Positions 1 to 64,000 of a stretch of 64,000 bases of DNA are shown in pieces. A program made the translations under genes and the position numbers. The stretch spans positions 1,178,001-1,242,000 of the forward strand of contig NZ_CP043908.1 in NCBI RefSeq assembly GCF_008630935.1. Reading direction: 5' to 3'. Origin of the DNA: Thermodesulfobacterium sp. TA1 (lineage in GTDB: Bacteria > Desulfobacterota > Thermodesulfobacteria > Thermodesulfobacteriales > Thermodesulfobacteriaceae). Positions within the stretch are counted from its first letter, which is position 1. Every line of letters begins with the position of its first letter. The notes beneath the pieces are model-generated. The model saw nothing but the letters and a program-made list of their open reading frames with translations. It had not been told where the DNA came from and ran no database searches.

Positions 1-210
1 TAACATTTCTTTTTCTTCAGGATTTAAAAGTTCTTTTTCGATTTCTATGGCTAAGATTTCTTGCTTACCGTTAGCAGTAACGGTTACCATCCCTCCACCT
101 ACCTGAACGGTAACCGTTTTTTCTTCAAGCATCTTTTGAGCTTCTTCTAACTTTTTTTGCATCTTTTGGATCTCTTTCATCATTTGCTGTAACTGGGGTG
201 GTAGTTTCAT
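1..210 (-). CDS. ybaB: YbaB/EbfC family nucleoid-associated protein (partial)
   Basis: The reading frame starts at an ATG at 210-208 and runs off the left edge, so only the first 70 residues are visible. They form a Lys/Glu/Met/Gln-rich helix (MKLPPQLQQMMKEIQKM) and then a glycine turn followed by a beta strand with TVTVQVGGGMVTVTANGK, the hallmark of the YbaB/EbfC family. These small dimeric proteins bind DNA without strong sequence preference. The gene starts 3 bases after the dnaX stop; dnaX-ybaB, often with recR, is a very common order, so co-transcription is likely. The family call is secure although the C-terminus is missing. Confidence 0.92.
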   Translation of the reverse strand, partial: MKLPPQLQQMMKEIQKMQKKLEEAQKMLEEKTVTVQVGGGMVTVTANGKQEILAIEIEKELLNPEEKEML

Positions 211-213
211 ATC

Positions 214-1728
214 TTACTCCTTGTTTAATATTTGAATATAAGATATTTTAGCAGAAAGATGGGTTAAAATTTCTTTTACCTCAGGCCTTTCTTTTATCTC
301 TTCAAGCTTAGGTTGAGGAGAAACCTCTACCTCAACCTCTACAGGCTTCTTAAAAAACTCTTTCATCTTCTCTATAAGTTCATCAAAATATGTAGTATTT
401 TTTAAATGTTCCTTAACTTTTATATGTAAACGCTGTAAATTAAAGACAGGTGAGGGTAAACTATTAGCGAGACTGTAAAGAATTGGACGGTCTTTTGCAA
501 GTAGTTCTAAAAAATCTTGCCAAGTTTTTTCAGAAAAAGTTAAAGGTTCTTTTTTTTCTTCAGTTTCTTTAAGTGAAGGTTCAAGGTTTTTATAGTCAAA
601 AGAAAGGTTAGGTAAAGTCTCTATTTTCTCTATCAATTTGTTTAGAGGAACTAATTTAGCTTGTTCGCAAACCCTTACCAAGGCTAATTCAAACTGCAGC
701 TGAGGATAACTACTTCTTCTTAATATCTCAAGGTCTCTGGTTAAGCTCTGTAAGATCAGAAAAATTTCCTCTAATTCGTATTCTAAGACTAAATCTCTAA
801 GAACTGGATTTTGAAAATGCTGGGTATTTTCTTGAGGTAGAGCTTTTGTCAAGAAAAGCTCTCTGAAAAATTCGGTTAGTTTTTCCATAAGATAGATAAG
901 GTCGGTTCCTTGTTCGTAAACCTTTTGAACAACCTCTAAGGTTTTTTTTAGGTTTTTCTCCAACAAAACTTGAGCTAATTCCTCTATTAACAAGGCTTCA
1001 TGCCATCCAAAGGCTTGAATGACATCCTCTTTGGTATGAGTTCCATAAGCCATAGCCTGGTCTAAAAGTGAAAGGGCGTCTCTTAAACTCCCTTGAGCTT
1101 CTTTAGCGATAAGTTTTAAGGCCTCCTCTTCTATCTGATAACTCTCCTTTTCACAAACGGTTTTTAGATGCTTTATTAATTGAGGAAGGTCAAGCTTTCT
1201 AAAATCATAACGCTGGCACCTAGAAAGGATGGTAGGTAAAAGCCTGTTAGGCTCGGTAGTAGCTAAAATAAAATATACATGAGAAGGTGGCTCTTCTAAG
1301 GATTTAAGAAGGGCGTTTGAAGCCTCTTTAGTAAGCATATGGGCTTCGTCTATGATATAAACCTTGGCTTTACCTCGAGTAGGAGCATATTTAAGGTTTT
1401 CGATGATCTCTCTTATTTGGTCTATTCCTCGGTTTGAAGCAGCATCTATTTCTATAACGTCTACAAAAACCCCACGATTAATCTCTAAGCAGTTAGGACA
1501 TTGATTACAGGGTTCATATCCTTCTATCGGATTTAGGCAGTTTAAAGCCTTAGCTACAAGCCTTGCTACCGTGGTTTTACCTGTTCCTTTTATACCTGAA
1601 AACAAAAGGGCATGAGAAAGCTTACCTAATTTAAGGGCATTGGCTATGGTTTTGACTACATGGGTCTGTCCTACTACTTCTTTAAACGACTGAGGTCTAT
1701 ATCTTCTGGCTAAAACTATATAAGACAT
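214..1728 (-). CDS. dnaX: DNA polymerase III subunit gamma/tau
   Basis: Clamp-loader ATPase of the replicative polymerase. The 504-residue protein has the DnaX start (SYIVLARRYRPQSFKEVVGQ), a Walker A GIKGTGKT at residues 45-52, a four-cysteine zinc module (Cys64, 74, 77, 80), a DEAH Walker B at 127-130 and an SRC motif near 169. At 504 residues it resembles a full-length tau-like product with a short C-terminal region. It lies between a small zinc-ribbon gene upstream and ybaB downstream. An A8 run near codon 261 is in frame and far from the usual gamma/tau boundary, so I do not infer a frameshifted second product. Confidence 0.97.
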   Translation of the reverse strand: MSYIVLARRYRPQSFKEVVGQTHVVKTIANALKLGKLSHALLFSGIKGTGKTTVARLVAKALNCLNPIEGYEPCNQCPNCLEINRGVFVDVIEIDAASNRGIDQIREIIENLKYAPTRGKAKVYIIDEAHMLTKEASNALLKSLEEPPSHVYFILATTEPNRLLPTILSRCQRYDFRKLDLPQLIKHLKTVCEKESYQIEEEALKLIAKEAQGSLRDALSLLDQAMAYGTHTKEDVIQAFGWHEALLIEELAQVLLEKNLKKTLEVVQKVYEQGTDLIYLMEKLTEFFRELFLTKALPQENTQHFQNPVLRDLVLEYELEEIFLILQSLTRDLEILRRSSYPQLQFELALVRVCEQAKLVPLNKLIEKIETLPNLSFDYKNLEPSLKETEEKKEPLTFSEKTWQDFLELLAKDRPILYSLANSLPSPVFNLQRLHIKVKEHLKNTTYFDELIEKMKEFFKKPVEVEVEVSPQPKLEEIKERPEVKEILTHLSAKISYIQILNKE

Positions 1729-1744
1729 GTTTATTATTTTAAAG

Positions 1745-1954
1745 CTATTTTGAAAGTTTACAACCGAGGCCTGAAATCCAAGCTTCTTTTAATTTTTCGA
1801 TTTCCTCTTCATATTCCTTAGCCGGTCTTTCTATTCCGCAGGTAAGGCACCTTACCTTCCCTTTTGCTCAGGTTCCTTCTAAAACCGCTTTTCCTCCACA
1901 GTATTTACAAACCAGAAAATCTTCTTTGTGAAAAGTTTGGTCAGGATTTTGCAT
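1745..1954 (-). CDS. Small zinc-ribbon protein with in-frame UGA (candidate selenoprotein or nonsense-disrupted gene)
   Basis: A 70-codon frame starts at ATG 1954-1952, with an AAGGA ribosome site 6 bases upstream, and ends at TAG 1747-1745. Codon 29 is TGA (1870-1868). The frame continues sensibly on both sides: CKYCGG at residues 16-21 before it and CLTCG at 36-40 after it form the two knuckles of a zinc ribbon, followed by a charged helix (KEYEEEIEKLKEAW). A hairpin with SECIS-like geometry follows the UGA (separate entry), and selA in this window shows that selenocysteine is made. Against this, the UGA is not in a CxxU or UxxC redox motif, so a C-to-T nonsense change of an Arg CGA codon remains possible. 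It sits between lhgO (17 bases upstream) and dnaX (16 bases downstream). I do not recognise a named family. Confidence 0.55.
1840..1870 (-). promoter_or_regulatory. Candidate bacterial SECIS hairpin after in-frame UGA
   Basis: Ten bases after the TGA (1870-1868, minus strand) a perfect 7-bp stem AGGTAAG/CTTACCT (1857-1851 with 1846-1840) encloses the loop GTGC (1850-1847). The loop begins 17 bases after the TGA and its first base is G. Known bacterial SECIS elements lie inside the coding sequence just after the UGA, with an apical loop about 16-37 bases away and a G in the first two loop positions, so spacing and loop both fit. The bulged U of the E. coli fdhF element is not evident. A short perfect hairpin could also arise by chance. 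Confidence 0.45.
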
Positions 1955-1971
1955 GTTTTTTCCTTAAAATT

Positions 1972-3165
1972 TTATAAAAACCGAGTTACTACATATTCAG
2001 CAAAAGGAAGACAAGCGGTAAACGCTGGAGACACTGCATTCAAGATGTGAAGACTATGTTGGTCTCCTTCTACTACAAAGTCTTGCACCAACTCCAAAGT
2101 ATCCTTGTGTAAAAGTTGGGCTCTTATACCTGGTTTCCCCCAACGGTTAAACCCTCTCTGATCCATATAATAGACTAATTTCTGGGCTTCACTTATCAAA
2201 TAAGACTTCCAATATTTTTTTAACTCATCCAAAGCAAGACTTCTAAACTTAGAATTTTTAAAAAAAAGCAAAAAGAGATACTTCCCAATCTCTGTCATCT
2301 CATTAAGTTTAAAGTTAGAAAAAAGGCCGTAATTTTCCCTTGATAAACAAGGAGTAGCAGTAGGACCGATTTTAATGGTCCCATCAATTTTTATCGTAAA
2401 ATGTACCCCTAAGAAAGGATTTTTAAGATTTGGTACAGGATAAATATTTCTTGAAATAAACTGAGAGGTGCCAGTATATTCTAAATAAAGACCTTTAAAA
2501 GGTAAAATCACATAGTCTTTACCAAAACCAAAATCTTTAGCTATTTTATCGGCGTAAAGGCCTGAGGCGTTGATGATTTTTTCTGCTGAAAAAAGGATTT
2601 TTCCTGCAAAAATTTCGTTTTCACCAAGTCTTTTTTGGTAAGGGGTGTTAAAGAAAAACTTAACACCCATCGTTTCCAAGTCTTTTTTTAAAGCGTTAAG
2701 AACCTCTATAGGGTCTACGGTTGAAGTAGTCGGGCTCCAGAGGGCTTTCTGAAAGGTTTTAGCATTAGGTTCAAGGTCTTTAAGCTCCTTTTCGTCTATC
2801 AAATAAACCTCTACCCCGTTAGCCTCTCCTCTTCTTTTTAGTTCATAAAGGGTAGGAAGGTCTTCTTCAGACTTAGCAACCACTACCTTACCGCATTTTC
2901 TTATACCAAGGCCTTTGACTTCGCAGTAGCGGGTTAGTTCTTCGTTTCCCTTTTTAGTAAACTTAGCCTTCAAGGAATCTGGATAATAGTAGAAACCTGC
3001 ATGAAGGACCCCACTGTTTCTTCCGCTGCTATGAAACCCGAGTTCTTTTTCTTTTTCTATGATATAGACTTCTTTTTCAGGAAAACGCTCCTTTAGTTTT
3101 AAACCTAAGGCAAGCCCTATGATACCTGCCCCGATAATAAGGAAATCAGCCTTTACCTTTTTCAT
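1972..3165 (-). CDS. lhgO: L-2-hydroxyglutarate oxidase/dehydrogenase (LhgO family, FAD-dependent)
   Basis: A 397-residue FAD oxidoreductase of the DAO superfamily. Its N-terminus carries the dinucleotide-binding motif GAGIIG (residues 12-17) and the second strand ends in IIEKE; the stretch HSSGRNSGVLHAGFYY is characteristic of LhgO/YgaF, as are the overall length and the SPAFTACLPFAEYV C-terminus. The family oxidises L-2-hydroxyglutarate to 2-oxoglutarate and passes electrons to the membrane quinone pool in characterised members; that role here is inferred. It is the first gene of the lhgO / zinc-ribbon / dnaX / ybaB run and has its own consensus-like promoter upstream. Confidence 0.88.
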   Translation of the reverse strand: MKKVKADFLIIGAGIIGLALGLKLKERFPEKEVYIIEKEKELGFHSSGRNSGVLHAGFYYYPDSLKAKFTKKGNEELTRYCEVKGLGIRKCGKVVVAKSEEDLPTLYELKRRGEANGVEVYLIDEKELKDLEPNAKTFQKALWSPTTSTVDPIEVLNALKKDLETMGVKFFFNTPYQKRLGENEIFAGKILFSAEKIINASGLYADKIAKDFGFGKDYVILPFKGLYLEYTGTSQFISRNIYPVPNLKNPFLGVHFTIKIDGTIKIGPTATPCLSRENYGLFSNFKLNEMTEIGKYLFLLFFKNSKFRSLALDELKKYWKSYLISEAQKLVYYMDQRGFNRWGKPGIRAQLLHKDTLELVQDFVVEGDQHSLHILNAVSPAFTACLPFAEYVVTRFL

Positions 3166-3218
3166 AAGGCTAACTTTAATATCTTTTTTCCTGTAGTCAA
3201 GGCGTCCTCAGATAGGTG

Positions 3219-3248
3219 ATATTACAAGTGTCTATTTTATTGTGTCAA
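3219..3248 (-). promoter_or_regulatory. Sigma-70 type promoter of lhgO
   Basis: On the minus strand a perfect -35 TTGACA (3248-3243) is followed after 18 bases by TAATAT (3224-3219), about 50 bases before the lhgO start. A second, weaker TTGACT lies closer to the gene. The assignment rests on consensus match and position only. Confidence 0.6.
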
Positions 3249-3473
3249 AACTTTTTGACTTGAAAATACCTCTTATGGAACAAGTTAAAAATCTTTTCTA
3301 AGAAATGAGAAGGTAGACAATTTTTGTGTGTTAGTTCTTGAGGAAGCTACCATGCCTTTTATTATTCTTAAGGCCTTTATACAATTAATGAGATAACACC
3401 CCACGTTCTCCACTTCCTGCCATATATTACTGCTTAGGTGGAATATTTTGAGCAATCTTCTAAAAAATTTAGG
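3249..3473. other. Unexplained part of 371-bp intergenic region
   Basis: The gap between the divergent lhgO and leuC holds promoters at both ends (separate entries), while its middle has no gene I can support. A 64-codon open frame exists on the minus strand (3285-3479), but it starts at TTG inside the leuC promoter, has no ribosome site and matches no family I recognise. It may be a decayed gene or insertion-sequence remnant. No strong hairpin or repeat was seen. Confidence 0.4.
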
Positions 3474-3501
3474 TTGCAAAATATTTCTTAAGTTTTAAAA
3501 T
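3474..3501 (+). promoter_or_regulatory. Sigma-70 type promoter of the leuC operon
   Basis: TTGCAA (3474-3479), a 16-base spacer and TAAAAT (3496-3501) lie 35 bases before the leuC ATG. This is the only well-spaced hexamer pair I see near the start of the seven-gene plus-strand run, so it probably drives leuC onward. No leader peptide, T-box or attenuator is visible between it and leuC. Confidence 0.5.
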
Positions 3502-3536
3502 TTATTATCTCTAAAAAAACCTGTAGGGGTAAAGAT

Positions 3537-4811
3537 ATGGGAAAAAAGCCGATGACTTTAGCAGAAAAAATCTTAGCTCACAAGTTTGGAAAAGACTATG
3601 TAGAACCAGGAGAATTAGTAGAAGTACCGGTAGATCTTACCTTAGCTAACGATATCACCGGTCCTTTAGCCATTAAAGTTTTTGAAGCTACTGGAATAAA
3701 CCGAGTTTTTGATCCAGAAAAGATAGTCCTAGTTATGGATCACTTTACCCCAAATAAAGACATAAAAAGTGCTGAACAGGTAAGGATATGTCGTGAATTT
3801 GCGAGAAAGTACCGTCTTCCTCATTATTATGAAGGTGGGGCTTGCGGAATAGAGCATGCCCTTTTACCTGAGCTAGGACTGGTTGTGCCTGGAGACATAG
3901 TAATAGGTGCGGATAGTCATACTTGTACCTACGGAGCACTTGGTGCTTTTGCTACAGGAGTTGGGTCTACAGACCTTGCCGGTGCCTGGATAACCGGGAA
4001 AACCTGGTTTAAGGTGCCTGAAACCATCAAGTTTGTTTATTACGGAAAGCTTAAGCCTTGGGTTACAGGAAAGGACTTAATCCTTTATACCATAGGAGAC
4101 ATTGGGGTAGACGGAGCCCTTTACAAGGCGATGGAGTTTACCGGAGAAGTTATAGAAAGTCTATCGATGGCAGAAAGGTTTACCATGTCCAACATGGCGA
4201 TAGAAGCTGGGGGAAAGGTAGGATTAATAATCCCAGATAAAAAAACTTTAGCCTATGTTAAAAAACATTCTACTAAACCTCCTTTAGTTTTAAAACCTGA
4301 CAAAAAAGCCACTTATGCAGAAATAAGGGAATATGATGTCTCTCAAATAGACCCTGTAGTAGCTTTACCTCACCTTCCTTCTAACGTAAAATCAGTGAAA
4401 GACCTTCCTAAAATTTATATAGACCAAGTAGTGATAGGGTCCTGCACCAACGGCAGGTTAGAAGACCTTGCCATAGCTGCTAAAATCCTTAAAGGAAGAA
4501 AAGTAAATCCTAACGTAAGATGTATCATTATCCCTGCTACTCCTAAAATCTATAAGGAAGCCCTAAAAAAAGGCTTTTTAGACATTTTTATAGAGGCTGG
4601 GGCTATAATATCTCCTCCTACATGTGGACCTTGTTTAGGAGGACACATGGGTATCCTTGCCAAAGGAGAAAAGGCTGTAGCTACTACCAACAGAAATTTT
4701 GTAGGTAGGATGGGACATCCTGAAAGTGAGGTTTATTTAGCCAGCCCTGCCGTAGCTGCTGCCAGTGCGGTTACAGGATACATTACCACACCTGAAGAAT
4801 TAGGTCTATAA
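3537..4811 (+). CDS. leuC: 3-isopropylmalate dehydratase large subunit
   Basis: Large subunit of the aconitase-type enzyme that isomerises 2- to 3-isopropylmalate in leucine synthesis. The 424-residue protein has the three cysteines that bind a [4Fe-4S] cluster, Cys303 (GSCTNGR) and Cys363/Cys366 (PTCGPCLGG), plus the aconitase-superfamily stretch [13 protein letters not shown]. It is the short HacA/LeuC2 type shared by archaea and many thermophiles, in which related pairs also act on homoaconitate or citramalate-derived acids, so substrate choice is not settled by sequence. The AGGGG upstream is the ribosome site. leuD follows after 14 bases. Confidence 0.95.
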
Positions 4812-4825
4812 AAAGGAGGTTAGTT

Positions 4826-5326
4826 ATGCAAAACATAAAAGGTAAAGCCTGGAAGTTTGGAGATAACATAGACACAGATGTTATCATTCCTGCAAGATAT
4901 CTTAATACCACCGACCCAGAAGAACTTGCCAAACATTGCATGGAAGATGCAGACCCAGAGTTTGCCAAAAAGGTAAACCCTGGCGATATCATAGTAGCAG
5001 GTAAAAACTTTGGTTGTGGTTCATCCAGAGAACATGCCCCCATAGCGATAAAAGCCTGTGGTATCTCCTGTGTGATAGCCGAAAGCTTTGCCAGGATCTT
5101 TTACCGCAATGCCTTTAACACCGGACTTCTTATCCTTGAATGCCAAGAGGCATCAAAAGACATAGAAACAGGGGATGAGCTTGAGGTTTATCCTGAAGAA
5201 GGAAAAATCATAAACCTTACCAAGAATAAAACCTATACTACCAAACCTTTACCGCAGTTTATGAAAGAAATTTTAGAAGACGGAGGATTAATTCCTCACA
5301 TCATGAAAAAGTTTAAAAAGGACTAA
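4826..5326 (+). CDS. leuD: 3-isopropylmalate dehydratase small subunit
   Basis: Swivel-domain subunit that pairs with LeuC. At 166 residues it is the usual length of the short LeuD type. It opens with [21 protein letters not shown] and carries the substrate-binding loop [12 protein letters not shown] at about residues 61-72, both signatures of the family. A strong ribosome site (AAAGGAGG) precedes the ATG. leuC upstream and mazG two bases downstream indicate a single transcript. leuA and leuB are not nearby, although a synthase of the LeuA superfamily lies at 53 kb. Confidence 0.96.
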
Positions 5327-5328
5327 AA

Positions 5329-6111
5329 ATGAAGGTTACTAAAGATCAGGCTGGGTTTGAAACTCTAAGAGAAATAGTAAAAAACTTACGAGGAGAAAAG
5401 GGCTGTCCTTGGGATAAACAGCAAACCCCCCAAACCTTAAAAAAATATCTTATAGAAGAAACCTACGAACTTATAGAAGCCATAGAAAAAGAAAAGGATG
5501 AAGAAGTCAGAGAAGAGTTAGGGGACTTATTATTTTTGTTAATTTTTATCCTCTATCTTTATGAGGAAAAAGGGGTCTTTTCCTATAAAGACCTTTTTTA
5601 TTATACCGCTCAAAAGATGATAAAACGCCATCCTCATGTGTTTGGAGACGAGGTAGCTAAGACTGCGGAAGAGGTGTTAAAACATTGGCAGAGGGTAAAA
5701 AAAGAAGAAGGTAAAAGTTCTTCGGTTTTAGGGAACATTCCTAAAAGCTTGCCTGCGTTGCAAAGAGCTTTCCGTTTAGGAGAAAGGGCAGCAAGAGTAG
5801 GTTTTGACTGGGAAGCTCCTGAAGAGGTTTTAAACAAGCTTAAAGAAGAAACAGAAGAATTAAAAGAAGCGATTAAAAAAGGAGACCAAGAAGCCTTAAA
5901 AGAAGAAATAGGAGACCTTCTTTTCACCGTAGCCAATCTTTCTCGTAAACTAAACATCAATCCTGAAGAAGCCTTAAAAGTAGCTTTAGAAAAGTTTGAG
6001 ACTCGGTTTAAACGCTTAGAACAAGAAGTAGAAAAAAGAGGGCTTTCTTGGGAAGAACTAAGTTTGACACAGCTTGATCAAATCTGGGAAGAGATTAAAA
6101 ATTCTTTATGA
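5329..6111 (+). CDS. mazG: Nucleoside triphosphate pyrophosphohydrolase
   Basis: House-cleaning enzyme that hydrolyses NTPs and dNTPs to monophosphates and pyrophosphate. The 260 residues contain two MazG domains: the first with GEKGCPWDKQQTPQTLKKYL and the metal-binding EETYELIEAIE helix (about 42-52) followed by EELGDLLF, the second repeating this as EETEELKEAI and EEIGDLLF near 175-203. Tandem domains and length match classic bacterial MazG rather than the single-domain phage or archaeal forms. It starts two bases after leuD and overlaps the next gene by four bases (ATGA), so translation is probably coupled. Confidence 0.95.
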   Translation: MKVTKDQAGFETLREIVKNLRGEKGCPWDKQQTPQTLKKYLIEETYELIEAIEKEKDEEVREELGDLLFLLIFILYLYEEKGVFSYKDLFYYTAQKMIKRHPHVFGDEVAKTAEEVLKHWQRVKKEEGKSSSVLGNIPKSLPALQRAFRLGERAARVGFDWEAPEEVLNKLKEETEELKEAIKKGDQEALKEEIGDLLFTVANLSRKLNINPEEALKVALEKFETRFKRLEQEVEKRGLSWEELSLTQLDQIWEEIKNSL

Positions 6112-6839
6112 ACCAAACGGTATTAAAGGTAGAAAACCTTTACTTTGCCTACGACGAAGCTTTAGTATTAAAAGATATAAACTTTGAGGTGAAACAAGGA
6201 GATTTCTTAGCCCTGATAGGTCCTAATGGAGGGGGAAAATCTACTCTAATCAAATGTATCTTAGGCTTTTTAAAACCGATTAAAGGGAAGGTTTTTTGGT
6301 GGAATAAAGAATTAAAAGATTTTAAAGAATGGTTTAAAATAGGTTATGTCCCTCAAAGGGCAGGTGATTTGATAGACTTTTTAACCCCCCTTACAGTAAA
6401 AGAATTTTTAATACTACCTGAAAAATGGTATAATAAACGTTTAAACCCAACCTATTTAGCAGAGGTTATCCACCTTTTTGGGCTTGAAAACTTATTAAAT
6501 AAAAAATTAGGACAACTATCTTACGGACAACTACAAAGAGCTTATATAGCAAGGGCCTTAGTTTTAAAACCGCAGGTTTTGATCCTTGATGAACCTTCGG
6601 TAGGCCTTGACTTTTTTTCTCAAGAAAGATTTCATAATGTGTTAAAAGATCTACATCAAAAAGGCCTTACCATTCTTCTTATCACCCATGAAACCTGGTT
6701 GCTCACCAAATCGGTAAATAAAATCGCCTGTATTAACAAAAATCTATTTTTCCACGGAAGTCACGAAGAGTTTTGTGTTTTAAGCACCCAAAAAGATTTT
6801 TATTCTGACTATCATCGGATAGAACATACCCACTGGTAA
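6108..6839 (+). CDS. Metal ABC transporter ATP-binding protein (ZnuC/MntB type)
   Basis: ATPase of a manganese/zinc/iron-type importer. The 243 residues show Walker A GPNGGGKS (38-45), Q-loop VPQR (81-84), signature LSYGQ (137-141), Walker B LILDEP (158-163) and the switch His in LITHE. The sequence and its pairing with an ABC-3 permease three bases downstream place it in the metal-chelate group. No periplasmic substrate-binding protein is encoded nearby, so the third component must lie elsewhere and the metal cannot be named. The start codon overlaps the mazG stop. Confidence 0.9.
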   Translation: MNQTVLKVENLYFAYDEALVLKDINFEVKQGDFLALIGPNGGGKSTLIKCILGFLKPIKGKVFWWNKELKDFKEWFKIGYVPQRAGDLIDFLTPLTVKEFLILPEKWYNKRLNPTYLAEVIHLFGLENLLNKKLGQLSYGQLQRAYIARALVLKPQVLILDEPSVGLDFFSQERFHNVLKDLHQKGLTILLITHETWLLTKSVNKIACINKNLFFHGSHEEFCVLSTQKDFYSDYHRIEHTHW

Positions 6840-6842
6840 AAA

Positions 6843-7691
6843 ATGAACGAGCTTTGGTTATCTTTAGATATTTTAAAGTATGGGCTTTTATCTGGAGTTT
6901 TCCTTGGAATTTCTTTTGCCTTTACCTCTCCTTTTTTGGTCTTAAAAAGAAATTCTCTTTTTCCTCATGCCTTAACCCACATTTTATTTTTAGCCATTAT
7001 ATTTATTTCTGTACTTTCAGAATTTTTCCCCTCTCTTTTAGCCTATCCTGTTTTAGAATACCCTATCATGGGACTGATAGCCTTTTTCTGTACCTTTTTA
7101 ATTTTTTTCTTAAAAAGAAAGCTTAAACTTTATGAAGATACTGCAACTTCTATCATTACCAGCTTAGCCCTGGGCATAGCTTTAATCATCATCGCAAAAA
7201 CCTCTCAATATGACACCAGACTTCTTTCCTATCTTTTTGGAAGTTTGTTAGTGGTTAGTTCTAAAGAAGTTTTTGACAGCCTATGGATATCCCTTTTAAC
7301 CGGAGTGGTGTTTTTTAAGTATTATCCTCTCTGGGTAACCCAAACCACAGACGTTGAGGTCCCAGGGATTGATTTTAAATGGCCTAATTTCTTTTTTTTA
7401 GTCGTTCTAACCCTTCAGGTTTTTATTAGCATTAAACTTATGGGGGTGCTGTTGGTTTCTTCTCTGTTTGTGTTTACCAGCACCTTTGGGTTAAAAATAG
7501 GTAAAAATCTTAAACAAACTATCTTATTAACTACTTTAACCAACCTTTTAAGCCTTTTAACCGGAATGCTGTTTTCTATTCTATGGGATATACCTTTTTC
7601 AAGCGCAGTAGTCTTATGTATGAGTTTTTGGCTATTGATTTTACTTATTTTTAAAAAAGGGGAGGTCTTAGGTGGTAGAATTTATAGATAG
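6843..7691 (+). CDS. Metal ABC transporter permease (ZnuB/ABC-3 family)
   Basis: Very hydrophobic 282-residue inner-membrane protein with about eight predicted membrane segments. It has family stretches such as LLSGVFLGISFAFTSPFLVLKRNSLFPHALTH near the N-terminus and LMGVLLVSSLFVFTSTFG in the second half. It is partner of the ATPase just upstream. The last 20 bases overlap the start of tatD, implying translational coupling. The substrate is inferred from family only (Zn2+, Mn2+ or Fe2+). Confidence 0.9.
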   Translation: MNELWLSLDILKYGLLSGVFLGISFAFTSPFLVLKRNSLFPHALTHILFLAIIFISVLSEFFPSLLAYPVLEYPIMGLIAFFCTFLIFFLKRKLKLYEDTATSIITSLALGIALIIIAKTSQYDTRLLSYLFGSLLVVSSKEVFDSLWISLLTGVVFFKYYPLWVTQTTDVEVPGIDFKWPNFFFLVVLTLQVFISIKLMGVLLVSSLFVFTSTFGLKIGKNLKQTILLTTLTNLLSLLTGMLFSILWDIPFSSAVVLCMSFWLLILLIFKKGEVLGGRIYR

Positions 7692-8448
7692 TCATGCCCA
7701 TCTTAACCTTCCAGAGTTCAAAAAAGATTTAGAGGATACCATCAAAAGGGCTAAAGAAGCAGGGGTTATACACTGCATAGTAGTAGGTATTAACCCTTCT
7801 ACCAACAAAAAAGCCTTAGAACTGTATCAAAAATATCCTGACTTCATTTCTCCAGCTATAGGGTTTCATCCCCATGAGGTTAAAAAAATCGCAGAAAAAG
7901 ACTATTTGGAGCTTGAAAATTTATTAACCCAAGCAGTAGCTCTTGGAGAAATTGGACTTGACTGGGTAAAGGAATATTCACCTAAAGAGATGCAAATAAA
8001 ACACTTTGAAAAACAACTTTCCTTGGCTAAAGCCTATCAAAAACCTGTAATCCTTCATCTTAGAGGAGACGAAGGCCTTTGGAAAACCGCCGTGGATATT
8101 CTTAAAAACTTTTTGCCGATTAAGTTTGTATCTCACTGTTTTACTGCAGGTGCTAAAATAGCAGAAATGGTCCTTGATATAGGAGGATATATCTCTATCC
8201 CTGGGGTTGTAACCTTTCCTAAGGCTGAAGACCTAAGAGAGGCAATAAAACTTATTCCTTTAGACCGGATTTTGATAGAAACCGACTGCCCTTACTTAGC
8301 CCCTGTGCCTTTTAGAGGAAAAAGAAACGAACCTGCCTTTTTGCCATATACTGCTCAAAAAATCGCGGAGATAAAAGGGGTTTCTTTAGAAGAGTTTTCA
8401 GAAAAAGTTAAAGCAAATACTATAGGATTTTTCTCTTTGGTGCTATAA
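7672..8448 (+). CDS. tatD: TatD family metal-dependent hydrolase/DNase
   Basis: Metal-dependent hydrolase of the amidohydrolase-fold TatD family, whose members act as 3'-5' DNases and in some cases as D-aminoacyl-tRNA deacylases. The 258 residues carry the metal-binding DSHAHLN at 6-12, GEIGLDW near 101, HLRG, FVSHCFTAG and the C-terminal ETDCPYLAPVPFRGKRNEP. The start is a GTG at 7672 inside the permease gene, preceded by GGGGAGG; no ATG gives the family N-terminus. It ends just before aspS, and the aspS -10 element overlaps its stop codon. Confidence 0.93.
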   Translation: MVEFIDSHAHLNLPEFKKDLEDTIKRAKEAGVIHCIVVGINPSTNKKALELYQKYPDFISPAIGFHPHEVKKIAEKDYLELENLLTQAVALGEIGLDWVKEYSPKEMQIKHFEKQLSLAKAYQKPVILHLRGDEGLWKTAVDILKNFLPIKFVSHCFTAGAKIAEMVLDIGGYISIPGVVTFPKAEDLREAIKLIPLDRILIETDCPYLAPVPFRGKRNEPAFLPYTAQKIAEIKGVSLEEFSEKVKANTIGFFSLVL

Positions 8449-8449
8449 T
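8441..8449 (+). promoter_or_regulatory. Extended -10 promoter of aspS
   Basis: TGCTATAAT is a perfect extended -10 element (TG, one base, TATAAT) overlapping the tatD stop codon. No good -35 is seen, as is typical for extended -10 promoters. A transcript starting here would have a leader of roughly 40 bases before the aspS start at 8495, giving aspS independent expression inside the operon. Confidence 0.5.
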
Positions 8450-8494
8450 ATAAGGGCAATTTTTAAGTTTTAAGGTAAAAAGGAGGAGATTTAG

Positions 8495-10297
8495 ATGCGT
8501 CTTAAGAGAGAGGTTTATATAGGAGAGCTAAACAAAGACTTTATAGGAAGAGAAGTTACAGTGTCTGGATGGGTGCTTAGAAGACGTGACCACGGTGGTA
8601 TCATCTTCTTAGACTTAAGGGATAGGTCTGGTCTTCTTCAGGTAGTTTTTGAAGAAGACATAGACCCAGAGGTTCATGCTTTAGCTGACTCTATAAGGAT
8701 AGAATATGTAATAAGTGTAAGAGGAAAAATAAGAAAAAGGCCAGAAGGGATGGAAAACCCAAAAATCTCTACAGGAGACATAGAGCTGGTAGCCACTGAC
8801 GTAGAGATACATAATACCTCAAAAACCCCTCCTTTTCCTCTTGACGAAGACCTTTCAGAGGTTTCTGAGTCAATCCGTTTAAATTATCGTTATTTAGAAA
8901 TGAGAAGTCCCGACGGATTAACCCCTTTTATTTTTAGACATAAGGTAAACCATTGTATAAGAGAGTTTTTAAACATTAAGGGATTCTTAGAGATAGAAAC
9001 ACCCTATCTAACCAAAAGCACCCCAGAAGGTGCAAGAGACTATTTGGTCCCAAGTCGTCTTTATCCTGGTAAGTTTTATGCTTTACCTCAATCTCCTCAG
9101 CTTTTTAAACAGATTTTGATGGTAGCAGGGGTAGATAAATACTACCAAATTGTAAGATGTTTTAGGGACGAAGACCTAAGAGCAGATAGACAGCCTGAGT
9201 TTACTCAATTAGATATGGAAATGTCTTTTGTAGAAGAAACAGATGTAATGGCATTGATAGAGGAACTGATGGCTTACGTGTTTGAGAAAAACCTTGGAAT
9301 TAGCCTTTCCATCCCCTTTCCGGTGATAACCTTTGAAAAGGCTATGGAAGAATACGGCACAGACCGTCCTGACCTAAGGTTTGACTTGCGGTTAAAAGAT
9401 CTTTCTGAACTTTTTAAAGAAACTTCTTTTAAGGTCTTTCGTTTGGCTTTAGACGCAGGCGGTGTGATAAAAGGTTTAAAGGCTCCAGCCTCTTTTTCAA
9501 GAAAGGAATTAGACGATTTAACTAAATTTGCTCAAGACTTAGGAGCAAAAGGTCTTGCCTGGATAAAATATAATAAAAACGGTAGCTCTTTTGAAGAAAA
9601 ATGGAGCTCTCCTATCGTAAAATTCTTTGAACCCTCTCTTTTAGAGCGGTTAGCAGAAAGGTTTGAAACAGAAGAGGAACAGGCTACCTTCTTTTTTGTA
9701 GCCGACACTAAAGAGATAGCTAATTTGGTTTTAGGAGAACTAAGAAAACATATAGCTACCAAGCTTAACTTAATACCTCAAGGGACTTTTTCCTTTACCT
9801 GGGTAGTAGATTTTCCTCTTTTTGAATGGGACCCTGAAGAAAACAGACTGGTTTCGGTGCACCATCCCTTTACTCATCCTAAAGAGGAAGACCTTCATCT
9901 CTTAGACACCGATCCTTTAAAAGTGAGGTCTAAAGCCTATGATTTAGTGCTAAACGGTGTAGAAGTAGGCGGAGGGAGTATACGTATACATCGCAGAGAG
10001 CTTCAACAAAAGATTTTTAAACTGTTAAACATTTCTAACGAAGAAGCTGAAGAAAAATTTGGGTTCTTGCTTAATGCCTTAGAGTTTGGAGCCCCTCCTC
10101 ACGGAGGAATAGCCTTTGGACTTGACAGGTTAATCATGCTTATGCTTGGTAAAAAGAGCATAAGGGAGGTTATCGCCTTTCCCAAAACCCAAAGGGCACA
10201 ATGTCTACTTACCGGCGCACCTTCTGAAGTAAAAATAGAACAGATATTAGAATTACACCTTCTCCCTGGATGGGAAAAAAAGCCTAAACCTGAATGA
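8495..10297 (+). CDS. aspS: Aspartyl-tRNA synthetase
   Basis: Class II synthetase of 600 residues, the bacterial-type length with an anticodon-binding OB fold at the N-terminus (VSGWVLRRRDHGGIIFLDLRD), a GAD insertion domain in the middle and class II motif 2 (FRDEDLRADRQPEFTQLDMEMSF) and motif 3 (GGIAFGLDRLIMLM). Whether it is discriminating or also charges tRNA-Asn cannot be read reliably here. A strong AAAAGGAGGAG ribosome site precedes the ATG. The next gene overlaps its end by four bases. Confidence 0.97.
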   Translation: MRLKREVYIGELNKDFIGREVTVSGWVLRRRDHGGIIFLDLRDRSGLLQVVFEEDIDPEVHALADSIRIEYVISVRGKIRKRPEGMENPKISTGDIELVATDVEIHNTSKTPPFPLDEDLSEVSESIRLNYRYLEMRSPDGLTPFIFRHKVNHCIREFLNIKGFLEIETPYLTKSTPEGARDYLVPSRLYPGKFYALPQSPQLFKQILMVAGVDKYYQIVRCFRDEDLRADRQPEFTQLDMEMSFVEETDVMALIEELMAYVFEKNLGISLSIPFPVITFEKAMEEYGTDRPDLRFDLRLKDLSELFKETSFKVFRLALDAGGVIKGLKAPASFSRKELDDLTKFAQDLGAKGLAWIKYNKNGSSFEEKWSSPIVKFFEPSLLERLAERFETEEEQATFFFVADTKEIANLVLGELRKHIATKLNLIPQGTFSFTWVVDFPLFEWDPEENRLVSVHHPFTHPKEEDLHLLDTDPLKVRSKAYDLVLNGVEVGGGSIRIHRRELQQKIFKLLNISNEEAEEKFGFLLNALEFGAPPHGGIAFGLDRLIMLMLGKKSIREVIAFPKTQRAQCLLTGAPSEVKIEQILELHLLPGWEKKPKPE

Positions 10298-10746
10298 TAA
10301 AGTTTTTTTTAGAAGAAAGTCTTAAAGGTTTAGGAAAATGGCTCAGGTTTATAGGTTTTCAAGTGATTTTTTGTAAAGGTAAGATTACCGACCAAGAAAT
10401 CTTAAAACATAAAGATTGTTTTTTCTTGATAACCAGCCCTGAAACCGCATCTAAGTTAGAAAAAGCAGGGGTAAAATTTTTGCTTTTACCAAGAGAAAAC
10501 TTGAAAACTCAACTTAAACTTTGTATAAACCGTTTAAACCTTACAACAGACCTTCAACTTAACATTTGTACCTTATGTGGAACCGAACTTATCCCGGTAA
10601 ACAAAGAGGATTTTAAAGACCTTATTCCTGAAAAGGTCTATCGCTTTTATAATGAATTTAACTACTGTCCCCTTTGCCAAAAACTTTACTGGGAAGGAGA
10701 CCACATAAAAAGGCTTAAAGAAAAGTTTAAAAAGCTTATTTCTTAA
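10294..10746 (+). CDS. Mut7-C (PIN-like) and zinc-ribbon protein, divergent active site
   Basis: A 150-residue protein of the Mut7-C family (PIN-like RNase fold followed by a zinc ribbon). The C-terminal half matches well: CTLCG, then a Pro/Glu-Lys-Val-Tyr segment, then CPLCQKLYWEGDH. The N-terminal half keeps the KGLGKWLRFIGF helix, but the usual catalytic Asp of FLVD is Glu (FFLEE) and the usual LTRD is ITSPE, so an acidic catalytic residue seems missing. The protein may be a non-catalytic RNA- or protein-binding relative. It overlaps aspS by four bases (ATGA) and its end overlaps the convergent etfA by 11 bases. Confidence 0.75.
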   Translation: MIKFFLEESLKGLGKWLRFIGFQVIFCKGKITDQEILKHKDCFFLITSPETASKLEKAGVKFLLLPRENLKTQLKLCINRLNLTTDLQLNICTLCGTELIPVNKEDFKDLIPEKVYRFYNEFNYCPLCQKLYWEGDHIKRLKEKFKKLIS

Positions 10747-11743
10747 GTCTTTTTATCAAAAGATCTAACACTTTAGGAGCATCTCCTATCAATCCAAGAT
10801 GTGCCATCTTAACCAAAGGAGCTTCTTTATCGATGTTTACCGCCACGATATATTCTGAGTTTTCCATACCTACAGTATGTTGTAACGCCCCTGAGATCCC
10901 TAAACCTATATAAACCTTGGGTCTTACCGTTACCCCACTTATGCCTATCATCCTATCTTCTTCAACCCAACCCTCATAACATACCGGACGAGTGGCCCCT
11001 ACCTCGGCTCTAAGAACCTCTGCCAATTCAAAAAGTTTCTGAAAGTTTTCTTTAGACCTAAGTCCTCTTCCTCCAGCTATCACCACTTTAGCCGTAGAGA
11101 GTCTGTTAGGTTGTTTTGCAGCCGGCGTAAACCTCCTAACCTTAAGCTTACTTACCCACGAAAAATCAGAAGGCATCTCTACTTCAAAAAACTTAGGTTC
11201 TTTTTCGCCATAGATAGCAGAAAACGCACCTATAGATAAGGTTGCCATCACAGGACTGGTGTTAGAAATAAGCTTAGCGATGATGTTTTCTCCGTAAGTA
11301 GGCCTTGTCATTACTATCTTTCCATCTTCTATCTCTAAATGGTTAACATGGGCACAAAGGCCTAAATTTAACCTACCTGCTATCCGAGGAGCTAAAGAGC
11401 ACCCTATCGAGGTTGCAGGAAAAAACAAACCACAAGGATCGGTAGCTTTTACCATTTCCACCAAAACTTCAGCATATAAATCATCTCTAAAATGAGCCAG
11501 TTCTTGATGACAAACCATCCAAATTTCATCGGCTATACATTTTTTAAGTAGTTCTAAATCTTTAAAAGAATCTACATCATCTATCAGACATACAAGGACT
11601 ACTTTTTTGTTCAGTTTTAAACCTAAATCTTTCAAAGGGGTTAAAATCTCTATGGATGAAGGATGTAACATTCCTTGAAAGACCTCACCAAAGGCTATAA
11701 GATTTCCCTTCTCAAGATTTTCTAATCTATATTTTTTAAACAT
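10736..11743 (-). CDS. etfA: Electron transfer flavoprotein subunit alpha
   Basis: FAD-binding subunit of the heterodimeric electron carrier for acyl-CoA dehydrogenases. The 335 residues contain the C-terminal FAD domain motif VVIAGGRGLRSKENF, GATRPVCYEGWVEEDRMIGISG and YIGLGISGALQHTVGM, which end with the DAPKVLDLL helix. It begins nine bases after etfB and is last in the acd-etfB-etfA operon. No electron-bifurcating partner or ETF:quinone oxidoreductase is visible in the window. Confidence 0.95.
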   Translation of the reverse strand: MFKKYRLENLEKGNLIAFGEVFQGMLHPSSIEILTPLKDLGLKLNKKVVLVCLIDDVDSFKDLELLKKCIADEIWMVCHQELAHFRDDLYAEVLVEMVKATDPCGLFFPATSIGCSLAPRIAGRLNLGLCAHVNHLEIEDGKIVMTRPTYGENIIAKLISNTSPVMATLSIGAFSAIYGEKEPKFFEVEMPSDFSWVSKLKVRRFTPAAKQPNRLSTAKVVIAGGRGLRSKENFQKLFELAEVLRAEVGATRPVCYEGWVEEDRMIGISGVTVRPKVYIGLGISGALQHTVGMENSEYIVAVNIDKEAPLVKMAHLGLIGDAPKVLDLLIKRLKK

Positions 11744-11752
11744 ATCCCACCT

Positions 11753-12547
11753 CTAAGGATTGATTATTCCTTTTTGTTCTAAAACTGAAACAAGTTTTTC
11801 TACCAAAAAGGAAGGATCTCCTTCTATCACCTGGCCTTTAATTTCTATCTTTTTCTCAAAAACGTCTACTACTTGGGTAGGTGACCCATTAAGACCTAAT
11901 CTTTCAGGGATTAAATCCAAATCATTAGCGGCAAGAACCATCGGTTCCTTTACCTTGGCTTCTAAAAGTCTTTTTAAAGAAGGCGGTCTTAAATAGTCAA
12001 AAGCCTCAGGTAAAATAGAAGCTACAAAAGGAGGGTTTACTTCTAACTCCTCTTCTCCGTATTCTGTTTGGCGGATTACCACCCAACTATTTTCTTCTTT
12101 ATAGATAGCTTTAACATGGGTAAGAGAGGGTAGTTCAAGTAAAGCTGCGGTTTCTGGAGGGACTTGTGAAGTCTCTCCGTCTATAGATTTAAGCCCCATA
12201 AGCACCAAAGAATAAGGCGACAACCTTTTAATAGCCTGAGCAAGCACATAACTGGTAGCCAAGGTATCTGAACCAGCAAAGGCTCTATCAGATAAAAGTA
12301 CCATCTCATCGGCTACTATCCCATATACCTCTTTTAAAAGAGGTATTACATTGGGAGGTCCCATAGTAATAACATAAACTTTAAAACCGTAAGTTTCTTT
12401 AAGCCGGGCTGTCATCTCTATTGCTTGTCTGTCAGGTGGGTTAAGGATTAACTCTAAACTTTCTCTTTTTAAGGTGTGGGTCTTAGGGTCTACTTTGACT
12501 GTGCCTGGCTTAGGCACTCCTTTTATACAAAGAATTATTTTTTCCAT
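11753..12547 (-). CDS. etfB: Electron transfer flavoprotein subunit beta
   Basis: AMP-binding subunit of ETF. The protein begins MEKIILCIKGVPKPGTVKVD and contains the AMP-loop region (RAFAGSDTLATSYVLAQAI), GLKSIDGETSQVPPETAALL and the family end. I chose the ATG at 12547 because it gives the standard family N-terminus and has a GGGG stretch six bases upstream; an alternative in-frame ATG at 12559 adds four residues and overlaps the acd end. It lies between acd and etfA in one transcript. Confidence 0.92.
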   Translation of the reverse strand: MEKIILCIKGVPKPGTVKVDPKTHTLKRESLELILNPPDRQAIEMTARLKETYGFKVYVITMGPPNVIPLLKEVYGIVADEMVLLSDRAFAGSDTLATSYVLAQAIKRLSPYSLVLMGLKSIDGETSQVPPETAALLELPSLTHVKAIYKEENSWVVIRQTEYGEEELEVNPPFVASILPEAFDYLRPPSLKRLLEAKVKEPMVLAANDLDLIPERLGLNGSPTQVVDVFEKKIEIKGQVIEGDPSFLVEKLVSVLEQKGIINP

Positions 12548-12560
12548 CTCTAACCCCATT

Positions 12561-13712
12561 TTATTTATAGTATTTGAGAAGTTCTCTGGCTATCACATTT
12601 CTTTGGATCTCGTTGGTTCCTTCATAAATCTGCAAGCATTTTGCGTCTCTAAAGTATTTTTGCACAGGATAATCCCTCATATATCCCAAACCACCCATCA
12701 TTTGGATGGCCCTTTCTGTGACCCACATAGCCATGTCTGTAGCAAAACATTTTACCATAGAAGAAGCTCCAGAAAAATCTTTAGCTCCTCGGTCTATAAA
12801 TCTTGCCACACTATAAAGTAAGCTTCTTGCTGCCTCTATTTTCATCGCCATTTCAGCAAAGGTATGACTCACTGCTTGAAACTGATAAACCGGTTGACCA
12901 AACTGAATCCTTGATGCAGCATGCTTTAAAGAAACCTCCATTGCAGCCTGGGCTATACCTACAGCCTGTGCTCCTGCTCCGCATCTGGCATAATCTAATG
13001 TTTTTAAAGCTACGATAAAACCCATACCCTCTCTGGCGATTAGTCTTGATTTAGGGATTACACAATCGTTAAAAAAAAGCTCGGTAGTAACCGAGGCCCT
13101 TAAACCTAACTTTTTCTCTTTCTTTCCTACTGAAAACCCTGGATCTCCCTTTTCTACAATAAAAGCACTAGCCCCTCGAGCCCCTTTAGAAGGATCTGTA
13201 AGAGCTATAACTACATAGATATCAGCAATACCTCCGTTGGTTATCCACTGTTTTACTCCGTTTAATATATAATATTCCCCTTCTTTTTTGGCAGTGGTTT
13301 TTATACCAAAGGCATCGCTTCCTGCTTGAGGTTCTGTTAAAGCAAAAGCACAAAGACTTTCTCCTTTAGCGATGCGAGGTAAATACTGAGATTTTTGTTC
13401 TTCATTACCAAAAAAAATAATAGGATAAGCCCCAAGAAAAGAAGCAGCGTAAGTAGTAGATATTCCAGCACAATAGTAAGAAAGATGCTCCACCGCAAGG
13501 CACATCTCTAAACTCCCCCAGCCTAAACCACCATACTCCTTAGGGACGATTATCCCAAAAAAATCTGCTTGGGCTAAAGCTTTGATAGGTGTTTCATCAT
13601 AAATTTCTCTTTCGTCCCAATCTAAAGCATAAGGTTTGATATACTCTTCTCCAATCCTCTTTATAAGCTCAACTAGCATCTTTTGATCTTCATTCAACCC
13701 ATAATCAACCAT
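12561..13712 (-). CDS. Acyl-CoA dehydrogenase
   Basis: FAD enzyme of 383 residues that forms an alpha,beta double bond in an acyl-CoA and passes electrons to ETF, encoded directly downstream. It shows the acyl-CoA dehydrogenase signatures CAFALTEPQAGSDAFGI (FAD/substrate loop), QWITNGG and the C-terminal QIYEGTNEIQRN, where Glu364 is the expected catalytic base of short/medium-chain enzymes. No thiolase, hydratase or CoA ligase gene is nearby, so a full beta-oxidation locus is absent; a substrate such as glutaryl-, butyryl- or isovaleryl-CoA cannot be chosen from sequence. Confidence 0.93.
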   Translation of the reverse strand: MVDYGLNEDQKMLVELIKRIGEEYIKPYALDWDEREIYDETPIKALAQADFFGIIVPKEYGGLGWGSLEMCLAVEHLSYYCAGISTTYAASFLGAYPIIFFGNEEQKSQYLPRIAKGESLCAFALTEPQAGSDAFGIKTTAKKEGEYYILNGVKQWITNGGIADIYVVIALTDPSKGARGASAFIVEKGDPGFSVGKKEKKLGLRASVTTELFFNDCVIPKSRLIAREGMGFIVALKTLDYARCGAGAQAVGIAQAAMEVSLKHAASRIQFGQPVYQFQAVSHTFAEMAMKIEAARSLLYSVARFIDRGAKDFSGASSMVKCFATDMAMWVTERAIQMMGGLGYMRDYPVQKYFRDAKCLQIYEGTNEIQRNVIARELLKYYK

Positions 13713-13747
13713 AAAAACACCCCTTCAAAAAATCCAAAATTTTCTCT

Positions 13748-13775
13748 ATTTTACTAAAAAAATCCCGTTAAGCAA
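13748..13775 (-). promoter_or_regulatory. Promoter of the acd-etfB-etfA operon
   Basis: On the minus strand TTGCTT (13775-13770), 16 bases and TAAAAT (13753-13748) lie about 35 bases before the acyl-CoA dehydrogenase start, immediately after the terminator that ends the upstream comEA-like gene. Confidence 0.5.
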
Positions 13776-13778
13776 GAC

Positions 13779-13814
13779 AAAAACCAAGATCTATGAGAAA
13801 ATTCTCTATCTTGG
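13779..13814 (-). terminator. Terminator after the comEA-like gene
   Basis: Minus-strand hairpin with outer stem CCAAGAT/ATCTTGG (13814-13808 with 13790-13784), an inner GAGAA/TTCTC stem, and then TTTTTG. It separates the comEA-like gene from the acd operon on the same strand. Confidence 0.7.
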
Positions 13815-13910
13815 GGCAATAACCATTAGTTTTCTATGGGTTAATCAAGGTTTTTTACTAACCAAAACAAGCAACCACTTGGTATTTATCTATTTTAGGT
13901 TAACAATTTG

Positions 13911-14402
13911 TTAAGGATTTACAGGTCTTAACGAATGTCTATATTTTAGAGGAACACTTTCAGGAAATTGGGTATAATGAATTTTTCCTTTTTCATCTAC
14001 ATAATAATAGATCAAAGGTTTAAAAGAAGAACTATTAAAGGTATTTTTACCTTTAGCTTTAGTATTTTCTTTTTTATCTTGTTTAACCTTCTCTCCCTCT
14101 TCTCCCAAGGTAAGATAAGATCTTAACAACTGTATCTTTTTAGGACCAAGACCCTTTACCTTTTCTAAATCTTCCCAAGACTTAAATGGGCCGTTTTTTT
14201 CTCGATAATCTACGATGGCTTGAGCGGTTTTTTTGCCGATACCAGGAAGTTTTTCAAGCTCTTCTACTGTAGCTTGATTTACGTCTAACTTTTTAGCTAA
14301 CCCTACAGAAGTTAAAAACAAATAAATTATAGAAAATAATAGAAAAGAAAAAACTAAAGAATAAAAGGGGTGAGTAATCCCACCCCTTTTATAAAAAAAC
14401 AT
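13911..14402 (-). CDS. ComEA-like helix-hairpin-helix protein
   Basis: A 163-residue exported protein. Residues 5-36 look like a signal peptide or membrane anchor (KRGG, then a long hydrophobic run ending SVGLA). Residues 37-97 hold two helix-hairpin-helix motifs (LDVNQATVEELEKLPGIGKKTAQAIVDYRE and LEKVKGLGPKKIQLL) as in ComEA, which binds incoming DNA. The end (YYYVDEKGKIHYTQFPESVP) resembles DUF4124-type domains. A comEC gene lies at 32-34 kb, so DNA uptake is a plausible role. The dsrC terminator hairpin lies within codons 4-14 and the ribosome site is poor, so expression is probably low. Later TTG starts would destroy the signal peptide. Confidence 0.75.
   Translation of the reverse strand: MFFYKRGGITHPFYSLVFSFLLFSIIYLFLTSVGLAKKLDVNQATVEELEKLPGIGKKTAQAIVDYREKNGPFKSWEDLEKVKGLGPKKIQLLRSYLTLGEEGEKVKQDKKENTKAKGKNTFNSSSFKPLIYYYVDEKGKIHYTQFPESVPLKYRHSLRPVNP
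14350..14392 (-). terminator. Terminator of dsrC, overlapping the start of the comEA-like gene
   Basis: Minus strand: a 12-bp perfect stem (14392-14381 with 14372-14361, outer bases AT, core AAAGGGGTG) with an eight-base loop, followed by a T-rich tract (TCTTTAGTTTTTTC). It starts 20 bases after the dsrC stop codon, the usual place for a terminator, but lies within the first codons of the next gene. Confidence 0.75.
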
Positions 14403-14411
14403 TGTTATCTT

Positions 14412-14732
14412 TTACACACACCCAGTAGGTTTAGGTAATCCAGCCATTTTACAAGCTCCTTTTCCAGGACCAGAGGGGAACAATTCATAAATCTTCTTTA
14501 AAGGAAAACCTGTTACTTTAGATAAAATCCTAACCATAGGGGCTACGCCGTTCTTTTTGTAATAGTCCTGAAGAACGTTAATAACTTTCCAATGCTCTTC
14601 GGTTAACTCCTGAATACCTTCTAACTCTTTTACATACTCAACCCATTCTTGACACCAAGCATCAAGACCACCTGCTAAGAAACCGTCTTCATCTACTTCA
14701 AAAACCTTACCTTTGTACTCAACTGTTGGCAT
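14412..14732 (-). CDS. dsrC: DsrC, sulfur-carrier protein of dissimilatory sulfite reduction
   Basis: Small protein that accepts sulfur from the DsrAB sulfite reductase and returns as a trisulfide to the DsrMKJOP membrane complex. The 106 residues include DGFLAGGLDAWCQEW and the C-terminal arm with both redox cysteines, Cys94 and the penultimate Cys105 (C-x10-C), which marks true DsrC rather than TusE/RspA relatives. The start is the ATG at 14732: AAGGAGGTG lies just upstream, and a GTG at 14741 that would add three residues is part of that ribosome site. It stands alone behind its own promoter, as dsrC commonly does in sulfate reducers. Confidence 0.96.
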   Translation of the reverse strand: MPTVEYKGKVFEVDEDGFLAGGLDAWCQEWVEYVKELEGIQELTEEHWKVINVLQDYYKKNGVAPMVRILSKVTGFPLKKIYELFPSGPGKGACKMAGLPKPTGCV

Positions 14733-14812
14733 ACCTAACACCTCCTTTTATTTTTTAATTAAACCCTTTTTTCAAAAATATTTAAAACTTTAAAACTTAC
14801 TTTTGTATCTTA

Positions 14813-14840
14813 TTTTTATATGTTTTTAAAAAAAAGTCAA
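14813..14840 (-). promoter_or_regulatory. Promoter of dsrC
   Basis: Minus strand: TTGACT (14840-14835) followed by T and A tracts and TAAAAA (14818-14813) after 16 bases; TATAAA at a 14-base spacing is an alternative. The leader to the ATG at 14732 is about 75 bases. The long A/T-rich tracts next to the -35 resemble the atp and asmA promoters here. Confidence 0.5.
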
Positions 14841-14848
14841 GGGTAATT

Positions 14849-15301
14849 TTAAAAAATTTCTTTAACCATAGGTATCTCATCACAGTCGGGAAATTTGGTA
14901 CATTTTACACAATCTGACCATACCTTATAAGGTAGCTCAGACTTATTAACTCTTACAAAACCTATTTTCTCAAAAAAAGCAGGTACCCTGGTTAACACAA
15001 AAACCTTCGGTATTTCAAGCTCTTTAGCCTCATCTAAACAAGCCATTACCAGGGCTAAACCAATACCTCTTTTTTGATACTCTTCACTTACCACCAAAGA
15101 TCTTATCTCTGCTAAATCTTCCCAGCAAATCTGTAAAGCACAAGCAGCTACTATCAAATCCTTCTCTTGATAAACAAAAAAATCCCTCACGTGTTCGTAT
15201 AACTCTGATAAAGGCCTAGGGATAACATCCCCTTTTTTAGAAAAATGTAAAATCAGTTTATAGATATATTTTATATCTGAAAGTTTGGCCTTTCTTATCA
15301 A
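14849..15301 (-). CDS. ArgA-like amino-acid N-acetyltransferase (GNAT family)
   Basis: A 150-residue single-domain GNAT protein. It has the acetyl-CoA loop EEYQKRGIGLALV at about 79-91 and AEIRSLVV before it, and resembles the short stand-alone N-acetylglutamate synthases found in many bacteria that lack the kinase-like domain of E. coli ArgA, including the VWSDCVKCTKFPDCDEIPM end. If so, it makes N-acetylglutamate, the first step of arginine synthesis. Three cysteines in that tail could bind a metal. It follows the SPOR gene and argS in the minus-strand run. Confidence 0.8.
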   Translation of the reverse strand: MIRKAKLSDIKYIYKLILHFSKKGDVIPRPLSELYEHVRDFFVYQEKDLIVAACALQICWEDLAEIRSLVVSEEYQKRGIGLALVMACLDEAKELEIPKVFVLTRVPAFFEKIGFVRVNKSELPYKVWSDCVKCTKFPDCDEIPMVKEIF

Positions 15302-15326
15302 ATTAAAATCCTCTTCTCACCAAAAC

Positions 15327-16016
15327 TTATTTTAGCTCTACCACAAAAGGTTTACTTACCCCAAGGTCAGAGGCTACTTTCGAAACTGCCTTTTCTGCTT
15401 CTTCTCTATTAGAGTATCTACCTACATAAACTTTGTAAAGGGTTTTCCCTTCAGAAGCTACAGCCTTTACCGTAACTGGATATCCTTTCTTTTCAGCTAA
15501 GGCTCTTAACTTTTCAGCAGATTCTTTCTGAGAAAAAGCTCCTACTTGAAGCCCAAAGGTTCCTTTTTTTATCTGGTTAGAGAGCTGAGCAACCTCTTTA
15601 GTCTTAGAGGTTGTTTCTTTTGGTTTAGTAGGTTCCTTTACTTCAATTTCTTTAGACTTAACTACCGACTTTTTTTCTGTTATTTTAGCTTCGGTTTTAT
15701 TTTCTTGGTATACAGGTTGAGGGGGTGGTACAAAGGCTTGAGTAGAAGCGTTATCTTTAAAGTCAACAGGCTGCTCAGCGGTTGCATTAGCAGGTGGAGG
15801 AGGTGGGAGGGTTACGGTTTCGTTGGTTGGTTGAGAGGATTGAGTAACATTGATAGCAGCAGTTTCAAAAGTGGCGTTTTCCTGTTCTTTAGGACCTATT
15901 TTACTTCCTACCCAAACCCCTATGATAAAACTCCAAACCAATAAACATAAACCAAAAAGGATGATAAAAACTAAAGCTACCCGACTTACCTCTATTTTAA
16001 CCTTCTTTCCCTCCAT
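15327..16016 (-). CDS. SPOR domain-containing membrane protein
   Basis: A 229-residue bitopic protein: a short basic cytoplasmic tail, one membrane segment (residues about 12-33), a long Pro/Thr/Gln/Lys-rich linker with PPPPPPANAT, and a C-terminal SPOR domain (about 150-229; FGLQVGAFSQKESAEKLRALAEKKGYPV ... YKVYVGRYSNREEAEKAVSKV). SPOR domains bind denuded peptidoglycan at the division septum, so a role in cell division is likely (FtsN/DedD-like architecture). It starts 18 bases after argS on the same strand. Confidence 0.88.
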   Translation of the reverse strand: MEGKKVKIEVSRVALVFIILFGLCLLVWSFIIGVWVGSKIGPKEQENATFETAAINVTQSSQPTNETVTLPPPPPANATAEQPVDFKDNASTQAFVPPPQPVYQENKTEAKITEKKSVVKSKEIEVKEPTKPKETTSKTKEVAQLSNQIKKGTFGLQVGAFSQKESAEKLRALAEKKGYPVTVKAVASEGKTLYKVYVGRYSNREEAEKAVSKVASDLGVSKPFVVELK

Positions 16017-16034
16017 AATCTGTAACCTCCTTTT

Positions 16035-17687
16035 TTACATTCTTTCTGGAGCGTTAACCCCTAAAAGGTTTAAACCATTTTTTAAAACTACTTTGCAACC
16101 TAAACATAAACCAAGTCTGGCTAAACTTAGCTCTTTATCTTCTGAAAGCACTCGATGTTTGGTATAAAACTCGTGAAACTGTTTAGCAAGGTCTAACAAG
16201 TAATAAGTAAGCTTATAAGGTGCAAAAAACCGGCTTGCAGATACCACCACCTCTTTAAACTCTTCTATCTTCTTAGCAAGGGCTATCTCTTCTTCTGACG
16301 AAAGAACACTAAAATCCACCATTTCCCAGTCTATTTTTTCTAAGCCCTGCTCCTTTGCCTTTTCAAAAATACTACATATCCTAGCATGGGCATACTGCAC
16401 GTAATAAACAGGGTTTTCTTGAGATTGCTTTTGGGCTAAATCTATATCAAAATCTAAAGGAGAGTCAGAAGACCTACTCAAAAATATATATCTCGTAGCA
16501 TCTACCCCTACCTTGTCCAAAAGTTCTTTTAACTCTACAAACTCTCCTTGCCTGGTGGACATACTTTTTAACTCACCACCCTCTATAAGGTTAACCATCT
16601 GAATAAGAATAACCTCTAAGGCTTCTGGATTTAAACCTAAGGCTTTAAGGGCACCCTTTAAACGTTTTACATATCCATGATGGTCTGCTCCCCAAAGATT
16701 AATAGCAAGTTCAAACCCTCTGTCTACAAACTTTTCATAATGATAAGCAATGTCTCCTGCAAAGTAGGTATATTCTCCGTTTGAACGTATTAACACCCTA
16801 TCCTTTTCGTCTCCAAATGCAGAAGACTTGAACCATAAAGCTCCTTCTTTCTCATAAATCAAGCCTCTTTGTTGTAAAAGATTTATCAACTCGTCTACCT
16901 TTGCCCTTTCGTAAAGGCTTTTTTCTGAATACCAGTTGTCATAAACTACCCTAAACCTTTCAAGGTCTGACCTTATATCTTCGAGAATGGTTTTTATTGC
17001 TATCTCTCTACAAATTACTATAGCTTTATCTTTTTCTAACTCTAATAGATTAGGATGCTCTGTCAAAACCTTTTTAGCTATATCATAGATATAGGCCCCT
17101 TTATAAAAGTCTTCGGGAAAATCTATTTTTTCTCCTTTTAATTCTTTAGCTCTAAGATAGACAGACTCACCTAAAATATCCATCTGGGTGCCTTTGTCGT
17201 TGATATAATATTCTTTAGTCACTGAATAACCAGTAAAGGCTAACACCCTTGCTAAAGAATCTCCATAGGCTGCCCCTCTTCCGTGGCCGATATGAAGTGG
17301 ACCTGTAGGATTGGCTGAGACAAACTCAACCAAAACCCTCTTGCCTTTTCCTATATCAACCCGTCCATAATCGTCTTTCTCTTCTATAGCCTTAAGTAGG
17401 TTCTCAAAATAATACCGAGGAGATACCCAAAAATTAATAAATCCCGGCTTAACAAACTCTACCTTCTCAAAAAGGTCTTTTTCTTTTAGAAGTTCTGTAG
17501 TAAGCCTCTCGGCTATCTCTATGGGAGACAATCCTACAGTGTTTTTTAAGACAAAAGCTATGTTGGTAGCATAATCCCCAAAAGAATCTTTTTTAGGAGT
17601 TTCTATTTCAAAATTAGGTAAGTTTATTTTTCCAAAAGTAGACTCTACCGCTTTTTCTATAACCTCTTTAATCTTCTGTCTTATCAA
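16035..17687 (-). CDS. argS: Arginyl-tRNA synthetase
   Basis: Class I synthetase of 550 residues with the N-terminal additional domain, HIGH motif at 132-135 (GPLHIGHGRGAAYGD), the KMSKS-equivalent SMSTRQGEF as usual in this family, and a helical anticodon-binding C-terminus ending LLGVNAPERM, the typical ArgRS end. It overlaps the Cys-rich small gene upstream by 20 bases, and the SPOR gene follows at 18 bases. Confidence 0.97.
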   Translation of the reverse strand: MIRQKIKEVIEKAVESTFGKINLPNFEIETPKKDSFGDYATNIAFVLKNTVGLSPIEIAERLTTELLKEKDLFEKVEFVKPGFINFWVSPRYYFENLLKAIEEKDDYGRVDIGKGKRVLVEFVSANPTGPLHIGHGRGAAYGDSLARVLAFTGYSVTKEYYINDKGTQMDILGESVYLRAKELKGEKIDFPEDFYKGAYIYDIAKKVLTEHPNLLELEKDKAIVICREIAIKTILEDIRSDLERFRVVYDNWYSEKSLYERAKVDELINLLQQRGLIYEKEGALWFKSSAFGDEKDRVLIRSNGEYTYFAGDIAYHYEKFVDRGFELAINLWGADHHGYVKRLKGALKALGLNPEALEVILIQMVNLIEGGELKSMSTRQGEFVELKELLDKVGVDATRYIFLSRSSDSPLDFDIDLAQKQSQENPVYYVQYAHARICSIFEKAKEQGLEKIDWEMVDFSVLSSEEEIALAKKIEEFKEVVVSASRFFAPYKLTYYLLDLAKQFHEFYTKHRVLSEDKELSLARLGLCLGCKVVLKNGLNLLGVNAPERM

Positions 17688-17856
17688 CCTCCGTCTCCTT
17701 CCTTAAATTTTTTAAAAGTTTAACATCTGGAGAATAGTCAGGACATTTTAAAGGTTGAGTATTGTCAAAGGAGAACTTTTTAGCACAAACTTCTCTCCAA
17801 GCACAAGTAGCACATAATACAGGTAACTGTGTTTCGTTTTGTTGTGTTTTTTCCAA
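17668..17856 (-). CDS. Small conserved-looking cysteine-rich protein
   Basis: A 62-residue protein with four cysteines in the pattern C-x2-C-x5-C-x13-C (15, 18, 24, 38: LCATCAWREVCAKKFSF ... KCPDYSPD). This looks like a metal site, either zinc or an iron-sulfur cluster. No named family is recognised. It starts three bases after the pseudouridine synthase gene and overlaps argS by 20 bases, so it is translated within this operon. Overlaps at both sides and codon use like its neighbours argue that it is real. Confidence 0.7.
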   Translation of the reverse strand: MEKTQQNETQLPVLCATCAWREVCAKKFSFDNTQPLKCPDYSPDVKLLKNLRKETEVDKTED

Positions 17857-17859
17857 GGA

Positions 17860-18600
17860 TTACTCCTTATAAAAATTTTTTAAAGCTTCGAACTTTTTAT
17901 TAAAAAACCCCAAGTTTAAGGTTTTGTCAAGATTGCCAAGAGAAAAATATTCAGGAAATGGGGCCAAAAATTCCAAAGGTTCTTTGGTTATAGGATGAGG
18001 GAAACGTAAAAAACAAGCATGTAAACCGATAGCCTTACCTTTTAAAACCAAGGTTTTGGCTCCATATCTCACATCCCCTACGATAGGAAAACCAAGATAA
18101 CTTAAAACTGCCCTAAGCTGATGCTTTCTCCCAGTTATGGGAAAAAGCAACACCAAAGACCTTTTTTTTCTACATTCTAAGACCTCATAATAGGTTAAAC
18201 TTTCTTTTGCCCCCTCTTGATGCTCTTCAAAAACTAAAGCCTTTTTAGCCTTTTGGTCCCATTTGAGATAAGTCTTAATTAAACTTTGACCTTTTAAACT
18301 ACCTTCTACCTCGGCTACATACAATTTAATCACTTCTTTTTGTCTAAAGGCTTCAGAGATCCTCTTAGCTGCCTTAGTTCTTTTGGCTAAAACCAACGCC
18401 CCAGAAACAGGTTTATCTAACCTATGAACCACCGCTAAAAATACCCCTCCTTCTTTTTGGTCTCGTCTTTTTATAAAATCTTTTAAAGTTTTTAACAAAG
18501 ATATCTCTGAATCTCTTGCCCCTTGGACTACTATACCTGCAGGTTTGTTGACCACCAAAAGGTTTTTATCTTCAAAAAGGATAGAAACTGGCTTTTTCAA
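17860..18600 (-). CDS. RluA family pseudouridine synthase
   Basis: A 246-residue RNA pseudouridine synthase. It carries the catalytic motif HRLDKPVSGALVLAKRTKAA (Asp in RLD), an N-terminal VNKPAGIVVQGARD and the GRKHQLRAVLSYLGFPIVGDVRYG segment. There is no N-terminal S4 domain, so it resembles the RluA/TruC/YqcB group rather than RluD; the target in rRNA or tRNA cannot be assigned. It overlaps the AsmA-like gene upstream by four bases. Confidence 0.9.
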   Translation of the reverse strand: MKKPVSILFEDKNLLVVNKPAGIVVQGARDSEISLLKTLKDFIKRRDQKEGGVFLAVVHRLDKPVSGALVLAKRTKAAKRISEAFRQKEVIKLYVAEVEGSLKGQSLIKTYLKWDQKAKKALVFEEHQEGAKESLTYYEVLECRKKRSLVLLFPITGRKHQLRAVLSYLGFPIVGDVRYGAKTLVLKGKAIGLHACFLRFPHPITKEPLEFLAPFPEYFSLGNLDKTLNLGFFNKKFEALKNFYKE

Positions 18601-21600
18601 CGGGTCATTTCCTCTTTTCCTTTTAAAAGCTCTTCTTTTTTACTTTTTATGTTAAGGTTAACTTTGGGATTTTTTTGATAAAAATCTTCCGAAATTCCAA
18701 AAAGCCTAAAAATAAAGTTAAAAACCCCCTTTCCTATACTACTAGGATGCAACGGGACGATGGTGTAGTTATCATAAGTACCTATTACTTGTAAAGGAAT
18801 ATATACAAGCATTCTTGGTTTACCAAGCACCCAAGGGCCTAACTTTGGGATTTTTTCTATGATAACATCTACTGTCTTAAAAGGCGAGGCGTAAAAAGTA
18901 AGGTTAAGTTGCTTGTTAGTCAAGTTTATCGGTCCTTCTCCAAAAAGTCTAAACCCTGAGGCAGAAAGAAAGGCTTCATCTATGATTAGGGTTTTATCCT
19001 CTAACTTAGACCTGAAATTTAATTCTTCATAAGGTAATAACTGGTTCTCTAAGTTAGGAACCTTTCCGCTAAAAAGGTCTATAGGGCTTAAAAATCCCAA
19101 AAGATGCGCTACAAGAGGGGCTCGATAGACATATCCTTTTTTGGACTTAATCGTTAATTCTCCCTGCGTATTTTTAAGAAGCTCCTCATTATCTCCTTCC
19201 AAATAAGCATAACCTTTCATCTTATATGGACCTTCTAATATAACCTTAGGCATCTCCTCAGGATAAAGACACGAGAAAAGGTCTAAAAAGTCTCCTTCTG
19301 AAGGTAAAAGGTCTACAAAAGCCTGATGAACTCCCTCTGAAAGAGAATAGATAAAGTCTACCCCTATTCCACAAAATTTAGCGTTAGATAGATTTACCCA
19401 TAAAAGTTTGGCCTTCGTATTTAGATTTACCTCTAAACTAAGATGTTCCATTTCATGAGACGTAGGGAATATTAATTTATCTGCACCTATTTTGATATCT
19501 GCTATTAACGGAACCCCTTTAAAATACTCCCAAAAATCCTTTTTACTTTCTTTATTAGAAGTTTTTTGCTCGTTGCCCACACCTACCAATTTTTTTAGGT
19601 CTATCTTTTCAGCCTTAAAACCTCCTGTAAGCAGAAGAGATTTAGGATTTTTATCAAGTTTTAAATCGGCTAAAACTGTAGAATTATCCCACTCTACTTT
19701 AAAATTTCCATAAACCAATAAGTCTTGGTTAATCTTTATCTCACCATCAATCCCTAACGAATCTTTAACCTTAACCCCTTGAAATCTTACTAAACCCTCC
19801 TTAACCAAAAGCTCTTTGTTTAAATATCTGTCTATCAAGGAATCTAAAAAGTCTTTATCTTTTTTAAAATTTAAAGACAGATGGCTTTCTACCCATCCTT
19901 CAGCTTGATAAGGAATTTCAGCAAAAATAGAGACAAGTTCTTCTAACCTAAGTTTTCCTTGAAGGTTTAAGTCAACCTGAGTTTTGGATAACTTCGCTGA
20001 AAAATGTTGCTGGCTTTCTTTTCCTATAAAACTCCCAGACAAAAACGTCTGGTCTTTAGTTTGTTCTAAATTTAAAGATATCTCTTTATCTAAAATCTGG
20101 TAATTTCCCTTAGTTTTAACTTCTTCTTTTTTATACCCTAAGGCTAAACTTTCTATTTTTATCGGAGCTTTTAATTGAAAAGAACCCTTATCAAGCCCCA
20201 AAAGCTTTTCTATCTTTGTCTTTAACCCCTCTTTTAGCTCACCTTTGACTTCTAAGTATACCTCTTCCCCGAAAACTTTGCCTTTAACCATAAAGGCAGA
20301 GCCTTCAACTTCTAACGGGGCTTCTCCAAACTCAAAAACCCCTTGCTGCCAAACTAAAGGAATGTATTCTGTATAGCCTTCAAACCTTTCCCCCTTTTCC
20401 TCTTGAACCAAACTTACTTTACTCGCCTTTCCTTTTAGGTATAGGTTGTTTAAAATAGTTTGTTTTAGGTTGGTTTGTTCTTGGGTCAACTGGTTCAGAT
20501 TACCCTTAAACCAACCTTCTTCTATTTCTAAAGCTTCAAACTGAAGTTTTCTTTCTTTTAAAAACGCCCCTATCTCTTCTTGCTTCTCTTCTAAAACCTC
20601 TATAAAAGCGGGTTTGATGGTTAATCCCAAAACCTTAACCCACACATCCATCGAATTAAAGTTTAAATCTACCATTCCGTTTTTTAGGTTTAAACCTTCG
20701 GTGAGTAAATGCAAATTAGAAAGAAATAACCTGTTTCTATAATAAGCCAGGTCTGCTGTTTTAAGTTGTAAGGAAGCTCTATAATCTGGTAAGGTTAAAA
20801 TCATATCTTCTGAAACTAAGCCAACCTTTAGATTAAGGTCAGTCAAAGGACCTTTCAATTCTATATTAGATACCAAGTTTCCCTCTGTCTTAAAATCTTT
20901 TATCTTTTGTTGGTAAGATTTAAACATCTCGAAGTTTAATACCAGGTTTTTAATCTTTTCAGCTTTACCAGTGATAGTCCCTTCTAACCAAACTTCAGGT
21001 TGTTTCTTAGAAAGGACTAAACCAAAGTTCTTTACTGTTCCTAAAATCTGTTCTTCTATCGCTAAGGTGCCGTTAAAATTAAGCCTTCCTTCTACAAAAC
21101 CTATCTCTCCTGTTACCTTTTCTAAGTTTAAAGGAAGAAAACCAAGGATTATCTTTCCTTCTTTTAATCTTCCCTTGGCCTTTATTTTTTTATAGTCAAT
21201 CAAGTCTTTAAAATCTTTACCAGACAAATCAACCTCTATCTCTTCTAAAATCCCTCCACCAACCAAATCAAAAACCTCTTTTACTTCCTTTTGTTTTTCA
21301 AAATAAAGCAGGCCTATCCTTTTAACCTCTTCCAAATCAAGTCTTTTAACCTTAAAACGGGTGCTAATCGAGTCTTTTTTCTTTAAAAATTCCCCTTGTG
21401 CCTCTATATAAGGATTTCTAAAAACTATTTTTTTTAAGTCCAACTTAAGTATATCTGGTTGATAAATCAGCACCCCAGTAATAAGCCCACCTAACAACCT
21501 TTCCTTAGGAGCCTCTTTTAAAACCAACTGAGGGTTTAGTAGCTGAAAGGAAAGATTAAGGGTCTCTTTTTCTAAAGAAAGTTCTGCCATCAAGTCTGAA

Positions 21601-22265
21601 GAGAGATGGTTTATAGGAAGGTCTTTAAACTTGGAGAGACCGTTAAAGTCAAAGGCTTTCAAGTTAACAGAGTTCTCTAAAAAAAGGGTCGAAAGGTTTA
21701 GTCTTCCCTTTATCTCAGCTTCTTTAAACAAAGGACTGCTTAAAGAGATTAATTCCCATAGAGCTTGGTTTTTGTCTATCTTAAAAAATAGGTCTGTTTT
21801 CTCAAAGGTTAACCAGCCTATTTGGGTTTCATAGTCAATCCTTGCTTCCTTAGCTTGAAGAACAAAAGGACCCATACCTTTTAGCTGATCTCTTAACCGA
21901 TAAAGGTTAAAAGGCTTCGGAGAAAAATAAGCCTTTAGTCTAAGTTTTTTTAGCTGAAGTGTTTCGGGGAAAAAATTTAACCGAAAAATCTTAGACAAAG
22001 AAAAAACCGCAGTGCCCTCAGGAACTTCTATTTCATAAGACTTATTTTTAAAACTTAATTCTTTAACCTTTACCTTTCCCTCAAAAAGGTCTACCTTTAT
22101 CTTTTCATATTGTAAATCTATCTGTTGGCTGGCTTTGAGAAATTTGAAAAGTCGCTCTTTAAACCAAGGTTGATTGAGCAAAAAGTCTATGTTTACCAAG
22201 AAAAAGCCAAACAACGAAAGGACTAAAAAAAGTAAAAGGATGCCAAAACGCAATTTTTTTATCAT
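18597..22265 (-). CDS. AsmA-like/TamB-like large envelope protein
   Basis: A 1222-residue protein with one N-terminal membrane anchor (about residues 7-29) and a very long, beta-rich periplasmic part with repeated amphipathic strands, as in AsmA/DUF748/DUF3971 proteins that bridge the periplasm and are thought to carry lipids to the outer membrane. The C-terminal segment (GFLSPIDLFSGKVPNL ... FRLFGEGPINLTNKQLNLTFYASPFKTVDVII) is AsmA_2-like. I chose the ATG at 22265; a TTG one codon earlier is less likely. The promoter sits so close that the mRNA may be leaderless. It heads the run down to argS and beyond. Confidence 0.8.
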   Translation of the reverse strand: MIKKLRFGILLLFLVLSLFGFFLVNIDFLLNQPWFKERLFKFLKASQQIDLQYEKIKVDLFEGKVKVKELSFKNKSYEIEVPEGTAVFSLSKIFRLNFFPETLQLKKLRLKAYFSPKPFNLYRLRDQLKGMGPFVLQAKEARIDYETQIGWLTFEKTDLFFKIDKNQALWELISLSSPLFKEAEIKGRLNLSTLFLENSVNLKAFDFNGLSKFKDLPINHLSSDLMAELSLEKETLNLSFQLLNPQLVLKEAPKERLLGGLITGVLIYQPDILKLDLKKIVFRNPYIEAQGEFLKKKDSISTRFKVKRLDLEEVKRIGLLYFEKQKEVKEVFDLVGGGILEEIEVDLSGKDFKDLIDYKKIKAKGRLKEGKIILGFLPLNLEKVTGEIGFVEGRLNFNGTLAIEEQILGTVKNFGLVLSKKQPEVWLEGTITGKAEKIKNLVLNFEMFKSYQQKIKDFKTEGNLVSNIELKGPLTDLNLKVGLVSEDMILTLPDYRASLQLKTADLAYYRNRLFLSNLHLLTEGLNLKNGMVDLNFNSMDVWVKVLGLTIKPAFIEVLEEKQEEIGAFLKERKLQFEALEIEEGWFKGNLNQLTQEQTNLKQTILNNLYLKGKASKVSLVQEEKGERFEGYTEYIPLVWQQGVFEFGEAPLEVEGSAFMVKGKVFGEEVYLEVKGELKEGLKTKIEKLLGLDKGSFQLKAPIKIESLALGYKKEEVKTKGNYQILDKEISLNLEQTKDQTFLSGSFIGKESQQHFSAKLSKTQVDLNLQGKLRLEELVSIFAEIPYQAEGWVESHLSLNFKKDKDFLDSLIDRYLNKELLVKEGLVRFQGVKVKDSLGIDGEIKINQDLLVYGNFKVEWDNSTVLADLKLDKNPKSLLLTGGFKAEKIDLKKLVGVGNEQKTSNKESKKDFWEYFKGVPLIADIKIGADKLIFPTSHEMEHLSLEVNLNTKAKLLWVNLSNAKFCGIGVDFIYSLSEGVHQAFVDLLPSEGDFLDLFSCLYPEEMPKVILEGPYKMKGYAYLEGDNEELLKNTQGELTIKSKKGYVYRAPLVAHLLGFLSPIDLFSGKVPNLENQLLPYEELNFRSKLEDKTLIIDEAFLSASGFRLFGEGPINLTNKQLNLTFYASPFKTVDVIIEKIPKLGPWVLGKPRMLVYIPLQVIGTYDNYTIVPLHPSSIGKGVFNFIFRLFGISEDFYQKNPKVNLNIKSKKEELLKGKEEMTR

Positions 22266-22275
22266 CAATTTATGA

Positions 22276-22304
22276 ATTTTAACTTAAAATTTTTTAAAAA
22301 TCAA
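22276..22304 (-). promoter_or_regulatory. Promoter of the asmA-like operon (possibly leaderless)
   Basis: Minus strand: TTGATT (22304-22299), 17 bases, TAAAAT (22281-22276). The predicted start of transcription, about seven bases after the -10, falls at 22269-22268, within a few bases of the ATG at 22265. No Shine-Dalgarno sequence is present in the gap. Confidence 0.5.
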
Positions 22305-22311
22305 GAAAAGA

Positions 22312-23265
22312 TTAAGCTCGAGAAAGTTTATAGGCTAACTTTATCGCTTGAATAAAACTTGAAGGATTAGCTATACCTTTATCTGCAATATCATAGGCAG
22401 TCCCATGACAAGGAGAGGTCCTTACTACTGGAAGTCCTAAGGTAAGGTTTACTCCGTCTTCAAAATGAATAAGTTTAAAAGGGGCCAATCCTTGGTCATG
22501 ATACATCGCTACTACCAAGTCAAAACGCCCCTGATAGGCCCAGAAAAAGAGGCTGTCAGCCGGATAAGGACCATACACAGGGAACCCTGCCTCTTGACAA
22601 AGGTTTATAACGTCTTTTAAAACCGTCTCTTCTTCTTTACCTAATAGACCTCCTTCTCCTGCGTGTGGGTTAACCCCACAAAGAGCTATCTTAGGATAAT
22701 CCACCCCAAGTTTTAACAAAAATTCATAGGAAAGTTTTACCGTAGTAAAGACCTTATCGGTGGTTATTCTTTCTGAGACCTCTTTTAAAGGAATATGGGT
22801 GGTAACCAAAGAGACTTTTAATCTTTCTCCATAAAAACTCATGACAAACTCTTTAGAACCAAGGTCTTTAGCCAGCCATTCTGTATGTCCTTTATGTTTG
22901 ACCCCAACTTTTTCTAATCCCTCTTTACTGATAGGTCCAGTAACGATAGCTTTTATCTTCCCTTCTTTAGCTAATTCTATAGCTTTTTGAACAAAACTGC
23001 TCATGGCTAAAAAGCCTTCAATACAAGGCTTTCCAGGTTGGATGCTTAGTTCAGAAAGGGATAAAACTTCTACCTCTTTAGGAAATTCAACCTTTAACCA
23101 GCAAGCCCTTTCTTTTAAAACCTTTTCGTCCCCTATGATTAAAAGATGGTTTAATATCTCAGGAAAATTTTTTTTAAAATAATCAAGAGACTTAAGGATT
23201 ACTTCTGGACCTATACCTGCTGGACAACCTAAGGTAATGGCTATTTTTTTTGAATGAGTAATCAC
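22312..23265 (-). CDS. pdxA: 4-hydroxythreonine-4-phosphate dehydrogenase
   Basis: Enzyme of DXP-dependent pyridoxal phosphate synthesis, acting with PdxJ. The 317 residues show the family metal-binding histidines in VKHKGHTEW, NPHAGEGGLLGKEE and MYHDQGLAPFK, and the start ITLGCPAGIGPEVILK. Length is normal. It follows the dnaK terminator on the same strand and precedes the asmA-like gene, which has its own promoter. PdxA2-type homologues with other substrates exist, but nothing here favours that. Confidence 0.94.
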   Translation of the reverse strand: MITHSKKIAITLGCPAGIGPEVILKSLDYFKKNFPEILNHLLIIGDEKVLKERACWLKVEFPKEVEVLSLSELSIQPGKPCIEGFLAMSSFVQKAIELAKEGKIKAIVTGPISKEGLEKVGVKHKGHTEWLAKDLGSKEFVMSFYGERLKVSLVTTHIPLKEVSERITTDKVFTTVKLSYEFLLKLGVDYPKIALCGVNPHAGEGGLLGKEEETVLKDVINLCQEAGFPVYGPYPADSLFFWAYQGRFDLVVAMYHDQGLAPFKLIHFEDGVNLTLGLPVVRTSPCHGTAYDIADKGIANPSSFIQAIKLAYKLSRA

Positions 23266-23280
23266 CTAAAGCCCTCTTTC

Positions 23281-23312
23281 AAAGAAGAAAGGGGGGCGTT
23301 TTAGCCCCCTTG
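23281..23312 (-). terminator. Terminator of the grpE-dnaK operon
   Basis: Minus strand: AAGGGGGC (23311-23304), loop TAAAAC, GCCCCCCTT (23297-23289, one extra C) and a pyrimidine-rich tail CTTTCTTCTTT. It lies in the 51-base gap between the dnaK stop and the pdxA start. Confidence 0.7.
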
Positions 23313-23316
23313 AAGT

Positions 23317-25224
23317 TTATTTCATTTCCTCAAAATCTGCGTCTATTACATCATCTCCGCCTTTTTTCTTAGTTTCTTCTTTAGAAGAAGCCCCACCTTG
23401 AGAAGCAGAAGACGCTTTTTCTCTATAAAGCATTTCTGCAAGTTTGTAAGAAGCCTGGGTTAACTCATCGCTTGTCCTTCTTATTTCGTTTAAATCCTCT
23501 CCTTCCATAGCTTTTCTTAGTTGATTTATTTTTTCTTCTACTTCTTTCTTAAGTGTTTCTGGTACCTTATCTCCGAGTTCTTTTAAAGTCTTTTCTACAG
23601 AATAGATAAGGCTATCTGCTTGATTGCGAGCTTCTGCAAGTTCTTTTTTCCTTCTATCTTCCTCAGCAAATTGTTCTGCTTCTTTAATAATTTTCTGAAT
23701 TTCTTCTTCACTTAGACCTGAAGCAGGTCTTACTACGATAGACTGCTCTTTTCCAGTACCTAAGTCTTTAGCGGTAACATGTAAAATACCGTCTGCGTCT
23801 ATGTCAAAAGTAACCTCTATTTGAGGCACTCCTCTCGGGGCTGGAGGAATACCTACTAAATCAAATTTAGCGATACTTTTATTGTCTTTAGCTAAAGGCC
23901 TTTCTCCTTGTAATACATGGATGGTAACGGCTGTCTGGTTGTCGGTAGCAGTAGTAAAAATTTGACTCTTTCTAGTAGGTATAGTAGTTCCTCTTGGAAT
24001 GATTACCGTAAAAACACCACCTAAAGTCTCTATTCCTAAGGAAAGTGGGGTTACGTCTAAAAGAAGCACGTCTTTTACCTCTCCTTTTAACACTCCAGCC
24101 TGGATAGCAGCTCCCATGGCCACGACTTCATCAGGATTAACCCCTTTAACCGGCTCTTTACCAAAAATTTCTTTAACCTTTTGCTGAACTCTTGGCATAC
24201 GGGTCATACCACCAACCAAGATAACTTCGCTTATGTCTTTAGGAGTAATACCTGCATCTTTCATGGCAATACGACAGGGTTCTTCTAATCTATCTATTAG
24301 GTCCTCTACCAAACTTTCAAGCTTAGCCCTGGTTAGTTTCATCACTAAATGTTTAGGACCTGTAGCATCGGCGGTGATAAAAGGAAGGTTAATCTCAGTC
24401 TCTAAAGTACTTGAAAGCTCAATTTTAGCTTTTTCAGCCGCTTCTTTTAATCTCTGTAATGCCATCTTGTCTTGTCTCAAGTCTATACCATGCTCTTTTT
24501 TGAATTCCTCTGCGATATAGTCTACTATCCTCATATCAAAGTCTTCGCCACCTAAGAACGTATCTCCAGAAGTAGACTTAACCTCAAAAACGCCATCTCC
24601 TATTTCAAGGATAGAAATATCAAAAGTTCCTCCTCCCAAATCAAAAACAGCGATTAATCCTTCTTTTTTCTTTTCAAGACCATAGGCTAAACAAGCAGCC
24701 GTAGGTTCGTTGATAATTCTAATAACGTTTAAACCAGCAATCCTACCTGCATCTTTAGTTGCCTGCCTCTGGCTGTCGTCAAAATAGGCAGGAACGGTAA
24801 TAACTACATCTTTTACTTCTTGTCCTAAATACTCTTCTAAATCTTGTTTAATCTTTCTAAGAATCATAGCAGAAATCTCAGGAGGACTATAACGTTTACC
24901 TCTAATCTCTACATGAGCGTCTCCGTTAGGTGCTTCTACTATTTTATATGGCACCTTTTTACTCCATTCCTGCACTACAGGGTCGTTAAACTTTCTTCCC
25001 ATCAATCTTTTAATACCAAAGATGGTATTCTCAGAATTAATGATAGCCTGCCTTTTGGCAGGAAGACCAACCAATATCTCTCCGTTTTCTTGAAATGCTA
25101 CCACCGAAGGTGTAGTCCTTGTTCCTTCTCTGTTAGGAATTACCTTTGGTTCACCACCTTCAAATATAGCTACACAAGAGTTGGTAGTGCCAAGGTCAAT
25201 ACCCACTATAGGTACCTTACTCAT
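23317..25224 (-). CDS. dnaK: Chaperone protein DnaK
   Basis: Hsp70 chaperone, 635 residues: nucleotide-binding domain from [14 protein letters not shown], with [14 protein letters not shown] and [14 protein letters not shown]; substrate domain starting near [16 protein letters not shown]; helical lid; and the usual acidic end ([12 protein letters not shown]). It follows grpE by 23 bases with a GGAGG-type ribosome site. dnaJ is not adjacent. Confidence 0.99.
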
Positions 25225-25247
25225 TTCTTTAACCCTCCTTTTAATTT

Positions 25248-25805
25248 TTATTCGTTTTCTACTATATTCTCTTCTGTTTCTTTAGACGAATTTTTTTCCG
25301 TTTTTTTACCCATGCAAACACAAACCAAAGCAGGCCTTATCAACCTATCGTGTAAGGTATACCCTTTTTGGTATACCTTGGTTATACTACCAGAAGGTAC
25401 CTCTGAATGAGGTTCGGTAGAAAGAGCCTCGTGATAAAAGGGATGAAAAGGTTCTCCTACAGAAGGAAAAACCTGTTTTAAACCAAATTTTTCAAGGGTA
25501 GTAATTAAAGATTTAAAGGTTAACTCAACCCCTTGTTTTAAGGCCTCTATGTTTTGAGTAGTAGAAAAGGCTTCTAAAGCTCTTTCCAAATTATCTATAC
25601 AAGGTAATATTTCTTTAAAAAGGTTTTCTAAAGCAAATTTATAATATTCTTCCTTTTCTTTTTTAAAACTTTTCTTAAGGTTTTCTATTTCAGCTGCATA
25701 TCTTAAGGCTAAATCTTTCCAATATTTAACCTCTTCTTCTTTAACCTGAGACTCTTCTTGAGTTTTGGGTTTTTCTTCTAACCTCTGTTCCTTTAATTCT
25801 TCCAT
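25248..25805 (-). CDS. grpE: Nucleotide exchange factor GrpE
   Basis: Exchange factor for DnaK. The 185 residues have an N-terminal charged coiled coil (about 1-60, [19 protein letters not shown]), then the family core [31 protein letters not shown] and the beta domain ([36 protein letters not shown]). It precedes dnaK, as in most bacteria; hrcA is not seen upstream, where nadC is divergent. Confidence 0.97.
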
Positions 25806-25826
25806 ATAAAAGACCTCCTTAACTAA

Positions 25827-25837
25827 GTCCTCAGGAC
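25827..25837. promoter_or_regulatory. Palindrome in the grpE leader
   Basis: GTCCTCAGGAC is a perfect five-base inverted repeat around one central base. It lies between a TAATAT -10-like hexamer (minus strand 25850-25845) and the grpE ribosome site. It could be an operator or RNA hairpin for heat-shock control. It is not a CIRCE element (TTAGCACTC-N9-GAGTGCTAA), and no CIRCE is present. Confidence 0.3.
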
Positions 25838-25915
25838 CCTTTACATATTATCGTTTCAAGTTATGATAAAAATTAAGACTTTTATTTAATTTTTCCAGAG
25901 GATTGACCTTAAAAA

Positions 25916-26761
25916 ATGTTAGAAAAGTGGAAAATCAGAAATCTCTTGGTGCAAGCCTTTGAAGAAGACCTTCCTTTTTATGACTTAACCACTGAATTGG
26001 TAATCAAAGAAAATCCTGTAGTAAAAGCCTATTTCTTAGCTAAAGAACCTCTAGTCGTTTGTGGAACTTCGGTAGTAGAGGAAGGTTTTGCCTTTATCGA
26101 CCCAGAAATAAAAACACTATGGTATTATCATGAAGGAGAGGAGGTAGAAGCCTATACTAAAATAGGCACGGTGGAAGGAAAAGTAAAAAGCATACTAAAA
26201 GCTGAAAGAATAGTTTTAAACCTTTTTCAACACCTTTCTGGTATTGCTACTTATACTAGAAAGATGGTTAAAAAACTTAGCCCTTATAAAACAGTTTTAC
26301 TTGATACAAGAAAAACCCTTCCAGGCTTAAAGGTTTTACAAAAATACGCCGTAAGGGTGGGAGGAGCCCAAAATCATCGTTTTTCCCTGTCAGATGGTAT
26401 CCTGATAAAGGATAACCATATTAAAGTCTTAGGAGGAATAGAAAAAATCCCTCAAGCACTAAAAAAATTACCTCATTATCTAAAGATAGAAATCGAGGTA
26501 AAATCGTTAGAAGAGTTAGAATTTCTGTTAAAAGCTAAAGCCCCTGTAGACATCGTTCTTTTAGATAATTTTACCCCAGAGGCTATCCAAAAAGCTAAAG
26601 ACCTTATCAAAGCTTATAATCCAAACCTTAAAATCGAAGTTTCCGGAGGTATTAACTTAGATAATATAGAAGATTTTGCCAAGCTTGAGGTTGATTATCT
26701 TTCTGCAGGAAGTTTAACCCATTCGGTTAAAGCGGTTGATATTAGCTTAAAAATAGAATAA
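25916..26761 (+). CDS. nadC: Nicotinate-nucleotide pyrophosphorylase (quinolinate phosphoribosyltransferase)
   Basis: Converts quinolinate and PRPP to nicotinate mononucleotide in NAD synthesis. The 281 residues show the QPRTase core: RTLPGLKVLQKYAVRVGGAQNHRFSLSDGILIKDNH, IEIEVKSLEELE, VLLDNFTPEAIQ and EVSGGINLDNI. It stands alone on the plus strand, divergent from grpE and facing ppaC across a terminator. The Shine-Dalgarno sequence is weak (GAGG 15 bases upstream), but the start matches family length. Confidence 0.96.
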   Translation: MLEKWKIRNLLVQAFEEDLPFYDLTTELVIKENPVVKAYFLAKEPLVVCGTSVVEEGFAFIDPEIKTLWYYHEGEEVEAYTKIGTVEGKVKSILKAERIVLNLFQHLSGIATYTRKMVKKLSPYKTVLLDTRKTLPGLKVLQKYAVRVGGAQNHRFSLSDGILIKDNHIKVLGGIEKIPQALKKLPHYLKIEIEVKSLEELEFLLKAKAPVDIVLLDNFTPEAIQKAKDLIKAYNPNLKIEVSGGINLDNIEDFAKLEVDYLSAGSLTHSVKAVDISLKIE

Positions 26762-26790
26762 AGGGGGGGATATACTCCCTCCCCTTTTTA
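26761..26790. terminator. Terminator between convergent nadC and ppaC
   Basis: AAGGGG-GGGA pairs with TCCC-CCCCTT (one bulged T at 26780) around the loop TATAC, followed on the plus strand by TTTTTATTT. It begins at the nadC stop codon and ends five bases before the ppaC stop, so it probably serves both genes. Confidence 0.8.
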
Positions 26791-26794
26791 TTTC

Positions 26795-27757
26795 TTAGAG
26801 GTTAGTAAAAGTTTTTTCTAAAGGAGGAACTACCTCTTTCTTTCTGCTCATAACCCCTGGTAACCAAACGCTTTTACCTTCTAATTTTTTACCAAAAGTA
26901 ATCTCTACGATCTTAGGTTCGTCAGTAATTACCATCAATTCAGTACCTTCTTTCATGATGTCGGTTAACATCAACACTACAGAATGGTAAGAACCTTCTA
27001 CTTTAATTTTGTTAAGCTCATCGTAAATTTCATCAAATCTACTTTCTACGGTTTTAAGGTCTATCAATTCAATCTGACCTACACCTACCTTTTTACCGCT
27101 CATGTTGTAATCTTTAAAGTCCCTCATGATGATGTCTTTAGCAGACATACCAGAAACATCGGAAAGTTTAGATTTTACTTCTACTCCAAAGTTTACGATG
27201 TCGTCTATACCAGCAATCTTAGCCAAAGCTTCGGCTGCCTCTTTATCTGCTTCGGTGGTAGTAGCAGATTTGAAAACTACGGTGTCACTTAAGATAGCGG
27301 CTAACATGAGACCAGCAATCTCTTTAGGTATTTCTATTCCTGTTTTATCAAAAAGGAACTTCAAAACAGTAGCCGTGCAACCTACAGGGAAGTTAACAAA
27401 AAAGATTGGATTAGGAGTGGTTACATCTCCAATCTTGTGGTGGTCTACTACTGCTACGATTTCAGCCTTGTCTATGTTATCAACACTCTGAACCTTGTCA
27501 GAATGATCGACTAAAGCAATGGTCTTTCCCTCACCGTCTGTCATAATTTCAGGCACAGCTACTCCAAACTTTTCTAAAACAAACTTAGTTTCTGCGTTGG
27601 GTTCTCCTTGGATCACAGGCACGGCTTCTTTTTCTACTTTAATAATTTTACAGCCTGCTTTTTTCCAGGCGTTCAAAAGATAGGCAAAAACTATAGCAGA
27701 AGCCACAGAATCAGTATCAGGTTTTTTGTGCCCCACTACATAAATTTGATGATGCAT
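26795..27757 (-). CDS. ppaC: Manganese-dependent inorganic pyrophosphatase (family II)
   Basis: Family II soluble pyrophosphatase of 320 residues with DHH motifs VGHKKPDTDSVAS (residues 8-20), ALVDHSD, VVDHHKIGD, and the C-terminal DHHA2 signature SRKKEVVP near 303-310. It has no inserted CBS domains. In sulfate reducers this activity drives ATP sulfurylase by removing pyrophosphate, which makes it central to sulfate activation. It stands alone behind a consensus-like promoter and has a strong AGGAGGTGA ribosome site. Confidence 0.97.
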   Translation of the reverse strand: MHHQIYVVGHKKPDTDSVASAIVFAYLLNAWKKAGCKIIKVEKEAVPVIQGEPNAETKFVLEKFGVAVPEIMTDGEGKTIALVDHSDKVQSVDNIDKAEIVAVVDHHKIGDVTTPNPIFFVNFPVGCTATVLKFLFDKTGIEIPKEIAGLMLAAILSDTVVFKSATTTEADKEAAEALAKIAGIDDIVNFGVEVKSKLSDVSGMSAKDIIMRDFKDYNMSGKKVGVGQIELIDLKTVESRFDEIYDELNKIKVEGSYHSVVLMLTDIMKEGTELMVITDEPKIVEITFGKKLEGKSVWLPGVMSRKKEVVPPLEKTFTNL

Positions 27758-27800
27758 AAGGTCACCTCCTAAAAATTTATTTTTGAATTTTTAATAAACT

Positions 27801-27827
27801 ATTATACTAATTTTTTTGTCTTGTCAA
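27801..27827 (-). promoter_or_regulatory. Promoter of ppaC
   Basis: Minus strand: TTGACA (27827-27822), a 15-base spacer and TATAAT (27806-27801). Both hexamers are perfect, though the spacing is short. The leader to ppaC is about 37 bases. Confidence 0.6.
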
Positions 27828-27887
27828 CCCTAAAAATTAATTATATAATTCCAAAAATAGAAAAATTTGAAACATTAAACTTTGATT

Positions 27888-27914
27888 TTAAGTTTTTTTA
27901 AATATTTCCGATTT
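27888..27914 (+). promoter_or_regulatory. Sigma-28 (FliA)-like promoter of pilZ-motAB
   Basis: TTAAGTTT-N11-TCCGATTT matches the flagellar sigma-28 consensus TAAAGTTT-N11-GCCGATAA at seven of eight and five of eight positions with the exact spacing. It lies 26 bases before the pilZ start. Motility genes downstream make a flagellar sigma factor biologically sensible. Confidence 0.5.
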
Positions 27915-27940
27915 ATTTTATAAAATCCTAAAGAGGTATT

Positions 27941-28453
27941 ATGGAAAGGGAAGCGGTAAGAATTGATGTAGTTGTACCTTTAAAGGTTACTAAAATTGAA
28001 CCGTCTGAAATAGAAAATAAAGTAGCTCATGTAGTAGGAGATACTACTATATTTTCTTATATTCCTATCAAGGACACCATAGACGAAGCTCTTAACTCTT
28101 GGTTAAGACTTATAAATGCTAAGCTCGACTATCTTATCAACCTTATGTCCAGAGAAAAAGAGGGTTTTAACGAACTACCTTATCAAAAGGTAAACCTAAG
28201 TGAAAAAGGTATAAGGTTTCTTACTAAAGAACCTTTTGAAATCGGGGATTTTGTAGAAATAAAAACGGTTTTAGACATTTATCAACCTGTAGGGTTTTAT
28301 CTTTATGGTAAGGTGGTAAGGTGCAACCCTAAGGAAGAAAAATACGAAGTAGCCGTTGAGTTCATAAACATGCCCAAAGATATTAAAGATAAATTAAGTT
28401 TTTTTATCCTGCAAAAGGAAAGAGAAATCATCCGAGAGATGAAGGAGCTCTAA
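27941..28453 (+). CDS. PilZ domain (c-di-GMP-binding) protein
   Basis: A 170-residue cytoplasmic protein with both PilZ ligand motifs: R3-x3-R7 (REAVR) at the very start and N85-x-S87-x2-G90 (NLSEKG). The two motifs are about 75 residues apart, much farther than usual, with a helical segment between them (about 42-75), reminiscent of PilZ proteins that oligomerise through an inserted helix. It sits directly before motA, so it probably links c-di-GMP to stator function, like YcgR-type brakes; that role is inferred. Confidence 0.85.
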   Translation: MEREAVRIDVVVPLKVTKIEPSEIENKVAHVVGDTTIFSYIPIKDTIDEALNSWLRLINAKLDYLINLMSREKEGFNELPYQKVNLSEKGIRFLTKEPFEIGDFVEIKTVLDIYQPVGFYLYGKVVRCNPKEEKYEVAVEFINMPKDIKDKLSFFILQKEREIIREMKEL

Positions 28454-29311
28454 ATGCCCTCTATTGTAGGTTTTATAGTAGTTATCGTTTGCGTTTTTGG
28501 TGGTTACGCCTTAGAACATGGAAATTTTTCGGTGCTTATCCAACCTGTAGAATGGCTTATCATCTTTGGGGCAGCAGCAGGAGCTTTACTTGCAGCCTCA
28601 ACCCAATCTGCCTTAAAAGGCGTTATCCAGTACTCTATTAAAGGTCTCACTAAACCTCAAATTTACGGAAAACAAGACTTCGTGGACTTACTCCTTCTTT
28701 TAAACGATATTTTTAGAAAAATTAAAAAAGAAGGGTTGATTTCTATAGAACAAGACATAGAAAATCCAGAGGCAAGCAAAATATTTTCATCCTACCCTAC
28801 GGTGCTTGCTAATCATCATGCCTTAGACTTTATCAGAAATACCTTTAGGTCTATCCTAACCACCAACATCACCCACTTTGAGCTTGAAGCACTTTTAGAA
28901 AACGAAATAGAAATCATCCATCATGAAAACTTAGAGCCGGTACATCGTCTCGAGAAACTTGCGGATTCTATGCCAGGGTTAGGTTTGGTAGCTGCGGTTT
29001 TAGGTATAATTTTAACGATGGGAAAAATAGATGAACCTCCTGAGGTTTTAGGTCATCATCTTTCTATCGCCCTTGCCGGTACTTTTATCGGTATCTTAAC
29101 CTGTTATGGATTTTTAACCCCGCTTGTTCAAAAATTAGAGTTTTTTTGTAATCAAGAAAAGGAATACCTTAATGTTATTAAAACTGCTATCGTTTATTTT
29201 ATAGGAGGTGGAGCTCCTCAAATAGCGGTTGAATTCGCCAGAAGGACCATTCCTCCTCATATGAGGCCTTCTTTTGAAGAACTTGAAAACCTTATGAAAG
29301 GTAAAAAATAA
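28454..29311 (+). CDS. motA: Flagellar motor stator protein MotA
   Basis: Proton- or sodium-channel stator subunit, 285 residues, with four membrane segments (near 1-20, 30-48, 172-192 and 205-225). The family elements include PVEWLIIFGAAAGALLAAST, the cytoplasmic loop, and the TM3-TM4 stretch MPGLGLVAAVLGIILTMGKID ... LSIALAGTFIGILTCYGF. It begins immediately after the pilZ stop and is followed after three bases by motB. Confidence 0.96.
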   Translation: MPSIVGFIVVIVCVFGGYALEHGNFSVLIQPVEWLIIFGAAAGALLAASTQSALKGVIQYSIKGLTKPQIYGKQDFVDLLLLLNDIFRKIKKEGLISIEQDIENPEASKIFSSYPTVLANHHALDFIRNTFRSILTTNITHFELEALLENEIEIIHHENLEPVHRLEKLADSMPGLGLVAAVLGIILTMGKIDEPPEVLGHHLSIALAGTFIGILTCYGFLTPLVQKLEFFCNQEKEYLNVIKTAIVYFIGGGAPQIAVEFARRTIPPHMRPSFEELENLMKGKK

Positions 29312-29314
29312 GTC

Positions 29315-30122
29315 ATGACCACCCCTCCCATCATCATCAAAAAGGTAAAAAAAATAGTAGGAGGCCATCACGGAGGGTCTTGGAAAATCGCTTATGCTGA
29401 CTTTTTAGCAGGTATGATGACCTTTTTCCTTTTGATGTGGTTGGTGAGCATCATGGAACCTAAACAAAAAGCCCAAGTGGCAGCCTATTTTAGGAAATTC
29501 AATATCTTTGAAAAGGCTGGAGTAAGTATGTTGATGGAGTATTATCGAAAAGGAACCCTTAAAAGCGAACAAAGCGGAATTATGCCTGAGGCTAAGTTTG
29601 ACCTAAAAAAAGAAGAAGAAAAAATAAAAAAAAATAGTAGAAACCAGGCTAAAATCTCTTAAAGAACACATCTTGATAGAAACTCAAGAAATTTCAGAAA
29701 AAGAAAAAATCATCCGCATAGAAATAGTAGAGCTTACTAATCAACCCTTGTTCCAAAGCGGAAGCGCAGAGTTAACTACCTCAGCTAAAGAAATACTTAA
29801 AACCTTAGCCCAAGAACTAAAAGATGTCCCTGGGACTATAAGTCTTGAGGGACATACAGATGCTGTACCCTCAAGAAGGGGGAAAGTAGGCAACTGGGAG
29901 CTTTCTACTGCCAGAGCCCTTTCAGCCATGTTAGAATTAGAAAAAAACGGTGTTCCACCAGAAAAGATAAAAGAAGTAGTAGGATATGCAGACAACCTTC
30001 CTTTAATCAAAGATAACCCATCTGACCCAAGGAATAGAAGAATCAGTTTAGTAATCCATTACCAGCCTGCTCAACAAAACTCTCAAATCCAACCCATTAC
30101 TACAACCGAATCAACTCCTTAG
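29315..30122 (+). CDS. motB: Flagellar motor protein MotB, split by a frameshift at an A9 run
   Basis: The first frame (29315-29662) codes for 115 residues with the MotB start: GGHHGGSWKIAYADFLAGMMTFFLLMWLVS, where the Asp of YADF is the ion-binding residue, then the plug and linker. It stops soon after a run of nine A at 29626-29634. The remaining OmpA-like peptidoglycan-binding domain (FQSGSAELTTSAKEIL ... LEGHTDAVPSRRGK ... NRRISLVIHYQP) continues in the +1 frame to 30122. Removing one A joins both parts into 268 residues with linker KKIVETRLKSL. The downstream half is well preserved, which argues against old decay. The end overlaps the convergent der gene by 12 bases. Confidence 0.85.
29626..29634 (+). 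other. A9 slippery run inside motB
   Basis: Nine consecutive A (preceded and followed by T) lie exactly where the motB frame breaks. Transcripts with eight A would encode full-length MotB; those with nine give a 115-residue product lacking the peptidoglycan-binding domain. A9 is the same run length at which Thermus thermophilus dnaX transcripts are known to slip. Confidence 0.6.
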
Positions 30123-31424
30123 TCTAAAAACCACCTTGATAGGAACTTTATCAAAATTAAGATGTTTTTGAAAGCTATTTCTAATAAACTTTTCTATACT
30201 TTTAGGTAATTCTTCTGGGTAAAGATTAACAAAAACCACAAAGGTTGGAGGCCTTACCTCTGTCTGGGTAGCATAGTAAAACTTGAGCCTTTTTCCTTTT
30301 ACCGAAAAATTATGATTTTCCTTTAAATCTTCTAAAAGTTTATTAACTAAAGCTGTATTTACTCGCAAGTTATATTGGTCCATCACCTCTTTTAAGACGC
30401 CCCAAATTTCTTTAACCCTTCTTCCTGTTTTCGCTGAAACAGTAAGAATAGGCAACCAGGGCATAAACCTTACTCCATGTTTTACATTTTCCAAAAGTAG
30501 ATTTCCAGCCTCTCTCTTACCGTCAAAAAGATCCCATTTATTCACCAAAAGAATACAAGCTTTGTAATGTTTGTATACCTGTCTTAATAACCTCTGGTCT
30601 TGATTGGTGATACCTTCCTCTGCAGTAACAACCATCAACACCACATCAGCTCTTTCAAGGGTAGTTAAAGCTTTATCTACACTAAACTTTTCAGCCCTTT
30701 CTTCCACTTTAGTCCTTCTTCTTATCCCTGGAGTATCTATCAATAAGACATTTTCTCCTGTAGGTAACTTTAATAGCACGTCTACACAATCTCTGGTAGT
30801 ACCAGGTATTTCAGATACTATCATCCTTTCATATCCTAAAAGCCGATTAATAAGCGTGCTTTTTCCTACATTAGGTCTTCCAAGCACTGCTATTTTTAAG
30901 GGCTCCTCTTGAAGTAAATGTTCTTCTAAGACTTCTACTCTTTTCTTTATCAACCCTTTTAATTCGTTTATATTTTTATTGTTTTTGGCTGAGATTGAAA
31001 TTATCTCAGGAAAACCAAGAGCATAAAATTCAAGAGTTCTTTCCTTATCCTCCTTTGCCTCTACCTTGTTTATAACCAATAAAACTTTTTTATCTTTTTT
31101 TCTTAAATATTCTGCGATAACTTTATCTCCCTCGGTTAACCCTTGTTTAGCATCCACCACAAAAAGCACCAAATCAGCCTCTTCTAAAGCTTTATCTACC
31201 AAATTTCGGATAACCTCACTAAAAAATCTTTTTTCTCCCCATTCTATCCCTCCAGTATCCATCAACTTTACCCCTTTTCCTTCCTCTAATTCAAGATAAC
31301 CTTCTATTATATCTCTGGTTACCCCGGGGGTTCTTTCAACTATAGCCTTTTTTTCCCTGATAAGGGTGTTAAAAAGTGTAGATTTTCCCACATTAGGTCT
31401 TCCTACGATGATTACTTTCCCCAT
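30111..31424 (-). CDS. der: Ribosome-associated GTPase Der (EngA)
   Basis: Tandem-GTPase needed for 50S ribosome assembly. The 437 residues contain two complete G domains, each with GRPNVGKST (starting at 7 and 182), a DTPG/DTGG switch and NKxx specificity motif (INKVE and VNKWD), followed by a KH-like C-terminal domain (YYATQTEVRPPTFVVFVNLYPEELPKSIEKF). Length is standard. It follows the archease gene by 36 bases on the minus strand. Confidence 0.97.
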   Translation of the reverse strand: MGKVIIVGRPNVGKSTLFNTLIREKKAIVERTPGVTRDIIEGYLELEEGKGVKLMDTGGIEWGEKRFFSEVIRNLVDKALEEADLVLFVVDAKQGLTEGDKVIAEYLRKKDKKVLLVINKVEAKEDKERTLEFYALGFPEIISISAKNNKNINELKGLIKKRVEVLEEHLLQEEPLKIAVLGRPNVGKSTLINRLLGYERMIVSEIPGTTRDCVDVLLKLPTGENVLLIDTPGIRRRTKVEERAEKFSVDKALTTLERADVVLMVVTAEEGITNQDQRLLRQVYKHYKACILLVNKWDLFDGKREAGNLLLENVKHGVRFMPWLPILTVSAKTGRRVKEIWGVLKEVMDQYNLRVNTALVNKLLEDLKENHNFSVKGKRLKFYYATQTEVRPPTFVVFVNLYPEELPKSIEKFIRNSFQKHLNFDKVPIKVVFRLRS

Positions 31425-31460
31425 AAAGTTATTCCTTTTTTAAAAAATTTTATCGTGGTA

Positions 31461-31901
31461 TCATACATCTACCACACATTGAGCTATCCAAAGGTCATCT
31501 TTTTTTTCTACCTTCGCCAAAGTAAAGGTAGCTCCTTTTACCTCTACACCACAACCAAACCTATCTGGAGAATAATCCTCTCCTAAAAGGACTCCATCTA
31601 ACCTTACTCCCTGTTCGGTTTCCTCAATTTTTCCCTTAAATTCTTTAAAAAAGATATTTTCTAAAGCAAACAAGCTTAACACTTTATTGATAAAAATCAC
31701 TACTAACTCGTCTAAAAAATCTGATGCTAATTTTATCTCAATCTTTTGCTGGGCCTTAACCCTTTCGAAATCAACCTCTTCCCCTATTAAACTAAAAAGG
31801 GCTTTTAATAAGTTTGAAAACGCCTCTTCTAAAGTTTTACCATAACCTCTTATTCCTATGTCTGCTCCATGTTCAAAGGTCTCATACTCTTTTGATAACA
31901 T
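31461..31901 (-). CDS. Archease
   Basis: A 146-residue archease, the cofactor that helps RtcB RNA ligase go through multiple turnovers. It has the family start YETFEHGADIGIRGYGKTLEEAFSNLLKALF with metal-binding Asp/His, and the end IAQCVVDV with the terminal aspartate. RtcB is not in the window. It lies between comEC and der on the same strand, ten bases after comEC, so the location gives no hint of an RNA repair operon. Confidence 0.9.
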   Translation of the reverse strand: MLSKEYETFEHGADIGIRGYGKTLEEAFSNLLKALFSLIGEEVDFERVKAQQKIEIKLASDFLDELVVIFINKVLSLFALENIFFKEFKGKIEETEQGVRLDGVLLGEDYSPDRFGCGVEVKGATFTLAKVEKKDDLWIAQCVVDV

Positions 31902-31910
31902 AATACCATC

Positions 31911-34346
31911 CTATGGATTAATTATCTCCCAACTTTTATGATAATCAAAGGTTTTACAAGATTGAGTAACCACATAATAAGGCACCAAAGGAAAAAACAG
32001 CCTAAGCCCAAAATCTTTTCTCCTTGTTTTTTCTAAACATATTATAAAATAATCATCTTTTGGAAAAACATAAAGGGTACCTTCTTCAGAAGTAGAAAAA
32101 TGGGGGATCTCTTGTTTCTCAAGCAAAGATTTAAACTCTGGATGGGGATGATAAGGCCCTCTCCCTGAAGTTAAAACTACTTTAGGCTTTAACCAAGTCA
32201 AAATCTCCTGATTTATACCCTTTTTAGAACCATGATGAGGAGAAACAAGAACCTCAACCGGGAAAAGTTCACCTTCTTCTTTTAATCTATAAAACCTTTC
32301 TACGTCTATGTCTCCAGGACAAAACACCGTAAACCCTTTATGTTCCACAACTACTACCAAACTTTCTCGGTTTAGGTCCTCATATGACTCCTCTCCAGGA
32401 AAAAGATAAACCTCTGTATCTCCTATTTTAAAACCCTGAGGAACCGATATTTCCTCTAAAGGATAAATAAGGTTTACCTTTTGCCAGTCTTCTTGCGTAA
32501 ATCTTCCGGTTATCGCTTTTTTTATTAAAAAATCTTTTTTAAGAGTGTTAAAGCCTCCGCTGTGGTCAAGGTCAGGATGAGAAACTATCAAAATTTCTAT
32601 CAATGATACCCCGAGTTTTCTTAAAGTAGGCTCTAAATAAAACTTTGTCCAGTTGAAACTACCGTTTACAGTAAAATTAGGACCAGTATCTACCATAAGA
32701 TATTTGTCTTTAGCCTTAAAAATCATCGCATTGGCTCTACCTACGTCTAAAACCACAAAATAGTTTATGTTTTTAAACAAAAAATAAACTAAACCTAATG
32801 TTGAGAAAAAGAAGATTAAACAGCTAAAAAAAACCTTTTTAGAGTTTAATTTCCAAACAATAACTCCTAAAATGATAAAAATAAACCATAAACAACAAAA
32901 AAGGTTTAAAGGCAGACTTAAAGTAAAAAATCCTTCCCAGAAAGGTAGATAAGTATATAAATCAAAAATTTTACCTATTAAATTTCCGAGATTTACAGCG
33001 ATTTCTGGAAAAACAAAAGAAATAAAAGCCGTCAAAATACACCCAGGAATAAAAACCAAACTCCAAAAACCACCTGCCAATAAGTTGTTTAAAACCGTTC
33101 CTACAGGAAATTTTCCACTGATAGAAAAAATAAAAGGCATAAGCAATACACTTACTACCCCAGAAATAAAAGAAGAATAGACTATCCAAATTAAAATTTT
33201 ATAATACCATCTATTCTCATAAGATGAAGCGGTTATATATGAAAATAAATAAAATTTATAAAATCTATCTCCTAAAATAAGACCTAAGGTTGCAAGAAAG
33301 GAAAGTTGAAAAGAGAGGTTACCTATCAGATAAGGTTGAAAAAGAAGGATTAAACCTGCCGTAAGAAAAAGGACCATCAATCCAGAGGTCCCTCTAAAAA
33401 ATAAACGAGATAGTACATAAATCACCAAAAAAACAAAAGCTCGGTAGGCTGAGGGACAAAATCCTGAAAAAACGACAATAACAAAGGCTGCTGGAAGGGC
33501 GGTAAAACAGGCTAAGTTTTGTAAAGGATATTCCCACCTGAATACCGGAGTTAAACGAAGCAACCAAAAACTCAAATTATAAACTAATCCAAACATTACC
33601 GCTAAGTTAAAACCTGAGATGGCTAAAAGATGATAAAGTCCTTGATCTTTTAACCTTTCCTTAAATTCTTCTGGAAGATTGGTTTCTACCCCTAAAACCA
33701 AAGCCTGAAAAAGACCCTTTGCCGTTGGATTAAGCCTTTCTGAAAACTCAAAAAGTTTAAACCTAAACCTTTCCCAGCTAAAACTTTCCGAAGACCTACA
33801 AACCCAGCCTTTTTCTTTTACCAAAGATAATTCTTCTTCATACCCTTTAGTTTTTAGACGTAAACCTTTTTCTAAAGAAAAGGGAAGTAGGTATTCCTTT
33901 AAAACTTTAGGTTTTAACCACAAAAGGCATTCATCTCCAGGAACAAAAACTAACCCGTCGGTTTTAAAAATTATTTTTCCTTTTTCTGAATGATAGGCCT
34001 CAACCAAATAACCCTCAAAATAAGGTTCTACTTTTTCTATAACCACGTAGCTCTCTAATTCTTTTGTCTGTAAAGACTTATCAAACCGAGGTTCCCAAAA
34101 GGTTTGGCTAAAAATCAAAGATAGAAAAAAAACCACCCCAAAAACTACTACTTTTAAACAATTTCTTTCTTGATAAATGATATAAGTAAAGATTAAATAA
34201 AAGATTATCCCTGCCAGGGCTACAAACCACGGAATCCCCAAAAAACCTAAAAAAAGACCTAAGATAAAACCACTGATAAGAATAAACAAAATAGAATTTC
34301 TTTCAGGAAAAAAGATTCTTTTACAATTTACATTCTCTCTTACCAA
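31911..34346 (-). CDS. comEC: ComEC/Rec2 family DNA uptake channel
   Basis: An 811-residue inner-membrane protein with N-terminal membrane segments and a DUF4131-type domain (about 1-190), the Competence core (GLYHLLAISGFNLAVMFGLVY near 231 and further helices to about 510), and a C-terminal metallo-beta-lactamase domain (VLDVGRANAMIFKAKDKYLMVDTGPNF ... VSHPDLDHSGGF ... SPHHGSKKGIN). This full three-part layout is that of functional ComEC, which moves single-stranded DNA inward during natural transformation. Its start overlaps the end of yggS by 26 bases. Confidence 0.93.
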   Translation of the reverse strand: MVRENVNCKRIFFPERNSILFILISGFILGLFLGFLGIPWFVALAGIIFYLIFTYIIYQERNCLKVVVFGVVFFLSLIFSQTFWEPRFDKSLQTKELESYVVIEKVEPYFEGYLVEAYHSEKGKIIFKTDGLVFVPGDECLLWLKPKVLKEYLLPFSLEKGLRLKTKGYEEELSLVKEKGWVCRSSESFSWERFRFKLFEFSERLNPTAKGLFQALVLGVETNLPEEFKERLKDQGLYHLLAISGFNLAVMFGLVYNLSFWLLRLTPVFRWEYPLQNLACFTALPAAFVIVVFSGFCPSAYRAFVFLVIYVLSRLFFRGTSGLMVLFLTAGLILLFQPYLIGNLSFQLSFLATLGLILGDRFYKFYLFSYITASSYENRWYYKILIWIVYSSFISGVVSVLLMPFIFSISGKFPVGTVLNNLLAGGFWSLVFIPGCILTAFISFVFPEIAVNLGNLIGKIFDLYTYLPFWEGFFTLSLPLNLFCCLWFIFIILGVIVWKLNSKKVFFSCLIFFFSTLGLVYFLFKNINYFVVLDVGRANAMIFKAKDKYLMVDTGPNFTVNGSFNWTKFYLEPTLRKLGVSLIEILIVSHPDLDHSGGFNTLKKDFLIKKAITGRFTQEDWQKVNLIYPLEEISVPQGFKIGDTEVYLFPGEESYEDLNRESLVVVVEHKGFTVFCPGDIDVERFYRLKEEGELFPVEVLVSPHHGSKKGINQEILTWLKPKVVLTSGRGPYHPHPEFKSLLEKQEIPHFSTSEEGTLYVFPKDDYFIICLEKTRRKDFGLRLFFPLVPYYVVTQSCKTFDYHKSWEIINP

Positions 34347-35028
34347 AGAGAGCTTCTCCTATTCTGATGATGGTTGCACCTTCTTCTATGGCTACAGGAT
34401 AATCATGGCTTGTGCCCATAGAAAGCTCTTTAAAATCTTCCCCTAAATAAGGTTTTAAACTATCAAAAATTTTTCTCATCTCTATGAAATACGGTCTTAC
34501 TTCTTCGAGCTTTTCTTTATAAGGAGGCAAGCACATAAGGCCAATGATTTTTATTCGTTTAAATCCTAAAATCTTTTCTAAAAATTCTTCCACTTCTTCT
34601 TTCTTAATCCCAGCTTTGGTTGGTTCTTTTCCTATGTTTATTTCGATTAACACAGGGACTACCTTGTTTAGTTTATCAGCTTGTTTTTGTAGTTCTTTCG
34701 CCAATTCATAACGATCTAAGGTGTGTAAAACCGAAAAAAGACCTAAAGCCTTTTTAACTTTGTTGGTCTGAAGTCTTCCTATAAAATGCCACTCTATCTC
34801 TAAGGATGAAAGTTCTTTTATTTTAGCCTCACCTTCCTGAACATAGTTTTCCCCAAAAAGCTTAATTCCAAGTTCATAAGCTGTTCTTATTTTTTCTATA
34901 CTCTGACCTTTAGAGGCAGCCAATACTCTAACTTCATCTAACGGTCTACCAACCTTTAAACAAGCCTTTTGTAGTTTGGTTAATATATTTTCGTAATTTT
35001 TTTTTAAAAGTTCTTTTAAATCTTGCAT
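34321..35028 (-). CDS. YggS/PLPBP family pyridoxal phosphate-binding protein
   Basis: A 235-residue PLP homeostasis protein with an alanine racemase-like barrel. Recognisable parts are [15 protein letters not shown] (PLP Lys), [51 protein letters not shown] and [28 protein letters not shown]. It overlaps the folate cyclo-ligase gene by 13 bases and comEC by 26, which shows tight coupling along this run. Confidence 0.95.
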   Translation of the reverse strand: [235 protein letters not shown]

Positions 35029-35576
35029 CGAATTACCCCCTTTTCTGTAACCAAAATATCTACTTTACAGTCATGAATTTCTAAAGGAAGTTTATCAAAT
35101 ATCTGAAAAGAAAAGGCTACCCCTATCTTTAATCCTTTTACTTTAGATAAAACCCGATCATAAAAACCTCCACCATAACCTATCCTCCCTCCGGTTAAAT
35201 CAAAGGCTACCCCAGGAACAAAAATTAACTCTATTTTCTCTAACTCTATCTTAGGATGTTCAACCGGTGGCTCTAATAAACCAAAGGGACCTGGTCTCAA
35301 GTCAGAAAAACTATAGATTTGATGAAAGGTTAAATTTTTTTCTTGAACCCAAGTTTTGGGTAAATAAACTTTTTTATTTATTAAATCTTTTCCCATCAAA
35401 AAGACCAGAGAAACCTCTCCGTTTTTTGGATAATAATAGACTATTTTTTCAGTCTGTTGATAAAAAAGTAAATTTTCTATGTATTCACAAATAGTTAGGC
35501 TTAACTTTTGTAAAATCTCTAAATTATAAGACTTTCGAAGTGAAAAAATTAAACGACGAATTTTTGACTTTTGCAA
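35016..35576 (-). CDS. 5-formyltetrahydrofolate cyclo-ligase
   Basis: Converts 5-formyl-THF to 5,10-methenyl-THF using ATP. The motifs IELIFVPGVAFDLTGGRIGYGGGFYDRVLS and VGVAFSFQIFDKLPLEIHDCKVD are diagnostic. The longest frame begins at a TTG at 35621, but its first 13 codons are the atp terminator hairpin and U-tract. I therefore prefer the TTG at 35576, which gives 186 residues, the normal family length (LQKSKIRRLIFSLRKSYN). No convincing ribosome site precedes either start. Confidence 0.85.
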   Translation of the reverse strand: MQKSKIRRLIFSLRKSYNLEILQKLSLTICEYIENLLFYQQTEKIVYYYPKNGEVSLVFLMGKDLINKKVYLPKTWVQEKNLTFHQIYSFSDLRPGPFGLLEPPVEHPKIELEKIELIFVPGVAFDLTGGRIGYGGGFYDRVLSKVKGLKIGVAFSFQIFDKLPLEIHDCKVDILVTEKGVIRCKI

Positions 35577-35580
35577 CTTT

Positions 35581-35622
35581 AAAAAAAATTTGAGGTCCCT
35601 GAAAAATTTCAGGGACCTCAAA
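35581..35622 (-). terminator. Terminator of the ATP synthase operon
   Basis: Minus strand: a perfect 16-bp stem (35622-35607 with 35604-35589; core GAGGTCCCTGAAA) followed by T8. It starts 17 bases after the atpC stop and is the strongest terminator seen in the window. Confidence 0.9.
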
Positions 35623-35638
35623 ATGTTTTAACTAAATT

Positions 35639-36067
35639 TTATCTTGGAACGCCAGTTTTTCCTTTTTCTGCGACTAAAAGCCTGGTTAAAGCCCTCTGGA
35701 GGGCAGCCCTTGCCCTTGCATAATCTATCTTTTCTGCTTGGGCCATATACTGTTGTATTCTCTTTTCTGCCCTTTCTTTTGCTTTTAAAGCCCTTTCTAC
35801 GTCTATTTCATAAGCTTTTTCTGCTGATTCTACTAAAAAAGTTATTTTGTTCTGAAATACCTCGCAAAAACCTCCGCTTATAGCCACCCACTCCTCTTTA
35901 TCTCCAACACGGTAGCGAAGAGGACCGATCTTAACCGCTGCCACCATAGGAGCGTGGTTGGCTAAAACGCCAAATTCTCCAGCAACTCCTGGGGCAGTAA
36001 CTATGTCTACCTCTTCACTTACTACTACCCTATCTGGGGTTATTATTTCAAGTAAAATCTTAGCCAT
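35639..36067 (-). CDS. atpC: ATP synthase F1 subunit epsilon
   Basis: Central-stalk subunit, 142 residues: N-terminal beta-sandwich (ILLEIITPDRVVVSEEVDIVTAPGVAGEFGVLANHAPMVAAVKIGPLRY) and C-terminal helices (ERALKAKERAEKRIQ). It is last in the atp cluster, 11 bases after atpD, and is followed by a strong terminator. Confidence 0.96.
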   Translation of the reverse strand: MAKILLEIITPDRVVVSEEVDIVTAPGVAGEFGVLANHAPMVAAVKIGPLRYRVGDKEEWVAISGGFCEVFQNKITFLVESAEKAYEIDVERALKAKERAEKRIQQYMAQAEKIDYARARAALQRALTRLLVAEKGKTGVPR

Positions 36068-36078
36068 TTATCCCTCCG

Positions 36079-37500
<1,422 letters not shown>

Positions 37501-37528
37501 TTAACCTCCTAAAAGCTTTTAATATTTG

Positions 37529-38410
37529 TTAACCTTTTTTGATAGCTTCAGCACCACCAACTATATCCATCAATTCTTTAGTAATAGAGGCTTGCCTTGT
37601 TTTGTTGAAAAGCAGGGTTAACTGTCTCACCATATCTCCACAAGCCCTGTTAGCATTATCCATAGCAGTCATACGAGCTGCCTGTTCACTAACAGCTGTC
37701 TCAAGCATAGCAGCAAACACAACGGTGTTTACATAAAGAGGTAAGATTTCAGGTAAAAGTTCTTCCTCTTCAGGTTCATAAATATAAGAATAAGTCATTT
37801 TCTTAGGTTCTTCTGTTTCTTTAGGTTCAAAGCTTAAAGGCAAAAGTTTTTCTACCTTAGGAATTTGTTTTATAAGGTTTACAAAATAACCATACACAAT
37901 ATAAACTTCATCCCATTCTCCGTTTAAGTAGGCTCTCATCGCTGAACGAGCTATCTTTCTAGCATCTTGGATAAGAACCTTACCCATCACATCTGTATAA
38001 GCTTCTTTAATAGTTGCTCTTTTAGCAAAATAACTAGCACCCTTTCTACCTACACAAATTAACTCTACCTCTTTTCCCTCTTTTTTAAACTTAGATATAG
38101 CCTTTTCTGTTTCTTTTATTAACATAGAGTTAAAAGCACCACAAAGGCCTCTATCTGCAGAAACTAAAATAATACCAACCTTCTTTACCTCTCTTACCTG
38201 AAGTAATTCTATCTTCTGGGGATTTATACCGCCAGAACTAATAAGATTACCGATAACTTCTTCAAATTTGTTTTTGTAAGGTCTAAAACCTTCCAATCTC
38301 CTTTGGATAGAACGAAGCTTAGCAGAGGCCACCATATTCATGGCCTTGGTAATCTGACCTATCTTCTTTACCGCATCTATCTTTTTTCTAATATCTCTTA
38401 AATTAGGCAT
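37529..38410 (-). CDS. atpG: ATP synthase F1 subunit gamma
   Basis: Rotor shaft subunit, 293 residues. The N-terminal helix (NLRDIRKKIDAVKKIGQITKAMNMVASAKLR) and C-terminal helix (ETAVSEQAARMTAMDNANRACGDMVRQLTLLFNKTRQASITKELMDIVGGAEAI) are characteristic. Between atpA (46 bases upstream) and atpD. Confidence 0.98.
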   Translation of the reverse strand: MPNLRDIRKKIDAVKKIGQITKAMNMVASAKLRSIQRRLEGFRPYKNKFEEVIGNLISSGGINPQKIELLQVREVKKVGIILVSADRGLCGAFNSMLIKETEKAISKFKKEGKEVELICVGRKGASYFAKRATIKEAYTDVMGKVLIQDARKIARSAMRAYLNGEWDEVYIVYGYFVNLIKQIPKVEKLLPLSFEPKETEEPKKMTYSYIYEPEEEELLPEILPLYVNTVVFAAMLETAVSEQAARMTAMDNANRACGDMVRQLTLLFNKTRQASITKELMDIVGGAEAIKKG

Positions 38411-38456
38411 TTTTACCCCCTTTATCTATCAACCAGCTCAAAACCCTCTCAATCTC

Positions 38457-40004
38457 TTATGGAACAGGCACAGGTTCAATATTATTATTTTTCTTAAAAA
38501 GTTCGTTAAATTCTTTGAACGCTTGAGTCATCTTTTGCTCTAATTCAGGAGAAATTTCTTTTTTCTCCCTTATTTCTTTATAAATCTCAGGATATTTACT
38601 CTCGATAAACTCGTACAATTCTTTCTCATACTGGCCTAAAACTTCTAAAGGCATCTCATCTAAAAACCCTCTTGTTCCAGCAAAAAGGATACATACCTCC
38701 TTTTCTACCGGAAGAGGTTGATACTGAGGTTGTTTCAAAATTTCTACCAAACGGGCACCCCTATGAAGAACCCTCTGAGTAGCCTTATCGAGCTCTGAAC
38801 CGAACTGCGCAAAAGCCGCCAATTCTCTGTACTGAGCAAGTTCAAGCCTTAACCTTCCAGCTACCTGCTTCATAGCTTTAATCTGAGCTGCACCTCCAAC
38901 TCGAGAAACAGAAAGACCTACGTTAATAGCTGGACGAATACCGGCAAAGAACAAACCAGGCTCCAAATAAATCTGCCCGTCAGTAATAGAAATAACGTTG
39001 GTAGGAATATAGGCAGAAACGTCTCCCTGCAAAGTTTCAATAATAGGTAATGCAGTCAAAGACCCGGCACCATAATTATCATGGAGTTTAGCCGCTCTTT
39101 CCAAAAGTCTTGAATGGTTATAAAAGATGTCACCAGGATATGCCTCACGTCCAGGAGGTCTTCTCAAAAGAAGGGACACTTCACGGTAGGCATTAGCCTG
39201 TTTAGAAAGGTCATCATATATAATCAAAGCATGTCTACCCGTATCTCTAAAGTATTCACCGATAGCACATCCAGAATAAGGAGCAATATACTGCAAAGTA
39301 GCTGGGTCAGATGCTGCCGCTACTACGATGGTGGTATATTCCATAGCCCCGTATCTACGCAAAACTTCTACTATCTGAGCTATGTTCGACTTTTTCTGTC
39401 CCACTGCTACATAGATACAATAAATGTCTGAATTTTTCTGAGCTAAAATAGCATCTATAGCAATGGCAGTTTTTCCAGTTTGTCTATCACCAATAATAAG
39501 CTCTCTCTGTCCTCTTCCGACAGGAGTCATAGCATCAATAGCCTTAATACCGGTGTACATAGGCTCATGAACAGGTTTTCTTTTAATGATACCAGGGGCT
39601 TTTACCTCTATTCTTCTGAACTCCTTAGCTTGGATAGGACCTTTTCCGTCAAGAGGTCTTCCTAAGGGGTCTATAACCCTTCCAATAACAGCCTCTCCTA
39701 CCGGAACCTCAGCAATCCTTCCCGTTCTTTTTACCGTTTGACCCTCTTTAATCTTGGTAGCATCACCCATAATAGGGATACCCACGTTGTCAAACTCCAA
39801 GTTCAACGCAATTCCCATTTCTCCTGCTTCTACAAACTCGATAAGCTCCATAGCTTGACAATTTCTCAAACCAAAGGCACGGGCAACACCGTCACCCACC
39901 GAGATAACTACACCCATCTCGTTTAAGTCTATCTTTTTCTCGTACTCCTCAATCCTTTTTTTGATTAAATCGCTAATCTCTTCTACCCTTATCCCCTGCA
40001 TCAC
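38457..40004 (-). CDS. atpA: ATP synthase F1 subunit alpha
   Basis: Non-catalytic nucleotide-binding subunit, 515 residues, with P-loop [49 protein letters not shown] and the ISVTDGQ-like [14 protein letters not shown]. An in-frame start one codon later ([10 protein letters not shown]) is also possible. It overlaps atpH by four bases, so they are translationally coupled. Confidence 0.99.
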
Positions 40005-40549
40005 AGCACCTCTCCTTTTATGATTTCTTTAAATTTTTCCAACTGAGTTTTAATAGTGCTATCTAAAACCAAATCACCTATCTTTACCTTCACACCACCC
40101 AAAATACTTTCGTCTAACTTAGGCTCCAAAATAACCTCTTTTTTCAGAAAGCCTTTTAAAACTTCTTGCAACTCTTTAACCTCTTCTTCACTTAGAGGAT
40201 AAGAAGTATAAACCTCTCCTCTTGCCACCCCTAATTCCTCATCAAGCAGGCTTTGATAGAGGGTAAATATTTCTCCTATCAACTGTATCCTTCTTTTTTC
40301 TACCAACAACCTCAAAAACCTTTCCACTTCAGGGTCAACCTGAAGGGCCTTTAAAAGCTCCTCTACCACCTCCATTTTTAAATCAGGTGGATAAATAGGG
40401 CTTTGCAAGGCTTGCAAAACCTCAGGCATCGAGTCGAGCAACTCCTTAATTTTACCGAGCTGCTCCCCAAACTCCTTAGTTTTACCTAATTCTTTAGCTG
40501 CCGCAAAAAAACCTTTAGCATACTTTAGGGCTATGACTATTCCTTTCAA
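40001..40549 (-). CDS. atpH: ATP synthase F1 subunit delta
   Basis: Peripheral-stalk (OSCP) subunit, 182 residues. The helical N-terminal domain begins [22 protein letters not shown] and the C-terminal signature [29 protein letters not shown] is typical of the family. It overlaps atpF by four bases and atpA by four. Confidence 0.96.
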
Positions 40550-41142
40550 TGAACCACCCTCCCTTTAATTTCGTTTATAAATTCTTTATAAATTTTTCTC
40601 TGATCTTCTTCAGTAATATTCTTCTTTAAAAGTTCTTCAGCTAATTTAACTGCAGCCTCCGCAACTTCCTCTCTCAATATGTTTTTAGTCTTTTCTATCT
40701 CTTGCTGAATGTAAAGTTCTGCCTGTTGCTTAATCCTCTCTGCCTGAAGGTTAGCCTCTTCAATAATTCTTTCCTTTTCTTTTAACCCCTGGGCTACATA
40801 ATTTTCGTAGATAGCCTGAGCCTCTTTTTCTAAGTTTTTAACCTTTTCCTGGAGCTCTAAGTATTTAGCCTCTGCTTCCTTTTTCTTTTCTAAAAGTTCA
40901 TTATATTGGCGCAATATGTTTTCTTGCCGAGATTTAAACATACTCACTACAGGCTTCCTGGCAAACTTATAAAGAATAATTACCAAGGCTATAAAGTTTA
41001 AAGTAAACCAAAAAAGATTCTTTAACTGGGTAGGGGTTACTCCATGAGAACCACCTTCTGCCCCACCAGCAGCCCAAACCAATTCAGCACCAAACAACAA
41101 AACAGTTAAACCAAATAAAATCATTTTTCTCTCCTTTATCAT
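40546..41142 (-). CDS. atpF: ATP synthase Fo subunit b
   Basis: Peripheral-stalk subunit, 198 residues: an N-terminal hydrophobic, probably cleaved segment (ILFGLTVLLFGAELVWAAGG), a second membrane helix (LKNLFWFTLNFIALVIILYKFARKPV) and a long charged coiled coil. The extra N-terminal signal-like segment is common in this phylum. It overlaps the b' gene by four bases. Confidence 0.93.
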   Translation of the reverse strand: MIKERKMILFGLTVLLFGAELVWAAGGAEGGSHGVTPTQLKNLFWFTLNFIALVIILYKFARKPVVSMFKSRQENILRQYNELLEKKKEAEAKYLELQEKVKNLEKEAQAIYENYVAQGLKEKERIIEEANLQAERIKQQAELYIQQEIEKTKNILREEVAEAAVKLAEELLKKNITEEDQRKIYKEFINEIKGRVVH

Positions 41143-41564
41143 ACCTTCCTCCCTAAAACTCTTTCAACGATCAAACCTGCAAAGACTTCTATACGGCCCT
41201 GCAAATCCTTTCTAATTCCCTCAAGCTGTTTAGAAAACTCTTGAGACCACTGATTTTTGTATTCTTCTACTTCTTTTAAAACCTTGGAAAGCAAATCCTT
41301 CTCAATTTTACGAGCCTCTTCCTTCAAAAGCTCTCTCTTTTGGGCTCCCTCTGCCCTTGCTTTGGCAAGCTCTTCTTCATATTTTTTGATAATTTCCTCC
41401 GCTGAGTTTAAAAGCTCCTTAGTTTCTCTTTCTAAGCTTGCAAAATGCTGCTCTCTTTTTTGCATGGCATTCATAACAGGCTTAATTAAAATTTGGTGCA
41501 AAATAAAAGTCATAATCAAAGCTTCAATAATTTGAATAAAAAGAGTAAAATCCACGTTTATCAT
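41139..41564 (-). CDS. ATP synthase Fo subunit b'
   Basis: A 141-residue second b-type subunit: one N-terminal membrane helix (FTLFIQIIEALIMTFILHQILIKPV) then an uninterrupted charged coiled coil. Two different b genes in tandem imply a b/b' heterodimer as in many Deltaproteobacteria-like bacteria and cyanobacteria. It is the first gene of the cluster b'-b-delta-alpha-gamma-beta-epsilon; the a and c subunits must be encoded elsewhere. Confidence 0.92.
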   Translation of the reverse strand: MINVDFTLFIQIIEALIMTFILHQILIKPVMNAMQKREQHFASLERETKELLNSAEEIIKKYEEELAKARAEGAQKRELLKEEARKIEKDLLSKVLKEVEEYKNQWSQEFSKQLEGIRKDLQGRIEVFAGLIVERVLGRKV

Positions 41565-41613
41565 CTTTCACCCACTCCTTTAGTTAGACTTTTTTAACTA
41601 TCTTAAAGCTAAA

Positions 41614-41641
41614 TTTGTATTATAAATTTTTAAAAAGTCAA
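41614..41641 (-). promoter_or_regulatory. Promoter of the ATP synthase operon
   Basis: Minus strand: TTGACT (41641-41636) followed by T/A tracts; TACAAA (41619-41614) is at a 16-base spacing, while a better TATAAT (41624-41619) is only 11 bases away. The leader to the b' start is about 45 bases. Confidence 0.4.
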
Positions 41642-41667
41642 GTTTTAGAAAGTTATAAAAAATAAAA

Positions 41668-42759
41668 TTATTTAAAGAAATACTTTTTTATGGCCACGTT
41701 AAATAGCAAATACAGTAAAATATAAACCGAAATCGTGATAGATCCGCCATAACTTAAAAAAGGTACAGGGATACTGGTCATAGGTAATAAACCTGAACAA
41801 CCACCTATGTTAAAAAATAGTTGCCAAAGTAAAATCAAGCTTATACCTAAACTTAAATATTTTCCAAACCAATCTTTGGTAAACTGAGAAACACAAATTC
41901 CAAAATAAACTAAATACCCGTAAAGAGCTAAAAAAACCGAAACTCCTAACAACCCCCAAGTTTCTGCCCAAACAGCAAAGGCCAGATCAGTATGTTTAGC
42001 AGGTAAGTATCCCAAGCGAGTAGACCAACCTTTATAAAACTTTTGCCCTGTCAAACCACCAGAACCTATGGCGATAAGCGATTGGTTCAACTGATAACCC
42101 CAGGTTTTCGCATATTTTTCAGGGTCAAGATACCCATAAATCCTTCCTTTCTGATGTGGCTTTAGCTTTTGCCATCCTATAGGAACGGCTATTATAGAAA
42201 AAACAAACGCGCACACTAAAAGCAACCCTAAAATCCTCTTAGGGATTCCTATAAAAAGCAACCAAGAAAAAAACATAACCCCCATGATAAAGGCATAGTC
42301 CAAGTCCATAGGAAGGATTAAAATTAAAGGTAAAACAATAAGACCGACTAGTTTAAAAAATTTCTTAGTAGAAATCACTTCGTTAGGTTCTCGGCTAAGA
42401 TAAAGGCTTATCAACAAAACTAAAATAAATTTTATAAATTCTGAAGGCTGGATGGAGATAAAACCTAAATTAAGCCATCTTTTATGAAAAATTAGCATGA
42501 CCAGCAACAAAAAGTTTAAACCCCAATAGGCATACCATACCATCTGAAAAGAGATTTTTTTATAATCTGTAAAAAAAACCAAAAAAAAGAAGAGGAAAAG
42601 ACCTACAATGTGCCATAACAAATTTTTTATAAAAAATCCTAAGCTTTCAGCAATAAAAAACTGATGAACATTCCCTAAAAAAAACAAAGCTAAAACCACT
42701 AAAAAACCTTTTAAATTTCTTCTTACTGCCTCTTGATAGTTATCTTCCTTCACTTGCAT
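41668..42759 (-). CDS. rodA: Peptidoglycan glycosyltransferase RodA
   Basis: SEDS-family polymerase for cell elongation, 363 residues, about ten membrane segments. Diagnostic parts are LNLGFISIQPSEFIKF, QLNQSLIAIGSGGLTGQKFYKGWSTRLGYLPAKHTDLAFAVWAETWG and the C-terminal GLLPMTSIPVPFLSYGGSITIS. It overlaps mrdA (PBP2) by 20 bases, its usual partner, which distinguishes it from FtsW. Confidence 0.95.
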   Translation of the reverse strand: MQVKEDNYQEAVRRNLKGFLVVLALFFLGNVHQFFIAESLGFFIKNLLWHIVGLFLFFFLVFFTDYKKISFQMVWYAYWGLNFLLLVMLIFHKRWLNLGFISIQPSEFIKFILVLLISLYLSREPNEVISTKKFFKLVGLIVLPLILILPMDLDYAFIMGVMFFSWLLFIGIPKRILGLLLVCAFVFSIIAVPIGWQKLKPHQKGRIYGYLDPEKYAKTWGYQLNQSLIAIGSGGLTGQKFYKGWSTRLGYLPAKHTDLAFAVWAETWGLLGVSVFLALYGYLVYFGICVSQFTKDWFGKYLSLGISLILLWQLFFNIGGCSGLLPMTSIPVPFLSYGGSITISVYILLYLLFNVAIKKYFFK

Positions 42760-44659
42760 TTTCTCCCTCTATATAGGGGTTCTCTAATCCCTCTTCTAAT
42801 TCTGGTAACCCTTCTCCTTCTTCTGAGGTCTGAGTGGGAGGGGTAGAAATTTTAAAAAACACTTTATAAAGCTCTCTCGCAAGGGGAGCAGCTACACCTC
42901 CTCCATGGCCTCCATGTTCTACAAAAACCGTGCTAACTATCTCTGGGGTATCCTTTCCTGCATAACTTACAAACCAGGCATGGTTTTCAAGATGTTTAGT
43001 TTTTGCTTTAGAAGAAACCACTTGAGCGGTTCCTGTCTTGCCTGCAACCATTATTCCTGGAAGAGCAGCAGACTTAGCCGTTCCAGCTTTAACCACTTCG
43101 ATAAGTCCTTGTCTTATCCAGTCTAAATGCTGAGGGTTTATATCTATCTTTTTTTCTAAAACTGACTGAAATTCTATCTTGCTTCCGTCTATCCTTTGAA
43201 TAGCTTTTACTACATAAGGACGGTATAAATAACCACCGTTTGCTATGGCCATATAAAGCCTGGCTAATTGGATAGGTGACACCAATAAATACCCTTGTCC
43301 TATAGAAAGGACTACCGTTTCCCCTGGGAACCAATCCTGTTTTAATCTCTTCTTTTTCCATTCTCTATCAGGAACAAGCCCTAAGTCCTCCTCTACCCAA
43401 CCTAAAGCTTTTTGCCCTAAACCAAACTCTCTTGAAATTTTAGCTATGTCGTCTACATCGAGCTTAGTCCCTAAGGTATAAAAATATACATCGCAAGACA
43501 CCGCTATAGCCTTTATCAATCCCACTGTGCCATGTCCTCGGTGTTCCCAACATTTAAAGGTTCTACTACCAAAATTAAAATATCCAGGACAAAAAACACT
43601 TTGTCCCGTATTGGTTATAGTCCCCTTTCTTAAAGCTGTTAAAGCAGTAATAACTTTAAAGGTTGATCCTGGAGGATAACCCTTTAAAGTCTTATTCAAA
43701 AAAGGGCTTTCCTTAGCAGAAGAAAGGGCCTGCCATTCCTCTTTAGAAAAACCTGAAATAAACTTTTGAGGGTCTATAGAAGGAGAACTAACCATAGCTA
43801 AAATACCACCGTCTAAAGGAGAAAGGGCGATAATAGCCCCTCTTTTACCTTTCAATAATTCATAAGCTGTAAGCTGAAGATTATGGTCTATGGTTAAAAA
43901 AAGGTCGTTTCCTGCTACAGGCTCTGTTCGTGAAATTACTCTACCTAATCTACCGTAGGCGTCTCTCTCTATCTCCACCACTCCGTTTTTACCCTTAAGT
44001 TCTGTTTCAAAAACCCTTTCTAATCCCTTTCTTCCTATTAGGTCTTCTACATGATATCCTTTGTCTTTAAGTTTGAGGTATTCTTCTCGAGTAATTTTAG
44101 AAACATAACCTATCAAATGGAAATAAGCTTCTCCATAAGGATAATATCTTTCAGACTCTACCTCTACGCTTACCCCAGGTAAATAGTAAAGCCTTACCAT
44201 AACCTTAGCTACTTCATCCCAGCGCAAATCAGACTTTAAAAGCACTCGACTTATGGAAGTTTTTTTAAGCAGATAAAATTGCTCTTTTAAACTACCAAAA
44301 TCCTCCTGCAAAAGTTTGCTTAATTTATATAAAACCTCATCTTCTTTATCTTTAACCGCTTCAACATCTATATAAAGATTAAAAACCGCTTTATTAGTAG
44401 CTACCACCACCCCATCTGCAGTAATTATATTTCCTCGAGGGGCTTTTATTACATAACTAACCACTGAGCGAGATTTAGCTTTTTTAGCATAGTATGAATG
44501 TTTTATGACTTGTAAATAAAAAAATCTCCCCCAGAGAATGATCAAAATAACGATCAACAAAACTTTAGCCCAAAAAAGTCTTTTATCCCAGAACTCAGAA
44601 TTTAAAATCTTTTGTTTAGCCTTAGCAAAATCTTGGATTAAAAAAGCCCTTCTTTTCAT
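42740..44659 (-). CDS. mrdA: Penicillin-binding protein 2 (elongation transpeptidase)
   Basis: A 639-residue class B PBP with one N-terminal membrane anchor (about 29-49), a pedestal domain (APRGNIITADGVVVATNK) and a transpeptidase domain with the serine motif PPGSTFKVITAL, the SxN-type motif VSCDVYF and AGKTGTAQV. It works with RodA and the MreCD scaffold encoded next to it. A proline/glutamate-rich tail follows the domain. It starts five bases after mreD stops. Confidence 0.96.
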   Translation of the reverse strand: MKRRAFLIQDFAKAKQKILNSEFWDKRLFWAKVLLIVILIILWGRFFYLQVIKHSYYAKKAKSRSVVSYVIKAPRGNIITADGVVVATNKAVFNLYIDVEAVKDKEDEVLYKLSKLLQEDFGSLKEQFYLLKKTSISRVLLKSDLRWDEVAKVMVRLYYLPGVSVEVESERYYPYGEAYFHLIGYVSKITREEYLKLKDKGYHVEDLIGRKGLERVFETELKGKNGVVEIERDAYGRLGRVISRTEPVAGNDLFLTIDHNLQLTAYELLKGKRGAIIALSPLDGGILAMVSSPSIDPQKFISGFSKEEWQALSSAKESPFLNKTLKGYPPGSTFKVITALTALRKGTITNTGQSVFCPGYFNFGSRTFKCWEHRGHGTVGLIKAIAVSCDVYFYTLGTKLDVDDIAKISREFGLGQKALGWVEEDLGLVPDREWKKKRLKQDWFPGETVVLSIGQGYLLVSPIQLARLYMAIANGGYLYRPYVVKAIQRIDGSKIEFQSVLEKKIDINPQHLDWIRQGLIEVVKAGTAKSAALPGIMVAGKTGTAQVVSSKAKTKHLENHAWFVSYAGKDTPEIVSTVFVEHGGHGGGVAAPLARELYKVFFKISTPPTQTSEEGEGLPELEEGLENPYIEGENASEGR

Positions 44660-44663
44660 TCAC

Positions 44664-45167
44664 TTAGATCTCTTCTTTTTTGACTAACCAATTTTTAAGA
44701 AAAAAATCAATCCCAAAAGCCCAAAACAGAGTAAATAAAGTAAAATGTATCAACTTTTTTACTTGAAAGACCCAAAAACTTAAAGCGAAACTAAAATGCA
44801 CCGTCCAAAGTAAAAGAAAAAGTTTTATTGCAAAAAAAAACAATAGATTAGCCCCCCAAAAGAAAAATTTGATACGGAAAGAGTTTAGGTCTAAATATCC
44901 CTTAACCCAATCAAAGAATATACCCAAAATCAAAAAATAACCTAAGGTTAAAACCTCCTGATTAGTCTCTATTCCACTTATAAAACCCAAAAACAAAAGG
45001 TAAACCCATAGCCACAAATTAACCTTTCTATAACTAAGAAAAACTAAAGCTATGGCTAAAAAAGGATTACCCAAAGGACTTAGGAAAAAACTTTGTAAAA
45101 AACCCTTTAAAAAAAGAACCAAAAAGGCTAAAAGAACTCCTATTCCCAAAAATTCTTTAAAATTCAT
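44664..45167 (-). CDS. mreD: MreD-like rod shape-determining membrane protein
   Basis: A 167-residue protein with about five to six membrane segments and almost no conserved motifs, as expected for MreD. Identification rests on size, hydrophobicity (including FLVLFLKGFLQSFFLSPLGNPFLAIALVFLSY), and its position two bases after mreC and just before mrdA. Confidence 0.8.
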   Translation of the reverse strand: MNFKEFLGIGVLLAFLVLFLKGFLQSFFLSPLGNPFLAIALVFLSYRKVNLWLWVYLLFLGFISGIETNQEVLTLGYFLILGIFFDWVKGYLDLNSFRIKFFFWGANLLFFFAIKLFLLLWTVHFSFALSFWVFQVKKLIHFTLFTLFWAFGIDFFLKNWLVKKEEI

Positions 45168-45169
45168 GG

Positions 45170-45994
45170 TTAAAAATTGATTTCAGGAATTTTAGCCAAA
45201 ACAAACACTAAGTCTATTCGATAAAGATCTACCAAAGGTGCTATTTCAGCCATTTTAAAAACACTCTGGGTTGGGTCTCTAGATACCTGAACTACTTTTC
45301 CTATCAAAATACCCGGAGGGAAAAGACCATCTTGGCCTGAAGTGAGAATTTCATCTTGCTCTTTAACCTGAGCATCACCTGGTAAATAATACACAAAAGG
45401 ATGGGATTCAGACCTTCCTCTTAAAATACCTCGATCTCCTGTTCTTATAACCTTAACGTCTGCGGCAAAAGAGGGATGATTTATCAAAATAACCTTACTC
45501 CAGCAATTATAAACCTCTACCACTTGACCTATTAAAACCACCGCCTCACCTCCTGCCATAGCCAAAACAGGCATTTGAGGCATTACTCCATCTTTGCTTC
45601 CTTTGTCTATAAAAATGATGTCTGAAAAATAATCCAAAGGTTTGTAGATAATACGAGCAGCAATCTTTGGATAGTTAAACTGAGAAGATATACGATAAAA
45701 CTTCTCTAATTCTGAATAAATCCTTTCCCTTTCTTTATATTGAGCCAGTTGAGCTTTTAAAAGCAGGTTCTCCTCTTTAAGCCTTTCGTTTTCTTTTCTA
45801 AGGTTTACTAAAAAAAAATAATTTTCTAAAAAACTTCTACTTTTTTCCCCAGAATAGGTAGAACCCTTCCAAAATGGGGAAAAAATCAAACCGGCTAATT
45901 CATTAAAAAAATAAGTTCTTTTAACGGCATACCAAACGACAACTAAGACTAAAAAACCCAAAATAACCACAATTTTCAGTTTATTTAATTTCAT
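45170..45994 (-). CDS. mreC: Rod shape-determining protein MreC
   Basis: A 274-residue periplasmic scaffold: N-terminal membrane helix (about 7-25), a coiled coil (about 60-95, NLRKENERLKEENLLLKAQLAQYKERE) and the double beta-barrel domain (ARIIYKPLDYFSDIIFIDKGSKDGVMPQMPVLAM ... ILTSGQDGLFPPGILIGKVVQV). It heads mreC-mreD-mrdA-rodA; mreB is not upstream, where thrC lies instead. Confidence 0.95.
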   Translation of the reverse strand: MKLNKLKIVVILGFLVLVVVWYAVKRTYFFNELAGLIFSPFWKGSTYSGEKSRSFLENYFFLVNLRKENERLKEENLLLKAQLAQYKERERIYSELEKFYRISSQFNYPKIAARIIYKPLDYFSDIIFIDKGSKDGVMPQMPVLAMAGGEAVVLIGQVVEVYNCWSKVILINHPSFAADVKVIRTGDRGILRGRSESHPFVYYLPGDAQVKEQDEILTSGQDGLFPPGILIGKVVQVSRDPTQSVFKMAEIAPLVDLYRIDLVFVLAKIPEINF

Positions 45995-46030
45995 TTTTCG
46001 GTTATTTTTTTCGTTTTTTATACTTAAATC

Positions 46031-47422
46031 TTAAACGGCTTTATACTCAATATATTCCTTTACTTTGGCTACTGAGGCGGATAATATGTCATATTTTTGA
46101 GGAAGATGATAAAGTTTTTTTATCTCATCAGGAAGTTCAAACTCTATACCTAAAGCCTTACTTACTGTTTCAGGAAACTTAGCAGGATGGGCGGTAGCTA
46201 AACAAACTATAGGTATGTCCTTTTTAAACCGATAAGCTGCCTTTATTCCTACTGCAGTATGAGGGTCAAGAATATACCCTGTATTCTCATAAAAAGTTCT
46301 GATAGTCTCAAAGGTTTCCTCTTCAGTTGCTCGGTCGGAAAGAAAGTCTTGTTGGATTTTCTCAATTATGTTTTGGTCAAACTTTAAAGTCTTTTCAGAA
46401 GCAAACTTTTCCATAGCCTGTTTTGTCTTTTCTGAGTCTTCTCCTAATAGATAATAAAGATAGCGTTCAAAGTTGCTAGCTACCTGTATGTCCATGGAAG
46501 GGCTGATGGTAGGCTTTACTTGCCCTACTGAATAATCTCCAAAGTTAACAAACCTATAAAGGATATCGTTTTCATTGGTAGCTAAAATCAACTTAGGAAC
46601 CCTTTCTTCTCCTAACATCTTCCTTGCCAAGTAACCGGCAAAAATGTCTCCAAAGTTTCCAGTAGGGACCGAAAACATAACCTGTTCTACCCCTTCTTTT
46701 TCACAAACCCTAAAATAAGCCCAGAAATAATAAACCATCTGTGCCATAACCCTTGCCCAGTTAATCGAGTTTATGGCTGTAAGCCTGTATCTTCTTTTAA
46801 AATCCAAATCCATAAAAATCTGTTTTACTATTGCTTGACAATCGTCAAAGGTACCTTCTATCGCTAAATTAAAAACGTTGTCATCGGTTACAGTGGTCAT
46901 CATCAAAGCCTGGACTTCAGAAACTCTACGATGAGGATGAAGAATAAAAATGGCTATGTTCTTTTTACCTCTAACACCATAGATGGCTGCAGAACCAGTA
47001 TCTCCTGAAGTAGCTCCAAGGATGTTAATCTTTTCTCCTGTTTCTAACAAAAGTTTTTCAAAAAGGTTCCCTAAAAATTGAAGGGCTACGTCTTTAAAAG
47101 CCCAAGTAGGACCATGAAAAAGTTCTAAAATATAAATGTCTCCTATTTTTACTACCGGGGTAACCTCTTTGGTTCTAAAAGTTTGATAAGAACGGTAGAT
47201 GATTTCTTTTAAGGTATCTTCTAAAATATCGTCTACAAAATACCTAAAAACATTTAAAGCAAGTTCCTGATAAGAAAGGGTGCTCCATGTTTTTAGCTCT
47301 TCAGGGGTTAATCTTGGAACCTTCTCAGGAATTATCAAACCACCGTCAGGCGCAAGCCCTTCAAAAACAGTCTGCTTAAAAGGGATTTTTTCCATTCCTC
47401 CTCTGGTGCTGATGTACTTCAT
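46031..47422 (-). CDS. thrC: Threonine synthase
   Basis: PLP enzyme that makes threonine from O-phosphohomoserine. At 463 residues it is the longer ThrC type (E. coli/yeast-like). It starts MKYISTRGGMEKIPFKQTVFEGLAPDGGLIIPE and shows the PLP Lys in GPTWAFKDVALQFLG, ILGATSGDTGSAAIYG and SVPTGNFGDIFAGYLA. It lies 11 bases after a small coiled-coil gene in the run that begins at the aminotransferase gene. Confidence 0.96.
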   Translation of the reverse strand: MKYISTRGGMEKIPFKQTVFEGLAPDGGLIIPEKVPRLTPEELKTWSTLSYQELALNVFRYFVDDILEDTLKEIIYRSYQTFRTKEVTPVVKIGDIYILELFHGPTWAFKDVALQFLGNLFEKLLLETGEKINILGATSGDTGSAAIYGVRGKKNIAIFILHPHRRVSEVQALMMTTVTDDNVFNLAIEGTFDDCQAIVKQIFMDLDFKRRYRLTAINSINWARVMAQMVYYFWAYFRVCEKEGVEQVMFSVPTGNFGDIFAGYLARKMLGEERVPKLILATNENDILYRFVNFGDYSVGQVKPTISPSMDIQVASNFERYLYYLLGEDSEKTKQAMEKFASEKTLKFDQNIIEKIQQDFLSDRATEEETFETIRTFYENTGYILDPHTAVGIKAAYRFKKDIPIVCLATAHPAKFPETVSKALGIEFELPDEIKKLYHLPQKYDILSASVAKVKEYIEYKAV

Positions 47423-47433
47423 CTTTTTCTCCT

Positions 47434-47652
47434 TTAATATCCTTTAGTTTTTAAGACCTCTAAACGATTTTTCATTCGGTCTATAAACTGTCTAACCTCA
47501 GCCTTAAAATCAGCTAAACTTTGATGATTTTTCTGATAAACCTTTAAAAGCTCGTTTAACCAATACTCGGTAGTCTCTATTTCTTTTAAAGCAATTTCTT
47601 TTTGGACCTTTTGTTTTAACTTATTTAAAATTTTAGGGTCTATTCCCTCCAT
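47434..47652 (-). CDS. Small helical protein of unknown function
   Basis: A 72-residue, highly charged, probably all-helical protein (MEGIDPKILNKLKQKVQKEIALKEIETTEYWLNELLKV ...). No family recognised. It overlaps the upstream DUF2703-like gene by 20 bases and precedes thrC by 11 bases, with a ribosome site upstream of its ATG (AGGGGG inside the neighbouring gene). Tight packing supports translation. Confidence 0.6.
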   Translation of the reverse strand: MEGIDPKILNKLKQKVQKEIALKEIETTEYWLNELLKVYQKNHQSLADFKAEVRQFIDRMKNRLEVLKTKGY

Positions 47653-48040
47653 GATATAATCCCCCTATGTTAAACTTTTCTCGTATCACATTAAAAACCG
47701 CAGTAAGTATAAGATGCTCAGGTATCTCTTCTATCTTGTCCTTACACAACACATCGCATACTTTCCCACATATTCCGAAACAGAAACTCTGTCTTGTCTC
47801 TATGTCTAAAAGGTCTTCTATCGGTTTATCTTCTATCCAAACCCTTTTTTCCCAATCCTTAAGATCCTGAGGCCTTTTTTCAACCTCTCTTTTTTCAAAT
47901 TCAACCTTAATTCCCATCCCAAATAAAATAGGTTCTAAGGTTTTAAGGGCTCTTTCTAAGTTTAAATAAGTTAGGTTAGTTCTTTCTGCAAAAGGATTCT
48001 CTTCTTTACTTTTTTGCCAAACTATCTTAAGGACCTTCAT
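47633..48040 (-). CDS. DUF2703-like protein with a four-cysteine ladder
   Basis: A 135-residue protein. The order of elements (N-terminal LKIVWQK, a LEPILFGMGIKVEFEKREV segment, WIEDKPIEDLLDIETRQSFCFGICGKVC, then IPEHLILTAVFNVI) resembles DUF2703 proteins. Cysteines 87, 91, 95 and 99 are spaced exactly four apart (C-x3-C-x3-C-x3-C), which would line one helix face or bind a metal or cluster. Function is unknown. It overlaps the MBL-fold gene by four bases and the next small gene by 20. Confidence 0.65.
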   Translation of the reverse strand: MKVLKIVWQKSKEENPFAERTNLTYLNLERALKTLEPILFGMGIKVEFEKREVEKRPQDLKDWEKRVWIEDKPIEDLLDIETRQSFCFGICGKVCDVLCKDKIEEIPEHLILTAVFNVIREKFNIGGLYHGGNRP

Positions 48041-48798
48041 AAGGTTAGAACTGTAAAATCCTTAGCTAAAATTACTTCGCCTGAGAAGTACTTCTTTATT
48101 ATAGCTGGTATTTCTTTTTTTTCACTATGGGGGTAAAAATGAGAAAGAACAAGTTTGCTTACCTTACTTTCTTCTGCAATCATTCCAGCTTCTTCAGGAG
48201 AAAGATGCCCTTCTACTTTTAGGTCCTCTGAATTAGCGCATTCCAAAATAAGTATATCTGCTTTTTTGGCAAGTCTTATAAGGGTATCACAAAAACCTGT
48301 ATCTCCAGAATAAGCAAGGCTTTTCCCTTGGGATTCCAATCTTATAGCTATGCTTTCTGGGTTATGTTTCACCGGGGATGTTTTAGCTTTAAAAGGCCCT
48401 ATTAAAAATTCGTAGCTTTCTACCAACGGAAGCTCTACCAACTTAAAAGCTTCCTTAGGTGGTTCAACCCAACGGTTAAAGGCTTGATTTAATTTCTCAA
48501 GGAAGCTAAAAAAACCGACAGGAGCATAAACATATACCGGTTGAACCCTTTTATACCCAAGTTTATACCTACTGGCAAAAAAGAAAGGGATGATGTCAGA
48601 AATATGGTCTGGATGAAAATGAGAAATGAAAATCGCTGAGATGTCTTCTAACTTGTACCCCAGTTTCAAAAACTGTTTTAGAACCCCATATCCCAGGTCA
48701 AGAACCAACAAAAAACCTTCTTCTTCTAATAGATAGCCTGGGGCATTTCTGTCAAGCCTTATCCATCCAGTGCCTGAGCCTAAGACCGTTAGTTTCAT
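48037..48798 (-). CDS. MBL-fold metallohydrolase (RNase Z-like)
   Basis: A 253-residue metallo-beta-lactamase-fold hydrolase with metal motif HFHPDH (60-65), KHNPESIAIRLESQGKSLAYSGDTGFCD, ILECAN and a final SHFYPHS. The architecture and KHNPES/SGDT resemble RNase Z and related phosphodiesterases, but the flexible exosite arm of true tRNase Z is not evident, so the substrate is open. It overlaps the TPR gene and the DUF2703-like gene by four bases each. Confidence 0.85.
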   Translation of the reverse strand: MKLTVLGSGTGWIRLDRNAPGYLLEEEGFLLVLDLGYGVLKQFLKLGYKLEDISAIFISHFHPDHISDIIPFFFASRYKLGYKRVQPVYVYAPVGFFSFLEKLNQAFNRWVEPPKEAFKLVELPLVESYEFLIGPFKAKTSPVKHNPESIAIRLESQGKSLAYSGDTGFCDTLIRLAKKADILILECANSEDLKVEGHLSPEEAGMIAEESKVSKLVLSHFYPHSEKKEIPAIIKKYFSGEVILAKDFTVLTL

Positions 48799-50303
48799 CT
48801 AAACTCAATTCCAAACTCTTCTATTAACTTTTTCTTTTCTTTCTCAGTGAGAAGTTTTTTTGCCTCTTCTTTTAATAAATCACAAACCTCTTTTTCTTTG
48901 TTGAAATAAACATAAAGCCAGGCCAAAAAGCCTAAAGTTTCTCCGTCTCTTTCTGGAAGATTTAATGTCCTTTTTAACAATTCAAAGGCCTGCTCATATT
49001 TCTTTTGATAAAAATAAAGCTTTCCTAAATATAATTGTTCTTTAGGTGTTAAGTCATCGATACCCGAAAAGACCTCTTCTAATTCTTGATAAGCCCCTGT
49101 ATCCCATAAAAACTTTATTAAAGCCTCTCTAAAAAGAGTATTTTTTGGTTCCAAAAGATGAGCTTTGTAAAAATGGTATCTACTTTTTTCATAGGCCTCT
49201 TTTTGATAATAAATCAACCCTAAGTTATAATGAAGGGCAGGGTCTTCTTTTTCACATCCACAAAGATGGGACTTTAATATCTCTTCTGCCTGGTCAAACT
49301 CCCCTAAGAGATAATAAATAGCCCCTTTACTCAAAGCAAGCTCTATAGGCTGTTTAGTAAAACCCTCTGCTAAATCATAATATTTTAATGCCTTGCCTAA
49401 ATCTTCCCATTCATAATAAAGGTCTCCTAAAACATGATAGGTAAACCCTTCAAAAAACACCTTTTGTTCTGTTTTTAGCCTTCTTGCATGTTCAAGGGCC
49501 GAAAGAGCATACATCAAAGGAGAAGCCCCTTCTACTTGATAAACCCTCCAAATCTCCTTAGAAAGGATCCCTACTTTTCTAAAAAGAGCCTCAACTCTCT
49601 CTAAAAGTTTATTAACATCACCTTTTCCAACCAATAAAAACTCTTGGGGACTTTCCTTTATTATTAATATTTTTATATCTTTAAACAAATCCTCTGGGAT
49701 AGGTCCTTTTTTGTCTGCTAAAAGTAAAAAATCTCCTTCTGCCAAAAATTTTTCTTCAATCTCTTCAACTAAACTTAAATCTTCAAAAGGAAGATAATCT
49801 TTAAGTCTTTCTTGAGTTTGTAAGGTAAACCTACTGAAGTCTAAACGCTGAGGGGGTTCTAAAAACCGGTGATAATCGTTAAGACTTCCCAGTTCTATTT
49901 CCACAGCTAAAAAAGGAATTTCTTGTTTCCATAACAAAAAAAGAAGTTTGTTAAACCCTCCCCATGAAAGGGGATAAAAAAACAGGTTTTCCTCTATGTT
50001 AATTAACGAAAACTCTAACAATTTAGGATTAAATTCTTTTGATAATTTCAAAAGATATCCTTTTACTTTTTCTCTTTCAAGTACTAAAGATAATATTTCT
50101 TTTTTAAAAATATTACCTTCTACCCTTTCCAATAAAAATCTTTCCATCAATAAAAGTGGTAAAAGCTTTTGATTGGGATAGATTTTTAAGAGGTCTGTGG
50201 TAGAATGGATAAAAAGGTCTTCTGGGGTTAAACCTTCTCCAGAAAAAGTTTCTTTTAGATATGGGAAAAACCAATCCCAGTTGGCAGGAACTTTAAACCC
50301 CAT
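48795..50303 (-). CDS. TPR repeat protein next to selA
   Basis: A 502-residue protein without signal peptide. The first 250 residues match nothing I recognise. The second part (about 265-470) is a series of TPR-like repeats (EGFTYHVLGDLYYEWEDLGKALKYYDLAEGF, LSKGAIYYLLGEFDQAEEIL, HYNLGLIYYQKEAYEKSRYHFYKAHLLEPKN, YLGKLYFYQKKYEQAFELLKRTL). TPRs mediate protein-protein contacts. It overlaps selA by 11 bases, so the two are co-translated; whether it has anything to do with selenium is unknown. Confidence 0.8.
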   Translation of the reverse strand: MGFKVPANWDWFFPYLKETFSGEGLTPEDLFIHSTTDLLKIYPNQKLLPLLLMERFLLERVEGNIFKKEILSLVLEREKVKGYLLKLSKEFNPKLLEFSLINIEENLFFYPLSWGGFNKLLFLLWKQEIPFLAVEIELGSLNDYHRFLEPPQRLDFSRFTLQTQERLKDYLPFEDLSLVEEIEEKFLAEGDFLLLADKKGPIPEDLFKDIKILIIKESPQEFLLVGKGDVNKLLERVEALFRKVGILSKEIWRVYQVEGASPLMYALSALEHARRLKTEQKVFFEGFTYHVLGDLYYEWEDLGKALKYYDLAEGFTKQPIELALSKGAIYYLLGEFDQAEEILKSHLCGCEKEDPALHYNLGLIYYQKEAYEKSRYHFYKAHLLEPKNTLFREALIKFLWDTGAYQELEEVFSGIDDLTPKEQLYLGKLYFYQKKYEQAFELLKRTLNLPERDGETLGFLAWLYVYFNKEKEVCDLLKEEAKKLLTEKEKKKLIEEFGIEFR

Positions 50304-51663
50304 CTTTTAACCTCTTAAAGGCCTTTAAGATTTCTGGATAATCTTGTTTAAAAAGACATCTTGGGTCTATTACCAAAAAATCTTCTTCTATCCTAGTAAT
50401 AATAGGAGGCTGGTTTTTTCTTAAAAATTCTTGCAACCTTTGAGGAGAAACTTTTTCTGAATAAACCCCTACTACAAAAGAAGGTAAGTCTAACAAAGGC
50501 AAAGAACCACCTCCGGTCTTTCCTGAACTTTCCAGCACTTTAAACTGAAACCCTTCTAGCCCAAGCTTCTTTAAACGATTAGCTAGTTTAATAGCCTCTT
50601 TTTTAAGTTGTTCTTTAGGGGTTAGGATCATTTTTAAAGTAGGAATGTACTCTCTGGCTAAGTTTTCGTCTCGATAAAGTCTTAAGGTGACTTCTAAGCC
50701 TGCTAAAGTAAGTTTATCTATCCTCAAAGCACGGTTTAAAGGATTTTTTCGGATTTTTTCTATAAGATCCTTTTTACCAAGGATAATACCTGCTTGAGGA
50801 CCACCTAAAAGTTTGTCCCCAGAAAAGGTAACGATGTCTACCCCTGCAGCTAATATTTCTTTAACCGTTGGTTCTTTTGGATACCCATATTTGGACAAAT
50901 CTATCAAACAACCGCTTCCCAAATCCTCCATTACCGGTAAGTTGTATTTTCTTCCTAAGACTACCAACTCTTCTGAACTTACTTCTTTAGTAAAACCAAC
51001 GATAGCAAAGTTGCTCTTATGCACTTTAAGTAGTAATCCTGTATTTTCGTTTATAGCTTTTTCGTAGTCATAAAGATGGGTTTTGTTGGTAGTTCCTACC
51101 TCACGAAGGATACAGCCAGCCCATTTCATTACCTCAGGAATCCTAAATGAACCGCCTATTTCTACTAATTCGCCCCTGGAAACGATGACTTCTTTCCCAA
51201 AAGCTAATGTATTAAGAGATATCAAGACGGCTGAGGCGTTGTTGTTAACTACTATCGCCCCTTCTGCTCCGGTAATCTCTTTAAGGATTTCCTCTACATG
51301 AACATATCTACTTCCCCTTTTTCCTTCTTCTAAGTTAAACTCTAAGTTACTATAAAACTTAGCTACTTTTACTATCTCTTCTATAGCTTTTTCTGCTAAA
51401 GGTGCTCTTCCTAAATTGGTGTGGATTACTACTCCTGTAGCATTAATTACTCTTTGTAAAGAGGGTTTTTCATAATCTTCAAAAACCTGTTTGATATAAT
51501 TTAAAAGACATTCCTCGGTAAGCTCTTTTAACTCACCTTTTTGCCATTTTTCCCTTATAAAATTGGTTACCCTACGTGCAGGTTCAGTAAAATAACTTAA
51601 GGGATATCCTGGATAAAGCCGAGAAAGACGTTCTTTAACTTCATTAACCGAAGGGATCCTCAT
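50293..51663 (-). CDS. selA: L-seryl-tRNA(Sec) selenium transferase (SelA)
   Basis: PLP enzyme that converts Ser-tRNA(Sec) to Sec-tRNA(Sec) using selenophosphate. The 456 residues contain the SelA-specific NATGVVIHTNLGRAPLAEKA, NNNASAVLISLNTLA, RGELVEIGGSFRIPEVM, VGTTNKTHLYDYE and the PLP lysine Lys284 in TFSGDKLLGGPQAGIILG. Presence of the N-terminal domain (about 1-65) marks bacterial SelA rather than a SelA-like aminotransferase. selB, selC and selD are not in the window. It starts two bases after the aminotransferase gene and shows that the organism decodes UGA as selenocysteine at some sites. Confidence 0.96.
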   Translation of the reverse strand: MRIPSVNEVKERLSRLYPGYPLSYFTEPARRVTNFIREKWQKGELKELTEECLLNYIKQVFEDYEKPSLQRVINATGVVIHTNLGRAPLAEKAIEEIVKVAKFYSNLEFNLEEGKRGSRYVHVEEILKEITGAEGAIVVNNNASAVLISLNTLAFGKEVIVSRGELVEIGGSFRIPEVMKWAGCILREVGTTNKTHLYDYEKAINENTGLLLKVHKSNFAIVGFTKEVSSEELVVLGRKYNLPVMEDLGSGCLIDLSKYGYPKEPTVKEILAAGVDIVTFSGDKLLGGPQAGIILGKKDLIEKIRKNPLNRALRIDKLTLAGLEVTLRLYRDENLAREYIPTLKMILTPKEQLKKEAIKLANRLKKLGLEGFQFKVLESSGKTGGGSLPLLDLPSFVVGVYSEKVSPQRLQEFLRKNQPPIITRIEEDFLVIDPRCLFKQDYPEILKAFKRLKDGV

Positions 51664-51665
51664 GT

Positions 51666-52901
51666 CTAAAGAAATTTCTTCACAAACCTTTCTATCCTTT
51701 CTAAAGCCTTTATAATTACAGATTCTTCTGGAAGAAAGATGATACGAAAATGCTGGCTGTTAGGTTTTTGACCAAAGCCACTACCGTGAACTAATACCAC
51801 CCCTTCTTCTAAAATCAACCTTTTAACAAAATCTAAATCTTGGATCCCAGGAATTTCAAACCTTGGAAAAGCATAAAAAGCCCCTTTAGGTTTTACACAA
51901 GAAAGCATAGGAATAAGGTTTATTCCATCTATTAAGAGGTCCCTTCTTTTTCTAAGTTCAAAGATTACCTGTTTTATGTAATGGTTTTCATTGTTAAGGG
52001 CTGCTGGGATGGCAAACTGAAGAGGATGGGAAGCACAAAGGCGGGTACGGGCAAGTTTATGTATAGCCTCTATGTAATCTTTAAGCATTTCTTCAGGGCC
52101 AGAAACTATACCCCAACCTATTCTAAACCCAGGAGCAAAATAGTTTTTAGAAAGACCATTAAAAGTTATCACAGGGACTTCATCTGTTAAAGCCGCTATA
52201 GAAACATGCTCTAAATCCTCTTCTAAAACAAATTGGTCATAGATTTCATCAGAAAGCACCACAAGATGGTATCTTTCTGCTATGTCTAAAATTTGTTCTA
52301 AAGTCTTTTTAGAATAAATTGCTCCTGTAGGATTGTTGGGATTTATAAGCACTATAGCTTTGGTCCTTTTATCTATTAAAGGTTCTATAGAATCTATCTC
52401 TATTTCCCAGTCTTTCTCTTCGTCAAGATAGTAGAAGCGAGGTTCGATCTGAAATTTAGCTACTATAGCCTGATAGAGAGGATAACAAGGGGAAGGCAAA
52501 AGAATGTTATCTCCAGGATTTGCTAAGGCTGAAATAGCAAATTCTATTGCTTCAGATGCCCCCTGCGTGATGTAGATATCCACCGGTTTAATACCCTTCT
52601 TAAGGGCATAACCTCTTATAGCTTCTATAGCTTCAGATATTCCGGTAGATTCTGAATAAGAGTTTAGATTGTTTAAAAGAGCCTCACAAGCTGCTTTAAC
52701 GATATGCTCTGGTGTTTTAAACCCGTATTTAACCGGGTCTCCTATGTTAAGACAGATAAGGTCTTTTCCCGCTCTTTTGGCTTCTAACGAAGCCTCAACG
52801 ATATCTCTAATGGCATACTCTACACCATAGGTCCTTTCTGCAGGGAAAATTTTAAAGGTGTTATCCATCTCCTTTATTACCCTTTCTAAGTTTAAGCTCA
52901 T
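51666..52901 (-). CDS. PLP-dependent aminotransferase (alanine/aspartate type, class I)
   Basis: A 411-residue fold-type I aminotransferase. It has TQGASEAIEFAISALANPGDNILLPSPCYPLY, NPNNPTGAIYS, LSDEIYDQ and the PLP lysine Lys252 in NGLSKNYFAPGFRIGWG, followed by the substrate-carboxylate Arg in HFRIIFLP. The sequence resembles AlaA/AlaC-type alanine transaminases, which make alanine from pyruvate, but related branched-chain or aspartate activities cannot be ruled out. It is first in the operon containing selA. Confidence 0.88.
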   Translation of the reverse strand: MSLNLERVIKEMDNTFKIFPAERTYGVEYAIRDIVEASLEAKRAGKDLICLNIGDPVKYGFKTPEHIVKAACEALLNNLNSYSESTGISEAIEAIRGYALKKGIKPVDIYITQGASEAIEFAISALANPGDNILLPSPCYPLYQAIVAKFQIEPRFYYLDEEKDWEIEIDSIEPLIDKRTKAIVLINPNNPTGAIYSKKTLEQILDIAERYHLVVLSDEIYDQFVLEEDLEHVSIAALTDEVPVITFNGLSKNYFAPGFRIGWGIVSGPEEMLKDYIEAIHKLARTRLCASHPLQFAIPAALNNENHYIKQVIFELRKRRDLLIDGINLIPMLSCVKPKGAFYAFPRFEIPGIQDLDFVKRLILEEGVVLVHGSGFGQKPNSQHFRIIFLPEESVIIKALERIERFVKKFL

Positions 52902-52910
52902 ATTGAAGAT

Positions 52911-52940
52911 TTATAATCCTACTAAAAAAAGATTTGTCAA
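52911..52940 (-). promoter_or_regulatory. Promoter of the aminotransferase-selA operon
   Basis: Minus strand: a perfect TTGACA (52940-52935), 17-18 bases and TTATAA/ATTATA (52917-52911), about ten bases before the start codon region, so the leader is very short. It would drive the seven-gene run down to thrC. Confidence 0.6.
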
Positions 52941-53090
52941 CCCCCCTTTGGGTTAATAAGTTTAAAAATTTTTGTAAAAATATACCCCCTACAAGTCCTC
53001 AAGTAGGAGGTCATCTACTTTTTATTCATCGAAAAAAAATTTTATACCCGTTCTGTTTGATAAGAAAATTTTACAGCTCCCATCTATAAC

Positions 53091-53118
53091 TTGATTTTTA
53101 ACCAATTGATTTTAAATT
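53091..53118 (+). promoter_or_regulatory. Possible promoter of the structured leader and synthase gene
   Basis: TTGATT (53091-53096), 16 bases, TAAATT (53113-53118). Transcription would begin near 53125, just ahead of the structured element at 53134. The region is very AT-rich, so the match is only suggestive. The 52941-53090 stretch before it holds only a short CCTAC/GTAGG hairpin and no gene. Confidence 0.35.
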
Positions 53119-53133
53119 TAAAATTTAATAATT

Positions 53134-53234
53134 CTTTAGGTAAGGGTAATACCGCCTGCTGGGGAAAACCCTTACCCTTAAAGGCGGGATAAAAATACCC
53201 CAGCCCAAGAGGTTTTAAATTAATTACCTCTTGG
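53134..53234 (+). ncRNA. Candidate structured leader RNA (pseudoknot-capable)
   Basis: A GC-rich island in an AT-rich gap, ending 18 bases before the synthase start. Pairings seen: CTTTA + GGTAAGGGT with ACCCTTACC + TAAAG (53134-53147 with 53168-53183, two-base bulge); CCGCCT (53152-53157) with AGGCGG (53182-53187); GCTGGGG (53158-53164) with CCCCAGC (53198-53204); CCAAGAGGT (53205-53213) with ACCTCTTGG (53226-53234). The second and third cross each other with an A-rich linker GATAAAAATA between, the layout of H-type pseudoknot riboswitches. The first helix competes with the second. I recognise no known riboswitch class. A mobile-element hairpin relic is an alternative. Confidence 0.5.
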
Positions 53235-53252
53235 TAAATAAAGGGTTCTGGA

Positions 53253-55055
53253 ATGCTAAAATTTAAACCTAACAAGGAAAATTACATCTTAAGAGACACT
53301 GATAACCCAAATCTTTTTAAAGATTTTTTTCCTTATGTAGAACCTCCCAGGATTTTTTTTGATGGAAAATATATTCCTCCCCAGCCGGCTAAAAATTTTT
53401 ACATAACTGATACTACTTTTAGAGACGGTCAACAAGCAAGGGTACCTTATACTCCTGAACAAATAGAAACCCTTTATAAATTTTTACACAAACTCAGCGG
53501 ACCTAAAGGAATAATAAGAAAGACTGAGCTTTTCCTCTATACCCAAAAAGACCGAGAGGCCTTAGAAAGATGTCTCGCTTTAGAATACCAATACCCTGAA
53601 ATAACAGGATGGATAAGGGCTAATAAAAATGACCTAAAATTGGTAAAAGAAGCCGGTCTTAAAGAAACGGGTATTCTTACCTCTTGTTCTGATTACCACA
53701 TTTTTTTAAAGCTCAAAAAAACTAGAAAACAAGCTTTAGAGGACTATTTGGCTATAATCAAAGAGGCCCTTTCCTTAGGTATCCGTCCAAGATGCCATTT
53801 TGAAGATATTACCAGGGCAGACATCTATGGATTTGTGATACCTTTTGCTATAGAGCTTATGAAACTTAGAGAAGAAAGTGGGATAGATATAAAAATAAGA
53901 CTTTGCGATACCTTAGGTTTAGGGGTGCCTTATCCTGAAGCCGCCTTACCTGTAAGCGTGCCTAAGCTTATAAGGGCTTTAATAGAAGAGGCTGGGGTTC
54001 CTGAAGAACTACTTGAATGGCATGGCCATAATGACTTCTACAAATCGGTAATAAATGCTACCGCCGCCTGGCTTTACGGATGTACTTATGTTAACACCTC
54101 CCTTCTTGGTATAGGAGAAAGGACCGGTAATACCCCCCTTGAAGCCATGGTTTTTGAATATATTGCTTTAAAAGGCACAACCGATGGAATGGAGGTTTCA
54201 GTAATTACAGACATCGTAAATTATTATAAAAAAGAACTTCATGAAAAAATACCTTCAAGACAGCCTTTGGTGGGAGAAGAGTTTAACGCTACTAAAGCAG
54301 GTATCCATATAGATGGATTGATAAAAAACGAAGAAATTTACAACTCTTTTGACACCTTACGGGTGCTTAAAAGGCCTATTCAAATTATCATTACTGATAA
54401 AAGCGGAACCGCTGGTATTGCTTACTGGATTAACATGCATTTTGGGCTTACTGGAGAAAAACAAATCGATAAAAGGCACCCAGGAGTGGCAAAAATTTAC
54501 AAAAAAATCATCGAGGAATACGAAAAAGGTAGGGTTACCCCTATTTCAAACGAAGAAATGCTGGCTTATACCAAAAAATATCTTCCTGAACTCTTTGTGT
54601 CTGAGCTTGACCACCTAAGAGATTATGTAATCCAGCTTATGTCCCATTATCTTGAGGACCTTTCACAAGAAAAAGAAATATCTACCCTACAGGCAAAAGA
54701 AATAAAGCCTGTGCTTAAAAAGTTTTTAGAAGAACATCCTTATGTACAGTTTATCTATATAGTAGATACTGAAGGCAAACCAATCATAGGTGTAAGTAAT
54801 GACATAGAGTACCTCCAGAAATTTGAAGAACTTCTTAGAACTGAAACTTTTGAAAATAGAGAATGGTTTAAAGTGCCGTTGAAAACAGGGAAAACTTATA
54901 TTTCTAAATTTTATACCTCGAGAATCACAGGAAATCTCTGCATCACTCTTTCTATACCTATAAGAAATAAATACGAAGAAATCATCGGAATCCTTGGTAT
55001 GGACATAAAGTTTGAAGACGTAGTAAAGATGGAAAACGGATCTTATGAAAAATAG
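53253..55055 (+). CDS. Citrate/isopropylmalate-synthase-type enzyme (DRE-TIM) with C-terminal PDC/Cache-like sensor domain
   Basis: A 600-residue fusion. Residues about 47-330 are a DRE-TIM (HMGL-like) acyl-CoA condensing domain with DTTFRDGQQ (53-61), RCHFEDITRAD, the metal motif HGHND (257-261) and GIGERTGN (286-293). Residues about 485-590 look like a PDC/Cache ligand-binding domain (FIYIVDTEGKPI ... NREWFKVPLKTGKTYISKFYTS ... ITLSIPIRN ... GILGMDI), normally found outside the membrane in receptors, but there is no membrane segment here. The enzyme may be a Re-type citrate synthase, homocitrate, citramalate or isopropylmalate synthase; substrate is open. The Cache part would be an allosteric sensor. 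It lacks a classic LeuA regulatory domain. Confidence 0.8.
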   Translation: MLKFKPNKENYILRDTDNPNLFKDFFPYVEPPRIFFDGKYIPPQPAKNFYITDTTFRDGQQARVPYTPEQIETLYKFLHKLSGPKGIIRKTELFLYTQKDREALERCLALEYQYPEITGWIRANKNDLKLVKEAGLKETGILTSCSDYHIFLKLKKTRKQALEDYLAIIKEALSLGIRPRCHFEDITRADIYGFVIPFAIELMKLREESGIDIKIRLCDTLGLGVPYPEAALPVSVPKLIRALIEEAGVPEELLEWHGHNDFYKSVINATAAWLYGCTYVNTSLLGIGERTGNTPLEAMVFEYIALKGTTDGMEVSVITDIVNYYKKELHEKIPSRQPLVGEEFNATKAGIHIDGLIKNEEIYNSFDTLRVLKRPIQIIITDKSGTAGIAYWINMHFGLTGEKQIDKRHPGVAKIYKKIIEEYEKGRVTPISNEEMLAYTKKYLPELFVSELDHLRDYVIQLMSHYLEDLSQEKEISTLQAKEIKPVLKKFLEEHPYVQFIYIVDTEGKPIIGVSNDIEYLQKFEELLRTETFENREWFKVPLKTGKTYISKFYTSRITGNLCITLSIPIRNKYEEIIGILGMDIKFEDVVKMENGSYEK

Positions 55056-56289
55056 ACTTATATGGTGGATTTTACTTCTCTTTTTAGCCTTAGCAGGAAT
55101 ATCTCCTGCTAAGGCCTCTGAGACCTCAGAGGGTATCCCTGTTATCACTGTCGAAGGTCAATCTTTTGGAAAAGTTTTGGTTAGGGTTCCTGATTTTAAA
55201 GGAGATTCCTCTCTTTCAGCCAAACTTACTCCTCTTCTAAGAAAAATGATTAATCTCCATCTTTTTGTGCTGGCAACCCCTAACCCTCCTTTTTCTCAAT
55301 CGTTATCCAGAGAATATTATCTCACAGGAAGTTTTACTCTAACCTCTTCCGGAATAACCCTTACGGCTCAACTTGAAGACTTGGTTGAGAAAAAAATCAT
55401 AAAAGAATACCGTTTAGAAGGTACGCTTTCTCAATCAGAAAGGCTTATTTATCTTCTTGCAGATAAAGTGATAGAGGAACTTTCTAACCATAAAGGTATA
55501 GCTTACTCTAAAATAGCCTTTGTAAAAAGGTCCTTAGGAAAAGACCGGTTATACCTCTCTGATTTTTCCAAAGAAAACCCTAAGGAATTAAGGACAGCCC
55601 CTCTTATTTTATTCCCTAAGTTTTCTCCCTCTGGCCAAAAGATTGCCTACTTAGTCTATGAAAAAAAACAATATGCTTTAGAGATTTTAGACCTTAAAAC
55701 AGGTGAAACCAAGGTATTTTGGATAAAGGGTATAAGCTCTACCCCTGTATGGAGCCCAGATGAAAAAAATCTTTTCTTAACCATAGAATACCAAGGAGAA
55801 ATAGGGATCTATAGGTTTAGTTTAGAAAAGCAGAGCCTTGAACCGATGTTAAAAGGAGGTGGGGTCTACCAAGTAGCTGATGTCTCGAAAGATGGAAAAA
55901 AGCTTCTTTATGTTCATGACCGCAGAACAGGAAAACCTACCATAAATCTTTTTGACTTAGAAACTAAACAAGATAAAAAAATTTCTACCATCAGGGCTTA
56001 TAATACCTCTCCCAGATTTTCACCAAAGGAAGATAAAGTTCTCTACCTCTCAAGGGGAGGAGGTTTGACCTATTTGATTTTACATGACCTTAATACTGGG
56101 AATGTAAAAAAGATCCTTTTTAAAGGCCGGTTAGAAGACCCTACCTTTTCTCCAACTGGAGATTATCTCCTTGCCTTTGGGGAAGGTCCTCAGGGCTATG
56201 GAATATACCTTATTCACTTAAACTCTCACCTAACCCATCTTTATATCTCGGGAAAAAATTTCCTCTTTCCCACTTGGACTAAACTTTAA
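55045..56289 (+). CDS. TolB-like beta-propeller protein
   Basis: A 414-residue exported protein: signal peptide (about 1-25, WWILLLFLALAGISPAKA), an N-terminal TolB_N-like domain (about 30-150, with YYLTGSFTLTSSGITLTAQLED) and a six-bladed propeller of WD40-like/PD40 repeats (FPKFSPSGQKIAYLVYEK, TPVWSPDEKNLFLTIEYQGE, VADVSKDGKKLLYVHDRRTG, SPRFSPKEDKVLYLSRGG, DPTFSPTGDYLLAFGE). In the Tol-Pal system TolB acts in the periplasm during outer-membrane constriction, but tol and pal genes are not adjacent. It overlaps the synthase gene by 11 bases and the convergent flgL by four. Confidence 0.82.
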   Translation: MKNRLIWWILLLFLALAGISPAKASETSEGIPVITVEGQSFGKVLVRVPDFKGDSSLSAKLTPLLRKMINLHLFVLATPNPPFSQSLSREYYLTGSFTLTSSGITLTAQLEDLVEKKIIKEYRLEGTLSQSERLIYLLADKVIEELSNHKGIAYSKIAFVKRSLGKDRLYLSDFSKENPKELRTAPLILFPKFSPSGQKIAYLVYEKKQYALEILDLKTGETKVFWIKGISSTPVWSPDEKNLFLTIEYQGEIGIYRFSLEKQSLEPMLKGGGVYQVADVSKDGKKLLYVHDRRTGKPTINLFDLETKQDKKISTIRAYNTSPRFSPKEDKVLYLSRGGGLTYLILHDLNTGNVKKILFKGRLEDPTFSPTGDYLLAFGEGPQGYGIYLIHLNSHLTHLYISGKNFLFPTWTKL

Positions 56290-57227
56290 ACATACTTAAC
56301 CAGGCTCATACCACTTACCATAGCGGTAGCCTTTAATGCTGCGTCATAGGCAATAGAAAGCTGTTGCATCTTGGTTGCAAGCTCAGCCAAATCAGCGCTT
56401 TCAACCTCTCCTAAATTATTCTCTAAGGTCTGTTTAAAGTCTATATACAGCTCTTTTTTGGTCTCAAGATGGGATATCTGTGCCCCTACCAAACCTCTTT
56501 TGGCTGCAATATGGTTATAAACCTCGTCAAGCTTTCCTATAAATTCCTGGATGTTATAGGTTTCTTGTTGATAGTCTATTTGGTTATCCTTTAAAAGAAG
56601 CCTTTTTAAACCTATAAGGGTTTCAAAAATTCCTGAATCCATAAATATTTTTTGTCCGTTTTCTCCCAGTTTTATCTGCATACCTTTATCATAGCTTATA
56701 GAAAAATCCTCAACCGAACCGTTATAAACCACCTTTTCTATTGTCTGTCCGTTAGGAAGGGTTTCTTTGGTTAACTGAAAAGGAAAAGCCCCTGGAGGGA
56801 AACCGCTGGTTTTCTGTCCTGAAAAAAGATATTTTTCTCCTAATTGAGAGTTAGCCAAAGATAAAACTGCCTGAAAAATTTTATCTATTTCTTCTGCGGT
56901 GGCCTTCCTTGCGTTTATATCCTGGGTTGCGTTCGCTGCTTGGATGGCAAGCACCTTAGCCCTTGCCACCAAGTCTTCAACCTGACCTAAAGTAGCTTCT
57001 TGTGTTTTTAAAAAGGCAAGGCCTTCATCTATAGCCTTTTGGTATTTTTCTATCCTGTTGATACCTTGTTTATAGTTAAGGGAAATGACTACGTCAGAAG
57101 GGCTATCAGAAGGTCTGGTAAAATTCTTACCGGAAGAAATTTTAAGCTGGGTAAGGTTTAATTCAGAAGAAAGACGGTTTAGGTCGGCAAGCACGCTGTT
57201 ATATTTGGTATTAAACCCTATCCTCAT
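56286..57227 (-). CDS. flgL: Flagellar hook-associated protein 3 (FlgL)
   Basis: Hook-filament junction protein, 313 residues, with flagellin-like termini: N-terminal FNTKYNSVLADLNRLSSELNLTQLKISSGKNFTRPSDSPSDVVISLNYK and C-terminal ESADLAELATKMQQLSIAYDAALKATAMVSGMSLVKYV, plus KYLFSGQKT typical of FlgL. It follows flgK by 19 bases, the standard order, and its end overlaps the convergent tolB-like gene. Confidence 0.96.
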   Translation of the reverse strand: MRIGFNTKYNSVLADLNRLSSELNLTQLKISSGKNFTRPSDSPSDVVISLNYKQGINRIEKYQKAIDEGLAFLKTQEATLGQVEDLVARAKVLAIQAANATQDINARKATAEEIDKIFQAVLSLANSQLGEKYLFSGQKTSGFPPGAFPFQLTKETLPNGQTIEKVVYNGSVEDFSISYDKGMQIKLGENGQKIFMDSGIFETLIGLKRLLLKDNQIDYQQETYNIQEFIGKLDEVYNHIAAKRGLVGAQISHLETKKELYIDFKQTLENNLGEVESADLAELATKMQQLSIAYDAALKATAMVSGMSLVKYV

Positions 57228-57246
57228 GGTTTTAACCTCTCAAAAT

Positions 57247-60200
57247 TTAACGTTTAGCGTTAATAAGGTTTTCTAACATATCCTCTACTGAGGTTAAAAG
57301 TTTAGCCGCTGCAGCAAAGGCCTGTTGGTATTTTATAAGGTTTGTCATCTCCTCATCTAAAGAAACTCCAGAAACACTGTCTTTTATGGCCTTTATCTGT
57401 GAGATAAGGGTTTCTAAGAAGCTTTTACTATCTTTTACCGCCTTAGTGGCTGCCCCAACCTCTCCTATCAAGCTTGAATAATAGTCTTCAAGGGTGGCAT
57501 AATTTAGACTTTTTCTGGTAACAGAAGCAAGGTCAGCTATAGCCTGGGCTGTTCTGTTGTCCCCTCGCTTAAACTCATAACCTTTAAGTTTATTGATAAA
57601 CCCTTGGTCAAAGCTTTTTTGAATATAGTTGGTTCCGTATGAGGTTTCGTCTTGAACTACAAAAGTTGCTGTCTGGTAAAGACCAGTAGTTTCTATTATC
57701 AGTTTCCCCTCCCTATCAAGCCTTGCAGAAAGCCCATAACGTGCATTTTCAGGAGAGTTAATCTCTTTTATCACGTCTAAAATAGTTTTTCCGTCATCAA
57801 GCCTTATTCTAAAGGTGTCTATGTAATCTCCCTTTTTATCAAAGAGATAAAAAGAAAGATAATCTTCTCTTGTGTTATCTAAGATAAAGTCTTCAAAACC
57901 GGTAGAAACTCTATTAATACTAACATCTGGGTCTCCTCTAAACGAAGGTATATACATATTTTGTGTAGTCAAAAAATCTATAAATCCGTTGGTTGAACTG
58001 TTATCACCTATCTCAAAGGCATAGGTTTTGGTCTGGTTGGGTTCAAGGCTAATGACTGCCTTTCCGTCTGCGTCAATGTATGCTCTAATATAAGGGAGCC
58101 TGTCTATTTTAGAAAAAATAGACGATAAAGTTTCGTTTGTTCTTACAGAAACTTCTACAAAATACTCACCAGAAGGAGAAAGGTTCCATCTATAGGAAGA
58201 ACCAAAGTAGGTGTTTTGAGCTAACTCATCTGAATTAAAGGTTAAACTACTATCGCCAGGGTTTTTATTTTCTATGATCAACATCCCGTTTTTTATATAA
58301 ACCTCAACCGTATTATTATAAGTAGTTTTTATACTATTCATAAGGTCTTTTACCGTAGAAAAGGGAGAAACTTGAAAACTTCCGCTTACAGCCGTTCCAT
58401 CATAAAGGGTCCCGTTATAGGTTATGATAGTATTATTGGCAAACCCAAGGTCTGTTAGCTTGATCTCTTCTGAGACGTTTCCTTCTAATACAAAAAACAC
58501 CTTTTCGTTTGATGGATTTTGGTCAAACAGCGATACCTGGTTGATTTTATCGTCATAAAACCTAAGAAAAATTTTGCTAAGACTATTATCAAAAGTTTGA
58601 TTAGCATCTATCGTAGTAAAGCTTTTATAGACCTTAAAAAGAGAAGTTTCTGTTCTAAAAGAAGCTAAGTCCATCTTGCCTGAGGCTATTAACTCTGGTT
58701 TGAGCACGAAAACATTGTTTACCGACAGGTCTTCTGGGTCTGTACCTAAAAAAAACAGGTTTATTCCTGTAGAAAGAAGAATACCTGAAGTATCGTTTGA
58801 AAAGGCATAAGCAAAACCTTCTTTAGCCTGAAAAACAAGCTTTCCTCCTCTTACCAAAGCTTTAAGATACTGAGCGTTCGGGTTTGCAGGATCATAAAAA
58901 CCTGCCTGCTGTAGGCCTTCGTTAATTCTATTTGCCAGGTCATCAAGAGTAGCGTTTACGCTTAAACCTTCAACCGAAATTTTTACAGGAACTATCTGCC
59001 CTTGAGGATTTTTAACCCAAACATAAAAAAATCCTGTTAATTCTGTACCTGAAGGATTTTTAGAAAGGTCTAAAAAATACGGCAGTTCTTTGAGATATTG
59101 TTTGACAGAGTAGGCCCCTTCCAGCTCTCCTTCATAGAAGGTTAATCCAACCCCTTGGGTATGAAGTTCGTTAACTGCTTTTACCAGTTCTTCACCAAAA
59201 AGTTTTAACTTTCCGGCTAAATTTAGCTCTTCCACCCTCCTTTGATAAGCTGGGTCTGAAAAACCTCCAAAATCAACAGGACCACTCATAGAGAACTCAA
59301 GTTTACCAGGTCCTCTAAAGTTGTCCTCTATAAAAAGCCTCCCATCTTTTATGTAGGCTTTAACCGTGTAATTATAAAGCTCCTCTATTTTATCTAAAAG
59401 ATCTCTCAAGGTAGCATTAGGAGTGGTAGTAAGGTCATAACTAATACTTCCTGAAACACTGTTTCCAAGGTGGTCTGTGCCTGTAATATTAAAGTTTACT
59501 ATACCTGAAAGGCCTAAGTCTGAAAGTTTATCACCTTCCGAAATCAATTTTCCGAAAAGATTATAGTTTATTTTGTTTCCTGAGACATACTCATAATTGT
59601 ATTTATCTGAGAGCTGTTCCAGAAGTCTTAACCAACCACCTAATTCTCCAGAAGACACTTCTTTGCTTGAAAGAGGCACTTTTGCCCCTGAAGAATCGAC
59701 CCAATACAGGTCAGTCCCGGAAATTTCAAGCTTCCATGTTCTATCTAAGTTTACCAAATTAAAACCTTTACCTAAAACTACATTATATGCACCTTCTTTG
59801 GTTTCAAAATACTGAATAGAAGCTAACTGAGAAAGTTGTCTAATAAGGGCATCCCTTTGGTCTCTAAGGTCATTAGCGGTTTTTCCACCAGACTCAAGGG
59901 CGGTAATCTGTAAGTTTAGTTCGGCAATTTGAGAAGATATTTTATTGATGTTATCTGCCATGTTTTTCAATTTAAGACCTATCTGAGTTTCAAGGTCTCT
60001 GAGACCTTGAAACTTGCTTTTAAGAATCTCGGTTATCAATTTTCCGTTTTCCAAAACCTGTGTTCTTGCAGCCAAGTTTTCAGGAGCGTTGGCTAAGGAT
60101 TGCCAAGAAGCCCAAAAGTTCTTTAAAACGGAAGTAAGTCCTACTCCCTCGGTTACCTCGTTAAAAAGGCTCTCTAAAACATTAAGCCCAGCTTCTTCTG

Positions 60201-60468
60201 CATTATAAAGTCCAAAATCAGTATACTTAAGGTTAAGGTTTCTTTCTAAAAAACTATCAAAGTATCGTTTTATGTAGTCTATCCTTACTCCAGTGCCTAT
60301 AGGTCCTACAGGAGAAGGGCTTGGAGGATAAGTAGTTTCCACTACTTTTTGCCTAGAATAGGCTTCGTTGTTTACGTTAGAAATGTTATGTCCTATAACC
60401 TGGGTAGCCAACTGAAAGGCAAGCAAAGAATTTTTAGCGATGTTTAAAGTACTTGTAAGCCCAGCCAT
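57247..60468 (-). CDS. flgK: Flagellar hook-associated protein 1 (FlgK), unusually long
   Basis: First hook-filament junction protein. The termini are canonical: SLLAFQLATQVIGHNISNVNNEAYSRQ at the start and SVSGVSLDEEMTNLIKYQQAFAAAAKLLTSVEDMLENLI at the end. At 1073 residues it is about twice the usual length. The middle consists of repeated modules: about 315-395 resembles 672-745 (SDLGL/TDLGF, then GTxxGxxVSGS, LLDKI/LMNSI, YIKDGRLFIE/YIKNGMLIIE), and 475-590, 757-850 and 870-940 look like a further related series. These probably add surface-exposed domains, perhaps stabilising the junction in hot environments. Confidence 0.93.
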   Translation of the reverse strand: MAGLTSTLNIAKNSLLAFQLATQVIGHNISNVNNEAYSRQKVVETTYPPSPSPVGPIGTGVRIDYIKRYFDSFLERNLNLKYTDFGLYNAEEAGLNVLESLFNEVTEGVGLTSVLKNFWASWQSLANAPENLAARTQVLENGKLITEILKSKFQGLRDLETQIGLKLKNMADNINKISSQIAELNLQITALESGGKTANDLRDQRDALIRQLSQLASIQYFETKEGAYNVVLGKGFNLVNLDRTWKLEISGTDLYWVDSSGAKVPLSSKEVSSGELGGWLRLLEQLSDKYNYEYVSGNKINYNLFGKLISEGDKLSDLGLSGIVNFNITGTDHLGNSVSGSISYDLTTTPNATLRDLLDKIEELYNYTVKAYIKDGRLFIEDNFRGPGKLEFSMSGPVDFGGFSDPAYQRRVEELNLAGKLKLFGEELVKAVNELHTQGVGLTFYEGELEGAYSVKQYLKELPYFLDLSKNPSGTELTGFFYVWVKNPQGQIVPVKISVEGLSVNATLDDLANRINEGLQQAGFYDPANPNAQYLKALVRGGKLVFQAKEGFAYAFSNDTSGILLSTGINLFFLGTDPEDLSVNNVFVLKPELIASGKMDLASFRTETSLFKVYKSFTTIDANQTFDNSLSKIFLRFYDDKINQVSLFDQNPSNEKVFFVLEGNVSEEIKLTDLGFANNTIITYNGTLYDGTAVSGSFQVSPFSTVKDLMNSIKTTYNNTVEVYIKNGMLIIENKNPGDSSLTFNSDELAQNTYFGSSYRWNLSPSGEYFVEVSVRTNETLSSIFSKIDRLPYIRAYIDADGKAVISLEPNQTKTYAFEIGDNSSTNGFIDFLTTQNMYIPSFRGDPDVSINRVSTGFEDFILDNTREDYLSFYLFDKKGDYIDTFRIRLDDGKTILDVIKEINSPENARYGLSARLDREGKLIIETTGLYQTATFVVQDETSYGTNYIQKSFDQGFINKLKGYEFKRGDNRTAQAIADLASVTRKSLNYATLEDYYSSLIGEVGAATKAVKDSKSFLETLISQIKAIKDSVSGVSLDEEMTNLIKYQQAFAAAAKLLTSVEDMLENLINAKR

Positions 60469-60477
60469 AAAACACTC

Positions 60478-60807
60478 TTAAGCTGATTTGGAAATAACCC
60501 TTGGGGATTGATGTGAAACCTTACCATAGGTGGTCTTTTGCTGGCAAAGCATATTACTCAAAAAACTGTAAGCCTCTTCTACAAAATTAAGCCCTGCTTG
60601 GATTATCAGCTTATTTTTCTCATTTATCTGAAAAATTTCTTTTAACATCTCTTGCTCTTCCTTGGTAAAATCTTTATCTTTTAAAAAATTAGCCAGTCTT
60701 GCTTTATAAGAAGCCCATTTAAGTATTTCCTCTACCGCACCCTTCATAAGTGCTCTTTTTTCTTTCTCTAATGTCTCTTTTAACTCGATCAACTCTTTTC
60801 TCACCAT
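60478..60807 (-). CDS. flgN: FlgN-like flagellar export chaperone
   Basis: A 109-residue, mainly helical protein (KELIELKETLEKEKRALMKGAVEEILKWASYKARLANFLKD) ending with a YGKVS-type tail as in FlgN, the export chaperone for FlgK and FlgL. Sequence conservation in this family is low, so position directly before flgK and flgL carries much of the weight. Confidence 0.75.
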   Translation of the reverse strand: MVRKELIELKETLEKEKRALMKGAVEEILKWASYKARLANFLKDKDFTKEEQEMLKEIFQINEKNKLIIQAGLNFVEEAYSFLSNMLCQQKTTYGKVSHQSPRVISKSA

Positions 60808-60826
60808 TCTAAAATCACCTCCCTAT

Positions 60827-61147
60827 TTATTTATCGGATTTTTCTATTCTGTTCTTTAGATAGGTACTTTTTAAAAGATTTTGATAAAGGTAGTCTCCTA
60901 AACTTTTTGGCCTTCCGGCTAATGTCCTTCCTACTTCTTGATAAAGAAAATCTTGATAAATCTTTTTCTCAAGGGTTTCAGGAAAAAGATTGCTTTTCCA
61001 TATAGACTGATCAAAATTCTTTAAAATTTCATACCAGATAAGCGACTCAAACTCATTGCAAAGGGTTTTAAGCGCTGCCTTAGGGTCTTTTTTAGCTAAA
61101 GTGTTTATCTCCTTAAGGTTTTGGTAATAAATACCATAAGCCTTCAT
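60827..61147 (-). CDS. Rod-binding FlgJ-type protein (N-terminal domain only)
   Basis: A 106-residue protein resembling the FlgJ N-terminal rod-binding domain (TLCNEFESLIWYEILKNFDQSIWKSNLFPETLEKKIYQDFLYQEVGRTLAGRPKSLGDYLYQNLL). The C-terminal peptidoglycan hydrolase domain of enterobacterial FlgJ is absent, as in many non-enteric bacteria. Its position between flgI and flgN is standard. Confidence 0.85.
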   Translation of the reverse strand: MKAYGIYYQNLKEINTLAKKDPKAALKTLCNEFESLIWYEILKNFDQSIWKSNLFPETLEKKIYQDFLYQEVGRTLAGRPKSLGDYLYQNLLKSTYLKNRIEKSDK

Positions 61148-61159
61148 ATATAAACCCCT

Positions 61160-62257
61160 TTATATGATTACCAAGTCTGCGTGTAAAGCACCTGCAGCTT
61201 TTATAGCCTGCAAGATAGCGATAAGCTCTCTTGGGGTTGCCCCTACCGCATTAAGCGCCCTCACCAGTTCTCCTAAGGTTACCCCTTCTTCTAAAACCAC
61301 AATCTTTGCCTTCTGTTCCTTAGCCTGTAGCTCCGTCCTAGGAGTAACCACAGTCTCTCCAGGGGAAAGAGGATAGGGCTGAGAAACCTCTAGGGTTTCT
61401 TTAATCTCTACGCTTAAATTTCCATGGGCTACCGCTACCTTTGCAATCTTTACGTTTTCTCCGATGATAACCGTCCCGGTTTTTTCGTCTATCACCACCT
61501 TAGCAGGAGCATCAGGTATTACCTCAAGGTTACCTATCTCTCCTAAAAGCTTTACTACCTTTCTTTGATAATTAGGAGGAACGGTTAATTCTATGTTTTT
61601 AAGGTCTAAAGCCTTGGCATAGTTTCCTTTTAAATAAGCATTGATATTCTCTACCGTCCTTGCAGTAGTAGTAAAATCCTCAGTCTTTAAAGTAAGGACT
61701 ATTTTTGAGAGGCTGTTTAGGTCTTCCATCGGAACCTCCCTTTCTACGATGGCTCCGTTAGGGATTTTACCTACGGTAGGATGGTTTACCTGCACCTGAG
61801 CCCCACCTCCCTGGGCACCAAAACCACCTATAGAAATCGGACCTTGAGCTAAGGCATAAACCTGTCCGTCAGGACCTTTTAAAGGGGTCATAAGCAACGT
61901 CCCCCCCTGAAGGCTCTTCGCATCCCCTATAGCAGAAACCTCTACGTCAATCCTTTGTCCAGGCCTAGCATAAGGAGGGAGATAGGCAGTAACCATCACC
62001 GCAGCCACGTTTTTTAATTTTACCTGTTCCTTAGGGACTAAAATACCAAACCTTTCAAGCATGTTTACTATGGACTGCACGGTAAACTTGGTCTGGTCTC
62101 CGTCTCCGGTCTGTTTAAGACCAACCACTAACCCATAACCTACCAAAAAATTACCTCTTACCCCTTCTACTTCACTTATGTCTTTTAGCCTTACAGAAAA
62201 GGCCTGTTCTACCAAGAAAAGAATTAATAAGATTAAAAAACAGCATATCTTCTTCAT
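61160..62257 (-). CDS. flgI: Flagellar P-ring protein
   Basis: Periplasmic P-ring subunit, 365 residues, with an N-terminal signal peptide (about 1-21) and the family stretches RLKDISEVEGVRGNFLVGYGLVVGLKQTGDGD, NVAAVMVTAYLPPYARPGQRIDVEVSAIGDAKSLQGGTLLMTPLKGPDG and the end TLGELVRALNAVGATPRELIAILQAIKAAGALHADLVII. It lies between flgH and the flgJ-type gene and implies a peptidoglycan layer beneath an outer membrane. Confidence 0.98.
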   Translation of the reverse strand: MKKICCFLILLILFLVEQAFSVRLKDISEVEGVRGNFLVGYGLVVGLKQTGDGDQTKFTVQSIVNMLERFGILVPKEQVKLKNVAAVMVTAYLPPYARPGQRIDVEVSAIGDAKSLQGGTLLMTPLKGPDGQVYALAQGPISIGGFGAQGGGAQVQVNHPTVGKIPNGAIVEREVPMEDLNSLSKIVLTLKTEDFTTTARTVENINAYLKGNYAKALDLKNIELTVPPNYQRKVVKLLGEIGNLEVIPDAPAKVVIDEKTGTVIIGENVKIAKVAVAHGNLSVEIKETLEVSQPYPLSPGETVVTPRTELQAKEQKAKIVVLEEGVTLGELVRALNAVGATPRELIAILQAIKAAGALHADLVII

Positions 62258-62266
62258 ACTTCCTCC

Positions 62267-62971
62267 TTAGAACAGCCAGAAAAGTTGTAAAAGTCTGGTG
62301 ATAATACCTGGTCCGCTTGCAGCTTCGCTATTGGGTCCTTTACCGCTATACTCTATGTAAGCGTCTGAAATCTGGGTAGAAAGAACCGAATTATCTGCGG
62401 CTATATCTTCTGGTCTTACTATTCCTGTAAGGGTTATATACTCAAGGTCTCTATTTCTTTTAATCGTCCTTACCCCTTGAATTACTAAGTTGCCGTTAGG
62501 TAAAACCTTAACCACCCTTGCGCTTAAAGTAGCCACAATCTTACTTTGCCTTGCAGTTTGACCTTGACCAGAAGTGGAAGAGCTCATTTCCCCTTTAAAC
62601 AAAGTCCCTAAATCTGCAGCATTAGGCAAAAACCTGCTTTTTATCTCGTTTTCATACCCTAAAATGTTTGAAATACCTGCTGAAGCAGAACTACTTTTTC
62701 CGCTTTTTTGACTTACTGTATTAGAACTCTGATAGGTCTCCACGATTTTAACGGTTAAAATATCCCCTACGAACCTTGCCCTTTTGTCAGCATAGGCGTA
62801 CAAGTCTCTTCCTTCTTTATAAAGAGAACCCTTACTTAAATATCTTCCTTCTTCTACTTGAACGCTTACCTCAGGCGGTGGAGGAGGGGTCGGAGGGGTC
62901 TTAGGATCAAACTCCCAACACCCCCATAAAAAGAATAGACATCCCAAAAGCCAAATTTTTGAGATTTTCAT
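62267..62971 (-). CDS. flgH: Flagellar L-ring lipoprotein
   Basis: Outer-membrane L-ring subunit, 234 residues. The signal peptide ends in a lipobox (FLWGC, Cys18), as expected for the FlgH lipoprotein, followed by proline-rich PPTPPPPPEV. Family parts include LYAYADKRARFVGDILTVKIVETYQSSNTVSQKSGKSSSA and IRTIKRNRDLEYITLTGIVRPEDIAADNSVLSTQISDAYIEYSGKG. Its start codon shares one base with the flgA stop. Confidence 0.97.
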   Translation of the reverse strand: MKISKIWLLGCLFFLWGCWEFDPKTPPTPPPPPEVSVQVEEGRYLSKGSLYKEGRDLYAYADKRARFVGDILTVKIVETYQSSNTVSQKSGKSSSASAGISNILGYENEIKSRFLPNAADLGTLFKGEMSSSTSGQGQTARQSKIVATLSARVVKVLPNGNLVIQGVRTIKRNRDLEYITLTGIVRPEDIAADNSVLSTQISDAYIEYSGKGPNSEAASGPGIITRLLQLFWLF

Positions 62972-63669
62972 CAGAGCACCACCTCTATCTCTTTTGATGA
63001 AACTACCTTTCCTAAGACCTCTTTATTACTGCTCAGGTTTTTTACCTTAATCATCTCTTCTTTTCTTCCGTCTTGTAAGGCCTTCCCTTTAGCCTGCACC
63101 AAAAATCCCTTGCCTCTGGCTGTAATCACCACCACTTGTCCTCTCTTTATTAAAAGGGCTTCGGCTAAAAAGGACTTTCTTAAGACCACATTAGGTTTAA
63201 GGCTAGTCCTCAATTCTTTACCTAAAACCTCTTCTTTTTGTAAAATCACATCTTGGGGAAGTTTAGAAAGGGGCTTTTTCTCAAAGACCACATGTTCTTC
63301 TCTGATTACCTCTCCTTTTTCTAAAGGCTTGGTTAAAACCAAAACAGGGACATAAGCCTCCACATAACCCCAAACTCTAATCCTTAGGGCTTCTTTTCCC
63401 TCTTTAAAAAACACCAAAACTAAAGTATTAGACCCAAGCCCAGCCCTTCCTAAAAAATTAGCTTTATACGGGATGTTTTTTTCTACTTTGACATTCCTTG
63501 GTTCTACACTAAACCTTTCTAAGCTTAAATTAGGATAAACTTTACCTAACCTTGCCTCTATTTCTTTTAAAAAGATTTTTTTATAGTCTTCTGGTGTATA
63601 AAAATCTTCTGCCCTTAAAGAACTAAAGAAAAAAACTACTAAAACCCAAACCAAACCAAACCTTCTCAT
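62971..63669 (-). CDS. flgA: Flagella basal body P-ring formation protein FlgA
   Basis: Periplasmic chaperone for P-ring assembly, 232 residues. It has a signal peptide (about 1-20) and a C-terminal SAF domain (VPVLVLTKPLEKGEVIREEHVVFEKKPLSKLP ... LGKELRTSLKPNVVLRKSFLAEALLIKRGQVVVITARGKGFLVQAKGKALQDGRKEEMIKVKNLSSNKEVLGKVV). The order flgG-flgA-flgH-flgI is common outside enterics. It starts seven bases after flgG ends. Confidence 0.95.
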   Translation of the reverse strand: MRRFGLVWVLVVFFFSSLRAEDFYTPEDYKKIFLKEIEARLGKVYPNLSLERFSVEPRNVKVEKNIPYKANFLGRAGLGSNTLVLVFFKEGKEALRIRVWGYVEAYVPVLVLTKPLEKGEVIREEHVVFEKKPLSKLPQDVILQKEEVLGKELRTSLKPNVVLRKSFLAEALLIKRGQVVVITARGKGFLVQAKGKALQDGRKEEMIKVKNLSSNKEVLGKVVSSKEIEVVL

Positions 63670-63675
63670 CTAACC

Positions 63676-64000
63676 TTACCTCTTAAGGTTATTGGCTATC
63701 TCTAAAAGTTGGTCTGCGGTTAAAACCCCTTTGGAGTTAGACTCATAAGCCCTCTGCGTAATGATCATTTTTACCATCTCTTCTACTATATCTACGTTAG
63801 ACATCTCAAGATATCCCTGGGCTATTGTTCCAAACCCGTTTTGTCCAGGATTTCCTTCTATCACATCTCCAGCAGCATCGGTTGGTTTAAAAAGATTTCT
63901 TCCAACCGCATAAAGACCTGCAGGGTTGGTAAAGTCGTAAATGGTAAGTTGTGCCTGGGCTAAGGTCTCTCCTCTTGGTCCAAGAGCAGTAATAACTCCG
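63676..64000 (-). CDS. flgG: Flagellar distal rod protein FlgG (partial)
   Basis: The frame runs in from the right edge, so only the last 107 residues or so are visible. They contain the FlgG sequence GETLAQAQLTIYDFTNPAGLYAVGRNLFKPTDAAGD and the C-terminal rod-protein motif GTIAQGYLEMSNVDIVEEMVKMIITQRAYESNSKGVLTADQLLEIANNLKR. The motif and the adjacent flgA fit FlgG rather than FlgF. Confidence 0.95.
   Translation of the reverse strand, partial: GVITALGPRGETLAQAQLTIYDFTNPAGLYAVGRNLFKPTDAAGDVIEGNPGQNGFGTIAQGYLEMSNVDIVEEMVKMIITQRAYESNSKGVLTADQLLEIANNLKR

Follow-up and report, generated by a model that had tools for sequence, protein, structure and literature searches.

The in-frame UGA at codon 29 of a small dual-CxxC gene of Thermodesulfobacterium sp. 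TA1 very probably encodes selenocysteine (Sec), as judged from sequence comparison. The earlier note on this DNA had put this reading forward as a possibility, and it is now strongly supported because the codon is either UGA or a Cys codon in homologues, purifying selection is equal on both sides of it, a SECIS-like hairpin follows it, and the genome encodes the Sec machinery.

Location and Structure of the Gene

The window (the whole stretch of 64,000 nucleotides that was analysed) belongs to a complete genome of 1.83 Mb. The gene occupies positions 1745..1954 and consists of 69 codons followed by UAG. The earlier note had placed a 70-codon frame between lhgO and dnaX at the correct coordinates but had not stated the strand; the gene lies on the minus strand, as do all window features described below. 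Translation of the minus-strand frame 1954..1745 gives MQNPDQTFHKEDFLVCKYCGGKAVLEGT-U-AKGKVRCLTCGIERPAKEYEEEIEKLKEAWISGLGCKLSK*, a protein of 69 residues in which U is codon 29 (UGA at 1868..1870). The ribosome-binding site, the CxxC pairs on either side of the TGA and the clean in-frame stop noticed previously are all present. A Shine-Dalgarno sequence AAGGA (1961..1965), read directly, is located 6 nt upstream of the ATG; the first CxxC (C16-C19, 1898..1909) precedes the UGA, and the second (C36-C39, 1838..1849), whose codons form part of the hairpin, follows it. The upstream neighbour, separated by a 17-base gap, is lhgO, coding for L-2-hydroxyglutarate oxidase (1972..3165; NCBIfam NF008726, 324.3 bits). 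The downstream neighbour, dnaX (214..1728; NCBIfam NF004046, 460.9 bits), is separated by a 16-base gap.

Among named relatives, the gene is also found in T. thermophilum, T. hveragerdense and T. hydrogeniphilum. In five other genomes of the genus (G003, G004, G006, G010 and G012), some of them incomplete assemblies, selB is present and no gene of the window gene's family (family A below) was detected. Judging from these undetected copies, some of which concern incomplete assemblies, the family A gene is dispensable or has been lost in part of the genus.

Codon 29 in Homologues and Selection on the Frame

Among 60 relatives searched, homologous frames with one TGA inside turned up in members of the genus, the family and the order, and also in a single genome from outside it. 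The UGA occupies the same column in 29 of 29 aligned members, and C16, C19, C36 and C39 (window numbering) are invariant. Conservation of the UGA in orthologues throughout the order excludes both a sequencing error and chance.

A wider set was obtained by searching 395 genomes of the phylum with the NCBIfam model NF041197 and then scanning the retrieved loci with profiles. The earlier note had proposed the residue aligned with codon 29 in homologues as a check, and the outcome supports Sec: of 138 distinct homologous loci in the phylum, 112 have UGA and 26 have Cys at the aligned codon, and none has another sense codon where the motif could be read. Family A contributes 60 distinct loci with TGA and 2 with TGC (the raw count was 67 UGA and 2 Cys, with 7 of the 67 being re-fetched duplicates), and a paralogous family, B, contributes 52 with TGA and 24 with TGC or TGT. 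Ten more members with different spacing, judged by eye, also carry UGA or Cys. Two genomes combine a Cys-form family A gene with a UGA-form family B gene (loci L132/L080 and L145/L085), which means that Sec and Cys replace one another while the machinery is kept.

Selection on the frame was analyzed in eight members of the genus. The pN/pS ratio is 0.17 before the UGA and 0.15 after it; purifying selection is thus equal on both sides, and the second half of the frame must be translated in frame. Over the first ten codons past the UGA, synonymous divergence amounts to 0.33, compared with 0.67 upstream and 0.86 further downstream, indicating that those ten codons are under extra constraint.

These data bear on the doubt, raised in the earlier note, that a zinc-ribbon gene in decay has acquired its TGA by nonsense mutation, for example of Arg CGA. 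The UGA does lie outside the usual CxxU/UxxC motifs, and some genus members have no detected copy, two points in favour of this doubt. However, dozens of genomes in the phylum share a UGA at this codon, with Cys in the remainder and Arg never, and selection after the UGA is as strong as before it. The derivation from Arg is refuted by the homologues, and decay by nonsense mutation retains only a negligible probability.

The SECIS-like Hairpin

The sequence downstream of the UGA can form a 7-bp hairpin, AGGUAAG-GUGC-CUUACCU (1840..1857), which begins 10 nt after the UGA and has its apical loop 17 nt after it, with G as the first and U as the second loop nucleotide. The published model of bacterial SECIS elements describes a loop of 3-9 nt, a stem of 4-16 bp, a G within the first two loop positions, a distance of 16-37 nt from the UGA and a minimum free energy of -7.5 or lower (PMC13188914). 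The window hairpin fits this model in its loop (4 nt, GU), stem (7 bp) and distance (17 nt), and its energy is borderline: the 18-nt stem alone has -7.3 kcal/mol, slightly short of the -7.5 of the model. A 51-nt segment from the window reaches -11.2 by way of a different best fold, with competing folds and an unremarkable z of -0.55, and the GC-rich clade form of the hairpin has -9.6. No Rfam family reached its gathering score in the window, and relaxed thresholds at the gene yielded only matches at chance level. The support for the hairpin lies in comparison among members and not in the folding energy of the window segment.

Across 25 members of the order, the stretch following the UGA conforms to the consensus GGU(A/G)AG-GUG(C/U)-CU(U/C)ACC. 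The Arg codon is AGG in 25/25, though AGG usage is about 19%; the other hairpin codons are restricted too, with Leu encoded only by CTT or CTC, Val only by GTA or GTG, and Thr or Ala only by ACC or GCC. The pairing third positions of the Val and Leu codons are A-U in 10 members, G-C in 15 and mixed in none, so that the compensatory change is synonymous. This covariation follows genomic GC content and is partly confounded by it; GC content confounds some of the A-U/G-C change, but the exclusive use of pairing codons is unaffected by it. All hairpin cells are paired, a level reached in 0 of 500 shuffles, and pairing is 27-54% when the partner is slid. SECIS-like loops are present in 100% of UGA genes of family A and 94% of those of family B, compared with 60% and 66%, respectively, in synonymous recodings. 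In Cys-form genes of family B, the value is 46% against 37% in recodings, a less clear difference.

Another explanation is that the UGA is a true stop and that regulated readthrough or restart yields the second half. Any UGA may terminate translation part of the time, and Sec insertion competes with termination. On the other hand, Cys in place of the UGA at 26 loci gives one continuous protein, the hairpin has the features of a SECIS, and the genome encodes the Sec machinery. We consider a true stop very unlikely.

Selenocysteine Machinery and the Proposed Decoding

The selA gene, coding for selenocysteine synthase, is located in the window at 50314..51660 (TIGR00474, 612.2 bits), as the earlier note had reported. 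Searches of the same genome also identified tRNA-Sec (80 bits) and selB (399 bits), so that SelA, SelB and tRNA-Sec, which a Sec-decoding genome has to contain, are all encoded. Throughout the genomes compared, selB was found in 87 of 87 near-complete genomes with the UGA form versus 213 of 241 others (p = 2e-4, a value that ignores kinship). Outside the window, the same genome contains a frame for FdhA, the alpha subunit of formate dehydrogenase, with one in-frame UGA in the motif ARIUHSAT (G000:C1:1565949-1568684, locus L172).

One could suppose that the UGA specifies some other amino acid, for instance Cys through an opal suppressor, all the more so as the residue that replaces it in homologues is Cys. 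Against this stand the dedicated tRNA-Sec, SelA and SelB and the Sec-type FdhA of the genome; moreover, a suppressor would leave the SECIS-like hairpin unexplained. Judged from a tRNA search that covered tRNA-Sec, such decoding appears very improbable.

With codon 29 read as Sec, SelA would make Sec-tRNA(Sec), and SelB would bring it to the ribosome while binding the hairpin that begins 10 nt downstream of the UGA. As the hairpin is inside the codons for R/K-V-R-C-L-T-C, this motif would double as a protein and an RNA signal.

Relationship to Known Selenoprotein Families

The earlier note had suggested a new selenoprotein. This holds for the gene but not for the family: NF041197 (CxxC_Se_CxxC, "dual CXXC motif small (seleno)protein"), which takes in hypothetical protein DW as well as OS_HP3, has already been recorded as a family of predicted selenoproteins. 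The model matches all 29 of the first members. The window member scores 36.7 bits (E 3.5e-9) over positions 1-50 of 53, which is below the curated cut-off of 40 bits; the protein is a relative under the NF041197 threshold and not a formal match. The spacing CxxC-x9-U-x6-CxxC is found in both families A and B and agrees with NF041197. What is new is this member, its occurrence throughout the order, a clear SECIS and the split into two co-occurring subfamilies.

According to a 2026 review, NF041197 covers two listed selenoproteins, OS_HP3 with an RxU motif and hypothetical protein DW with a GxU motif (PMC13188914); DW is a deep-Sep prediction from Desulfosarcina (PMC12013277). Like DW, family A falls under this model and has a GxU motif, which is GTU in the window and GxU in 56 of 60 members. 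Unlike DW, which comes from Desulfosarcina, the family A form occurs throughout the order to which the window genome belongs. Family A resembles OS_HP3 in having Sec or Cys between two CxxC pairs (PMC13188914, PMC9312934) and differs from the RxU-type family B, where RxU is found in 39 of 52 members and a CDR-type C-terminal ending in 33 of 52. Family B co-occurs with family A in many genomes; the window genome lacks it, having yielded a single match to NF041197. Profile-profile comparison of the two families with hhalign gave a probability of 97.3 (E 2e-11); on this sequence evidence, they are homologous and paralogues. Judged by motif and model rather than against the published sequences themselves, family A is very probably equivalent to DW and family B to OS_HP3.

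FmdB-family zinc ribbons (TIGR02605) are likewise small CxxC...CxxC ribbons with a listed Sec form (PMC13188914), but in that form UxxU replaces a CxxC, and TIGR02605 matches just 5 of the 29 members, weakly. A Pfam identity was rejected, as only weak zinc-ribbon matches were obtained, the best being Lar with 22.3 bits, under its cut-off.

Two variants were observed among the loci. At L146 and L155, the family A frame runs about 110 residues beyond the zinc ribbon, a possible fused domain. The Cys-form family B genes at L068-L074, L076, L078, L079 and L084 follow a pyrE-like phosphoribosyltransferase gene at a distance of about 50 bases, and their products end in IIYD, not CDR.

Genomic Neighbours

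Family A genes are flanked by lhgO and dnaX in the genus, by topA in other members of the order, and by dsr-like genes and a TPR protein gene in other orders; the neighbours of family B are pyrE, asd or fabD. Since the neighbours are mostly housekeeping genes and change between clades, no pathway is claimed from them. At several loci outside the order (L131, L137, L139, L141, L142, L144, L156 and L158), the family A gene is convergent to dsrP-, dsrO-, dsrJ- and dsrK-like genes, these names coming from sequences and not from a family search. On the other side of the family A gene, the same loci contain a divergent TPR gene and a HEAT-repeat-like gene.

Predicted Fold and Possible Role

The AlphaFold model is of moderate quality (mean pLDDT 72). 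Searches with solved structures and folds offered only weak zinc-ribbon likeness, to ribosomal eS27 and RNA polymerase zinc ribbons (best Z 3.8), and no identity was taken from them. We infer that the two CxxC pairs probably bind a single zinc and that Sec probably sits between predicted strands 22-26 and 33-36, which join the pairs. The reading we favour, though tentative and somewhat short of probable, is that Sec is an exposed reactive selenol taking part in thiol/selenol redox or in electrophile or metal chemistry. Its partner may be the Cys that often follows the second CxxC (50 of 60 UGA members of family A and 38 of 52 of family B).

None of these additional Cys residues is strictly invariant. 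Sec might then be not a redox selenol but a metal ligand (an extra or swapped ligand of Zn, Fe or Cu) or a selenium carrier, a role that its position between two invariant CxxC pairs would also suit. Four Cys are, however, enough for one zinc, so Sec is not needed as a ligand, and we regard this role as rather unlikely.

Discussion

What looked like a nonsense frame is a well-supported selenoprotein gene, assigned to the GxU subfamily of dual-CxxC small (seleno)proteins. Its case illustrates how a phylum-wide selenoprotein can escape current annotation, when its score falls under a curated cut-off and its UGA is taken as a stop. The gene also provides a compact SECIS with synonymous covariation that is open to testing.

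It is conceivable, though unlikely on present evidence, that the GxU proteins are a selenoprotein family apart from OS_HP3 with a conserved role of their own, a zinc ribbon with Sec on a hairpin that is kept near core machinery genes (dnaX, topA and dsrMKJOP-like genes) in the phylum. If this were true, the GxU family would represent a novel type of redox partner or sensor acting through a selenol. That a small selenoprotein retains its UGA in so many genomes of a single phylum indicates that selenium has a real role there.
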